A stretch of DNA of 39,158 nt from Nitrososphaeraceae archaeon (GTDB taxonomy: Archaea > Thermoproteota > Nitrososphaeria > Nitrososphaerales > Nitrososphaeraceae). Below are positions 1-39,158 of this stretch, piece by piece. Position numbers and translations under genes: made by a program. The notes below the pieces were generated by a model that had not been told where the DNA came from, searched no databases, and saw only the letters and a program-made list of their open reading frames with translations. Within the stretch, counting starts at the first letter, position 1; each line of letters opens with the position of its first letter. Where the stretch lies: assembly GCA_019246625.1 (NCBI GenBank), contig JAFAQB010000189.1, positions 1 to 39,158 on the forward strand. Reading direction: 5' to 3'.

Positions 1-1
1 C

Positions 2-142
2 TACAAACATACTCTCGGCGGCGCAGGTGCGGGCAGCCTCGGTGGCGGCAGCCTCGGTGGCGGCAGCCTCGGTGGCGGCAGCCTCGGTGGCGGCAGCCTC
101 GGTGGCGGCAGCCTCGGTGGCGGAACCTCTCCTAGCGGCTAA
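2..142 (+). CDS. C-terminal end of a repeat protein (5' truncated by window edge)
   Basis: The frame starting at base 2 is open from the window edge to a TAA at 140-142. It encodes 46 residues dominated by the pentapeptide GGGSL (five perfect copies plus degenerate ones at each end), closing with TSPSG. The other two forward frames are also open across the repeat: one gives AAASV repeats and stays open to a TGA near 177-179, one gives PRWRQ repeats. The reverse strand reads as AATEA repeats. A repeat unit divisible by three favours coding, but the strand and frame are not proven. If GGGSL is right, this is a flexible Gly/Ser tail. The segment is far richer in G+C than its surroundings. No function is assigned. 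Confidence 0.35.
   Translation, partial: YKHTLGGAGAGSLGGGSLGGGSLGGGSLGGGSLGGGSLGGGTSPSG
26..130. repeat. 15-bp GC-rich tandem repeat (minisatellite)
   Basis: The unit GGTGGCGGCAGCCTC occurs five times without a mismatch from 41 to 115, with a degenerate copy before (26-40) and after (116-130). Identity between copies points to recent expansion by slippage or unequal exchange. The 15-bp period keeps the reading frame. Confidence 0.9.
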
Positions 143-202
143 AATAATTCCTTTTATTTTTTTAAAAACTGGTCCCTGATTAGGTAGAATATATTATTAT
201 TC

Positions 203-220
203 TTATTATTATAATAATAA
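203..220. repeat. Perfect 18-bp AT palindrome, possible terminator or hairpin
   Basis: Bases 203-220 read TTATTATTATAATAATAA, a perfect palindrome in a run of TTA/ATA triplets. A T-rich run at 154-164 lies just after the preceding reading frame and is a more typical archaeal terminator. The palindrome may be simple-sequence DNA rather than a regulatory site. Confidence 0.4.
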
Positions 221-391
221 TACTGCGAGCATCGAAAATTTTTACCTTACCTTCAAGATGATCATATGTATTACACAAAATCCTTGTCATATGACCAAAT
301 TACTTTGCTTTCCTTATATATTAAAAACTAGTACTCGTACAGAGTAAAAAATTTTTATATTCTCTTAATACCATATGATATACATACGAAC

Positions 392-886
392 GTGGTAAAC
401 TACTACACAATATTAGGTCTCGGTAAGGATGCTTCCCAGTCAGAAATAATCAAATCCTACCGATATTTAGCATTAAAATACCATCCTGACAGAAATAATA
501 ATTCTGAAGAAGCAAAGCAAAAATTTATACAGATCGTTGAAGCGTACCAAGTTCTTTCTAATGAACAATCAAGAAAAGAGTACGATATAACAACCCATTA
601 TGGGTCCGCATTACATAGGTGGCGCAATTGGCAGGTGCCAGGTTATGGGGATTTCGGCAGAGTTCACATTTATACTAGTAGAAGTCATCGACCAAAAACG
701 TCTAGTAACTCTAGTACGAGCAGCGGCAACAACAACAACAACAACAACAACAACATTAAAAGCAATAATTCTATGGGATATATCAGTAAGAATGCAGGTA
801 CCAGGATAAGAAAGGCGCGCATGGTTATATTTAGCTCACTTGCATCTGCTGTCCGTTCTGTTACTCTTCCAGACACTGAAAAATGA
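392..886 (+). CDS. J-domain (DnaJ-like) protein with asparagine-rich tail
   Basis: The 164-residue product starts with GTG. Residues 4 to about 66 form a J domain with the HPD tripeptide at 31-33, the element that stimulates the ATPase of Hsp70/DnaK. The rest lacks the Gly/Phe region, the zinc-binding CxxCxGxG repeats and the C-terminal substrate-binding domains of full DnaJ, so this is a stand-alone J protein, probably a cytosolic co-chaperone with a specialised client. A Ser/Asn stretch follows, including nine consecutive Asn encoded by a CAA repeat (727-754), then a basic tail. A TATA-like element at 354-361 lies about 34 bases before the start, giving a very short leader. No dnaK or grpE lies in the window. 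Function by family is firm; the client is unknown. Confidence 0.88.
   Translation: MVNYYTILGLGKDASQSEIIKSYRYLALKYHPDRNNNSEEAKQKFIQIVEAYQVLSNEQSRKEYDITTHYGSALHRWRNWQVPGYGDFGRVHIYTSRSHRPKTSSNSSTSSGNNNNNNNNNIKSNNSMGYISKNAGTRIRKARMVIFSSLASAVRSVTLPDTEK
727..754 (+). repeat. CAA trinucleotide microsatellite inside the J-domain gene
   Basis: An uninterrupted CAA/AAC run encodes nine Asn in a row in the linker of the J-domain protein. Such slippage-prone runs vary in length between strains. Antisense frames over it give meaningless leucine-rich peptides. Confidence 0.9.
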
Positions 887-1183
887 GCATTTTTAACAAA
901 ATCGTTTCAATATGATTTGGTTATCGTTCTGAGGAAACATCAGAAACAGCTCAGAGCTAGAATTTGAACATCATTGCTATTTCTGTATTGTGACAGTATA
1001 TGTTTATAGATAGTACTTGCAGATAAAGGTTAATATTCTATTAGCGTGGTTGATGTGACATTAAAATCTGATAGTTTAAATGTGACTCCAAAACTTAATG
1101 CCTAATGAATCTATCGTATAACGTACCCCATGTTGTAACAAAAGCATATTAATGATTGGTAAGATATTAGATGTCATACTATA

Positions 1184-1537
1184 ATGACAAAAGACTGTCA
1201 GATATGTGGATCAAGGTTTGGCGATCTTATTTGCACTTATTGCACAAAATCAATATGTTCATCATGTCTAGTTCAGGAGAAGAATAGATGTATTAAATGT
1301 GATAGGATGAAAAAGCCGCCGTACAAATTCCTTAAGCGAAACTTTCCCTTCATATTATTGTTTGTTGCTTTTTGGTTTTTTACAGCCGGCGTATATCCAT
1401 TCCCATACTTTATTGCTATAGGCAAATCGTTGGATCCGGCAATTATGCAACCAATTCTAATTGCAAGTGGATTAATGGCCATCCCGTTCACCTTCTTGCT
1501 TGTTGCTTGGAAGAAAAGACCTCCTACTAGCAGATGA
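1184..1537 (+). CDS. Membrane protein with N-terminal eight-cysteine RING-like zinc module
   Basis: The 117-residue product has eight cysteines in four CxxC pairs at 5/8, 17/20, 25/28 and 36/39. The spacing (8, 4 and 7 residues between pairs) allows two bound zinc ions, in either a cross-brace (RING or B-box like) or two stacked ribbons. Two hydrophobic segments follow, about residues 50-77 and 88-108, and the protein ends in a short basic tail, so it is probably an inner-membrane protein with the zinc module in the cytoplasm. I see no enzyme motif. Zinc modules of this type bind proteins or nucleic acid; a ubiquitin-ligase role would be speculation because no ubiquitin-like gene is nearby. 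It appears to be a single gene. Confidence 0.75.
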   Translation: MTKDCQICGSRFGDLICTYCTKSICSSCLVQEKNRCIKCDRMKKPPYKFLKRNFPFILLFVAFWFFTAGVYPFPYFIAIGKSLDPAIMQPILIASGLMAIPFTFLLVAWKKRPPTSR

Positions 1538-1899
1538 TACAATGTATGATGATGTTGATGACTTGATACCGCTGAATCCCTGTGTGATCATGTTACTGAT
1601 TAGTGTGTATACATAGGAATAAACCATGACCATAAATTACCGTTTCTCTTGCAACAATAAAGTTAGATGTCGTTATAATAATAATAGAAATTTGACTGAT
1701 AATCACCAATATCTCAAAAACAGAAAGGATGAACCCTCCATGAAATTAAGCACAATGATAAAATTGGTTTTTGGTATCAGACTACAAGGCATGAGCCTGA
1801 TGCAGTCTACAATATGACTTATATCATATAATGTTACCGGTTTCACCAGATCTCTAGTGGATCTTAAAGAAAAGAAAAAGAACTAGGGGTTATCTTTAG
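1538..1899. other. Gene-poor stretch with an unconvincing 63-codon frame
   Basis: A + frame at 1626-1817 could give 63 residues, but its second half looks unlike protein. The frame next to it, from about 1733 to a TAA at 1827, reads more naturally and includes KIGFWYQTTRHEPD. Together they could be a small gene with one frameshift near 1738. I do not call a gene. TTT-rich DNA on the minus strand after 1900 may help terminate the ferritin transcript. Confidence 0.3.
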
Positions 1900-2493
1900 T
1901 CAAAGGTGTATTAAACTGCCCTGTTCCCCGGTATGTGGAGATTGGCCAACAAACTTTCTTCTAAAGTGACCTGAGGGTCTCTTTGAGAGAAGCTCTATAA
2001 ACCAGGCTTCGTGCTCAACCTCTTCTTGCATAATCTTTTGAGCAATATCATAAGTCCTTGGATCCTTACCAGCTGTCATGTCGCAAACCTCTCCCCACGA
2101 TCTAATTGCACATTGTTCTGCTTCCAATAAAACCTTCAATATTGAATTGATATCTTCCCAATTGTCTGGCAAATATGCATCAGGACATCCAGCCTGGTCT
2201 GCAAATTTTCTTATGTCTCTTGGTAAATTACCCCCAAGTTCATATAATCTAGGAACCATTGCTTCAAAATGATTTCTATCTTCAATACGTGCGTCCTCCA
2301 CTATCTCCTTTATTCCTTCACCTTCAAGTCCAGTACAGTGCATTCGTAGGATCGTATAATAGTAATATGTGGTGAATTCTGCACCAACTCCTTTTGTAAT
2401 TAAATCTTTTAGCCTTTCTATATTAACTCCATTCTTTTCTAGAACTTCTAAGGCGACAATTTTTGGTACAGCTCCCTTTTTTGTCTCAGACAT
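1900..2493 (-). CDS. Dps-like (DPSL) ferritin-family protein
   Basis: The 197-residue protein belongs to the archaeal Dps-like ferritin family, which oxidises and stores iron with peroxide and protects DNA and proteins from oxidative stress. A four-helix bundle is expected. Candidate diiron ligands are E39 (in [10 protein letters not shown]), E71 and H75 (IEDRNHF), E125 (LLEAEQ), and E158/H161 (EEVEHEAWF). Four cysteines (53, 103, 128, 137) fit the thiol pair reported near the DPSL active site. The ATG at 2493 is preferred over one five codons upstream (2508), because a TATA-like element at about 2519-2528 lies near -30 of 2493 but too close to 2508. It has its own promoter and no operon partner. 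Family call is strong; substrates are inferred. Confidence 0.9.
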
Positions 2494-2789
2494 TATCCTA
2501 TTGATCAATAACGATTATTATTAAAGTCTTGCTTTTTTAGCCAGAGGGCATATTATGTGGGATAAGTTGGAAAAAGTGCACATGAGGGTAAATAAGGTAT
2601 GGCTCGAAAGGGAAGTAAAAATATGACGATACTAGGTGCATGAAAAACTCACTTTATAGATTAAAAGCATCAAAATTATAGGATGTTTCATACCTCTGCT
2701 TTTAAACATTTTGTGTCAAAATTAGCAAAATGGTTGGACTCGCAAATTTAAAAATATTTGATCTGATATCTTAAGGAAGAAGAAGAACG

Positions 2790-3114
2790 TATTTGATATG
2801 AGGAGAAAGCATGGGCAAAACTACCAGATTATAATGTCCTGTTAAAAATGTACAATATTTCATCAAAATGAAGATTTTAAGAAAGCGGTAAATTACAACT
2901 TTTATAACAAGCTTCTTTATTACAAGAATATCTAAAGGAGCACCTAACAACCTGACAAATCATTTGTTGAAAAAAGAGCTAAATCAAAAACAAAAAACGA
3001 ATATAACAGTATCGAAGAAAAGAATATAATGAATACTAATAAGATTATTAGTTCTAACAATATTGATATTGATAATGAAGTAGAAAGAATGAATATGCTA
3101 AGCCTTCATTAATA
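2790..3114 (+). pseudogene. Decayed lysine-rich coding remnant
   Basis: One frame from about 2849 to a TAA at 3112-3114 reads as lysine/asparagine-rich protein, with fragments such as NEDFKKAVNYNFYNK and KSFVEKRAKSKTKNE, interrupted by two stops near 2934 and 2946. A neighbouring frame just upstream gives EKAWAKLPDYNVLLKMYN. Together these look like one gene with a frameshift and two nonsense changes. The region is very A-rich, so chance open frames are likely and the call is tentative. I do not recognise the family. Confidence 0.3.
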
Positions 3115-3197
3115 GAAAAGGAATAAAAAGAATATCTTAAACCTTTAAACATTTCTAGGTGCTTTGTTATTATTCAATGTAGAGAGACTAGTAAATC

Positions 3198-3317
3198 ATG
3201 GACTTTTCACCGTCTAACTTATCTGTTGTAGACCTCGGAAATGAAGTTTCTCAACTATCAGCAAAGTTGGTCGTGTTTAGATCAAGTGCATATGAAAATC
3301 TTGTATACTTTGATTAG
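3198..3317 (+). CDS. Possible 39-residue ORF or gene fragment
   Basis: An ATG at 3198 opens 39 codons to a TAG, including LSVVDLGNEVSQLSAKLVV, a composition typical of translated protein. No clear promoter stands at -26. Nearby, bases 3453-3471 form a 7-bp stem with a 5-base loop (ACTTCAA / TTGAAGT). The rest of 3120-3630 shows nothing else I can support. Confidence 0.2.
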   Translation: MDFSPSNLSVVDLGNEVSQLSAKLVVFRSSAYENLVYFD

Positions 3318-3630
3318 ATGCGGGCTCTTTAGGATTTGATTGCATACTATCAAATATACAGAACGTGATTTACATGTTGGATATCATCTCGTCAATATGC
3401 ATTAATATATCATATTTTGATTAAAAAAGCAAATTATGTCAATATTAAAGCATACTTCAAGTGCATTGAAGTATCCTGTCTTCAAAGATTGGACATTCTG
3501 ACTGTTATTCTGACGATGTCCGACTCCTTTAACAAAGGAACCCATACGGTATAAAGTTGGTCGTGGTAGCTGTTGTTGTTTGCCATGCTAATGCCATAAT
3601 TGAGCGAATCAAATATAATCATAAATTGCA

Positions 3631-4008
3631 TTATTTTGTGTTTAACAATTCCGTATTTCTATTCGTTCGAACCCAACGTATTAATTCTCTATTAATGGCG
3701 TTATTACTAACATCTATTATGGGTAATATTACTTTTGAGGAGGTTTCAACAGATTGCTTGTAAATTGGCATATCGGCAAACGCAAACCAAGCATAATGGA
3801 TAATTCCGTTCATCTGAGCTTTGACGACGTCATCTGTTGAGGGAAGACCGGTACTCATGAAAATTATTCCATCACACCATTTCACAGCGGGTGATATGTT
3901 GCCTGGAGGGATATTGTCAGTCATTAATTTGATAAAATCAGAAAATTGATATTCTGCCATCTCATAAATTTTGATTTCTTGTATTGGCGAATAGACAATT
4001 CTCACCAT
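3631..4008 (-). CDS. Hypothetical protein, 125 residues
   Basis: The frame is intact, starts with ATG, and has a balanced composition with no signal peptide or membrane segment. Notable local features are the acidic stretch KLMTDNIPPGN near residues 28-38, a WCDGIIFMSTG segment near 44-54 and an Arg/Asn-rich C-terminus ending RTNRNTELLNTK. The middle alternates hydrophobic and polar residues as in an alpha/beta fold. I do not recognise the family. It is convergent with nothing and lies alone upstream of the TFB gene's 3' end on the same strand. A 68-codon frame on the opposite strand is judged a shadow. Confidence 0.55.
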   Translation of the reverse strand: MVRIVYSPIQEIKIYEMAEYQFSDFIKLMTDNIPPGNISPAVKWCDGIIFMSTGLPSTDDVVKAQMNGIIHYAWFAFADMPIYKQSVETSSKVILPIIDVSNNAINRELIRWVRTNRNTELLNTK

Positions 4009-4200
4009 AGGACTGCAAATCAGTTATGAGATATATAATTTATCAGCTATAGACTCAAAATGCGAGCCACCAATTAAACAAGGGCTTAAAGGTCCGGGTT
4101 ATTTTGGGATGATAAAACTTGTTGCATTTTAAGTTCTTGACGTTTGATGCGCATTATGGAGACCTTTATTAATCACTAAAAATTGTAATCAATTCTTACT

Positions 4201-5118
4201 CTAGTTCAAAAGTTTTAGTTTATCTCTTAAATCCCTCGATCTATTTCTTAGCGTTACTTCCGTTACTGCTGCGGCCTCCGCTATATCTATCTGGGTCGTA
4301 TAATCCCTTGTCATATGGCTAGCTAGATAAAGCACTGATGCTGCTAATCCCATAGGATCCTTGCCTGCGGATAGTTCTCTTTTGGTTACTTCATACATAA
4401 TATTAATTGCTTGTCGCTTTGTAGTCTCCCTTAATTCCGCTTTGTTTGCAATTCTGGCAATAGCTTTCATCGGATCAATTATTGGAACTTTAAGGTCTAG
4501 TTCAAAAACCAACAGCCTATAAGTGCGAGAAAGGTCTTTGGGTCTAACATCTGCTGCCATCGCTATATCTTTTAGAGTTCTTGAGATTCCCATTTCTCTA
4601 CACACAATGTATGATGTGGCTGCAAGTACTGAGCGTATGGTTCTACCGCGTACCATTCCTCTTTCCTGAGCCTTTCTATAAATATAAGCGGCTTTTTCTA
4701 TTGCAGAATTTGGTAATGCAAGTTTATCTTTTAGCTTGTCAAGTTGGCTAAAAGCAGTCTTTAAGTTCCTGTCAGTAGGGGTGTGAATCTGTGTTCTATA
4801 ATCCCATGCCCTTAACCTTTCCATGGTAGTACGCATTGCTGCATCTAGCCTTCGTCCGCTTGCATCTTTATCCGCTTTCCCAATTAATGTCGCAAGTCCC
4901 ATATCATGTCTTGCAACAGATATCGGCATTCCTACTGCTCTATTATTATTATCGTTCCCTAACTTAGAAGAGCCCGAGGTCGTGACACCTTCAAGGCTTT
5001 GTTGGATTGTGTCTGAGACTACTTGACCACAACTACTGCAAACAATCTCTCCTGATTCCTGATCTGTAATTAGCATTGAATCATTAAAACAAATAGAACA
5101 AGTTAAAGAAGATGTCAT
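4201..5118 (-). CDS. tfb: Transcription initiation factor B (TFB, TFIIB-like)
   Basis: This 305-residue protein bridges TBP on the TATA box to RNA polymerase and sets the start site. The N-terminal zinc ribbon has C7, C10, C27 and C30. A B-reader/linker region follows, with VGMPIS and HDMGLATLIG at about 62-80, then two cyclin repeats (about 110-205 and 210-300). The linker holds a small Asn insertion (GNDNNNR). The frame is open to an ATG at 5178, but the ATG at 5118 is preferred: the zinc ribbon begins right after it, and a TATA element (CGTTTAAATAG on the minus strand, 5148-5157) lies about 34 bases upstream. Thaumarchaea commonly carry several TFB copies, so this may be one of a set. Recognition of the family is very firm. 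Confidence 0.95.
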   Translation of the reverse strand: MTSSLTCSICFNDSMLITDQESGEIVCSSCGQVVSDTIQQSLEGVTTSGSSKLGNDNNNRAVGMPISVARHDMGLATLIGKADKDASGRRLDAAMRTTMERLRAWDYRTQIHTPTDRNLKTAFSQLDKLKDKLALPNSAIEKAAYIYRKAQERGMVRGRTIRSVLAATSYIVCREMGISRTLKDIAMAADVRPKDLSRTYRLLVFELDLKVPIIDPMKAIARIANKAELRETTKRQAINIMYEVTKRELSAGKDPMGLAASVLYLASHMTRDYTTQIDIAEAAAVTEVTLRNRSRDLRDKLKLLN

Positions 5119-5289
5119 ATTAGGGATTAAGTTTTTTGAAGAATATCTATTTAAACGTATAACTAGGCTCTTAAGCAAATTTCATAGTATGACCTAAAGC
5201 TGAGAATACCTAATAGGTTCATTGTGATGAATATTATGAAGCGCCTTAGGATAAATCATCCATACATAATAGCATATGTCTTTACTTAT

Positions 5290-5880
5290 ATTTTAACTCA
5301 AGAAGTTATAGGTTTGCGAGCAAATCCTTAGAGCCAATTATAAAAGAACATTTATGTATTAATTTATTTGGAAAGCGATACGGAAATATTCAATAATATT
5401 ATTATCAGATAGATTTGTAATAATAATAGGAAAGCGAAAGGTCCAGAAGATATTTGTTGATGATGAAACGCTGCTTAAGATAAATGGACAAGATTTTTGT
5501 TGGTTATGGTTATTAGCTTACGAACCAAATTTGCATGTATGTTTGCTATTCCATTTGTCAACAAGAGAAAGAACTATCTTTGTCTGCTATCAGTTTTTCA
5601 AACAGATACGAACAAAATTTGGAAATAAACCAATCTTTACTACTGATGGAGCTCATTGGTATAATAATGATGATTGCAGATGATGGTTAAGGCTCAAGCA
5701 TATTGTCTATAGAACTGAGCTAAAGAATATTATTGAGAGGTTCATTCATTTAGCATATCAAAGATAGAACTGAATGTTTTTTTGATGATCATAAATAACT
5801 TTCCATATAAAAGCTATGAATGTGATGATAGAAAACATATCTGCAATTGGTTGAGATGTGTATTTTATATCTACATATGA
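5290..5880 (+). pseudogene. Decayed IS6-like DDE transposase
   Basis: One frame (codons in phase with 5456) gives FVDDETLLKING, FTTDGAHWYNN and NIIERF, matching the three acidic regions of an IS6-type DDE transposase: D at 5462, D at 5645, E at 5735. In-frame stops occur (TGA at 5681, TAG at 5765). A shift near 5758 moves to the frame reading KDRTECFFDDH, another conserved block of these enzymes, and a second shift leads to HICNWLR near 5838. Upstream, FIWKAIRKYS near 5365 resembles the helix-turn-helix part. The gene is dead by several independent lesions. I did not find terminal inverted repeats by eye. It marks an old insertion between tfb and the zincin gene. Confidence 0.8.
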
Positions 5881-5958
5881 AAACAGACAGACTTAGATTC
5901 CTCAATTTTGTAATTGCGAATAGCTTAAGTTAGCAGAACCATAACTAGTAGTAAATCT

Positions 5959-6198
5959 CTAAAAATTTCCTGGATACTTTTTTAATTCATAGTTTACCTC
6001 AAACATTGTAAGAATGTCCTTCAAATTTTCGTCCCTAGCAAAGCTGCAAATTGTAATCCAACTCCTTCTTATTTTCGCTCGTATTTGACATAAAGACTCT
6101 GTTTCTGGTAACGTTGTTTCTACGTCAAATTTACATCTCAATTTTTCTTCTAATTTGCAAGCGAGCGCTCTAGGAGCCATTATTAGAATCTTTTGCAT
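5959..6198 (-). CDS. Small hypothetical protein, 79 residues
   Basis: An intact frame with ATG start. Composition is protein-like and mixed, with two central cysteines (C14, C22) and others at 37 and 51, though not in zinc-finger spacing. The C-terminal half (LKDILTMFEVNYELKKYPGNF in outline) looks like helix plus strand. A TATA-like CTATATAGAG on the minus strand at about 6223-6232 lies roughly 30 bases before the ATG, which supports real expression as a leaderless or nearly leaderless mRNA. A hydrophobic 60-codon frame upstream (6234-6416) is not supported. I do not recognise the family. Confidence 0.45.
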   Translation of the reverse strand: MQKILIMAPRALACKLEEKLRCKFDVETTLPETESLCQIRAKIRRSWITICSFARDENLKDILTMFEVNYELKKYPGNF

Positions 6199-6471
6199 TT
6201 ATGGAATTGGTATGGTCATTTCTCTATATAGAGTTAAACTGGGATAGATAGACAGATAATTATTATTACACCTCTTTTCAGGAGTGGGCGAGGAAATATT
6301 ATCACTAATAAAATCTTGCGATATTCAGCATACAGACCAATAGATTTCAGCTCTTGCTGAAGAGTATGTCTTGCGCTATAGACTTTATTTGCTAACTTTA
6401 TTTTCTTCAATTGCATAAAAGTATCTTGGCTTTTGCAACAATGACTTTTTCGGTATAAAACTTAAACTCTA

Positions 6472-7080
6472 CTATACGTGGCAGTAAAGGGGAATATTAT
6501 GGTTTCTTCTCCACTCTCTTACTTTCCTAATGGCATACGCATCTGCATCTCTATTAGAGTATTGACCCCTCGATCCCCATACTGCCGTTGCGCCTTCTCC
6601 TCCTTGTTCTTGTTTTATTCTCCTCCTTCTACGGTGATCCATTTGCCACAAGTGTCTTAATTCATGTGCCATTACAAGGATGACTGCCTCTTCTCTTGAC
6701 AAAAGAAGACAGTTAATATAGCCTCCAGTGTTTTTCCTTTTCTTTAAGTCGGGTATATACTTTATAGCATACCACGTCTGGTACTTGCCTGTCCTCTTGC
6801 CCAACCTTTCAAAATATAGTCTTACAGGCCTCTGCGGCGTGTTGTCACTGTAAAAGGGGAACTTATTCTCATCTTTTGTAACTCTAACGATCACTTTGAG
6901 TGCTTCAATCTTAGTCCTTGTATGGACTGTTCTGTAGAACTTTCCGCAGAATATATTTTTATTTGAATTGGTCACCCTGATACTAAAGTCTGATCGCATG
7001 CCCGTGGGTTGAGTAAATTTTATTATTTCCCAAATCTTTTGGTCTGGTATGTCAGTAGTGTTCTTTAAAGTTACCGTCAT
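6472..7080 (-). CDS. Zincin-type metallopeptidase-like protein (HExxH)
   Basis: The 202-residue protein has the zinc-binding motif HELRH at residues 139-143 on a predicted helix (VILVMAHELRHLWQ), as in SprT-like and related small zincins. A later segment, NRDADAYAIRKVREWRR (about 176-192), is placed where a third ligand is expected; D178 or D180 could serve. The N-terminal 130 residues carry beta-rich sequence with no recognised domain. Between the two motifs lie a run of five Arg and a Gly-rich loop. No signal peptide or membrane span is visible, so it is probably cytosolic. It lies alone between small hypothetical genes. Proteolysis is inferred from the motif only; substrates, including DNA-protein crosslinks as for SprTN, are unknown. 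Confidence 0.7.
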   Translation of the reverse strand: MTVTLKNTTDIPDQKIWEIIKFTQPTGMRSDFSIRVTNSNKNIFCGKFYRTVHTRTKIEALKVIVRVTKDENKFPFYSDNTPQRPVRLYFERLGKRTGKYQTWYAIKYIPDLKKRKNTGGYINCLLLSREEAVILVMAHELRHLWQMDHRRRRRIKQEQGGEGATAVWGSRGQYSNRDADAYAIRKVREWRRNHNIPLYCHV

Positions 7081-7236
7081 TACTATTTTTTAGTGGTGTC
7101 TTTCAGTTTCTCTATTTATAAATTAGGCTGCAAGTAAGTGTAAATAAAATATTTATAATGTTTGTTGACCGAAAATGTTACTGATGATAAAAATTTGCCA
7201 GTCATATAGTTAAAAGCATTTTAGACTAAAAGCAAA

Positions 7237-8361
7237 TCATATTAGGTATTTAAGTTCGCTTGCAAGCTTATCAATATCATTCTCATTATTATAAAAATGT
7301 GGGGATACTCTAATACCATCTCCTCTTGCAGACACCATTATTCTCCTTCTTTCTAATTTTCTAACTATTTCTTGTGCATTTCTTTCCTTGAAGACAATTA
7401 TTCCAGATCTACCTTTCTCTTCCTCCAGTGGCGATATGATCTCAACCTTGAATTCTCTGAGCTTTTCAACTAGATGTTCAGTAAGGTATAGAATCCTCTT
7501 TTCGATCTGCTCTATGCCAATTTTTGTTATATATTCAATTGCAGATTTCAAAGATAATATATTGGAAAAGTGTGGCGAACCTAATTCAAACCTAGATGCT
7601 GTATTAGACATATTGATTTTCTTGTTGTCAAATATTTCTCTTTGTTTTTGCCCAAGTTGGCTATAAAATGGAGGCTTGAATCGCTCCAAATCTTCAAGGT
7701 ATTCTTTTTTTACATAGATGGCACCAATGCCAAAAGATGATAGAATCCATTTATGGCCATTTGAAGCCATAAAATCAATATTAAAGTCTCGGACATTAAA
7801 GTACAGGGCTCCAAGTGATTGGGTTGGATTTACTACTAGGTATAATCCTCTTTCGCTCGTTAATTCACTTAGATCTGCTAAATCCTGGCGCCAGCCCGTC
7901 GAATATTGCACATGGCTGACTACAACCGTTTTTGTATTTTGATTAATCGAATTTGCTATATCTTCTTTTAGTATCTTACCTTTTTTTGGGCGAACAAAAA
8001 TCATGTCCGCATCTCTATTGAGCCAAGGCAAAATAGATGAAGGGAATTCTAATTCGTTTGATATCACACTTCCCTTTGAACTGAGCATATGTGCTATGAT
8101 GTTCATGCCTTCACTCGTAGAATGAGTAAAGCCTACTTCATCTCTGTGTGCATGGATAAATTTTGCATAGATATCTCGTGTTTGCTCCATTTTTTCTGTC
8201 CAGACCTCCCAAAATGCACCTCCATGCTCTGACAATTCTTGGTAAAATTTTAAGCTCTCCTCGAGTACCTGCTTTGGTATTGGGGAGATTGCCGCGTTAG
8301 ATAAATACGTATACTTCTCTGTAACAGGAAAGTCATCTCTAATTCTATCCCATCTAGGCAT
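7237..8361 (-). CDS. Class V aminotransferase / cysteine desulfurase-like PLP enzyme
   Basis: The 374-residue protein is a fold type I PLP enzyme of the NifS/SufS/isopenicillin-epimerase group. K204 in SNGHKWI is the expected Schiff-base lysine. VVSHVQYSTG at 147-156 and FTHSTSEGMN at 78-87 match phosphate and cofactor-binding regions, and RVSPHFYNNENDID near the C-terminus is typical of the small domain. The motif that usually reads VDGAQS or VDAAQ, whose Asp contacts the pyridine nitrogen of PLP, reads VVNPTQSLG here, so Asn178 replaces that Asp. No catalytic-loop cysteine of a standard desulfurase is evident. It is divergent from rfcL across a 105-base gap. Substrate is unknown; a lyase or epimerase role is as likely as sulfur transfer. 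Confidence 0.85.
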   Translation of the reverse strand: MPRWDRIRDDFPVTEKYTYLSNAAISPIPKQVLEESLKFYQELSEHGGAFWEVWTEKMEQTRDIYAKFIHAHRDEVGFTHSTSEGMNIIAHMLSSKGSVISNELEFPSSILPWLNRDADMIFVRPKKGKILKEDIANSINQNTKTVVVSHVQYSTGWRQDLADLSELTSERGLYLVVNPTQSLGALYFNVRDFNIDFMASNGHKWILSSFGIGAIYVKKEYLEDLERFKPPFYSQLGQKQREIFDNKKINMSNTASRFELGSPHFSNILSLKSAIEYITKIGIEQIEKRILYLTEHLVEKLREFKVEIISPLEEEKGRSGIIVFKERNAQEIVRKLERRRIMVSARGDGIRVSPHFYNNENDIDKLASELKYLI

Positions 8362-8466
8362 AAAATTAACTTATTCTGTTAACAATAATAAAAAGTAATA
8401 ATCTTATCTTAAACTAAAGACGACCAGCTAGTAAAGGTCAATATAAAACTATATACAAGTAAAGTT

Positions 8467-9723
8467 ATGTGGTCTGAATTTTATCGACCTCGGAAAATAG
8501 AGCAGATGATAGGAAATGAAGACGGTAGACTTAATGTTGTAAAATGGCTGTCAGGATGGGTTGTAGGTAGCAGGCCTCTTTTTCTAATTGGGCCTCCCGG
8601 GGTAGGTAAAACATCCCTTGTTCATGTTTTAGCCAGACAATTTGATTATGATCTAGTCGAGTTGAATGCAAGCGATACTAGAAACAGAGAAGAGCTGGAA
8701 CGCATGATTTTACCAATGCTTACTAATACAAGCATTTTAGGAAAAAGATTGTTATTGTTTCTAGATGAAATTGATGGAATTTCTGGCAGGGAAGACACAG
8801 GTGGAATCGAGTCCATTGTAAATCTGATGAAAGAGCCCACTATTCCTGTGATCATGGCTGCAAATAAACGTGACGCCAAGTTCAAAGAATTGACCAAGGT
8901 ATCAAAGGTAATAGAATTCGATCCGGTTCCGCCTAGGTTGCTTATGCTATTTTTAGAACAGGTTATAAAAAAAGAAAAAAAGATAAAAAAATTAGACCCA
9001 GAAGAAAAAATTTCAATAGTAAATAACAGCCACGGTGATATCCGTTCATTATTAAACATCGCCCAGTCAAAATATGCCGGGTATGATGTTACCACGCAAG
9101 ATAACTTTGAAATTGACATTGCTGATGCTATTAATGGCTTCTTTTCTTCGGATGCGCCTCAGAAGGCAAGAGATTTTTTGTCAAGCGCCGATGCGTCTTA
9201 TCAAGATCCTCGCTTTGGAATGTCTCCGGAAGAAAGACGTAAGGATAAACTAAATGCTCTGTATTCTAGCACCATGTCTTATTCTTCTCGACTTGATATT
9301 GCCAGCCTTTCCTCTATTCTTGATATTCTCTCTAAAGCCGACATCATAGTCGGACGAGTTGGAGAAAATAGGCAATGGAGTCTGCTCAAGTATATTGACA
9401 ATATCATTGCATATGGCTTATTTCCTACGACGCATAACAAGGGAATAAAATACAATCAATATTCGATGAGCTGGCCGGTGATGGGTCCCATTTTTAGCCG
9501 CGGCCGATCTATGAAGGGCTTGTTATCAGAAATGGCAGATATAACACACACTTCAAAAAGTGTGTTCGGGGCAGAGTACTTTCCTTATTTGATACAGATC
9601 ATGATTGATAGTAAAATGGACCCACGCGAATTTGCGGAACTATCAAATTTAGATGAAAAAAGTGGAGAGGTCATAGCAAAAGAAATAGATAGAATAAAGA
9701 AAAAGGGGACAAGACATCGCTAA
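8467..9723 (+). CDS. rfcL: Replication factor C large subunit
   Basis: The 418-residue AAA+ ATPase is the large subunit of the archaeal clamp loader, which opens and loads PCNA at primer ends with the small subunit RfcS. It has Walker A GPPGVGKT (42-49), the RFC signature NASDTRN (67-73), Walker B LLLFLDEIDG (95-104), the sensor 1 region MAANKRD and an Arg-containing DIRSLLN sensor 2 region. The C-terminal collar domain follows; the end is basic (KKKGTRHR) and I see no clear PIP box. It is somewhat shorter than many archaeal homologues. The promoter ATATAAAA at 8441-8448 lies just upstream of the ATG, consistent with a leaderless mRNA. The small-subunit gene is not in the window. Confidence 0.95.
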   Translation: MWSEFYRPRKIEQMIGNEDGRLNVVKWLSGWVVGSRPLFLIGPPGVGKTSLVHVLARQFDYDLVELNASDTRNREELERMILPMLTNTSILGKRLLLFLDEIDGISGREDTGGIESIVNLMKEPTIPVIMAANKRDAKFKELTKVSKVIEFDPVPPRLLMLFLEQVIKKEKKIKKLDPEEKISIVNNSHGDIRSLLNIAQSKYAGYDVTTQDNFEIDIADAINGFFSSDAPQKARDFLSSADASYQDPRFGMSPEERRKDKLNALYSSTMSYSSRLDIASLSSILDILSKADIIVGRVGENRQWSLLKYIDNIIAYGLFPTTHNKGIKYNQYSMSWPVMGPIFSRGRSMKGLLSEMADITHTSKSVFGAEYFPYLIQIMIDSKMDPREFAELSNLDEKSGEVIAKEIDRIKKKGTRHR

Positions 9724-9892
9724 TGATTAGTGTCAATCAAAAAATTCATTTTAATTTTAAAATGCAAATGGGTGCATTGGGCCGGTTGCTGATTCTCCAG
9801 CAAGGATTCCTTCATACTTTTAGCGTATCAAATATTTTGTGCTACTATTGTCCATATCCTGCTTGGTACTATAATATTTACCTGTTATGTTA

Positions 9893-10009
9893 TCATGTAG
9901 AGTACCAGAACATCACATAAGGGCATGTGCAAAACAGATTAGATCCAGCAAGGTCAACACGAACACCATCACTGTTAATTTGATCTATGTAATGGATTTA
10001 CACACGCAT
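9893..10009 (-). pseudogene. Possible 38-codon gene with an early in-frame stop
   Basis: An ATG at 10009 is followed after three codons by TAA (9998-10000); the same frame then reads protein-like sequence (IHYIDQINSDGVRVDLAGS) to a TGA at 9893-9895. A single CAA to TAA change would explain it. A weak TATA-like element lies about 26 bases upstream. The remaining DNA from 10010 to 10210 shows nothing further. Confidence 0.25.
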
Positions 10010-10210
10010 GGTATAGAAGATGAGATAATTTAGAGCAATAATGTTAGATCGGTAGCCGCCTAATCAATAGATCTATTGCGTAATTGGGACATTAAAGCTA
10101 TATCCATACAGCATGTATCCAAGCTATATTGATGTCTTATGCTAGGTTATCTAAGAAACCTTTGTTATTTAGATCGTTTACAAGGCTTGAAATATTAGAA
10201 TTTGATATAC

Positions 10211-10453
10211 TTAGGACTGCTTTTGTTTTGCAACCCATTGTTCGTAGAGTTTGATTAATTCGTCAACGTCTCCTTCTTTTTCAGAATATGTGATTATGAA
10301 GCCAAATTTCCTGTTTTTGCTGTCATGTCCCCTTGCGAAATAGCCCCAAAAAATATCTGGAAGCCTACCAAAGCTCTGTCTATTATTGGCAACGGAGATT
10401 AGATTATTAACTATAGTTTCGACGACTTTTACTGCGTCAGTAGACTCTATCAT
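10211..10453 (-). CDS. Small hypothetical protein, 80 residues
   Basis: Intact, ATG start, mixed alpha/beta composition. The N-terminal half forms an amphipathic helix (VKVVETIVNNLISVANN), the middle contains the aromatic segment DIFWGYFARGHD, then a strand FGFIITYSE and an acidic C-terminal helix ending KQKQS. There is no signal peptide, membrane span or metal motif. The dense, fully protein-like sequence argues for a real gene. It lies alone between rfcL and the large membrane protein. I do not recognise the family. Confidence 0.6.
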   Translation of the reverse strand: MIESTDAVKVVETIVNNLISVANNRQSFGRLPDIFWGYFARGHDSKNRKFGFIITYSEKEGDVDELIKLYEQWVAKQKQS

Positions 10454-10566
10454 ATCTTAACATAGTCGCTTGTAAGACTTTTAGTTCTTTCACATATCTC
10501 TAATTAGTCCAACCCTTATAGAGTAATATTCAGTGTTAGACAGGGAAACCAGAAAAATATTAATTT

Positions 10567-10796
10567 TCATAAGATGCTTCCTGAAAAACTATTATTACAT
10601 CCTTTTTTGTGTATATTTAGTATCTTTGCTACGTCTTCGGTAATTGTTTCCGCAAGTCTATTCTTTTTGGTTTTGGCTTGTTCTATCCGAGATAATATCA
10701 GCTACTTCATCTGTTTTATTATTATTATTATTATTATTGCTTGCCACTTTTTCATTCGGATTTGTTTTTACTCGGTGCTTTTGATATGTTAGTCAT
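10567..10796 (-). pseudogene. Broken small gene overlapping the stop of the polytopic membrane protein gene
   Basis: An ATG at 10796 overlaps the TAA of the upstream membrane-protein gene (10789-10791), the arrangement used for translational coupling. The frame from it gives MTNISKAPSKNKSE and stops. One base over, the next frame gives EKVASN, seven Asn and KTDEVADIIS; one more shift near 10688 gives RIEQAKTKKNRLAETITED and then VAKILNIHKKG to a TGA at 10567-10569. Read together this is a roughly 75-residue hydrophilic helical protein. Two one-base insertions would account for the break, next to an AAT microsatellite and an A5 run. Frames were joined by eye. A hydrophobic 72-codon frame on the other strand is a shadow of the Asn repeat. 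Confidence 0.4.
10715..10738. repeat. TTA/AAT trinucleotide microsatellite
   Basis: About eight TTA units on the + strand, reading as AAT (Asn) codons on the minus strand within the broken small gene. It is a likely slippage site. Confidence 0.85.
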
Positions 10797-12072
10797 CGAC
10801 TTTTTTGCCAGTCTTTGATGGTATCGGAGCGATTCGTTCTAGGGATTTGTAAATCATTGCTACGAATATCATAATAGCTGCCAGTACAAGCCAACCTGTT
10901 AATCCGATGAAATGGCTTAGAAGTATTTTAGATATAGGAGCAGAAGCCCAGGATGAGTGTGTCAATGTAAAAATCCCTATTGCACGAATAACTAGGGCTG
11001 TAATAATTAGGATTATAGGAATTGAGTTGAAGTCGGTAAAATGGATGACCCTTCCAATTATTGGAGGCAACATAAGTGGCAAATACAACGCAATGGTAGT
11101 TCCGATAAATCCAATACCAATAATATGGATAGCCAGATCGTAAAAGGCAAAAGTTTCAGAAAATATTCCAAACAAAACGGCGATAGCAATACCAATATAC
11201 AAAAATAGAAATGATAGTTTAACGTATCTGACTGTGAATTTATAGCGCGCCTTCTTCTCTCCTTGTATAAGACGCAATATTGCTGCGTTATTATATCCTC
11301 CGAATGCGTAAACTGTTGCTCCAAAAAACAAGGCTGAAGATAATAATATAATATTAAAAAATATTTGAAATAGTATGCTATCCGCGTAAATGACAGATGC
11401 TATTCCTAATACCAGGCTTGCAGAATTAAGACAAAATGAAACAATGCCGCATATTTTTCTTGGTCTTATGAAACCAAGAAATGACGGCAAAGTTTTGTAT
11501 TCAATACCATAGATCATAAATATTGGAAAAAGAAGCCAGACCTCGATGCTAGCCAGTGAGTGGTTAAAATCATAAGCAGCGAATTGAATTGCACTTGCAA
11601 ATACAAGGGTAATCGCAGACAAGGTGACAAAGTAATCTGAGAGTCTTAATAACTTTGGTTTAACTCTCACTGTCAAGAGAATGACTATGACAAATAGTAT
11701 GACACCAAATAATCTCAGAAGATTACTCGAAGTTCGCAAGTCCATTGTTAGGTTCAACTGCGAGACTACTGATAGCGCAACAGAAGCGACTATTATGAAG
11801 AAAGACGAGTAGGCGAGCTTTATAGAGGGAAGAGGAATATTTCTAAACCTTGGAATGATCATGTAACCTATTCCCATAATAAGCAGTGTTATAAAACCAT
11901 CAATTTGAAAGATCTTGTGAAGATGAAAAAAGGTTGCAAAATCTTCAGGTAACTCTATTCCAAACAATGACATCATCCATAAGGAGCCAATAAATGAACC
12001 TAGAACCAGCATAATTACAGCTGAGATTATGAAGGGTTTGCTTACACGGCTGTAATTGACGTGATTTGACAT
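10789..12072 (-). CDS. Polytopic membrane protein, heme-copper oxidase subunit I / NnrS-like
   Basis: The 427-residue protein has about twelve hydrophobic helices. Helix 2 begins with HLHKIFQIDGF and ends in GIGYMIIPRFRN, which resembles a block in NnrS-like proteins and in distant relatives of heme-copper oxidase subunit I. Further intramembrane or boundary His residues occur in later helices (near NHSLAS, AIHIIG, HSSWAS and SHFIG). These could bind heme or copper, but the full set of six oxidase His ligands cannot be assigned, so a catalytic oxidase is doubtful. NnrS proteins are linked to nitric-oxide stress, which would suit an ammonia oxidiser, though this is inference. The gene is followed immediately by an overlapping broken small frame. 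Confidence 0.7.
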   Translation of the reverse strand: MSNHVNYSRVSKPFIISAVIMLVLGSFIGSLWMMSLFGIELPEDFATFFHLHKIFQIDGFITLLIMGIGYMIIPRFRNIPLPSIKLAYSSFFIIVASVALSVVSQLNLTMDLRTSSNLLRLFGVILFVIVILLTVRVKPKLLRLSDYFVTLSAITLVFASAIQFAAYDFNHSLASIEVWLLFPIFMIYGIEYKTLPSFLGFIRPRKICGIVSFCLNSASLVLGIASVIYADSILFQIFFNIILLSSALFFGATVYAFGGYNNAAILRLIQGEKKARYKFTVRYVKLSFLFLYIGIAIAVLFGIFSETFAFYDLAIHIIGIGFIGTTIALYLPLMLPPIIGRVIHFTDFNSIPIILIITALVIRAIGIFTLTHSSWASAPISKILLSHFIGLTGWLVLAAIMIFVAMIYKSLERIAPIPSKTGKKVDD

Positions 12073-12189
12073 TGCATCATATAGGTTTAAAGATAAAGAC
12101 TGATAAATAAGTTAACGTGTTTTTATTGATATTTGTGGAAAATATGCATAATGACAGATTCGTAGAGAATTATTGCAAGCAGTATTGAA

Positions 12190-12388
12190 TCAAGCTGTGT
12201 AATAATATTCTAATGGTATGATCACCCTAAGATTTCCTTTTTCAAAAGGATTCCCAGCGTCATAGATGCCATTGTCATGCCATTAAATCCCTCAGGAGAT
12301 CTCATTTTTTAGTGGCTGGGTTTTAGATAGTAGTTACAATTCTGACCCTATCTTCTAGAGCAGATCGAGTCATCTTATGGTTGGACAT
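12190..12388 (-). pseudogene. Decayed small gene
   Basis: From an ATG at 12388 the frame gives MSNHKMTRSALEDRVRIVTT, then a TAA, then NPATKK. A shift at an A6 run (about 12308-12314) leads to RSPEGFNGMTMASMTLGILL and then KKEIL. A further shift gives VIIPLEYYYTA and a TGA at 12190-12192. Each piece has normal protein composition while the alternative frames do not. Read together the piece resembles a small helical DNA-binding-type domain, but I do not recognise it. At least one nonsense and two frameshift lesions are needed. Confidence 0.4.
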
Positions 12389-12540
12389 TACTTAGGGGAT
12401 TGTTAAGGATAATGTATATGTTGGGTAAGGATAATATAAGATATTCGCTATGATACTAGCGGATAGTACTGCATAACGAAGGATAGTGGTTAATAGTGGA
12501 AAAACCACGCTCAGGCGATCAGGTCATTATGGGTATTGTA

Positions 12541-12870
12541 TTACCATGCCAAAATTTTCAGTTTCTCATCTAGAAAAGCTTTTTTACTCATATGCTTGCC
12601 GAGCTTGACATTGATGGCATCATGTAAGCCGTTTATGAAATAGGACAATCTTTGCGGCATTCATCGCAGTGCAGAACATAACATGGTCTCAAAATCCATC
12701 CAAGCAAGCTCTTCTTCCACTCATAGCAGGTTCTGAATGATGTTGGCAGATACGGAATAGAAAAATACGGAAAGGGAAAATTGCAATGGCCCTGTGGTAT
12801 CCAGACTGGCGAAACACCGGGACTTATGTTGGGTTTAGCTGGTATAGGCCATTTTTATCTTCGGCTGCAT
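12541..12870 (-). pseudogene. Cysteine-rich gene broken by two frameshifts
   Basis: From an ATG at 12870 (MQPKIK) a shift in an A5 run near 12853 enters a long frame. It reads through WIPQGHCNFPFPYFSIPYLP, SFRTCYEWKKSLLGWILRPC and VLHCDECRKDCP. A second shift near 12640-12645 enters YFINGLHDAINVKLGKH, then KKAFLDEKLKILAW and a TAA at 12541-12543. The reconstructed product is about 109 residues with a cluster of cysteines (HCDECRKDC) that could bind zinc or an iron-sulfur centre. The second part of the long frame is uninterrupted for more than 60 codons, which makes chance unlikely. The family is not recognised. The lesions imply loss of function unless recoding occurs. Confidence 0.6.
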
Positions 12871-13151
12871 GACACGAAATATTCGTCTAGCCTTAATCTG
12901 CCTTAATCATGTTATATACTGATAGGCATTGAAAGCATATGCGTGCTGGGAAGAATGTCAAGAATTTGAGTAACAACTAGAAAGCTAAATTTGTTAATGG
13001 TATACTAGCATTAAAAACAAAACAAACCCGGGATTGTTGAGTACGAGCGCGCTAAACTAAAATACCTTGGCTATACCCCAAAGCAGGAATTGAGGCTGGA
13101 CTTTAGTTTCATAGTTCTAATACTATAGCCATCAAAGGTCGTTGATAGTAG

Positions 13152-14348
13152 CTACCAAGGAACTGTGACAGTATCACTCGGGTTTTTCGACGGCGTACCA
13201 TCGAACGGCACAAGGAAATAGTCGCTGGTGAGGGTCTTCTTTTTATTATCGATGCTGATACGAAGAAATCCGGGCTCCTGGTCGTTATAAGCCATCAATC
13301 TCAGATCCGGGCGGGTTGTTTGATAGCCCGGAGGCAATTGCTGCCCGCTTTCGTCTAATTCAATCTTGTGAAGCAGATTATAGGTGTTGGCATATCCTCC
13401 TGCTCCAGCGACGATATAAGGCAAACCCTTTTTCGTTTCCACCTTTCGTTCAAAGCGTTGGTAAGAGTGCACATGTCCTGACAGCACGATTGTGGGTACT
13501 CGTCCTGTATTTTGTATGACCCGGTCCAACGCAATTCCGATGTCCGGGTAGCCTCCATGAGCTTTATCAAGAGAGTAAGGAGGATGATGAACTGCGACGA
13601 TTAGAGCCTTATCTACAGGAGCGACTCGAACCTGCTGCTCGAACCATTGTAGTTGCTCGCTGGTCCCTCTAGCGTCAAGTGTGCCGTCCACATTTGAATA
13701 CAATCCTACGACGGTTGCAAATGGTGTATTGAGCGTCCAGTACACGTAAGGTTGCGTCATGGTTGGACGGTAAGGGCTTTCATGCTTGCTCGTTGTATCA
13801 CAAAAGTTCCGCGTGAAACCATATAGCGAAGGCTCGGTGTCCACAGGATCTCCCGGACGAACATGTGTGTCACCATCATGATTGCCTGGAATAGCAAAGA
13901 TTGAAGCATGATAATTTTGGTATGGTTCGTAAAACTGACTATTATATAGGGAGATCTCGCCATTAAAGTATACAACATCTCCTAGGTTGTAATAAAACGC
14001 CGGCACTAGTTTCTCGTGATGCTTGGTATCTGAAATCTGTTGATCCATTGCATCTGAAATTGCTCGTTCTACATCGTCGCCATGGATGCCTCCGGTATCA
14101 CCCACTGCGTGAAAGACAAGAGAGTCTGTGTCTACTGCAGCCTTTGCTTCCTCAGGCAGTATTAAATCCAAATCAAGACTCAAGTTTACGAGGTTGGTGG
14201 ACGGCGGCGAAATGAACCGTGGATATGGTTTAGGAGGTGATACTGGATCCCCCTGGGGGCGTTTGGCCTTGCCCGGTTTCTGACGCCCTTGGTCGTGGCC
14301 AATATGCGGGTGTATTGGTGTTGTCCTTAGAACATTAGAATGAATCAT
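13152..14348 (-). CDS. Calcineurin-like (purple acid phosphatase type) metallophosphoesterase
   Basis: The protein (about 398 residues) carries the metallophosphoesterase motifs in order, numbered from the ATG at 14369: D91 in VGDTGG, D131 in NLGDVVYF, GNHD at 162-165, HH at 261-262 in VAVHHPPY, and GHVH at 298-301. These bind two metal ions and hydrolyse phosphoesters. The N-terminal 60 residues are basic and Pro-rich with no clear signal peptide. The ATG at 14348 is preferred over 14369: TATA-like CTTATAAG (14371-14378) is centred 26 bases before it. The gene is G+C-richer (about 43-47% in two lines counted) than its neighbours and lies alone amid decayed genes, which suggests acquisition by transfer. 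Substrate is unknown. Confidence 0.88.
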   Translation of the reverse strand: MIHSNVLRTTPIHPHIGHDQGRQKPGKAKRPQGDPVSPPKPYPRFISPPSTNLVNLSLDLDLILPEEAKAAVDTDSLVFHAVGDTGGIHGDDVERAISDAMDQQISDTKHHEKLVPAFYYNLGDVVYFNGEISLYNSQFYEPYQNYHASIFAIPGNHDGDTHVRPGDPVDTEPSLYGFTRNFCDTTSKHESPYRPTMTQPYVYWTLNTPFATVVGLYSNVDGTLDARGTSEQLQWFEQQVRVAPVDKALIVAVHHPPYSLDKAHGGYPDIGIALDRVIQNTGRVPTIVLSGHVHSYQRFERKVETKKGLPYIVAGAGGYANTYNLLHKIELDESGQQLPPGYQTTRPDLRLMAYNDQEPGFLRISIDNKKKTLTSDYFLVPFDGTPSKNPSDTVTVPW

Positions 14349-14370
14349 GCCAAAAAACACTACAAACATA

Positions 14371-14378
14371 CTTATAAG
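14371..14378 (-). promoter_or_regulatory. TATA box of the phosphatase gene
   Basis: CTTATAAG on the minus strand, centred 26 bases before the ATG at 14348. This is the spacing expected for a leaderless archaeal transcript, and it decides the start codon against the ATG at 14369. Confidence 0.6.
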
Positions 14379-14623
14379 AAGTTCTCAAATGATACCTACA
14401 ATTGTAGAGAATTTATGAAATTGGCATTATTTGATTACGATTTTTTATGATAGTATGATAACAAATATGCTACCGTACATTTAATGTCATTATACATCGG
14501 CCATGCGTTGCCCGACTATTATAGCTTGAGATTTTGGCCCGGATCACAAGGAAGCTGCAAATTGATTCTGTTTTCTGACCAAATACGTCAATTTTCTTTG
14601 TTTTTTGCTGCTGTTACTGTTCG

Positions 14624-14810
14624 ATGATCAGATCCTGTGGGTGTGATACTATTTCACTTATAATTCCTCCTCGCTCCTCAAGCCATGATTGGGGTTCTTA
14701 GAATTTGTAATGGCTGTCCCATAGCTCACATATAGACCGTATGATGACCGAACAAGTTATCTATTCTTATATGACCGTCGTATTAGGTTATGATAATTTT
14801 CGGTGATCAT
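14624..14810 (-). pseudogene. Decayed small gene
   Basis: Starting at an ATG at 14810, three frames give consecutive protein-like pieces: MITENYHN, then YDGHIRIDNLFGHHTVYM, then SYGTAITNSKNP, then QSWLEERGGIISEIVSHPQD and LIIEQ with a TAA at 14624-14626. One shift falls at a C4 run (NP/QS junction), a typical slippage site. The joined product would be about 62 residues, soluble and mildly acidic. After the stop the frame stays open for a further 40 codons. The family is not recognised. Confidence 0.4.
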
Positions 14811-14953
14811 GATGCAATATAACCGTCCCATCAACTCTAGAGTTCAAACTAATGCTAATTACAACTGCATTTATCAATAGAAAAGAAGGAATAGAAAGTT
14901 CTCAGACATCTTACAATTTCATATAGAAGTGCATATGTCACCTGCCTGCTTGG

Positions 14954-15180
14954 CTAGTTTTTTGGCTTGGGTATTGTTATATTTAGATTGTCTTCTCGAG
15001 ACAATGTATTGTCATGATCTGGGTCTATGTCAGGTAGTGCACCTTTTGGTTTATTAATTTGTGCAAGAGCTGTTTTCGCTCGTCGGCTATGGGTAGCAAT
15101 TGAACCAGTAGATAGGATATTTCTCGAAATATGCTATCAGTAGAAGTAAGAAGGTGCTTAGCTGAACGATTGTTTATTCA
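14954..15180 (-). pseudogene. Decayed small gene with intact acidic C-terminal half
   Basis: One frame runs from about 15120 to a TAG at 14954-14956 and reads NILSTGSIATHSRRAK, then TALAQINKPKGALPDIDPDH, then DNTLSREDNLNITIPKPKN, about 57 codons of convincing protein. Just upstream it meets stops, and the neighbouring frame continues with NRSAKHLLTSTDS, so a shift near 15115-15120 has split the gene. No ATG is found in the upstream frame within reach. The composition (Ser/Thr, Asp, Pro) suits a surface or secreted protein. The family is not recognised. Confidence 0.5.
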
Positions 15181-15412
15181 TGAATTATCAACAATGTATG
15201 ATATGTATGATACATACATCAAATATCTTGCAAGAAAGCCAATCCAACATATTGGTCGCCAATTTGCCAATTCGAGATAAACAAGAAGACATAAAAACAA
15301 ATGGAGAATGCTGTTTTTTAATCATGTTATTGGTTTACGCAGTGAAGCTACAGTACAAGAGAGAAGCTCCATAGTTAAGAAGAAGAAGACTGCAAAGTAT
15401 GTACACTAAAAA

Positions 15413-15724
15413 TTAGTTATGAAATACTATTACAGACCAAGTGGTTGGTGTAGCAGGAAGGGTTACTTCAGCATTATTGCGTACCAGAAACCTTACCTTG
15501 CCATCCAAGGTAATACCTGCTTAAAAAGACATTGCATCAAACAGGCCATTATTTGGGGTTGCAACTACATTGTCGCCAGCTGCTGTTCCTGGAACAGAGC
15601 AATCTGCAAGTCCATCAGCATGAGGGTTGACTGAACCAAAATTAATATTGCATGTAGCAAAAATGAGCTTGCTAGCAAAAAAGCTAATGGCTGTCAAAAC
15701 AACGGGAATTGCTGCTTTAATCAT
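15413..15724 (-). pseudogene. Secreted protein gene interrupted by one in-frame TAA
   Basis: An ATG at 15724 starts a protein with a signal peptide (basic MIK, hydrophobic AAIPVVLTAISFFASKLIFA, then TC). The mature part includes INFGSVNPHADGLADCSVPG and NNGLFDAMSF. A TAA at 15521-15523 ends the frame, yet the same frame continues as AGITLDGKVRFLVRNNAEV and PATPTTWSVIVFHN to a proper TAA at 15413-15415. Unlike its neighbours this gene shows no frameshift: a single nonsense codon divides it. The full product would be about 103 residues. The two cysteines on either side of the mature start could pair in an exported beta-rich protein. The truncated 67-residue form may still be made. Confidence 0.65.
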
Positions 15725-15734
15725 ATTATTGTAA

Positions 15735-16163
15735 TTGACAACCTTTATAGCCCCTCCTTTATCTCTTGTACAAATTCCGTTGGTAACAGGTGAAACCAGG
15801 GAAGAATATGGATATCAGGAAAAAGCTTTAGATAAGCACGGTTTCCTCATGGAATTGCAATAGATTGCAACTTAATTTGAAAACCGAGGGTTCATGTGCT
15901 ATACCCAGTATCACAACAGCCAGATGTACCAAAAGCTACATCACAATGATCTTCTACCATTGATGTAAACCGCAATGGATATGATTATGATCTAGGAAGT
16001 AATAAATCCGGAAGAGGTATTGAATACGATAGGAACTTAACGGAAACAGACCACCTGAATATTGCATAAATGAAGGCTGGGAAAGAAAAAGAACACCATC
16101 AACAAAACAACCGAAATAATGTGGATGAAGTTGACAACGCTCATCATGTCCTATTGGCATAAC
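15735..16163 (+). pseudogene. Possible decayed gene, several frames
   Basis: A frame from 15735 to a TAG at 15867-15869 reads SLVQIPLVTGETREEYGYQ and KALDKHGFLMELQ. Further on another frame reads IDVNRNGYDYDLGSNKSGR and GIEYDRNLTETDHLNIA, then a TAA, then KAGKEKEHHQQNNRNNVDE, ending at 16161-16163. The composition is protein-like, but the pieces need several lesions to join and no start is evident. I regard it as probable decay rather than a live gene. Confidence 0.25.
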
Positions 16164-16277
16164 CAGTTGTAAAATACAAAGATATTTCTTTGATTCTTTT
16201 CAAGCATACACAGCGGATCAACTTACTGCATGGCTGTTAATATGATGTAGGCGATGTAGATTTCTCAAACATATATT

Positions 16278-16285
16278 CTTATAAC
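16278..16285 (+). promoter_or_regulatory. TATA box before a 30-codon membrane peptide gene
   Basis: CTTATAAC is centred 26 bases before the ATG at 16308, the geometry of a leaderless archaeal transcript. Confidence 0.45.
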
Positions 16286-16307
16286 CCTATAATAAACACA
16301 GCATTGG

Positions 16308-16400
16308 ATGAATAATATGCTAAAATTCGTAATTATTGCAGCTTCATGTTTAGTTGCCGCATCGTTGCTCACTATATTCATTGGGATTTTCACAAGGTAA
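16308..16400 (+). CDS. Single-span membrane micropeptide, 30 residues
   Basis: ATG at 16308, TAA at 16398-16400. The peptide starts with MNNMLKF and is otherwise one hydrophobic helix (VIIAASCLVAASLLTIFIGI) closing FTR, so a single-pass membrane peptide with short ends is predicted. The well-placed TATA box is the main reason to believe it. Peptides of this size often accompany larger membrane complexes, but no partner is adjacent. Hydrophobic short frames arise by chance in AT-rich DNA, so confidence is limited. Confidence 0.4.
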   Translation: MNNMLKFVIIAASCLVAASLLTIFIGIFTR

Positions 16401-16599
16401 AAGTGGGAAATCCTTTATCTTTTGTTTTGATCTCTGCTAAATCCTCAAAATCACAAGGTACAAGTTTTTAGGATATATGGGTATATTAAATAGTTAAGAT
16501 AACGATATAATACGAGCGAAAACCAAACTCAATCGATAGCACAGAGATAAACTAACCTTTTATAGTTATCTCTGGCTATTTGAAGCAGGGTTTTCCATA

Positions 16600-17061
16600 A
16601 TGTACAAAAAAACAATTTTGTCCACGACTTTAGGATTTTTCATTATGCAATTTTTGTTCCCATATATTCAAGGACAATCGCAAATACACAATTATAGAAC
16701 TATTATAATATTTACTGGTCCAATTCGATTGAGTGTTGGACAGAGCTATTGGACAAGACTTCATATTCCTCAGAACGCTACAAGCGCATATTTGAAAGGC
16801 TATGTTAGCTCATCTGGAAGCATAGTTAATACTGTGACTCTGAAATTATATGAGGCAGAAAAATGTCCACCTCCTGACTTAAAAGGTTATATAGACTTTA
16901 ATAAATGCAGTCCACCTCTGTTATCAGGCGACTATTTGCAAGCAGAACAAATTCTAAAATATATTAGTCATGCTGGGAACTTTTATCTGGTTTTTAAAAA
17001 TAATTCTCCACTATTTGACAAGACTATATCTGGAAATCTCCGAATAGAATACTTGGGATAA
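16600..17061 (+). CDS. Secreted beta-rich protein of unknown function
   Basis: The 153-residue product has a signal peptide: MYKKT, a hydrophobic core to about residue 22, then IQGQSQ as the likely cleavage region. The mature part is rich in Tyr, Ser and beta-branched residues. Its order resembles a jelly-roll or C2-like beta-sandwich: SVGQSYWTRLHIP, YLKGYVSSSG, TVTLKLYEAEKC, then GNFYLVFKNNSP and GNLRIEYLG. Segments such as FYLVFKNN and a preceding 'tail' are typical of domains that decorate exported or surface proteins. Two cysteines near 88 and 103 (KCPPPD and NKCSPP) could form a disulfide. It is probably anchored or free outside the cell. Family not recognised. Confidence 0.7.
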   Translation: MYKKTILSTTLGFFIMQFLFPYIQGQSQIHNYRTIIIFTGPIRLSVGQSYWTRLHIPQNATSAYLKGYVSSSGSIVNTVTLKLYEAEKCPPPDLKGYIDFNKCSPPLLSGDYLQAEQILKYISHAGNFYLVFKNNSPLFDKTISGNLRIEYLG

Positions 17062-17231
17062 ATAACGATTATAAAGAGGTGGTCTGGCACGCAATGATTT
17101 ATTGTTTCTTTTATGAGTGTTAAAACAGAATTCTGTCTTACACCTTAGACAGCAGATCTGCACGACCTTACTCTATATAGAAAATAAAAACATGATATAA
17201 AATAAAAATATGAAACAATACATTATTTATG

Positions 17232-17393
17232 ATGATGGTAAGTTGGAGCTATATTGTTATCTGTAATAATTGTGGGTACATATCTAATGAAAAGTTATCA
17301 AAGGAAATGGCAAAGAAACTTTCATTAACGCACTTGAATAGAGACCGCAACTGTACTCGTGGGCATATTAAATTGATGAAAGTAAGAACATAA
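17232..17393 (+). CDS. Small zinc-ribbon-like protein, 53 residues
   Basis: ATG at 17232, TAA at 17391-17393. The product has CNNCG at residues 11-15 and NCTRGHIKL at 40-48, so C11, C14, C41 and H45 could bind one zinc ion. A helix (EKLSKEMAKKLSLTHL) lies between the pairs. AT-rich DNA with a TATA-like GATATAAAATA at about 17194-17204 lies roughly 33 bases upstream. The composition is much more protein-like than the hydrophobic minus-strand frame that overlaps it (17325-17621). Function unknown; protein or nucleic-acid binding is the usual role of such modules. Confidence 0.5.
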   Translation: MMVSWSYIVICNNCGYISNEKLSKEMAKKLSLTHLNRDRNCTRGHIKLMKVRT

Positions 17394-17814
17394 ACAAGTC
17401 ATACTTATGTCGAGAACTGTCATAAGACTATATGGTGTAAGAGCCAAAGCCACCTTGCTGATGATGACGAGCAGGATAAAAATCACAATACAATAGATCA
17501 AAACCAAACCTAGATGCGAGTGATTGGATGGGAATGATGATGATCTGAAGGATAGGAGAAAAAGAAGGGGTGGCCATATCTCAAAGGCGGCTTCAATAGA
17601 GTCTTGACATTGTTGCCTCAAGGAATAAAACTGTGTTTTTAAGCTCTAGTTTGCAAGATAAATCCCTCAGAATTTAGATTCAGCCTGGATAGACCAAAAG
17701 AATATTTGCATGACGCTCGTCTGCCCAAAAAGTCTATGGGAATTAAATCTTTGGTTTATGCTTATATAGCCCAGGTTGAAGAGCAGGCACTCTAGATTAT
17801 TTAATGATAAATAC
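17394..17814. other. Intergenic region without a supported gene
   Basis: A 98-codon minus frame (17325-17621) has one hydrophobic stretch but overlaps a better-supported small gene and has an unnatural composition. A short + frame near 17410-17497 is equally weak. A stretch with CTATATAGAAAA at 17172-17183 belongs to the preceding gap. I see nothing else. Confidence 0.4.
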
Positions 17815-18168
17815 TTATTCTCTTATTCCTTCAAGATTTGAAACAACCTGCCATAGCATTGTTCTAATGTGCGACTTCATTGCCTTGTCTTGCGTCATTC
17901 TATCTAACATGCTAATGGCATTTGCTGCCCTCACAGATAGGCTAAACTTTTGATCGTCAGCGTTTAATATATCGAGTAATTCATTTATCCTGCTTTTTAT
18001 AATCTTGTTAATTTCACGAAAGTGGTTCTGATTAATATTTTCAAGTGTCATTATTGCGGATGCTAAATTATCCTGGTTACTCTTGTGTTGTAATAAATCC
18101 TTTTCTTTCTTTGTTCTTCTCCTTCTTGGTGTTTCAGCAGCATAAGATCTTTTTTCATTATCTGCCAT
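17815..18168 (-). CDS. Basic helical protein of unknown function, 117 residues
   Basis: Intact with ATG start. Residues 1-30 are basic and disordered (PRRRRTKKEKD). Residues 35-117 are predicted to be almost all helix, with regular heptad-like spacing (LENINQNHFREINKIIKSR, AANAISMLDRMTQDKAM), so a coiled coil or helical bundle is likely. No cysteine, signal peptide or membrane span. The basic tail might touch nucleic acid. It is followed (in transcription sense preceded) by another small soluble protein at 18416-18751 about 250 bases away. Family not recognised. Confidence 0.6.
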   Translation of the reverse strand: MADNEKRSYAAETPRRRRTKKEKDLLQHKSNQDNLASAIMTLENINQNHFREINKIIKSRINELLDILNADDQKFSLSVRAANAISMLDRMTQDKAMKSHIRTMLWQVVSNLEGIRE

Positions 18169-18415
18169 TGTGACTTTTATTACTTTATGGTTATTGAATA
18201 TATCAATTATGTGAATCTATCAATACTATATATACAATAGTTGTAGCATTCAAGGCCAAACAGGTTTTTACGAGTGTGATATTAAGCTCTAGCAGACAGG
18301 CGTTGGAGAGGTAGAAAGGGAGCGCAAAAAATGGAAAAAGTATAGTAGTATTCTATAACATTGTTATTGTCGGTAGACAGGCAAGTTAGATGTTTATATC
18401 ATATAACACTGGAGA

Positions 18416-18751
18416 TCAATCGTTTTTTTCCACCAATCCAGCAGCTATTTCTATATCATATGCGCTATTATATCTAACTCCATCTTCTAGGTTGTTTTGG
18501 ACAGCTTCGAATACGTCGTTAATCCTATTTCCCATCGCCGGAGATTTTCTATTTATATGATTTTTTATATCGTCTTTAGTTGCTGGGAACTGTAAACCCT
18601 CAAGTAGGTTTGCCATTTTTGATGCTGTCTTTGTGTTGGTTGCCTCATTGCTAGGTGGCTCCCCTGTAAGGTCTCCTGCTCTTTCTAATGCTGAACTTAT
18701 TCCTGATTCATTACTGTCAGTGTAGTTTCGATCGTCTGGTGTATGGGACAT
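18416..18751 (-). CDS. DUF2795-like small protein
   Basis: The 111-residue protein has an acidic, Ser/Thr/Asn-rich N-terminal tail of about 45 residues and a compact C-terminal part. The segment LLEGLQFPATKDDIKNHINR and the following INDVFEAVQNN resemble the DUF2795 pattern, in which a leucine helix, FPA(T/S) and a second helix recur. Members are small, soluble and of unknown function. The N-terminal tail (TPDDRNYTDSNESG) is probably disordered. It lies alone with its own upstream spacer. The domain assignment is by resemblance of one block, hence moderate. Confidence 0.6.
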   Translation of the reverse strand: MSHTPDDRNYTDSNESGISSALERAGDLTGEPPSNEATNTKTASKMANLLEGLQFPATKDDIKNHINRKSPAMGNRINDVFEAVQNNLEDGVRYNSAYDIEIAAGLVEKND

Positions 18752-19019
18752 GTTTTATTTTCACCTATCGTGATCTATAATGGTTCGAATTTGTGATAAG
18801 CATTACAGTATAAGATTCTAGATCTCTCGTAGAAATGTAGATCGTATATACTTTATAGTGGATTTGTTATCATATGAGCACTTCATAGAATTGACTGCAT
18901 TAGTTCGAGGTATTCAATGTTCTTGTAAACAAAAATTTGGAAGCCAAGGAATATTGGCTCTGCTGCTTGTTAATGCCATTGAGATGGCTCGGCACGATCA
19001 ACAAATCATCTATCACTCA

Positions 19020-19382
19020 TTATGTTTCCATATCTTTATTTGATATTTTCATCTCTAGGGTAATCTTATCCCCTTCCTTTATACCAAGTTCTTCGTATTC
19101 ACAAGTATTCATCTTAAATATGGTAGATTCTAAAGGATTATTCCGACCACTACCAAATGCTCCCTCAATAGCATCGGATATCTTCTTTGGCAAATTCTTC
19201 AAATCCTCTAAGGAGGTAATAGGTATGGCTGCCATTCCAAAGGGTTTTTCTGGGAATCCCTGTTGTCTTCGAGAAGAGGTAAAGTTTCGCTTAGGATCCG
19301 TCAATACAAGATATAGATACGGACCACCCTCTTGGGGCGTCTCAATTTTTGAAACAATAAACTCCTTCTTCACAATATACAT
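19020..19382 (-). CDS. Hypothetical protein, 120 residues
   Basis: Intact with ATG start and no signal peptide. Order of elements: a beta-rich start (YIVKKEFIVSKIETP, PYLYLVLTDP), a basic loop (KRNFTSSRRQQG), a helix (SLEDLKNLPKKISDAIEG), then FKMNTCEYEELGIKEGDKIT and a strand LEMKIS. The last block resembles the SpoVT/AbrB-like or DUF-type 'LGIKEGDKI' turn seen in many archaeal small proteins, where a short hydrophobic strand follows. That could mean a swapped-hairpin DNA-binding fold, but one motif is thin evidence. A decayed small gene lies just upstream on the same strand. Confidence 0.6.
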   Translation of the reverse strand: MYIVKKEFIVSKIETPQEGGPYLYLVLTDPKRNFTSSRRQQGFPEKPFGMAAIPITSLEDLKNLPKKISDAIEGAFGSGRNNPLESTIFKMNTCEYEELGIKEGDKITLEMKISNKDMET

Positions 19383-19410
19383 TGTTATAATTACACAAAT
19401 ATAGACCTAA

Positions 19411-19531
19411 TTATTCAGATGTGACTTTTTCCCATCCTAAAGTTAATGCCGTTGAGAACCCATAAGTCTGTGTTTTGATTGGTGATGGTAAAAATTTAGT
19501 AAACTGATGGCAATATCTGTTCTATAACCAT
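19411..19531 (-). pseudogene. Small gene with a one-base insertion
   Basis: An ATG at 19531 gives MVIEQILPSVY and a TAA. One base over, the frame reads TKFLPSPIKTQTYGFSTALT, then LGWEKVTSE, and ends at a TAA at 19411-19413. The span is 121 bases, one more than a whole number of codons, so removing one base near 19498-19502 gives a 39-residue peptide. It lies between the cyclase and the 120-residue gene, all on the minus strand. Short and joined by eye. Confidence 0.4.
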
Positions 19532-19743
19532 AGGATCGAGCAAATAGCACGATTGTCTACCACTCCTTTCCTACCCAAATGATGAGAACGAATATAATTT
19601 TAGAAAAAGACGACTATTAATTTTTTAAATAGTATCAGATATTGTATGTTGGCTTGGACAGAAGAGAAGAGCTTTAAAGATTATTATGTTGTTGTACCGT
19701 CCCAAATTATAGATATTGTACGCTAAACCTAATGATGATCTCG

Positions 19744-20565
19744 TTATATTATCTCTTGTTTATCTTCGATTTTATTTAAACTTCCATACAGGCGGTAGAT
19801 GCCACCTGTGTTGTTACTGAAGTAATCCCAAACCTCTGGGCTTATTTTCAGAGGTATAAATGTATGCTTTTGCTTGTCATCCAATAAATCAAATACCAAT
19901 TGACCTATTACAATCTGGTCTGGTCTTGCAAATGCAGTCATTTTAGCTGTTATATTTATTGTATATCCTAGAATGTCAAAATGTGGATCTTTCAAAACGA
20001 CCTTTCCGTCTAGTGTATGAGTATCCCACCCAAACTGAACTACTGCATTTTCGCCGACATCTATCCCAATTCTTACACTTAGTTCAGGATAGTCGTACTG
20101 GTTTAGAATAGGATTTATTCCAAGGCAAATCACTTTGATCATAGAACATGCGCACTGGATAGCGTTCATACAACGTAGATACAAGTTATCTGGCGATGAT
20201 AAATCTACTACAAAAAATGCTAAAATTGCATCACCAATATACTTGAGAGTATATCCTCCATATGCTGATATAATCATAGACATTTCTTGAGTAAATGACT
20301 GAATTATTGTTGCAAGTCTGCTTACAGGAAGCGTCATAGATAGTTTGGTGGAATCGACAAGATCGACATATAGAATTACAAAAGTCATCTTAGACTCTGC
20401 ATATTCCTTCAGAGCATTTTGTGTCTCTTCCATTGATATATCAAAATCAGACTTTACCTTCAAGGCTTTCCAAGTACTTGATTGGGCATGTTGTATAGCA
20501 TAGTCGATATTAACAAATTTGTCTAGGTGTGATCTACTTATTAGAGGAAGATCTTTCACGGACAT
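19744..20565 (-). CDS. Class III nucleotidyl cyclase domain protein
   Basis: The 273-residue protein has a helical N-terminal part (1-58) and a class III adenylate/guanylate cyclase domain (about 60-260). Both metal-binding aspartates are present: D68 in LYVDLVDSTKLS and D112 in YIGDAILAFF. K108 precedes the second motif in the position that reads adenine in adenylate cyclases, and D197 occupies the partner position, which favours ATP. In FDILGYTINITAKM the transition-state Asn is N204, but the usual Arg is Lys208. No membrane span or sensory domain is visible, so it is likely soluble and dimeric. Signalling by cAMP is plausible; a degenerate or regulatory role is possible because of Lys208. 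Confidence 0.85.
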   Translation of the reverse strand: MSVKDLPLISRSHLDKFVNIDYAIQHAQSSTWKALKVKSDFDISMEETQNALKEYAESKMTFVILYVDLVDSTKLSMTLPVSRLATIIQSFTQEMSMIISAYGGYTLKYIGDAILAFFVVDLSSPDNLYLRCMNAIQCACSMIKVICLGINPILNQYDYPELSVRIGIDVGENAVVQFGWDTHTLDGKVVLKDPHFDILGYTINITAKMTAFARPDQIVIGQLVFDLLDDKQKHTFIPLKISPEVWDYFSNNTGGIYRLYGSLNKIEDKQEII

Positions 20566-20737
20566 CGTTGACAGGATCCTAAATAAGTTTGTTGCATTAC
20601 TTTGTAAGGCTGTTTAATCATGTCATCAGTCTTAGTGGCGAGTGTTTTGGATATGTGGCTAAAAAGATATTTAATTTTGAAATTGTATGATGCGAGAATC
20701 TAACAAAAAAAGAAAGAATAAAAAAATGTCAAATAGG

Positions 20738-21211
20738 TTACTTTTTTTCCTCTTGTGCTTCTTTTATGGATTCTATTATCTTTGAATTTATATCGTCAGT
20801 GTTCAAATTTTCTTTCAGATAATCAGTAAAGTCTCCAGGAGTAACTATACCAAGAGGTCTGTTTACATCCTCATCTTCTACAACAAGTAAATGTCTTACC
20901 TTGTTCTGTATCATTATGTCTGCAGCTACTTCAACTGATGATATAGCATCAATAGTAACTAATGGAGAAGATGTTATCTCTTGTACTGCAGTATGTTTAC
21001 TGCTCGCATCATTAACACATACCTTTCTTACCAAGTCTCGTTCGGTCACTATTCCTAGGGGTTTGCTATTGTTATTGTTATCAATTACTAGTAATGAGCT
21101 CACATTCTTATCTCTCATCTTCTTTGCTGCTTCTTGTGCTGAACTTGATGTTACAATAGTTTCAAGCTTTTTAGTCATTATTTCTCCTACTGATTTTGTT
21201 GTTGTCGTCAT
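20738..21211 (-). CDS. Double CBS-domain protein
   Basis: The 157-residue protein consists of two CBS domains (about residues 10-65 and 75-135), which pair into a Bateman module that binds adenine nucleotides such as AMP, ATP or S-adenosylmethionine. The repeats share the pattern V.(D/N)....A...M....V..LLV(I/V)(D/E)....(P)LGIVT.(R/G)D(L/F). The first contains a short Asn run (DNNNNSKPLG), placed in the turn between two strands. No catalytic domain is fused, so it is a stand-alone energy sensor that may control a partner protein. It lies upstream of the cyclase on the same strand with a 170-base spacer. Confidence 0.9.
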   Translation of the reverse strand: MTTTTKSVGEIMTKKLETIVTSSSAQEAAKKMRDKNVSSLLVIDNNNNSKPLGIVTERDLVRKVCVNDASSKHTAVQEITSSPLVTIDAISSVEVAADIMIQNKVRHLLVVEDEDVNRPLGIVTPGDFTDYLKENLNTDDINSKIIESIKEAQEEKK

Positions 21212-21321
21212 ATAATGATGCGTACTACTTGATACAAGATATTAACTTACGTGCAGATTGAATCACAAACACCATAAAAAGTAGAGTATAGAAGCTTTAA
21301 CAAATTAAAAGTTATATGCGA

Positions 21322-21527
21322 CTACGATGTGGAGGCAGTCCTAACAAATTTGTAGCCTGATGTCTCTAATCTAATTTTTATTTTTTCTTTTGTTATAAGG
21401 AATGGATCAAAATCCACTACTACACTGTGTCTGTAATATAATCGACCTTGGAGTTGTACTTGTCAGAAAAAAGAATTTGATGTATAGCTTCAAAATGTTA
21501 AGATGAGCTGCAATAATATCCCGGTCA
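21322..21527 (-). pseudogene. Broken heavy-metal-associated (HMA) domain protein
   Basis: The frame ending at a TAG (21322-21324) reads YRHSVVVDFDPFLITKEKI, then KIRLETSGYKFVRTASTS. This matches the second half of an HMA domain: a strand, the DP(S)xIT turn, a helix, then a final GYKF strand. The neighbouring frame upstream gives FSDKYNSKVDYITDTV, the preceding strand, so a one-base shift near 21427 separates them. A third frame holds AAHLNILKLYIK, where the first helix should be. The metal-binding CxxC cannot be seen. The gene would have been a small copper or zinc chaperone next to the 93-residue gene. Confidence 0.45.
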
Positions 21528-21809
21528 TTATCCACTAGCTGGAGTCTCATCGTCAAATACGTATCCCAAAAACTTGCTGATGTTGTTGGTAACGTCATAG
21601 TATGTTCTATTGCGATCCGCCTTCCCTTTTTGTATAAGAAATAACGCGCCGCTACCATGCTGGAATAGCAGGCCCTGTTTCCTGAGCGAGTTTAACTTTT
21701 CAGCAACTTCTCTTACAGTCTTCGTAAGCTTCCTGCCATCTGGCATAGATAAGTTGATGGATATATTCTCCTCATTTGTCTCTTCTATTATCTTTTTAAA
21801 ATCCATCAT
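21528..21809 (-). CDS. Small hypothetical protein, 93 residues
   Basis: Intact with ATG start. The sequence alternates helix and strand: an acidic start (DFKKIIEETNEENISIN), a strand with PDGRKLTKTVREVAEKLN, a basic turn, then FQHGSGALFLIQKG and NRTYYDVTNNISKFLGYVF, ending with acidic DDETPASG. No signal peptide, membrane span or metal site. The order resembles a small alpha/beta domain such as a winged-helix or ACT-like fold, but I cannot assign it. An 83-codon frame overlapping it (21407-21658) is a shadow. A broken HMA gene follows directly, possibly from the same transcript. Confidence 0.65.
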   Translation of the reverse strand: MMDFKKIIEETNEENISINLSMPDGRKLTKTVREVAEKLNSLRKQGLLFQHGSGALFLIQKGKADRNRTYYDVTNNISKFLGYVFDDETPASG

Positions 21810-22024
21810 GCATAGTTATTATAATCTGAGGTAGTTTGATATTTAAAGATCAAGCCTTAGCTTTAAAGATAATTGTGGGGAACAGGATGATTTGAAATTA
21901 CTGATTTTAAACTAAGAGGAATGGCTCATACAAGCTAAAATGTTAAGAATGTGAGCCAGACACGCTTGTTTTTGTTGCTGTTATTGCAATTGTTGCAGGA
22001 GTTACAGTTGAAAGTAGCATACCA

Positions 22025-22120
22025 TTATTTTGTATTTTGTGTATTTTGTTTCTCTATCTCCCTTACAAGTCTTCTCAATAGAGCATGTGCATTTTTATAG
22101 CTCTGCAGATTGGCCTTCAT
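22025..22120 (-). CDS. Possible 31-residue helical peptide
   Basis: ATG at 22120, TAA at 22025-22027. The peptide is one amphipathic helix (QSYKNAHALLRRLVREIEKQ) with an NTQNTK tail. A GGAGG stretch lies about 26 bases upstream, too far for ordinary ribosome binding. No strong TATA box is placed at -26. Listed as a candidate only. Confidence 0.25.
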   Translation of the reverse strand: MKANLQSYKNAHALLRRLVREIEKQNTQNTK

Positions 22121-22326
22121 AATATCAATTCAGACTTTGAAATTAACCTCCTTCGATCAGAGGTTGTTTCTGCCACACTTTTACAAAAAGATAACACCTA
22201 CTCTTACTACTACTAACAAATTTAGTCCATTGTTAATATTTTAGATTGTTTTGAATTGGTGTTGGTATATATCCTTTTTATTTTGATAATAGAAAGAATA
22301 TAATTAATCTACTACACAAAGGTATG

Positions 22327-22533
22327 TTAGCTGGTATTTGATCTATTCACTTTTTCTGATGAATTCCAGCTCCAGATTGACTGTCTTGGAGAGGAATCCG
22401 TCATCTCTTGCCAGCATTTCACGCAATAGTTGCCGCAATCATTCCATATCTCTACTTCAGCATTTTTACATTTGCTGCAAATACATATTGACTTTGACTT
22501 TAACTTTGAGTCTGATTTGCCTACGCCTTCCAT
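22327..22533 (-). CDS. Small zinc-finger-like protein, 68 residues
   Basis: Intact with ATG start. After a Lys/Ser-rich N-terminus there are six cysteines: C17, C19 and C22 (CICSKC), and C33, C37 and C40 (CGNYCVKC). Four of them, for example C19/C22 and C37/C40, can form a treble-clef-type or ribbon zinc site, with 14 residues between the pairs. The C-terminal 28 residues are polar (Ser/Arg/Asn-rich) and probably disordered. No enzyme motif. Likely a nucleic-acid or protein-binding accessory. It lies alone between the 93-residue gene and the PAC2 gene. Confidence 0.6.
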   Translation of the reverse strand: MEGVGKSDSKLKSKSICICSKCKNAEVEIWNDCGNYCVKCWQEMTDSSPRQSIWSWNSSEKVNRSNTS

Positions 22534-22860
22534 TACTATCTGGTACTATCAAAGAGGAACTTTTGTTATTTATATTGTGCTACCATCTTATCAAATCTAA
22601 TGTGACCTTTTTTTCTATCTTTCTTACCTAAGATAGTAGATTAAGTAGAAACAATAAATCAATAAAAATCCAACTAAATCACTTCAAAAATTAAGTTAGC
22701 TCTCCCGTATCAGCCTAAAATTATATTGTCTGTTTATGCGGTCTTTTAAATTGCCTAGAAGATCTCTCCCTTTTAAACATTTATGTGAAGTTAAGTGTAT
22801 GCTATTAATCTGAATGTCATTTATTGTTATCTAATAGTGGATCTGCCAACAAGAATATCA
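22534..22860. other. Intergenic region, nothing supported
   Basis: AT-rich with stops in all frames every few codons. A 61-codon + frame at 22795-22980 is antisense to the PAC2 gene and is rejected. I see no repeat or hairpin worth listing. Confidence 0.5.
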
Positions 22861-23859
22861 TTATCCGTACATTACATCTTCTGCTCTTGGATTTTGTCCT
22901 TGTTGCACTTCAGCCGAAGGCTGTCGTTGCTGTTGCTGCTCAACGAACGACTGAATCATCTTTTCCATTCTCTTCTTTAGACTTGCTCCTTGCCTCCTAA
23001 GTTGCAGCGTGTCTATTTTCAAGCTCTCTTTGTCAGTTGTTTTGCCAAGTGTTTCTATTAGAACGGCTGCTCCCTCTGGGTCGGGAATTCCTCGGGGCGC
23101 AGGTATAATTAAAGCTTTAGAAGCAATGCCATTTGATAAACAGGACGATAATATTCCTCCAGCTATTCCACCTATAAAGGCCGTAGTTGAATAAACGCTG
23201 CCACCAGTATTCTGAGCACCTTGTCCACCTTCTTCTTCTTCTTCTTCTGTAGCTGCTTTGTCTGCCAAGCTATTTTTATTATTATTATCATTTTTATTAT
23301 TATTACTATCGTCGATAAGACTTGAGTCATCTGCTTGTCTGCCATCGCTTGAGAGAACAATTGGAGTTCTTTTTGGATCCGGCAAACCTTCTATAGCAAT
23401 GCCATCCAATACCATAACTTCTCTGACATTGTTATGGAGGGCCCATTTCATAACTGTATCTAAAACTGAATGCATACCCTGAATTATTATGGGAGCTTCA
23501 CACACAAGGACGCAAACATCGCCTTCCTGGTTTGAATATAATCGAAATGGATGTCTTAATTTTCCTTCAGAATAAATCACGCCTGGCACTATGAACTCAG
23601 ATTCAACACATGCTATTTGGTTCATGTGAAGCTTGTTGATAATATAGCTAGTGCTTATCGATCCTACTAAACCTGCTCCCGGAAAGCCAGCAATAAGGGT
23701 GGGATAATTTAATTTTTTCTTTCCCTGGATAACTCTTGATATTGGTTTAACTCGAGTCCGCCCTTCTGCAGTACCATTGTCTATGTCAATATGAGCGACA
23801 TGTGATTTTTCTTTTTTTGTTAATTGTAATCTTTTTGATTTATGATCGTTCTTTGCCAA
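22861..23859 (-). CDS. PAC2-family proteasome assembly chaperone with HbYX-like C-terminus
   Basis: The 332-residue protein is of the PAC2/PbaB family. The core starts near residue 50, after a basic tail, with PTLIAGFPGAGLVGSISTSY (53-72), the glycine-rich loop of the family. Later conserved blocks are EFIVPGVIYSEGKLRHPFR, VVCEAPI, MKWALHNNVREVMVLDG and STTAFIGGIAGGILSSC. Archaeal PAC2 proteins help assemble or cap the 20S proteasome. Residues about 176-221 are a low-complexity insert (Asn/Asp then six Glu and Gly). The C-terminal extension is Gln-rich and ends Met-Tyr-Gly, matching the hydrophobic-Tyr-any motif by which proteasome activators dock into the alpha ring. The proteasome genes are not in the window. 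Confidence 0.9.
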   Translation of the reverse strand: MAKNDHKSKRLQLTKKEKSHVAHIDIDNGTAEGRTRVKPISRVIQGKKKLNYPTLIAGFPGAGLVGSISTSYIINKLHMNQIACVESEFIVPGVIYSEGKLRHPFRLYSNQEGDVCVLVCEAPIIIQGMHSVLDTVMKWALHNNVREVMVLDGIAIEGLPDPKRTPIVLSSDGRQADDSSLIDDSNNNKNDNNNKNSLADKAATEEEEEEGGQGAQNTGGSVYSTTAFIGGIAGGILSSCLSNGIASKALIIPAPRGIPDPEGAAVLIETLGKTTDKESLKIDTLQLRRQGASLKKRMEKMIQSFVEQQQQRQPSAEVQQGQNPRAEDVMYG

Positions 23860-23985
23860 TATTGCATTCTATTGTCAGGTAATACACATAAAGATTGCCA
23901 CAAATCTTTATGGTTTGACTGTTGTCACAGAGTAGGCATTTCGGTGGGACATAAAACTGTACAATATTATTCTAGATCTTGTTAT

Positions 23986-24816
23986 CTAAACAGCCTTCAT
24001 TTTTCTGAAAGAGAGCATTCCAATTGTTCCTATACCCATAACAAACATAAATAAAATACCGGTATCTGCTAAAAATGGATTTTCTCCCGCAATTCCAAGC
24101 ATAGTGCTTCTTAGGGCGTCTACTGCATAAGTGGCAGGATCTATCGTAGTTAGAATGGAAAGCCATAGTGGAATATTATTTAGTGGAAACAATGCTCCAC
24201 TTAAAAAGTAAAGAGGAAATACTACAAAGCTTATTATTAACTGAAACCCTTCTAGGCTTTCCATATAGCTTCCAATAGCAAGACCTAGAGAAGTTAGTGT
24301 AAATGAAAGAAATAAAATTATAACAACAATCAGCATTAATGATACTGGCGTATAATGGATCCCAAGTGCTAGTCCAATTGCTAATAGTATAGCAGCCTGC
24401 AGTAATGAAGTTGTCATACCTCCGAATGTTTTTCCTATGAAAATTGTCGACCTGCTAACAGGAGCAACCATTACACTTTTAAGAAAATCAAACTTTCTGT
24501 CCCAAATTATGTAAGAGCCAAAAAATACGGATGAGAATATAATAGACATACTAACAATGCCTGGGAATATGAATTGTTGATAGCCTACGCCGGCCGCTCC
24601 CCACTCTGCATGACCCATCACATGATTAGTAGATGGATTCGTTGCAACAGAGCCAAATCCTGTTCCAATAACAAATAGCCATAGTAAAGGAGTAAATGTA
24701 GATGCTACGAGCCTACTTTTTTCTCTCAAAAAGACTTTGAATTCTCTAAGCCAAATAGCATATAATTTGCCTAGTTCTTTCTCCAAATTAATATTATTTA
24801 TTTTCATATTGAGCAT
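23986..24816 (-). CDS. ABC-2 type transporter permease
   Basis: The permease has six predicted membrane helices. The N-terminal half carries LREFKVFLREKSRLVASTFTP, then helices around FGSYIIWDRKFDFLKSVM (the conserved loop of this family). Next is VAPVSRSTIFIGKTFGGM, followed by GSYMESLEGFQLIISFV with FPLYFLSGALFPLNNIP, the ABC-2 signature block. It would form the export channel with the ATPase encoded upstream. The ATG at 24816 overlaps the ATPase gene by 23 bases and is preferred to the one at 24900, which would overlap by over 100; one at 24807 is equally possible. Overlap implies translational coupling. Substrate unknown; the family exports drugs, lipids or polysaccharides. Confidence 0.9.
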   Translation of the reverse strand: MLNMKINNINLEKELGKLYAIWLREFKVFLREKSRLVASTFTPLLWLFVIGTGFGSVATNPSTNHVMGHAEWGAAGVGYQQFIFPGIVSMSIIFSSVFFGSYIIWDRKFDFLKSVMVAPVSRSTIFIGKTFGGMTTSLLQAAILLAIGLALGIHYTPVSLMLIVVIILFLSFTLTSLGLAIGSYMESLEGFQLIISFVVFPLYFLSGALFPLNNIPLWLSILTTIDPATYAVDALRSTMLGIAGENPFLADTGILFMFVMGIGTIGMLSFRKMKAV

Positions 24817-25822
24817 ATCGTTCCATAAAGCCCCCTTCGGCATGATCTTCCTGCTGTTGTGACGTAATCTCCCTTCCCGTAAATTTGAGGAAAACATCAT
24901 TAAGGGTGGGACTTCGAAAGCCTACGGATTTCACACTATTATTGTGAGAGCCGCTGCTATTATCATTATCAATTGCCTTGAGAATAACAGGTAAATTGCT
25001 GCTCGCGTCATCAACATAAATCACAAGATTTCCTTCTTTATCGTTCAATTCTACTTTATGCACAAAGTTATATCGTTTTAAAATACTTTCTACAGTATCT
25101 TTTGTTCCCACTCCTTTATTTTTTAATTCTATTTCTATTATCTCTCCCCCAAGACTTTCTTTTAATCCCGATGGCGAATCAAGTGCAATAATTTTTCCTT
25201 TGTCTATAATACCAATTCTGTTACAAAGAAAATCTGCCTCTTCCATATAGTGGGTCGTCAATATCAACGTGATTTTCTCATCTTTGACTAATTTATCAAT
25301 ATACTTCCACATTATTTCTCGGCTAGTTGGATCCAAACCCAGCGTTGGTTCGTCTAAGAAAATGACTTTTGGTTTATGAAGTAATCCGCGGGCAATTTCT
25401 AATCGTCTACGCATTCCTCCAGAATATTTCTTCACCTGGTGATCCTTTCTATCTGTGAGCCCCACCAGCTCTAGAACATCTTTAATTCTCTTTTCTCTAA
25501 TATGCGCCGGAACAGCATATAAAAGTGAATGTAACTTGAGATTTTCGTAGCCGCTTAGCATGTCATCACTACTTGGTGCCTGAAATACAATCCCTATGCT
25601 AGACCTGACTTTGGAAGATTCCTTTACTATATCATATCCGTTTATATTTGCTGTGCCAGAGGTAGGCTTTACCAACGTTGCAAGAATATGTATCAATGTC
25701 GTCTTACCCGCACCATTTGGACCTAGGAGTCCGAACACCTCGTTATCATAAATTTCAAGGTTAACCCTATCTATGGCAGTTAAATTTTCATATTTCTTAA
25801 CAAGGTTATTAATGCTTATCAA
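24794..25822 (-). CDS. ABC transporter ATPase (DrrA/NatA-like)
   Basis: The 342-residue ATP-binding subunit has Walker A GPNGAGKT (about 34-41), Q-loop (VFQAPSSDDMLSG), signature YSGGMRRRLEIARG, Walker B VIFLDEPTLGLDP and H-loop LTTHYMEEADFL. The C-terminal extension (about 220 onward) with EIIEIELKNKG and the Asn/Ser-rich DNDNSSGSHNNS loop then LNDVFLKFTGRE is typical of ABC-2 exporters of the daunorubicin-resistance type. With the downstream permease it forms a complete two-gene exporter. It lies at the head of the transcript; upstream is 285 bases of AT-rich DNA without a gene. Confidence 0.93.
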   Translation of the reverse strand: MISINNLVKKYENLTAIDRVNLEIYDNEVFGLLGPNGAGKTTLIHILATLVKPTSGTANINGYDIVKESSKVRSSIGIVFQAPSSDDMLSGYENLKLHSLLYAVPAHIREKRIKDVLELVGLTDRKDHQVKKYSGGMRRRLEIARGLLHKPKVIFLDEPTLGLDPTSREIMWKYIDKLVKDEKITLILTTHYMEEADFLCNRIGIIDKGKIIALDSPSGLKESLGGEIIEIELKNKGVGTKDTVESILKRYNFVHKVELNDKEGNLVIYVDDASSNLPVILKAIDNDNSSGSHNNSVKSVGFRSPTLNDVFLKFTGREITSQQQEDHAEGGFMERYAQYENK

Positions 25823-26108
25823 AACTCAGTTTTAGCTCGGCTTTATTTAGTTGTTTATAGAGATTTATATTATTTGATCTAAACGTTATTGACTCCATTA
25901 CCGATGCGATTCAGAATGTTAAAATGGCTTGGACACTCAAATATGTTTTTCAATTCTAAATTTATAGGTTCATGAATAAATAAACAAACAAACTATATTT
26001 GGCACCGGTTTTTATTCTCTCGCAAAAGTGCCAGAGTTATACACGCTATATCAAGTAAGTATAACTTCATATAGCTAACAAGCTCAAAACGAGGTACCGA
26101 TATATCTA

Positions 26109-26294
26109 TTGACTGATACCAAGATATGTATGGACTGTGGTAAACAATTTACTCCTAAATCAAGTGAAAGTGATGTGCCTTTAAAAGTCTGTGAAGATTG
26201 CAATATTCTTATAAAAAGGCGGTTTTGGGTTTCGATGAAAATAGCAAATGCCCGAGATCAAATTGATAAAAAAAGGAATGATGGAAAGCATTAG
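26109..26294 (+). CDS. Small zinc-ribbon protein, 61 residues, TTG start
   Basis: The TTG at 26109 gives a 61-residue product with CMDC (C7, C10) and CEDC (C28, C31), 17 residues apart, a classical one-zinc ribbon. The C-terminal half is basic (IKRRFWVSMKIANARDQIDKKRN) and likely helical, suitable for nucleic-acid or ribosome contact. There is no in-frame ATG before the first Cys pair, so the TTG is favoured. The preceding 285 bases hold no gene; the next gene is convergent. Small ribbon proteins like this are common in archaea and usually of unknown role. Confidence 0.6.
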   Translation: MTDTKICMDCGKQFTPKSSESDVPLKVCEDCNILIKRRFWVSMKIANARDQIDKKRNDGKH

Positions 26295-26414
26295 CACCCT
26301 ACACTGATATAGTAGCTAGGTATATCAGGATTAATAATTCTAAATGCTCCACTTTTATTTAATCTCGCCTATGAAGCAGCCTGGGTAATGCGATTGGCCA
26401 CTTTAGGATCTGCA

Positions 26415-29030
26415 TCAAACAAGAGCTGGTTGTGCATTGATTATTTCTCCAAATTGTGTTTTCTCTCCATCTACGATTCTATGTAATATCTCTATGGCCG
26501 CTTGTTTATGCAAGTATTCATTGTTATTCCCGCATCTATATGAGTATGTACATCTGGGACAGCCGCTTTCGCTCTCGCAGCTGCACTCGGACACTATTCT
26601 TAATGCCCTTATTACTGCCTTGTCAAATTTGTCATATAATGCTCTGCTAGCGCCATTACCACCTATACTTCCATCGTAAATAAAAATTAAACCTGAAGAT
26701 GCAAGGGATATTCCACCAAGATCTTGTGATGCCCCACCAGTTATCATTGAGCTTCCCTCTATTATGGCATGCTCAGAAGCATGATATCCACTCATTTCCA
26801 CATACTGGTCATCAATCACGGCCTTCAAAATATCTTTAGGTTGGGGAGATTTGAAAACTAATCCTTTTGTAACGAATTCAAATTCTATTGCTGTATCAAG
26901 AAGCACTTTTGTTCCCTGCAAAGCCTCCTTACCAATTTCAATATTTGAATATCCCGATACTTTTTTTTGAATTTTTAAAGAACAATACATAACTTGTAAA
27001 CCGTGTGATTTCTTTTCTTCATAGGTGCCCAGAATGGTTGGCCACTCGCTGACTGATGCCTTTGTATAATAAGGATAGTCATTTGGAATAGATTTTAATT
27101 CAGCATAAGCTATGGGCAGTTGTACTCGCTTTTTTTGATCTTTGCCAAGAAAGTGCAGTTTTTTGACCTGATATCTTCTGCCTGCCAAGAAGTATATTGC
27201 ATCATTGTGTAGTTCCTCTATAGCTTGAGGCATTTGACGTTCACCAATCACTTTTCCATTATAAGTTATCTCAACTTTATTCGCTATTCCTCTAATGCTA
27301 AAGTCCCTGAGAACATCCATTGCATTCTTAAAATTAGGTATAAACTTTCCTTTTGTGAGTGAAACTAATTCTTTCGATACAAGTCTATCAATAGTCTTTG
27401 ACCGAGAAGACGATTCGGTTATAGAAAGCGGCTTATCACAGCACATTGCAAGAGCCTGATATTCTTCTACAAAGAGATTAGTAGGGTCAGTATATGCAAT
27501 TTGTTGATCTTCAAGATAATCGTCCGGATTCAGTTTGTAATACTGACTTATAGGATCATTTCCAAGTACGAGAAATGCATAGCCCTCCTGACCGCTCCGT
27601 GCTGCTCTTCCCAATCTTTGGGTCAGTCTATCAATGGGCACGACATCGGATATAATAGCGTCTACATCTCCTATATCTATACCAAGCTCTAGCGTAGGAG
27701 TGGCAGAAATTGCCAATAATTTACCATTCTTGAATGAGTCTTCTACTGATTTGCGCTCTGTTGCTAACAGGCCAGCTCTGTGAACTCTTGTCTTTATTCC
27801 CTGCTTGGTTGAATAGAATGCCAAAAGCTCTGAACCCAAATGCGATTTATTAAAGGCAATTGTCTTGTGATTTGTCGTAGTTGCTTGTCTTAGTAAATCC
27901 AGCATTAAAGACCTTTGCGAGCGGAAGGAAGGGAACAAAACAACAAAGTTAATTTTGCCTTTTCTACCTTTCCCTACTATAACCTTCATCTCTCTTCCGA
28001 ACAATGACTGACAGAAATCTTGTGCATTTGGCAGAGTAGCTGAAGCGGCAATTATCTGGAGTTTGATGTTGTTGTTATTTGTGGATGTAAGCAGCCTCTC
28101 AAGTCTTTTTATAATATGATGGATATTAGCTCCAAAAATACCAGAATAAACATGGACCTCATCAACAACCAAAAATTTTGCAGATCTAATTAGACGAGAA
28201 AACTTTGTTCTGTTAAGCATATGATAATGAATTACATCGAAATTTGTGATGATGATTTCAGGAGGTAAGTTATTTACTACTATTGAATCTTTTTCAGCTT
28301 TTGTCGTATCGCCATCAAATACATTTACGGTTATGCCTAATGCTTCTGCGAGATGTCTTATCTTTGGCAATTGATCCCTAGCGAGGGCTTTTGTTGGATA
28401 TACAAAAACAGCAAAGACTTTTCCCTTACCATTCAGTTCAGGTCGCATGGGTGAAAAGTAGGAAATTGCTTCAGAAATTTTTTGCAGTATAGGAATGCTG
28501 AATGCCTCCGTCTTACCTGAACCAGTTGGTGCGACAATAACAACATCTTGTCCAAGTAATACTTTTTTAATTGATTCCTCTTGAAATTGGTAAAGCTTTT
28601 TAATATTCCTTGCATGTAGAGCTTTGATAAGGCTGTCTTCTATCGGAAGAACCTCCGGTTCATTGCCCTTTTCGATTTCACGTTCGTTCATTACCCTGAA
28701 GTCAACTACATAATCTTTTTTAGAATATAATATTGCCTTAAGTAATTTATCTTCCTGTGCATGGTTGTGGGTAATCAAAGAATCTATCTCAGAGGCCGGC
28801 CGCAAAAGTCTTTCCTGTTCAAGCAATAATTCCAGATCTTGTGCCTTGACAGCCCCACCGTTGTCATAGAGATCAAGAAACCCTAGATATGCTTCATCTT
28901 GATTGCCCCCTGATGGAACAACACCACAGATATTACATTTGGAGCACATAAACATCAGCCGCCCGTTGTATATTTTGCTAACGTCAACAGAATGTAGAGA
29001 ACCACAATCTGGACATCTATAATGCGACAC
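26415..29030 (-). CDS. Superfamily 2 helicase, Hrq1/MrfA-like with DUF1998-type C-terminal domain
   Basis: The 871-residue helicase opens with a zinc module (C6, C9, C29, C32, C35). It then has motif Q-like YQFQEESI, Walker A APTGSGKT (167-174), motif Ib and the DEVH box (290-293). Motif III is ASATLP, and the second RecA domain carries ISATPTLELGIDIGD and QRLGRAARSGQ (motifs V/VI). The C-terminal region has SGYHASEHA, GGISLASSG and a cysteine set at 816, 818, 824, 827 and 833 (CSCESESGCPRC), as in YprA/MrfA and Hrq1, which act in DNA crosslink and UV repair. The ATG at 29030 is preceded at 25 bases by GATATATC, so the mRNA is probably leaderless. A partner nuclease (MrfB-like) is not present. 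Role in repair is by family. Confidence 0.93.
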   Translation of the reverse strand: MSHYRCPDCGSLHSVDVSKIYNGRLMFMCSKCNICGVVPSGGNQDEAYLGFLDLYDNGGAVKAQDLELLLEQERLLRPASEIDSLITHNHAQEDKLLKAILYSKKDYVVDFRVMNEREIEKGNEPEVLPIEDSLIKALHARNIKKLYQFQEESIKKVLLGQDVVIVAPTGSGKTEAFSIPILQKISEAISYFSPMRPELNGKGKVFAVFVYPTKALARDQLPKIRHLAEALGITVNVFDGDTTKAEKDSIVVNNLPPEIIITNFDVIHYHMLNRTKFSRLIRSAKFLVVDEVHVYSGIFGANIHHIIKRLERLLTSTNNNNIKLQIIAASATLPNAQDFCQSLFGREMKVIVGKGRKGKINFVVLFPSFRSQRSLMLDLLRQATTTNHKTIAFNKSHLGSELLAFYSTKQGIKTRVHRAGLLATERKSVEDSFKNGKLLAISATPTLELGIDIGDVDAIISDVVPIDRLTQRLGRAARSGQEGYAFLVLGNDPISQYYKLNPDDYLEDQQIAYTDPTNLFVEEYQALAMCCDKPLSITESSSRSKTIDRLVSKELVSLTKGKFIPNFKNAMDVLRDFSIRGIANKVEITYNGKVIGERQMPQAIEELHNDAIYFLAGRRYQVKKLHFLGKDQKKRVQLPIAYAELKSIPNDYPYYTKASVSEWPTILGTYEEKKSHGLQVMYCSLKIQKKVSGYSNIEIGKEALQGTKVLLDTAIEFEFVTKGLVFKSPQPKDILKAVIDDQYVEMSGYHASEHAIIEGSSMITGGASQDLGGISLASSGLIFIYDGSIGGNGASRALYDKFDKAVIRALRIVSECSCESESGCPRCTYSYRCGNNNEYLHKQAAIEILHRIVDGEKTQFGEIINAQPALV

Positions 29031-29345
29031 ATACTCAACAAGCCTTGCCTTGATATATCTCTTCTGGGATTAGACATAAGTAGTAAGACATAACCCCTGT
29101 TTACACATCCGAAGAACAGACTGCTAATCTTAAAAAAATCCACGGGATTAAATTCTTAATACTTTATGATATGTACACATTTATTGACAAACCATAATTG
29201 AAACAACAAAAGATTAGAGACAAATAAGCAAACAAGAAGAAGAAGCAGTACTGGAATATTTTTTAGTATTCATATTGGTCAGATAAAAAATAGAAGGATA
29301 AATAAAGAGCTGCATACTACAAAATAGTTCACTAAGCATATATCA
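29031..29345. other. Helicase promoter region and gene-free spacer
   Basis: AGATATATC on the minus strand, about 29051-29060, is the probable TATA box of the helicase gene. A short + frame at 28955-29143 is antisense to the helicase start and is rejected. Nothing else is evident up to the small gene at 29346. Confidence 0.4.
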
Positions 29346-29462
29346 TCATCGCGGTTTGTTTTGTTTTCTTCTCTTAACCTTCCCATACTTTTTGCTACCT
29401 GATCTAAATGCACTATAAGAATGAGTTTTGTTCTTTTCCTTATGTATAACATCCTTTTGCAT
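29346..29462 (-). CDS. Small basic protein, 38 residues
   Basis: ATG at 29462, TGA at 29346-29348. The peptide is strongly basic and hydrophilic: MQKDVIHKEKNKTHSYSAFR followed by SGSKKYGKVKRRKQNKPR. With about 16 Lys/Arg/His residues and no hydrophobic core it is probably disordered alone and binds nucleic acid or the ribosome. A strong TATA box lies on the minus strand at 29484-29496, 28 bases upstream, so a leaderless transcript is expected. Too short for standard gene finding. It is not recognised as a ribosomal protein, though the RRKQNKPR tail is reminiscent of several. Confidence 0.55.
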   Translation of the reverse strand: MQKDVIHKEKNKTHSYSAFRSGSKKYGKVKRRKQNKPR

Positions 29463-29890
29463 TACATGCTTTGATATAGAATCATATTATATACTATCGG
29501 CTAGAGTGAGGTTACAATAGGAATTATATTCTGTACCTAAAATTGCTGTAAAAGACGAATGTATCGTTAAGAGGCTTGTATTTCATCAGCAATGATGTTA
29601 ATTGGTTCATCTGCTGTTATTACTTCTACCACTCTTCACAATAATAACATTCACCCTACAAATGCTTCGTAGATAACAACAACTGTAAATATCAATTAAA
29701 CCATTTTCATTTTGTAAATCCTGCTCATGTTTCTGTCTCTATTGTAAGAGGATAGTACCATCTATTACGCGTTAATGTTAGTAATAATGTGTTTATTACA
29801 TTTCCCTTAATGATTTAGGGATACCTTGCTTAGCCAAACAACAATACGAGAGACCAATTCTAGAGGTTAGAAGTTTTATGTATTATTATT
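29463..29890. other. AT-rich region with a promoter and possible secreted-protein remnants
   Basis: A TATA-like element at 29484-29496 (minus strand) serves the small basic protein gene. On the + strand, short frames at about 29591-29671 (LIGSSAVITSTTLHNNNIHP) and 29703-29748 (FVNPAHVSVSIVRG) read like pieces of a secreted protein but sit in different frames with stops. I do not call a gene. Confidence 0.3.
29484..29496 (-). promoter_or_regulatory. TATA box of the 38-residue basic protein gene
   Basis: AGTATATAATATG on the minus strand, centred about 28 bases before the ATG at 29462, the best TATA match among the small genes in this window. Confidence 0.55.
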
Positions 29891-30334
29891 TCAGGGCTCG
29901 AATCTCATAACAAATGTGTCGCGGGTTAGTTTGTATCCCAATTTTTCATAAAAAGTCCTGGTCCTTTCAGAACAATACAACAATACCTTTTTGCAATTTT
30001 CTACTGATATAGCGTCGGTAGTAGCATATTTTATAAGTTGGGATCCAATACCTAATCCTTCATATCCTTTCCTAACTGATACATCTTCTATGTAGCCAAC
30101 TCGCATTCCTTTATTGATAAACTTTGGTTCTACAAGTAATGTAGTTGTTCCGATTATTTTATTATTCCCAGGGTCTTGTGCAACAAATATCTTATGTAAA
30201 GGGTTTGATTTTATATTCTGTAATATCTCTTTGGCATATTCTTTGCTATCTATATTTGTCGCAATTAAATTATCCAAGACTTCTAAAAACCCTTTATCTA
30301 TATCATTAAATTCTATTTGACGTATAATTACCAA
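29891..30334 (-). CDS. Gna1-like GNAT N-acetyltransferase (paralogue 1)
   Basis: The 147-residue GNAT protein matches the eukaryotic glucosamine-6-phosphate acetyltransferase (Gna1) pattern. It has IIGTTTLLVEPKFI (60-73), YIEDVSVRKGYEGLGIGSQL (81-100, containing the acetyl-CoA P-loop), then KKVLLYCSERTRTFYEKLGY. The acceptor would be an aminosugar phosphate in UDP-GlcNAc synthesis, but the region before the P-loop differs from Gna1 (GMRVG in place of a GGKVGH-type block) so the substrate may differ. A second, closer Gna1 homologue lies at 36369-36830. It is a single gene with about 100 bases of AT-rich leader on one side. Confidence 0.85.
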   Translation of the reverse strand: MVIIRQIEFNDIDKGFLEVLDNLIATNIDSKEYAKEILQNIKSNPLHKIFVAQDPGNNKIIGTTTLLVEPKFINKGMRVGYIEDVSVRKGYEGLGIGSQLIKYATTDAISVENCKKVLLYCSERTRTFYEKLGYKLTRDTFVMRFEP

Positions 30335-30579
30335 ATGCGTAAATGTCTTGACGACGGGATATTAAAATTTTGACTAGGCTCCAAACGGCAAACTTTACAA
30401 TTCTTGTTTTCTTCTTGCTGTCAGCTAACCTTGGCAAGACCATGTAGTATTATAGTACCCAAAGATAAATATAGAGATCTAGTTGAATATCTCCAGCTGC
30501 GACATATACAATAACAACAACATATTAATGTTAATTTCCAACGAATTATGCAGATAATAATAGAGGTAAAAAGCTATCT

Positions 30580-31695
30580 TTGCCAGAAAGTAATCTAATT
30601 AATATGTCAATATGGTTAGGAGAGTTGATTGTTGCTAGCTGGGCTCTTTCTTATGGTGCTGAAAAATTATCTCTCAAATACGGTGCTAAGTTTGTTGGCA
30701 GAACAGTTTTAAGTATAGCTACAACACTTCCAGAAATTGTAATAGTGCTTTATGCTGCTGCTGCCGGAGATTATAGCATCGCTCTTGGTGCCGGACTAGG
30801 GAGCAACCTGTTAATGATGACGCTTGGTTTGTCAATCATGTTAATTATTGCTACAACGTCACTCTCAAAAGCACCTTTGAGAGGCATCGATGTAAGCACC
30901 TTTAAATTAGACAAGATCTTTCTAATTATGACAGCTATTTTAAGTGCTGTATTATTCATCGACGGATACAATTATCTTGATGGGTTCATATTTGCTGGGA
31001 TGTTTACTGCATATTTTGTAATGGCATTTCGAGAAATGAACGCAGAAAAAAAGAAACAACAATCAAAACTTTTATCCCGTTCAAACCGATTTAAAGAGAT
31101 CAATTATGCAAACCTGAACAAGGAAATTTACAATAAAGAAATGGCAATAAAAGGTGAACCAAAACTTGACTTGATGGAGGTCAAAGAAGATCTTGTTCAG
31201 ATACCAAAAGGTTTTAAACAGATGTTCAAAGCGATATTAATTTTCGTGGCTGGAACGGCAGGAATTTTAATAGGGGCAGAGCCATTTATACATTCACTAG
31301 AAGGTGTTTCAATTGATATCGGCATATCGACGGTTGTCCTGGCAGTAGTAATTAGTCCGATTGCAGGAGAAATGCCGGAAAAGATATCACTTATGATTTT
31401 AGCTAGGAAGGGTGCTCATGGAACCTCTGTAGCTATATCAAACGTTCTTGGTTCCAAAATATTAAATAATACACTTCTGCTTGCAGTCGCTGTCTTGGGA
31501 GCAATGCTTCATGGTGGCTTCTTTTCTGTAATTGGAACCAGTAGGATGCTTTCTTATCAGATTATTCTTGTTACCGTCGTAACTGTTGTTACATCAATAA
31601 TATTGTTTAAAAGAGAAGTAGGCTTCAGAATGGGAATAATGTTATCAGCGCTATATATTATTAGTTTGAGTATTCAGTTTTTTATACCTCGTTAA
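30580..31695 (+). CDS. Ca2+/cation antiporter (CaCA superfamily)
   Basis: The 371-residue membrane protein has about ten helices in two inverted halves. The first alpha-repeat is FVGRTVLSIATTLPEIVIVL (residues 38-57), with the TxPE sequence that binds the cation. The second is VVISPIAGEMPEKISLMILA, followed by ISNVLGSKILNNTLLL. A long hydrophilic, lysine-rich loop (about 151-210) joins the halves, as in Na+/Ca2+ exchangers. Probable role: export of Ca2+ or another divalent cation driven by Na+ or H+ uptake. A TTG at 30580 is the longest start; an ATG eight codons later (30604) is possible. A GAGGT stretch 13 bases before the TTG is weak support. Confidence 0.88.
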   Translation: MPESNLINMSIWLGELIVASWALSYGAEKLSLKYGAKFVGRTVLSIATTLPEIVIVLYAAAAGDYSIALGAGLGSNLLMMTLGLSIMLIIATTSLSKAPLRGIDVSTFKLDKIFLIMTAILSAVLFIDGYNYLDGFIFAGMFTAYFVMAFREMNAEKKKQQSKLLSRSNRFKEINYANLNKEIYNKEMAIKGEPKLDLMEVKEDLVQIPKGFKQMFKAILIFVAGTAGILIGAEPFIHSLEGVSIDIGISTVVLAVVISPIAGEMPEKISLMILARKGAHGTSVAISNVLGSKILNNTLLLAVAVLGAMLHGGFFSVIGTSRMLSYQIILVTVVTVVTSIILFKREVGFRMGIMLSALYIISLSIQFFIPR

Positions 31696-31794
31696 ACATA
31701 AGAAATTAAATTCAGCGAAAACAATAAAAGGCACACCCATAATTTTAATTAAAATTATTTAAGATATATATTAGATAACTAAAATATTCTTCCA

Positions 31795-31869
31795 ATGAAT
31801 AGGACTTGTGATCAAATCGACAAATGGCGCGATTCATGGATGCAAACCCAAGCAAAAGCTATACATTAA
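31795..31869 (+). CDS. Possible 24-residue peptide with a promoter
   Basis: ATG at 31795, TAA at 31867-31869: MNRTCDQIDKWRDSWMQTQA with a KAIH tail, hydrophilic with two Trp. A TATA-like AGATATATATTAG at 31762-31774 is centred about 27 bases upstream, as for leaderless genes here. The frame stays open for many codons after the TAA. Very short, so only a candidate. Confidence 0.3.
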   Translation: MNRTCDQIDKWRDSWMQTQAKAIH

Positions 31870-32060
31870 ATTTTATCTGTCCGAAAACCAAGGAATTTTT
31901 GCTGTGAAAATATCGTAAATCTATTTTTTCATAATACCATACAGTCATTCTCCCTCCTTAGGTGCTTAAGCCTCGCTAGATTTTTTGATCACATGTTCTA
32001 CTATCTTGCACTAAACGAGTGCTATCATTTTTCCAATATGTATATACATTAAACGGAGAA

Positions 32061-32070
32061 AGGTATAAAA
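32061..32070 (+). promoter_or_regulatory. TATA box of the 142-residue gene
   Basis: AGGTATAAAA with the TATA centred 26 bases before the ATG at 32093. A leaderless transcript is predicted. Confidence 0.65.
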
Positions 32071-32092
32071 CAAGTCAGGATATCATTCAATT

Positions 32093-32521
32093 ATGTCTGA
32101 TAACAAAACCTCTGTAAGCGAAGGCTTCTCATCGCCGTCCATCAATCAAGTTTTTAGCTTTAAATACACAGAATCAGGTGGGTTAACTGCGCGTTACTTA
32201 TTAATATCGTATGATTCAAAGACAAATATCCTTGCTTCCTCTACTGATATTACAGGTTCTAATATAACTGAAAAACCAATCGATGATACAGACAAGAATG
32301 AATTGAAAGATACAATCGTAGAAAATGAATTCTTTAAAACTAAGACTGATTACCCTCCCGAAAAAGAAGATCCAAGTCTGGCTTCATATAATCTTACAAT
32401 TACAATAGGAGACAAGACTCATGCAACAGCATGGACGAACGCATCCAAAGATTTGCAAGGAGGCATAACTAGGATTGTTGATCAAATTAAAAAATTAGTC
32501 GCAAAAGAGAAAGTCATCTAG
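32093..32521 (+). CDS. Hypothetical protein, 142 residues
   Basis: Intact, ATG start, with an ideal TATA box 26 bases upstream. Composition is typical of a soluble beta-rich protein. Segments: QVFSFKYTESGG, a strand ARYLLISYDSKTN, then a Ser/Thr loop, an acidic helix (DDTDKNELKDTIVENEFFKT), a Pro/Glu-rich linker, YNLTITIGDKTHATAW and a C-terminal helix (LQGGITRIVDQIKKLVAKEK). The order resembles small secreted-protein domains that bind ligand between sheet and helix, but no signal peptide is seen. The family is not recognised. It stands alone between the cation exchanger and the glycosyltransferase. Confidence 0.65.
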   Translation: MSDNKTSVSEGFSSPSINQVFSFKYTESGGLTARYLLISYDSKTNILASSTDITGSNITEKPIDDTDKNELKDTIVENEFFKTKTDYPPEKEDPSLASYNLTITIGDKTHATAWTNASKDLQGGITRIVDQIKKLVAKEKVI

Positions 32522-33049
32522 TACATGCAGTTAGCCAAAGGAAAATCAAAGCTATTGGATTAGAATCGAAAGATTTCTGACTGAAGACAAGTATTTAATT
32601 GTCCTGCAATTTCATAACGATCAGTCATTTAAATGCTGCAAAACGACTCGAGCAAATGCAGTAGGAATACGTATGTATAGATGACATCAATAGCGTTCAT
32701 TTGCCATTTTATGTGATAATTTACAAAATTTTTAAGAGAAAATGCAAAAGACTTTTCTATGTTATTCGAGATGATGTAAGAAGGTCGTTAATCAAATCCT
32801 ATATTCCTGCTCCCGGGTCTCTGTGAACCCTGTGGATAATGCTCTTTTTTGGTTTTCATTGTGATTTTGCAGATCTTATTTTCGAAATTTTTATTTTATA
32901 CTTTCGATATATTCCTTATCTCTTTTGTTCTATCATCATAATCAACACTTGTGATCTGTCACCTTCTGGATACGATGAAAGGTAATTGAAAAAATTACGG
33001 CATTCATTATATGTAATAAGGTTTATATGAATTTGTCAAATAGAAAAGC
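32522..33049. other. Intergenic region with two weak small frames
   Basis: On the minus strand a 23-codon frame (32788-32859, MKTKKEHYPQGSQRPGSR) and a broken one (32560-32707: MANERY, stop, then CHLYIRIPTAFARVVLQHLN and DRYEIAGQLNTCLQSEIF in a second frame) look somewhat protein-like. Neither has a well-placed TATA box. I see nothing else; GTTTATATGA at 33021-33030 is a possible promoter of the glycosyltransferase, 24 bases before its ATG. Confidence 0.3.
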
Positions 33050-34336
33050 ATGGTTATTGATTTATCTCTGCCTCATCATATTTTCAACGGAATATTTATG
33101 TTATGTCTTTTTTTTCTGGCTTTGATTGGAGCATGGATATACCTATTTGTTATATCGATTAGATCTTATTTCTTAACCCCTTCGATTTGCGCTAAAAGAT
33201 ATGTCACATCTGAAAGTAATAGTACATCAGAAAATTCGTATCCTTTTGTAAGCATCATCGTGCCCGCTAGAAATGAGCAGAATAATATCGAAAGATGTTT
33301 GCTCTCTCTGCTATCACAAAATTATCCTAACTTTGAAGTAATTGTAATTGATGATAATTCAACAGACGATACACTTAGGATAATCAAACAGATCAGAAAT
33401 CAAATAAGGACAGGCCCTCTAAAGGATAGATTTGAAATCATAACATTGTCTGAAAAACCGAAGGATTGGGGTGGGAAAACGTGGGCGTGTGAGCGAGGAT
33501 ATTTACGAAGCCGAGGAGATATACTTTTGTTTACCGATGCTGATACTTACTATAATAATCAAAGCATCCTTTCCTTGGCTGTCTCTTATATGAAAAAGGA
33601 ATCCCTAGATGTGCTAACTGGAAATCCTCATACTGAACTTCCAGATTTTTGGTCAAAGGTTTCTATGCCTTTGTGGAACCATTTCACAATAATATCAGGA
33701 GCAGACACGGCCGCAGTCAATAATCCTAGATCAAATATGGCATATCTTGTGGGAAGTTTTTTTATGATCTACAAATCAGCATTGGAGAAAGTAGAAGGAT
33801 TCAGCAGAATCCGTAACGCTATACATGAAGATGTGGCACTGGGAAAGTGCATCAAGAGAGCAGGATATAATATCAAAATTGTGAAGTTAGGTGTCTTAGT
33901 ATCAGCACTTTGGTCTAGGGATCTTCCAACCCTTTGGCATGGAATAGCGAGAACGCTTGCCCCCATGAGCAAATTTCTGGTGATCACAAATTTTATTGTT
34001 ATATTTTTTATGGCTTTAATTCCGTTTCTGATTTTGCCATACACTCTATCAATTTCTCTGGCAGATCATCCAATCAATTTGATGTTATTGCTATTAAACG
34101 TCGCATGTTGTCTTATAATAATAGTCGGAACAGCACTGAAAAACATCAGAAAGTACAAAATATCACCTATGTATTCTATATTAATATTAATAGGAGCAGT
34201 ACTTATAATGGCTGCTTACATTGTTAATATGACTTCATTACTGAGACCATCTAAAACAAAATTACTCTCGTGGAGAGGAAGAAAGCTAGCGTACAAAAGA
34301 AAAAAAAGAGCACCAGAGCATAAAAATACATTCTAA
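33050..34336 (+). CDS. Membrane glycosyltransferase family 2 (HpnB/CrtQ-like)
   Basis: The 428-residue protein has an N-terminal helix (about 10-38), a GT-A domain (66-300) and three C-terminal helices (about 307-333, 343-363, 374-397). The catalytic domain shows VSIIVPARNEQNNIERCLLS (67-86), VIDDNSTDDT (99-108), the KDWGGKTWAC block (138-147) typical of carotenoid and hopanoid-associated transferases, the DxD motif D163-A-D165 in FTDADTYY, and DVALGKCIKRAG (262-273, acid-containing acceptor region) then WHGIARTLAP. It transfers a nucleotide-sugar to a membrane acceptor on the inner face. The acceptor could be an isoprenoid or a lipid glycan. It begins with its own promoter and has no operon partner. 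Confidence 0.88.
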   Translation: MVIDLSLPHHIFNGIFMLCLFFLALIGAWIYLFVISIRSYFLTPSICAKRYVTSESNSTSENSYPFVSIIVPARNEQNNIERCLLSLLSQNYPNFEVIVIDDNSTDDTLRIIKQIRNQIRTGPLKDRFEIITLSEKPKDWGGKTWACERGYLRSRGDILLFTDADTYYNNQSILSLAVSYMKKESLDVLTGNPHTELPDFWSKVSMPLWNHFTIISGADTAAVNNPRSNMAYLVGSFFMIYKSALEKVEGFSRIRNAIHEDVALGKCIKRAGYNIKIVKLGVLVSALWSRDLPTLWHGIARTLAPMSKFLVITNFIVIFFMALIPFLILPYTLSISLADHPINLMLLLLNVACCLIIIVGTALKNIRKYKISPMYSILILIGAVLIMAAYIVNMTSLLRPSKTKLLSWRGRKLAYKRKKRAPEHKNTF

Positions 34337-34648
34337 TAAAGTATGTTTGAAGCTGGTTACGGAATAATATTAGCGTGCTCATTTCATCATAATAGTGTAG
34401 GTCGAAACAATCTTTCATTTGTAAATGGACGGATTTAGTATTAGCTCTCTTGTTACTAAATAGGATATCACTGCAGAAAGTCATTACATTCGCATTCTCC
34501 GGCAAACTCCAGATTAGACATTATAACATGTTTTCCTAAGATATAATATTCATGTCAGTACTTGTCGTCTTAGTTTTAGGACCTTGCTGTTTATTGGGAT
34601 TACCATTTATTCAACATGCTTATCTAAACCTATATAGATAAAAGATAA
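34337..34648. other. Gene-free spacer between the glycosyltransferase and the PAP2 gene
   Basis: An 84-codon minus frame (34251-34505) mostly covers the glycosyltransferase end and is a shadow. A 29-codon + frame at 34552-34641 is a hydrophobic helix but lacks a TATA box at the right spacing. After the PAP2 stop the same frame continues for 13 codons (LSFIYIGLDKHVE). Confidence 0.35.
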
Positions 34649-35059
34649 TCAACTCGTAATAATATCTCCTATTACATCTGAGGGGTAATGGCCCCAACAT
34701 ATACTCTCGACGTACATACAAGTGTTGTTCGGTAGCAAATTCAAGGATATTATAAGATTCTTGGTAGAACCCCTGAATAATGCAAGAGATACAGCTGCAC
34801 CGGCAGATAATATCAAGGCGTGACCGGAAGGAAAAGTATATTCAGAATCTGCTGCGATCAAAAAGTCTGATTTGGATATTGATGGTCGTGATCTTGCAAG
34901 GATATTTTTTGCTAATAAACGCAACGGTACGAGAATAAGCATCGATATTACAATCACTAATGTGGTCCTCTTGCCTCTTAAACCACCAAATCCATACAAT
35001 AGTATTATCGCTATCGGCCAAAATTCTTCTCTCCAATATTTGGTCAACCAGATCATCAT
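34649..35059 (-). CDS. PAP2-type phosphatase, truncated and with a damaged third motif
   Basis: The 136-residue product carries the first two motifs of PAP2 (acid phosphatase type 2) enzymes: KNILARSRP and FPSGHA. These use a His nucleophile to dephosphorylate lipids such as undecaprenyl or phosphatidic acid. The third motif should read SR then five residues, H and three more, then D. Here it reads VESICWGHYPSD, so Ser-Arg is gone. Shifting by one base gives SRVYVGA, and the normal HYPSD follows, so a pair of compensating frameshifts near 34712 and 34692 explains it. At the 5' end the frame continues upstream without a start to an in-frame TAG at 35117-35119, with an ATG eight codons before that. 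At about 136 residues it is shorter than usual. The gene is probably inactive or recently damaged. Confidence 0.7.
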   Translation of the reverse strand: MMIWLTKYWREEFWPIAIILLYGFGGLRGKRTTLVIVISMLILVPLRLLAKNILARSRPSISKSDFLIAADSEYTFPSGHALILSAGAAVSLALFRGSTKNLIISLNLLPNNTCMYVESICWGHYPSDVIGDIITS

Positions 35060-35314
35060 TTGATCGAGCCAGAGAATGTGAGTTGTTAACCTAAGAAGCT
35101 GACGAATCAGCTTTAACTATAGGAGATTTGTCATTAGCCGCATCAAAATTCTCTTTTGGAAGGACCAATATAGCAATTAACGTAAATAGAGTAAGAGATA
35201 TTTATTCAAGAGTATTTCATCGACCCAAACGGCGATGACTTTAAAAGTTGTTTATAAATGATTTGCATAATTACATTGTTATATACACACCAAGTTTCAA
35301 CCCTTATTTATGGA

Positions 35315-35614
35315 ATGTATCAAGAAAAAGATGACGAAAGATGTCAAAACCCAACTGGCCAAGCCAGTATTTACATGTATTAGATTGGTCAATTCACAGA
35401 TTTACTAATAACTACACGGCATGTATTTCTGGTTTTAGATATGGTTTCTTGCTATTGTTCTATAACATACCATTTCTCGGATCGTTACCAAATTTAGTGT
35501 TGATTGTAAAAATGCAACAGTGTAATAGAAAGCATCTGGGATTCTACAACTACTATGACGGACATGGGCTAGTACTTACTTACCAATATCACTTTAATAG
35601 GTCTAGCTGAATAA
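35315..35614 (+). pseudogene. Uncertain decayed frame
   Basis: From an ATG at 35315 one frame gives MYQEKDDERCQNPTGQAS and, after stops, IGQFTDLLITTRHVFLVLD and CNSVIESIWDSTTTMTDMG, ending at a TAA at 35612-35614. It has about five in-frame stops. An 89-codon uninterrupted frame (35341-35610) overlaps it but is aromatic-rich and unnatural. I favour a decayed gene over the intact frame, with little confidence in either. Confidence 0.25.
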
Positions 35615-35693
35615 TAAACAAATGCCCATAATCAACAACATATATCGTCATTTTACCATAGTCAACAATATATATTAGAACAAACCTTCATCC

Positions 35694-36197
35694 GTGTTGT
35701 TGGAGAAGCTTCAACGTGATATGTGTAGTAAAACTAAAAACGAAATCCGATATATATTAGTAATAGCCTTAATGCCATTAATACTGGCCGCTGCATCGGT
35801 GTCTTCAATCCCAATGCATTCGTCATACGCCCAGAACGACACTTCTTCTTTTGGTCAGGTAACAAGTGTATATGTTAACGGTAAAAACTACCCAATTAAA
35901 TACAGCATTACTACAGGCAAGCTTTTGGGAGTTGTTCAGGATAAAGATAAGACTACGCTGATAGTTGTCGTCTCAACTCCATCTGATAAAGGAACCTTGA
36001 ATATTGAAATTCCACGGAATATACTAGATGCAAAAGGCCAATCTAACGCGGATGCCAAATATACAGTACATATTGACGGTAAAGATGCAACTTTTAGAGA
36101 AACAACAAATAACAAGGTTGCAAGGACCTTGGCAATCGACTTTAACAAGGATGCCCGCCTTATAGAAATTATAGGTACCCAGGCATCGCCCCAATAA
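35694..36197 (+). CDS. Secreted protein with signal peptide, GTG start
   Basis: The 167-residue product starts with GTG at 35694 (an ATG nine codons on at 35721 is also possible). A basic region (KTKNEIRY) is followed by a hydrophobic helix (ILVIALMPLILAAAS) and a cleavage region SSYAQND near residues 45-46. The mature domain is a beta-sandwich-like sequence with VYVNGKNYPIKYSITTGKL, IVVVSTPSDKGTLNIEIPR and KYTVHIDGKDATFRETTN. A TATA-like ACAATATATATT at 35665-35676 lies 24 bases before the GTG, which supports this start as leaderless. Function unknown, probably surface-exposed; similar domains occur in repeats in archaeal surface proteins. Confidence 0.7.
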   Translation: MLLEKLQRDMCSKTKNEIRYILVIALMPLILAAASVSSIPMHSSYAQNDTSSFGQVTSVYVNGKNYPIKYSITTGKLLGVVQDKDKTTLIVVVSTPSDKGTLNIEIPRNILDAKGQSNADAKYTVHIDGKDATFRETTNNKVARTLAIDFNKDARLIEIIGTQASPQ

Positions 36198-36368
36198 ATC
36201 TTATTAGGAGATCAGAGTTATGGTTTCACAGTGCATGACATGAGAGTATATAATATATCCATGTATACAATTTTAGATCTAATTATCGCTTGAGTTATAT
36301 CGTAGTATGGCAGACCCAAGGACAAAAAACACAGCTATGACTAAATATCGGTTCAAGGAAAGGAATTT

Positions 36369-36830
36369 ATGCCCTGCACAGAGAAAATAAACTTTCTAAT
36401 ACGAGAAATTGAACTAGCGGACCTACAAAAGGGCTTTTTTCAATCTCTTTCAAACTTGACTGGGCTGGGCAGAATTGTCGAAGACAATGGAAGAGCGGAG
36501 AAAATTTTATCCGAAATAAAATCCTGTCCATTTCATAGAATTTTCGTCGCCGAGAAAGATGATGGCCAAATCATAGGCTCCACTACTTTATTGATCGAAC
36601 AGAAGTTTATTCATGATGGAGGAAAAGTTGGTCATATTGAAGACGTTACTGTAAATAAGAATTATGAAGGAAAGGGTGTTGGTTCAGCATTGGTACGTAA
36701 GGCTATGGGTTTTGCTAAACAAAAAAATTGCTACAAAGTTATCCTTGTTTGTTCTGAGAAGAATATCCAATTTTACAAAGGAATAGGATTTAAGGAACAT
36801 GAGATTTCAATGAGATATGATACAACGTGA
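36369..36830 (+). CDS. Gna1-like GNAT N-acetyltransferase (paralogue 2)
   Basis: The 153-residue GNAT protein matches Gna1 closely. It has FFQSLSNLTGLGRI at residues 23-36, then IIGSTTLLIEQKFIHDGG (68-85), KVGHIEDVTVNKNYEGKGVG (86-105) with the acetyl-CoA loop, and YKVILVCSEKNIQFYKGIG (122-140). In eukaryotes Gna1 makes N-acetylglucosamine-6-phosphate for UDP-GlcNAc, used for glycan and lipid synthesis. Whether this archaeon uses it the same way is inference. The ATG at 36369 has TAAATATC centred about 24 bases upstream. It is a single gene. A second, more divergent copy lies about 6 kb upstream on the other strand. Confidence 0.88.
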   Translation: MPCTEKINFLIREIELADLQKGFFQSLSNLTGLGRIVEDNGRAEKILSEIKSCPFHRIFVAEKDDGQIIGSTTLLIEQKFIHDGGKVGHIEDVTVNKNYEGKGVGSALVRKAMGFAKQKNCYKVILVCSEKNIQFYKGIGFKEHEISMRYDTT

Positions 36831-36868
36831 TTATCATATTAGATAAAGTGAATGATGCAAATAATAAA

Positions 36869-37513
36869 CTATTCTCTATAACGGGCGGCAAATGTATAGG
36901 AATCCTTCTCTTCTAAGTCTTTTTGGAACTGCTGTCTTATCAACTTGCCGTAAACCGACAGATCACGAGCAAGCATTGTCAAACGCTTTGATAATATCGC
37001 ATTGATTATTTCACCTTTTGAATTGAAATCTTGTTCTCCATTGATTGAAACACCATATGGCATGCTCCATCCGTAGCATTGTCTTACAGCCGTACGCATC
37101 TGATCCATGACAGTTAGGCCTTTCTCATGAGAGGTACAAACATAGCCAAATGTTTTCCCAGCAAACTCTTCCCAGAAGTAGTCGAGAAAATTCTTTATTG
37201 TTCCAGACATTGAGCCATGGTAATCAGGAGAGGCTAGTATAAAAGCATCTGCCCATTTTACAGCATCAGAAGCTATTTGGATGCTGTTATTATCGACCGA
37301 TTCATTTGTCTCTAGATTTGGATTATACAAAGGCAATGTAATTTCCCTCAAGTCCAAAATTTGTGTCTGCGATCCGTATTTCTCCTTCGCAATTCGCAAT
37401 AGAATTCTTAGTGTATGAGTACTGTGTGAATTCTTACGCAGGCTACCTGCCACACCCAAGACTTTGGTACTGCCTGTTTGTTTATTACTCAAGTCTGTTG
37501 ACGACCTATTCAC
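36869..37513 (-). CDS. NAD(P)H-dependent FMN reductase
   Basis: The 214-residue protein has a flavodoxin-like fold of the FMN_red family. It has VLGVAGSLRKNSHSTHTLRI at residues 18-37 (flavin phosphate loop), ILDLREITLPLYNPN near 57-71, and FILASPDYHGSMSGTIKNFL (the family's SPxYxxSxxGxxKNxLD block), then GKTFGYVCTS. It reduces FMN or quinones with NAD(P)H and could help in redox or oxidative-stress metabolism. The first 15 residues are Ser/Thr-rich and may be a flexible tail; an alternative later start is not obvious. A predicted 44-residue gene ends 18 bases upstream, likely in the same transcript. Confidence 0.88.
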   Translation of the reverse strand: MNRSSTDLSNKQTGSTKVLGVAGSLRKNSHSTHTLRILLRIAKEKYGSQTQILDLREITLPLYNPNLETNESVDNNSIQIASDAVKWADAFILASPDYHGSMSGTIKNFLDYFWEEFAGKTFGYVCTSHEKGLTVMDQMRTAVRQCYGWSMPYGVSINGEQDFNSKGEIINAILSKRLTMLARDLSVYGKLIRQQFQKDLEEKDSYTFAARYRE

Positions 37514-37531
37514 TTCTGTTTCCGCCTCTGA

Positions 37532-37666
37532 TCAATTGATGAGGTATTTAGGTAGTTCATTAACCAAAAGTTCTGATATAATGTCGTTCAGCACAAACAG
37601 CGTTCGTGAACCAGTTAAATGAAATGTATAATTGTTTCCACTTGTTCCCAAATATAGATCGTTCAA
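37532..37666 (-). CDS. Small protein, 44 residues, upstream of the FMN reductase
   Basis: A TTG at 37666 gives the peptide LNDLYLGTSGNNYTFHLTG (read Met first) followed by SRTLFVLNDIISELLVNELP and KYLIN, ending at a TGA at 37532-37534. The composition is ideal for a small folded protein: strand, turn, strand and a C-terminal helix. The alternative overlapping frame from an ATG is less convincing. It ends 18 bases before the FMN reductase start, so they probably share a transcript. ACATAAATTG lies about 20 bases upstream of the TTG. Missed by standard length cut-offs and by its non-ATG start. Function unknown. Confidence 0.45.
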   Translation of the reverse strand: MNDLYLGTSGNNYTFHLTGSRTLFVLNDIISELLVNELPKYLIN

Positions 37667-37959
37667 TGGTCATTTTTCAATTTATGTGTTGTGCAATCTA
37701 AACTAATCTCGAAAGTGGAATGCAGAATATGAAACGAACGTATCTCTGCATATAGAATGTATTTCTCATTCTAATAGGAATGAACAAGCGTAAAAAGTTA
37801 TTCGTTTGTTGTTTATGTTACAACTAGATCCTCTATGTTTGACCATTATTATCGTACCTGTTGAGTTGTGATTTTTGCTGTAGCGTTACGTTGGTGTTAA
37901 ATGGTTATTATTACCATTGATTTATATTACCTTTATGTTCATGTACGCCAGTTAAAGAA

Positions 37960-38394
37960 ATGGGCTCAAAGACTAACTCAAATGAAATTTATGATACACT
38001 TAGGGAAAACCTTGTCAAAGTAGTAGATGAAATGGCAAAGATTCAACCACAGTTTTCCCAATCTATCTCTAACTTACAGATTGATTATATTCAGACTGCG
38101 AAGAATATTATTCAAAACACAATATCTACTCAAAAGCAATTTATATCGAGCTGGAATATTCCTGCAGATCAACCATATACTGAGCAAATCGCTAGACAAT
38201 CAACTGAGGTAACTAATAATACAATCAAGGCAGTGGGTATCAACAACCAGCTTGCAATCAATGCATTAGATGCAGCAAGGGAGAATCTCAAAATTTACAA
38301 TCGTACAATTGATGCTGTAACAGATTTTAACAGCAATATTGTAAAAGCTTGGGAGTCATTTTTCTCAGTACAACAGTATAACTTCAGTAAATAA
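37960..38394 (+). CDS. Helical phasin-like protein
   Basis: The 144-residue protein is nearly all amphipathic helix with few charged clusters and no cysteine, typical of phasins that coat polyhydroxyalkanoate granules. Helical blocks include IYDTLRENLVKVVDEMAK, IQTAKNIIQNTISTQKQF, NNTIKAVGINNQLAINALDA and RENLKIYNRTIDAVTDFNS. Group I.1b thaumarchaea encode PHA synthase genes, so a phasin is plausible, but no pha gene is nearby and the assignment rests on composition and length. An alternative is a general helical scaffold. Upstream ACTTTAT/TTTATATTA at 37921-37929 could be its TATA box, giving a leader of a few bases. Confidence 0.5.
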   Translation: MGSKTNSNEIYDTLRENLVKVVDEMAKIQPQFSQSISNLQIDYIQTAKNIIQNTISTQKQFISSWNIPADQPYTEQIARQSTEVTNNTIKAVGINNQLAINALDAARENLKIYNRTIDAVTDFNSNIVKAWESFFSVQQYNFSK

Positions 38395-38653
38395 TTAATT
38401 TTTTGTTATTGCCGATCAGGTCCGATTCAACTTGAGTATCTGTTTGAAGGTATACGTAAAAAGTTAGCCAAATTTAGACTGGTAGTTATTGCAATGTATG
38501 CGATATTACCTGCAATATGACAATGGAGACAATAGATAGTATCGGGTAGAAAATTATACAAATTATCGTTTTGTTCTTCTAGATCTGTCCTTATTGTGTT
38601 ATTTTACAGTTCTCAGATTCTCTTCATCTTAATATAATATAAACTTCTATGCA

Positions 38654-38841
38654 CTATGACATAACTGCGTCCTTATAATCACAAATATCGTTGCAATTCC
38701 ATCCAAGTAAATATTTCAAATCAGTTGTGGATTTACAGCAACGCTTTTTAATATCACATTTAAACGAAGCGTACTTATTATTCTATTTGAATTTCCATCT
38801 ATTGAAAAGAGTTCGGTTCTCCTCTTTTTTATAAAATCCAT
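38654..38841 (-). pseudogene. Cysteine-rich small gene with a frameshift
   Basis: From an ATG at 38841 the frame reads MDFIKKRRTELFSIDGNSNR. A shift near 38778 enters NKYASFKCDIKKRCCKSTTD, then LKYLLGWNCNDICDYKDAV and MS with a TAG at 38654-38656. The span is 188 bases, one short of whole codons. Six cysteines (KCDIKKRCC and NCNDIC) could bind metal. The first frame also continues for another 22 codons to a TGA without shift, so which branch is native is not certain, but the cysteine-rich frame looks conserved-protein-like. No TATA box is well placed. Confidence 0.45.
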
Positions 38842-39019
38842 ATTCGAATATTATCCATAGCCTTATGATTTGTGTGCTCTTGATTTTCTATGTGTTACCT
38901 GTAGCCATGTTAAAATGATATTACAACGACGATATCTACAACCGGTTAATAGAAAAACATCGATAGATGTGATAGGAATTATTCATTTTAAAGTCTGGAA
39001 AGGATGCAACAATTCTTTT

Positions 39020-39157
39020 CTATTTTCCAGAAAAAAGCACATTACTGCCATATAACATTGCTACTGCAGCGAGAATTAATGCAATCCATATTCCTGACTT
39101 TTGACGATAATTAAGTGACATTGCATCATAAGGATAGTCTGGTCTTCCAGGATTCCC
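39020..39157 (-). CDS. C-terminal end of a tail-anchored or membrane protein (5' truncated by window edge)
   Basis: The frame is open from the right edge to a TAG at 39020-39022, 45 codons. It reads GNPGRPDYPYDAMSLNYRQK then a single hydrophobic helix (SGIWIALILAAVAMLYG) and SNVLFSGK. A C-terminal single span with a short tail outside suggests a membrane-anchored protein whose main domain is beyond the window. Not recognised. The preceding 180 bases on the inner side hold only weak frames (a 61-codon + frame at 38870-39055 is rejected). Confidence 0.55.
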   Translation of the reverse strand, partial: GNPGRPDYPYDAMSLNYRQKSGIWIALILAAVAMLYGSNVLFSGK

Positions 39158-39158
39158 T

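What the first reader, a model, noticed from the sequence alone, without database searches (positions are those of the whole stretch)
12190..16163. Cluster of broken small genes around one intact, GC-richer phosphatase
From 12.2 to 16.2 kb I can reconstruct at least four, possibly six, small genes broken by one to three frameshifts or nonsense codons, almost all on the minus strand. In the middle the 398-residue phosphatase is intact, has its own TATA box, and is richer in G+C than the surroundings. The pattern suggests a decaying accessory island with one recently acquired or still-selected cargo gene. Frame joins are by eye.
Basis: partly seen in the sequence, partly recalled or inferred. 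Interest (0 to 1): 0.75.

Follow-up and report, generated by a model that had tools for sequence, protein, structure and literature searches.

The report
Imported phosphatase among decayed archaeal genes
A soil ammonia-oxidiser-like archaeon carries a working phosphatase gene that descends from bacteria, sitting in a stretch littered with the remains of dead native genes; this is a clear but ordinary case of gene import beside gene decay, in a genome where such dead stretches are common.

Summary
An intact 398-aa phosphatase (13152-14348, minus; GC 0.48, GC3 0.45 against roughly 0.3 in most neighbours) lies between two long stretches without genes (1,079 and 2,230 bp). Four remnant loci derived from five genes are proved by matches to intact relatives: (i) head and tail of a two-gene pair intact on own contig C383, about 2.2 kb deleted; (ii) a LanC-domain C-terminal scrap (plus strand); (iii) a small Cys/His protein, motif destroyed; (iv) a small protein with one nonsense codon. 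Most are truncations, not genes with one to three frameshifts. About 1.5 kb stays unexplained. The phosphatase has the purple-acid-phosphatase fold and all seven metal ligands, is under purifying selection, and falls inside a bacterial clade (Acidobacteriota, Verrucomicrobiota); a single archaeal clade is rejected (p-AU 1e-62). "Recently acquired island" is not supported: synonymous sites are near saturation, the remnants are native families with paralogues in this genome, no integrase, repeats or tRNA were found, and gaps of at least 1 kb occur about 6 times per 100 kb in this genome. Best reading: an older interdomain transfer, kept by selection, in a generally decaying, gene-sparse archaeal genome.

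The parts
13152..14348 (-). Intact calcineurin-like / purple-acid-phosphatase-type metallophosphatase, 398 aa (ORF extends to an upstream ATG at 14369, 405 aa)
   Evidence: PF00149 E 2e-9; phmmer to human PAP5 6e-8; model pLDDT 83, Foldseek best hits pig/human purple acid phosphatase E about 1e-14; ligands D84, D124, Y127, N156, H254, H292, H294 conserved
14370..14378 (-). TATA-like box CTTATAAGT of the phosphatase, about 26 nt before ATG 14348 (suggests a leaderless transcript)
   Evidence: read from sequence; function inferred
12166..12268 (-). Remnant: 3' tail of a gene whose intact paralogue is the 232-aa ORF L027:3883-4581 (own contig C383)
   Evidence: 78% over 82 bp, E 5e-11; alignment
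12289..12569 (-). Remnant: upstream region and first ~35-40 codons of a gene whose intact paralogue is the 595-aa coiled-coil ORF L027:4598-6385; rest deleted, joined to the tail at 12166-12268
   Evidence: 69% over ~311 bp, E 3e-24; alignment; the upstream part is also repeated at own contigs C293 and C270
12742..12894 (+). Remnant: last ~50 residues of a LanC-domain (HopA1-LanC fusion) protein
   Evidence: 65% aa to L030:5210-5362, the C-terminus of an intact 797-aa protein; DNA E 3.9e-8; Pfam LANC_like at its C-terminal positions 309-344/350, below cut-off
14553..14647 (-). Remnant: fragment of a small Cys/His-rich protein family (motif IDVFGQ.TEPIC.Y..C.HKFSLHG) with in-frame stop and Cys/His motif lost
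   Evidence: 90% over 62 bp to own C440 (E 1e-16) and 77% to own C157; intact relatives L032:3203-3622 and L218:1297-1686
15416..15724 (-). Remnant: small protein with signal-peptide-like N-terminus, broken by a TAA at 15521-15523; N-terminal ~70 residues of the intact relative are not alignable
   Evidence: 78% DNA over 252 bp, E 6e-52; 64% aa to intact 154-aa ORF L034:3931-4395
15725..15822 (-). Region upstream of that remnant, also repeated elsewhere in the genome
   Evidence: 74-76% to own contig C87
10789..12072 (-). Left boundary: intact 427-aa membrane protein (no Pfam match), found in 17 of 61 genomes of the family
16600..17061 (+). Right boundary: intact 153-aa protein, rare (40% match in G034)

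Best explanation
The locus is a patch of ordinary gene decay in a gene-sparse thaumarchaeal genome. A purple-acid-phosphatase-type enzyme gene of bacterial descent settled in or beside it and has been kept by selection. The enzyme most likely hydrolyses phosphate esters (or a related phosphorylated substrate) with a two-metal centre held by D84, D124, Y127, N156, H254, H292 and H294, inside the cell because no signal peptide is seen, from its own TATA-driven and probably leaderless promoter. The flanking remnants are dead copies of native lineage-specific genes whose paralogues survive elsewhere in the same or related genomes; they did not come in with the phosphatase. Shown: the remnants, the predicted fold and metal ligands, bacterial ancestry, purifying selection, genome-wide low coding density. 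Inferred: substrate, location in the cell, promoter use, and that decay and import are separate events.
For: Phosphatase: PF00149; AlphaFold model with best PDB hits pig and human purple acid phosphatase; ligands conserved in 18 homologues. Ancestry: nearest rows Nitrosocosmicus 77-78%, Acidobacteriota MAG 69-72%, Spartobacteria 55-56%, Terracidiphilus 47-49%; tree with starred 3-row and 7-row clades separate from the archaeal group; one archaeal clade rejected, lnL -83, p-AU 7.5e-63. Only 4 of 61 relatives and 8 of 398 phylum genomes have any match; apart from the window, the full-length matches are at about 40-44%. Selection: dN 0.15, dS 2.0 against the Nitrosocosmicus copy; third-position identity 50%, second-position 88%. 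GC3 of window copy 0.45, between 0.58 (Acidobacteriota) and 0.24 (Nitrosocosmicus). Remnants. Decay is general: gaps in 232 kb of the same genome and a decayed copy at 5179-5958.
Against: The flanks hold the longest (2,230 bp) and third-longest (1,079 bp) gaps of the window, so some local cause cannot be excluded. About 1.5 kb of the flanks is unassigned and could hide passenger genes. The contig is from a MAG (3% contamination); a chimera is unlikely but was not tested with reads. Direction of transfer rests on few close bacterial sequences, and the branch order among window, Nitrosocosmicus and the Acidobacteriota copy is not resolved (p-AU 0.34 and 0.13).
Confidence: 0.8

Rival explanations
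1. A decaying genomic island or integrated element brought the phosphatase and the now-broken genes together; only the phosphatase is still selected.
For: Remnants lie on both sides of one intact foreign gene; homologues of the phosphatase family occur on some bacterial plasmids at 33-37% and one at the end of a viral contig (48%).
Against: The remnants are native families with paralogues in the same genome (C383, C440, C157) or the same family (G002, G010) and none is bacterial. No integrase, tRNA, terminal or flanking direct repeats. Such gene-poor patches are common in this genome.
Confidence: 0.12
2. The phosphatase is an assembly chimera or contaminant of bacterial DNA in the archaeal bin.
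For: GC is higher than the flanks; the closest non-archaeal relative is an Acidobacteriota MAG from soil.
Against: A Nitrosocosmicus contig carries a 77-78% homologue; GC3 is intermediate and not bacterial-like; a TATA-like box stands at the expected distance; archaeal remnants flank it on both sides within a few hundred bp.
Confidence: 0.04
3. The phosphatase is an old archaeal gene, lost in most lineages.
For: About 40% homologues exist in a few genomes of the same family and in two genomes of another family of the order.
Against: Most of those form a separate starred clade; a single archaeal clade is rejected with p-AU about 1e-62, and Nitrosocosmicus LS_FP_2_bin.144 has one gene of each kind side by side.
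Confidence: 0.03

Closest known systems
Purple acid phosphatase, mammalian type 5 (tartrate-resistant; PDB 1ute, 1war, 2bq8)
   Same: Fold (Foldseek E about 1e-14 to 7e-14) and all seven metal-ligand positions, including the GDxxY tyrosine
   Different: About 19-20% identity; no signal peptide seen, whereas known animal and plant enzymes are secreted or lysosomal (own knowledge); metals and substrate untested
Metallophosphatase of Acidobacteriota MAG Inc-BW-C-12-M_MAG18 (L006)
   Same: 69-72% identity over nearly the full length, same N-terminal extension
   Different: Bacterial gene context on a 314-kb contig; GC 0.55
Metallophosphatase of Ca. Nitrosocosmicus sp. LS_FP_2_bin.144 (L007:7974-9173)
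   Same: 77-78% identity, archaeal host
   Different: Other locus: beside a ~40% paralogue and near CHAD and CYTH genes; GC 0.39
Gene remnants of genome decay (pseudogene patches)
   Same: Truncation, internal deletion and nonsense codons in non-selected paralogues
   Different: Nothing special; here they flank a transferred gene

Membership tests
Purple acid phosphatase (calcineurin-like metallophosphatases) | Calcineurin-like phosphoesterase domain and PAP fold | tested here: met
   PF00149 38.6 bits against cut-off 21.5; model pTM 0.87, best PDB hits all purple acid phosphatases
Purple acid phosphatase (calcineurin-like metallophosphatases) | Seven metal ligands (D, D-x-x-Y, N, H, H-x-H) with the iron-binding tyrosine | tested here: met
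   D84, D124, Y127, N156, H254, H292, H294 invariant or nearly so in 18 homologues; register as in the alignment to 1war
Purple acid phosphatase (calcineurin-like metallophosphatases) | Fe(III)-M(II) centre, purple colour, acid pH optimum | not testable with these tools
   needs purified enzyme
Purple acid phosphatase (calcineurin-like metallophosphatases) | Secretion signal, usual in eukaryotic members (not strictly defining) | tested here: not met
   N-terminus MIHSNVLRTTPIHPHIGHDQ has no hydrophobic stretch (read from sequence; no signal-peptide program run); so 'PAP-like', not 'secreted PAP'
Genomic island / integrated mobile element | Integrase or transposase, tRNA target, terminal or flanking repeats | tested here: not met
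   none in ORFs, tRNA scan, repeat search or Pfam of six-frame translations
Genomic island / integrated mobile element | Empty site in a close relative | tested here: inconclusive
   gene order around the locus is not conserved in any held relative

The most novel reading that the evidence does not exclude
This phosphatase subfamily is a mobile gene that moves between soil Acidobacteriota, Verrucomicrobiota and ammonia-oxidising archaea, perhaps with viruses (a 48% homologue sits at the end of a viral contig), and serves a phosphate or polyphosphate module in the archaea (neighbours CHAD and CYTH in Nitrosocosmicus; a distant homologue beside pst-phoU genes in another genome).
Probability: 0.1. 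Interest if true: 0.4.

Novelty: new member of a known kind. Interest (0 to 1): 0.25.

Why it matters
It is a clean, checkable example of bacteria-to-archaea gene transfer for phosphate chemistry in a soil ammonia-oxidiser lineage, and it shows that long gene-poor gaps in these genomes hold identifiable dead genes. Neither point changes current thinking; interdomain gene import into these archaea is well known (own knowledge).

Tried and rejected
Synteny with g11 genomes (G010, G024, G030, G036), with genomes holding the left-flank gene, and with ten genomes at the RFC-large-subunit locus: only single genes matched, no conserved order, so the empty-site test failed for lack of relatives. Pfam on six-frame translations with stops masked gave only a weak LANC_like hit. 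A joint search of 1,700 residues of unassigned stop-free segments in 61 genomes added relatives only for pieces already known, for the 153-aa right-boundary gene and for an unrelated small ORF at 17.2 kb. Promoter and terminator scans did not exceed shuffles; Rfam gave nothing. Search of annotated phages gave nothing. YN00 failed, so only NG86 dN/dS is given. Paper searches for this gene in Nitrosocosmicus or for decay in these genomes brought nothing to the point.

Full report
Where it lies. The window is the whole of contig C286 (39,158 bp) of a 3.96-Mb, 461-contig MAG, 96.8% complete and 3.0% contaminated. Its genes (replication factor C large subunit, transcription factor B and others) are archaeal. 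No other genome of its genus turned up among the relatives searched.

The phosphatase. ORF 13152-14369 (minus) encodes 405 aa, or 398 aa from the second ATG at 14348. CTTATAAGT at 14370-14378 lies about 26 nt before the second ATG, the spacing of an archaeal TATA box with a leaderless transcript, so 398 aa is the likelier product (sequence; inference). Pfam gives Metallophos (2e-9) and phmmer gives human purple acid phosphatase (6e-8). An AlphaFold model from 18 homologues (pLDDT 83, pTM 0.87) has pig and human type-5 purple acid phosphatase as its best PDB matches (E about 1e-14). The metal ligands D84, D124, Y127, N156, H254, H292 and H294 are conserved. No signal peptide is apparent by eye.

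Its origin. Closest relatives are a Ca. Nitrosocosmicus MAG (77-78%), an Acidobacteriota MAG (69-72%), two Spartobacteria MAGs (55-56%) and Terracidiphilus (47-49%). Matches are rare in relatives (4 of 61 genomes including the window's own) and in the phylum (8 of 398, only three of them full-length and one of those the window). In Acidobacteriota 75 of 396 genomes match, 15 of them at full length. In a 30-row tree the window joins Nitrosocosmicus and the Acidobacteriota copy inside a bacterial clade (starred), apart from a starred clade of archaeal paralogues. Holding all archaeal rows of the two neighbouring clades together costs 83 log units (p-AU 7.5e-63). The order within the three-row clade is not resolved (p-AU 0.34 and 0.13), so one or two transfers remain possible. 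GC3 is 0.45 in the window copy, 0.58 in the Acidobacteriota copy and 0.24 in the Nitrosocosmicus copy: partly adapted. dN/dS against Nitrosocosmicus is about 0.07, with dS near saturation: selected, and not recent.

The broken genes. (1) 12289-12569 (minus) matches the upstream region and first codons of a 595-aa coiled-coil gene intact on own contig C383, and about 12166-12268 matches the 3' end of the 232-aa gene next to it there. Order and strand are kept; about 2.2 kb in between is gone. (2) About 12742-12894 (plus) is the last ~50 residues of a LanC-domain protein; the intact relative in G010 is a 797-aa HopA1-LanC fusion. (3) 14553-14647 (minus) is a piece of a small Cys/His family intact at own C157 and in G030; the window copy has a stop and has lost the Cys/His motif. 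(4) 15416-15724 (minus) is 64% identical to an intact 154-aa protein of G002, with a TAA at 15521-15523; its upstream DNA is repeated at own contig C87. The segments 12570-12740, 12895-13151, 14.72-15.41 kb and 15.83-16.59 kb gave no relatives.

Is it an island? I found no integrase, tRNA, element ends or flanking direct repeats. The remnants are native families, not bacterial ones. Low gene content is general: open frames of at least 100 aa cover 57% of the window and 62% of 232 kb of other contigs, and gaps of at least 1 kb occur about six times per 100 kb. Another spacer, 5179-5958, is a decayed copy 65% identical to another own contig. The Nitrosocosmicus homologue lies elsewhere, beside a paralogue and near CHAD and CYTH genes. 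Gene order near this locus is not conserved in relatives, so an insertion cannot be shown directly.

Conclusion. A transferred, selected, PAP-like phosphatase stands in a patch of ordinary gene decay. Membership in the PAP fold family is well supported; substrate, metals and cellular role are not tested. The finding is real, partly misdescribed, and of modest interest.

Noticed in passing
window 17229-17390 (+): Intact 54-aa ORF (MMMVSWSYIVICNNCGYISNEKL...CTRGHIKLMKVRT), Cys-rich, conserved at 42-71% in at least 13 genomes of the family; too short for usual gene lists and without a Pfam match.
   Followed up: partly
L030:1962-5380 (genome G010): APH-like kinase gene followed by a 797-aa HopA1-LanC fusion: the kinase, lyase-like and cyclase parts of class V lanthipeptide synthesis (PMC9486802 for class V), here in an archaeon; no precursor peptide was sought.
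   Followed up: no
window 5179-5958: Decayed copy of a sequence that is also decayed at own contig C90 (L235:1507-2210, 65% over 732 bp); the readable stretch (FVDDETLLKINGQDFCWLW) resembles a DDE transposase, from memory only.
   Followed up: partly
L197 (IMGVR_UViG_3300044832_000035, contig end): A viral contig ends in a 48% homologue of the phosphatase followed by phage-like ORFs; may be a virus-borne copy or host DNA at a provirus edge.
   Followed up: no
L039:143-6458 (G019): A distant (~34-39%) homologue lies just after genes that read as pstC, pstA, pstB, phoU and a PhoU-like regulator, suggesting a phosphate-uptake role for that relative.
   Followed up: no
window 12392-12569 and own contigs C383, C293, C270: An upstream region repeated at several places in the genome (67-71%), in front of an intact gene only at C383; possibly the remains of a multicopy gene family.
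   Followed up: partly
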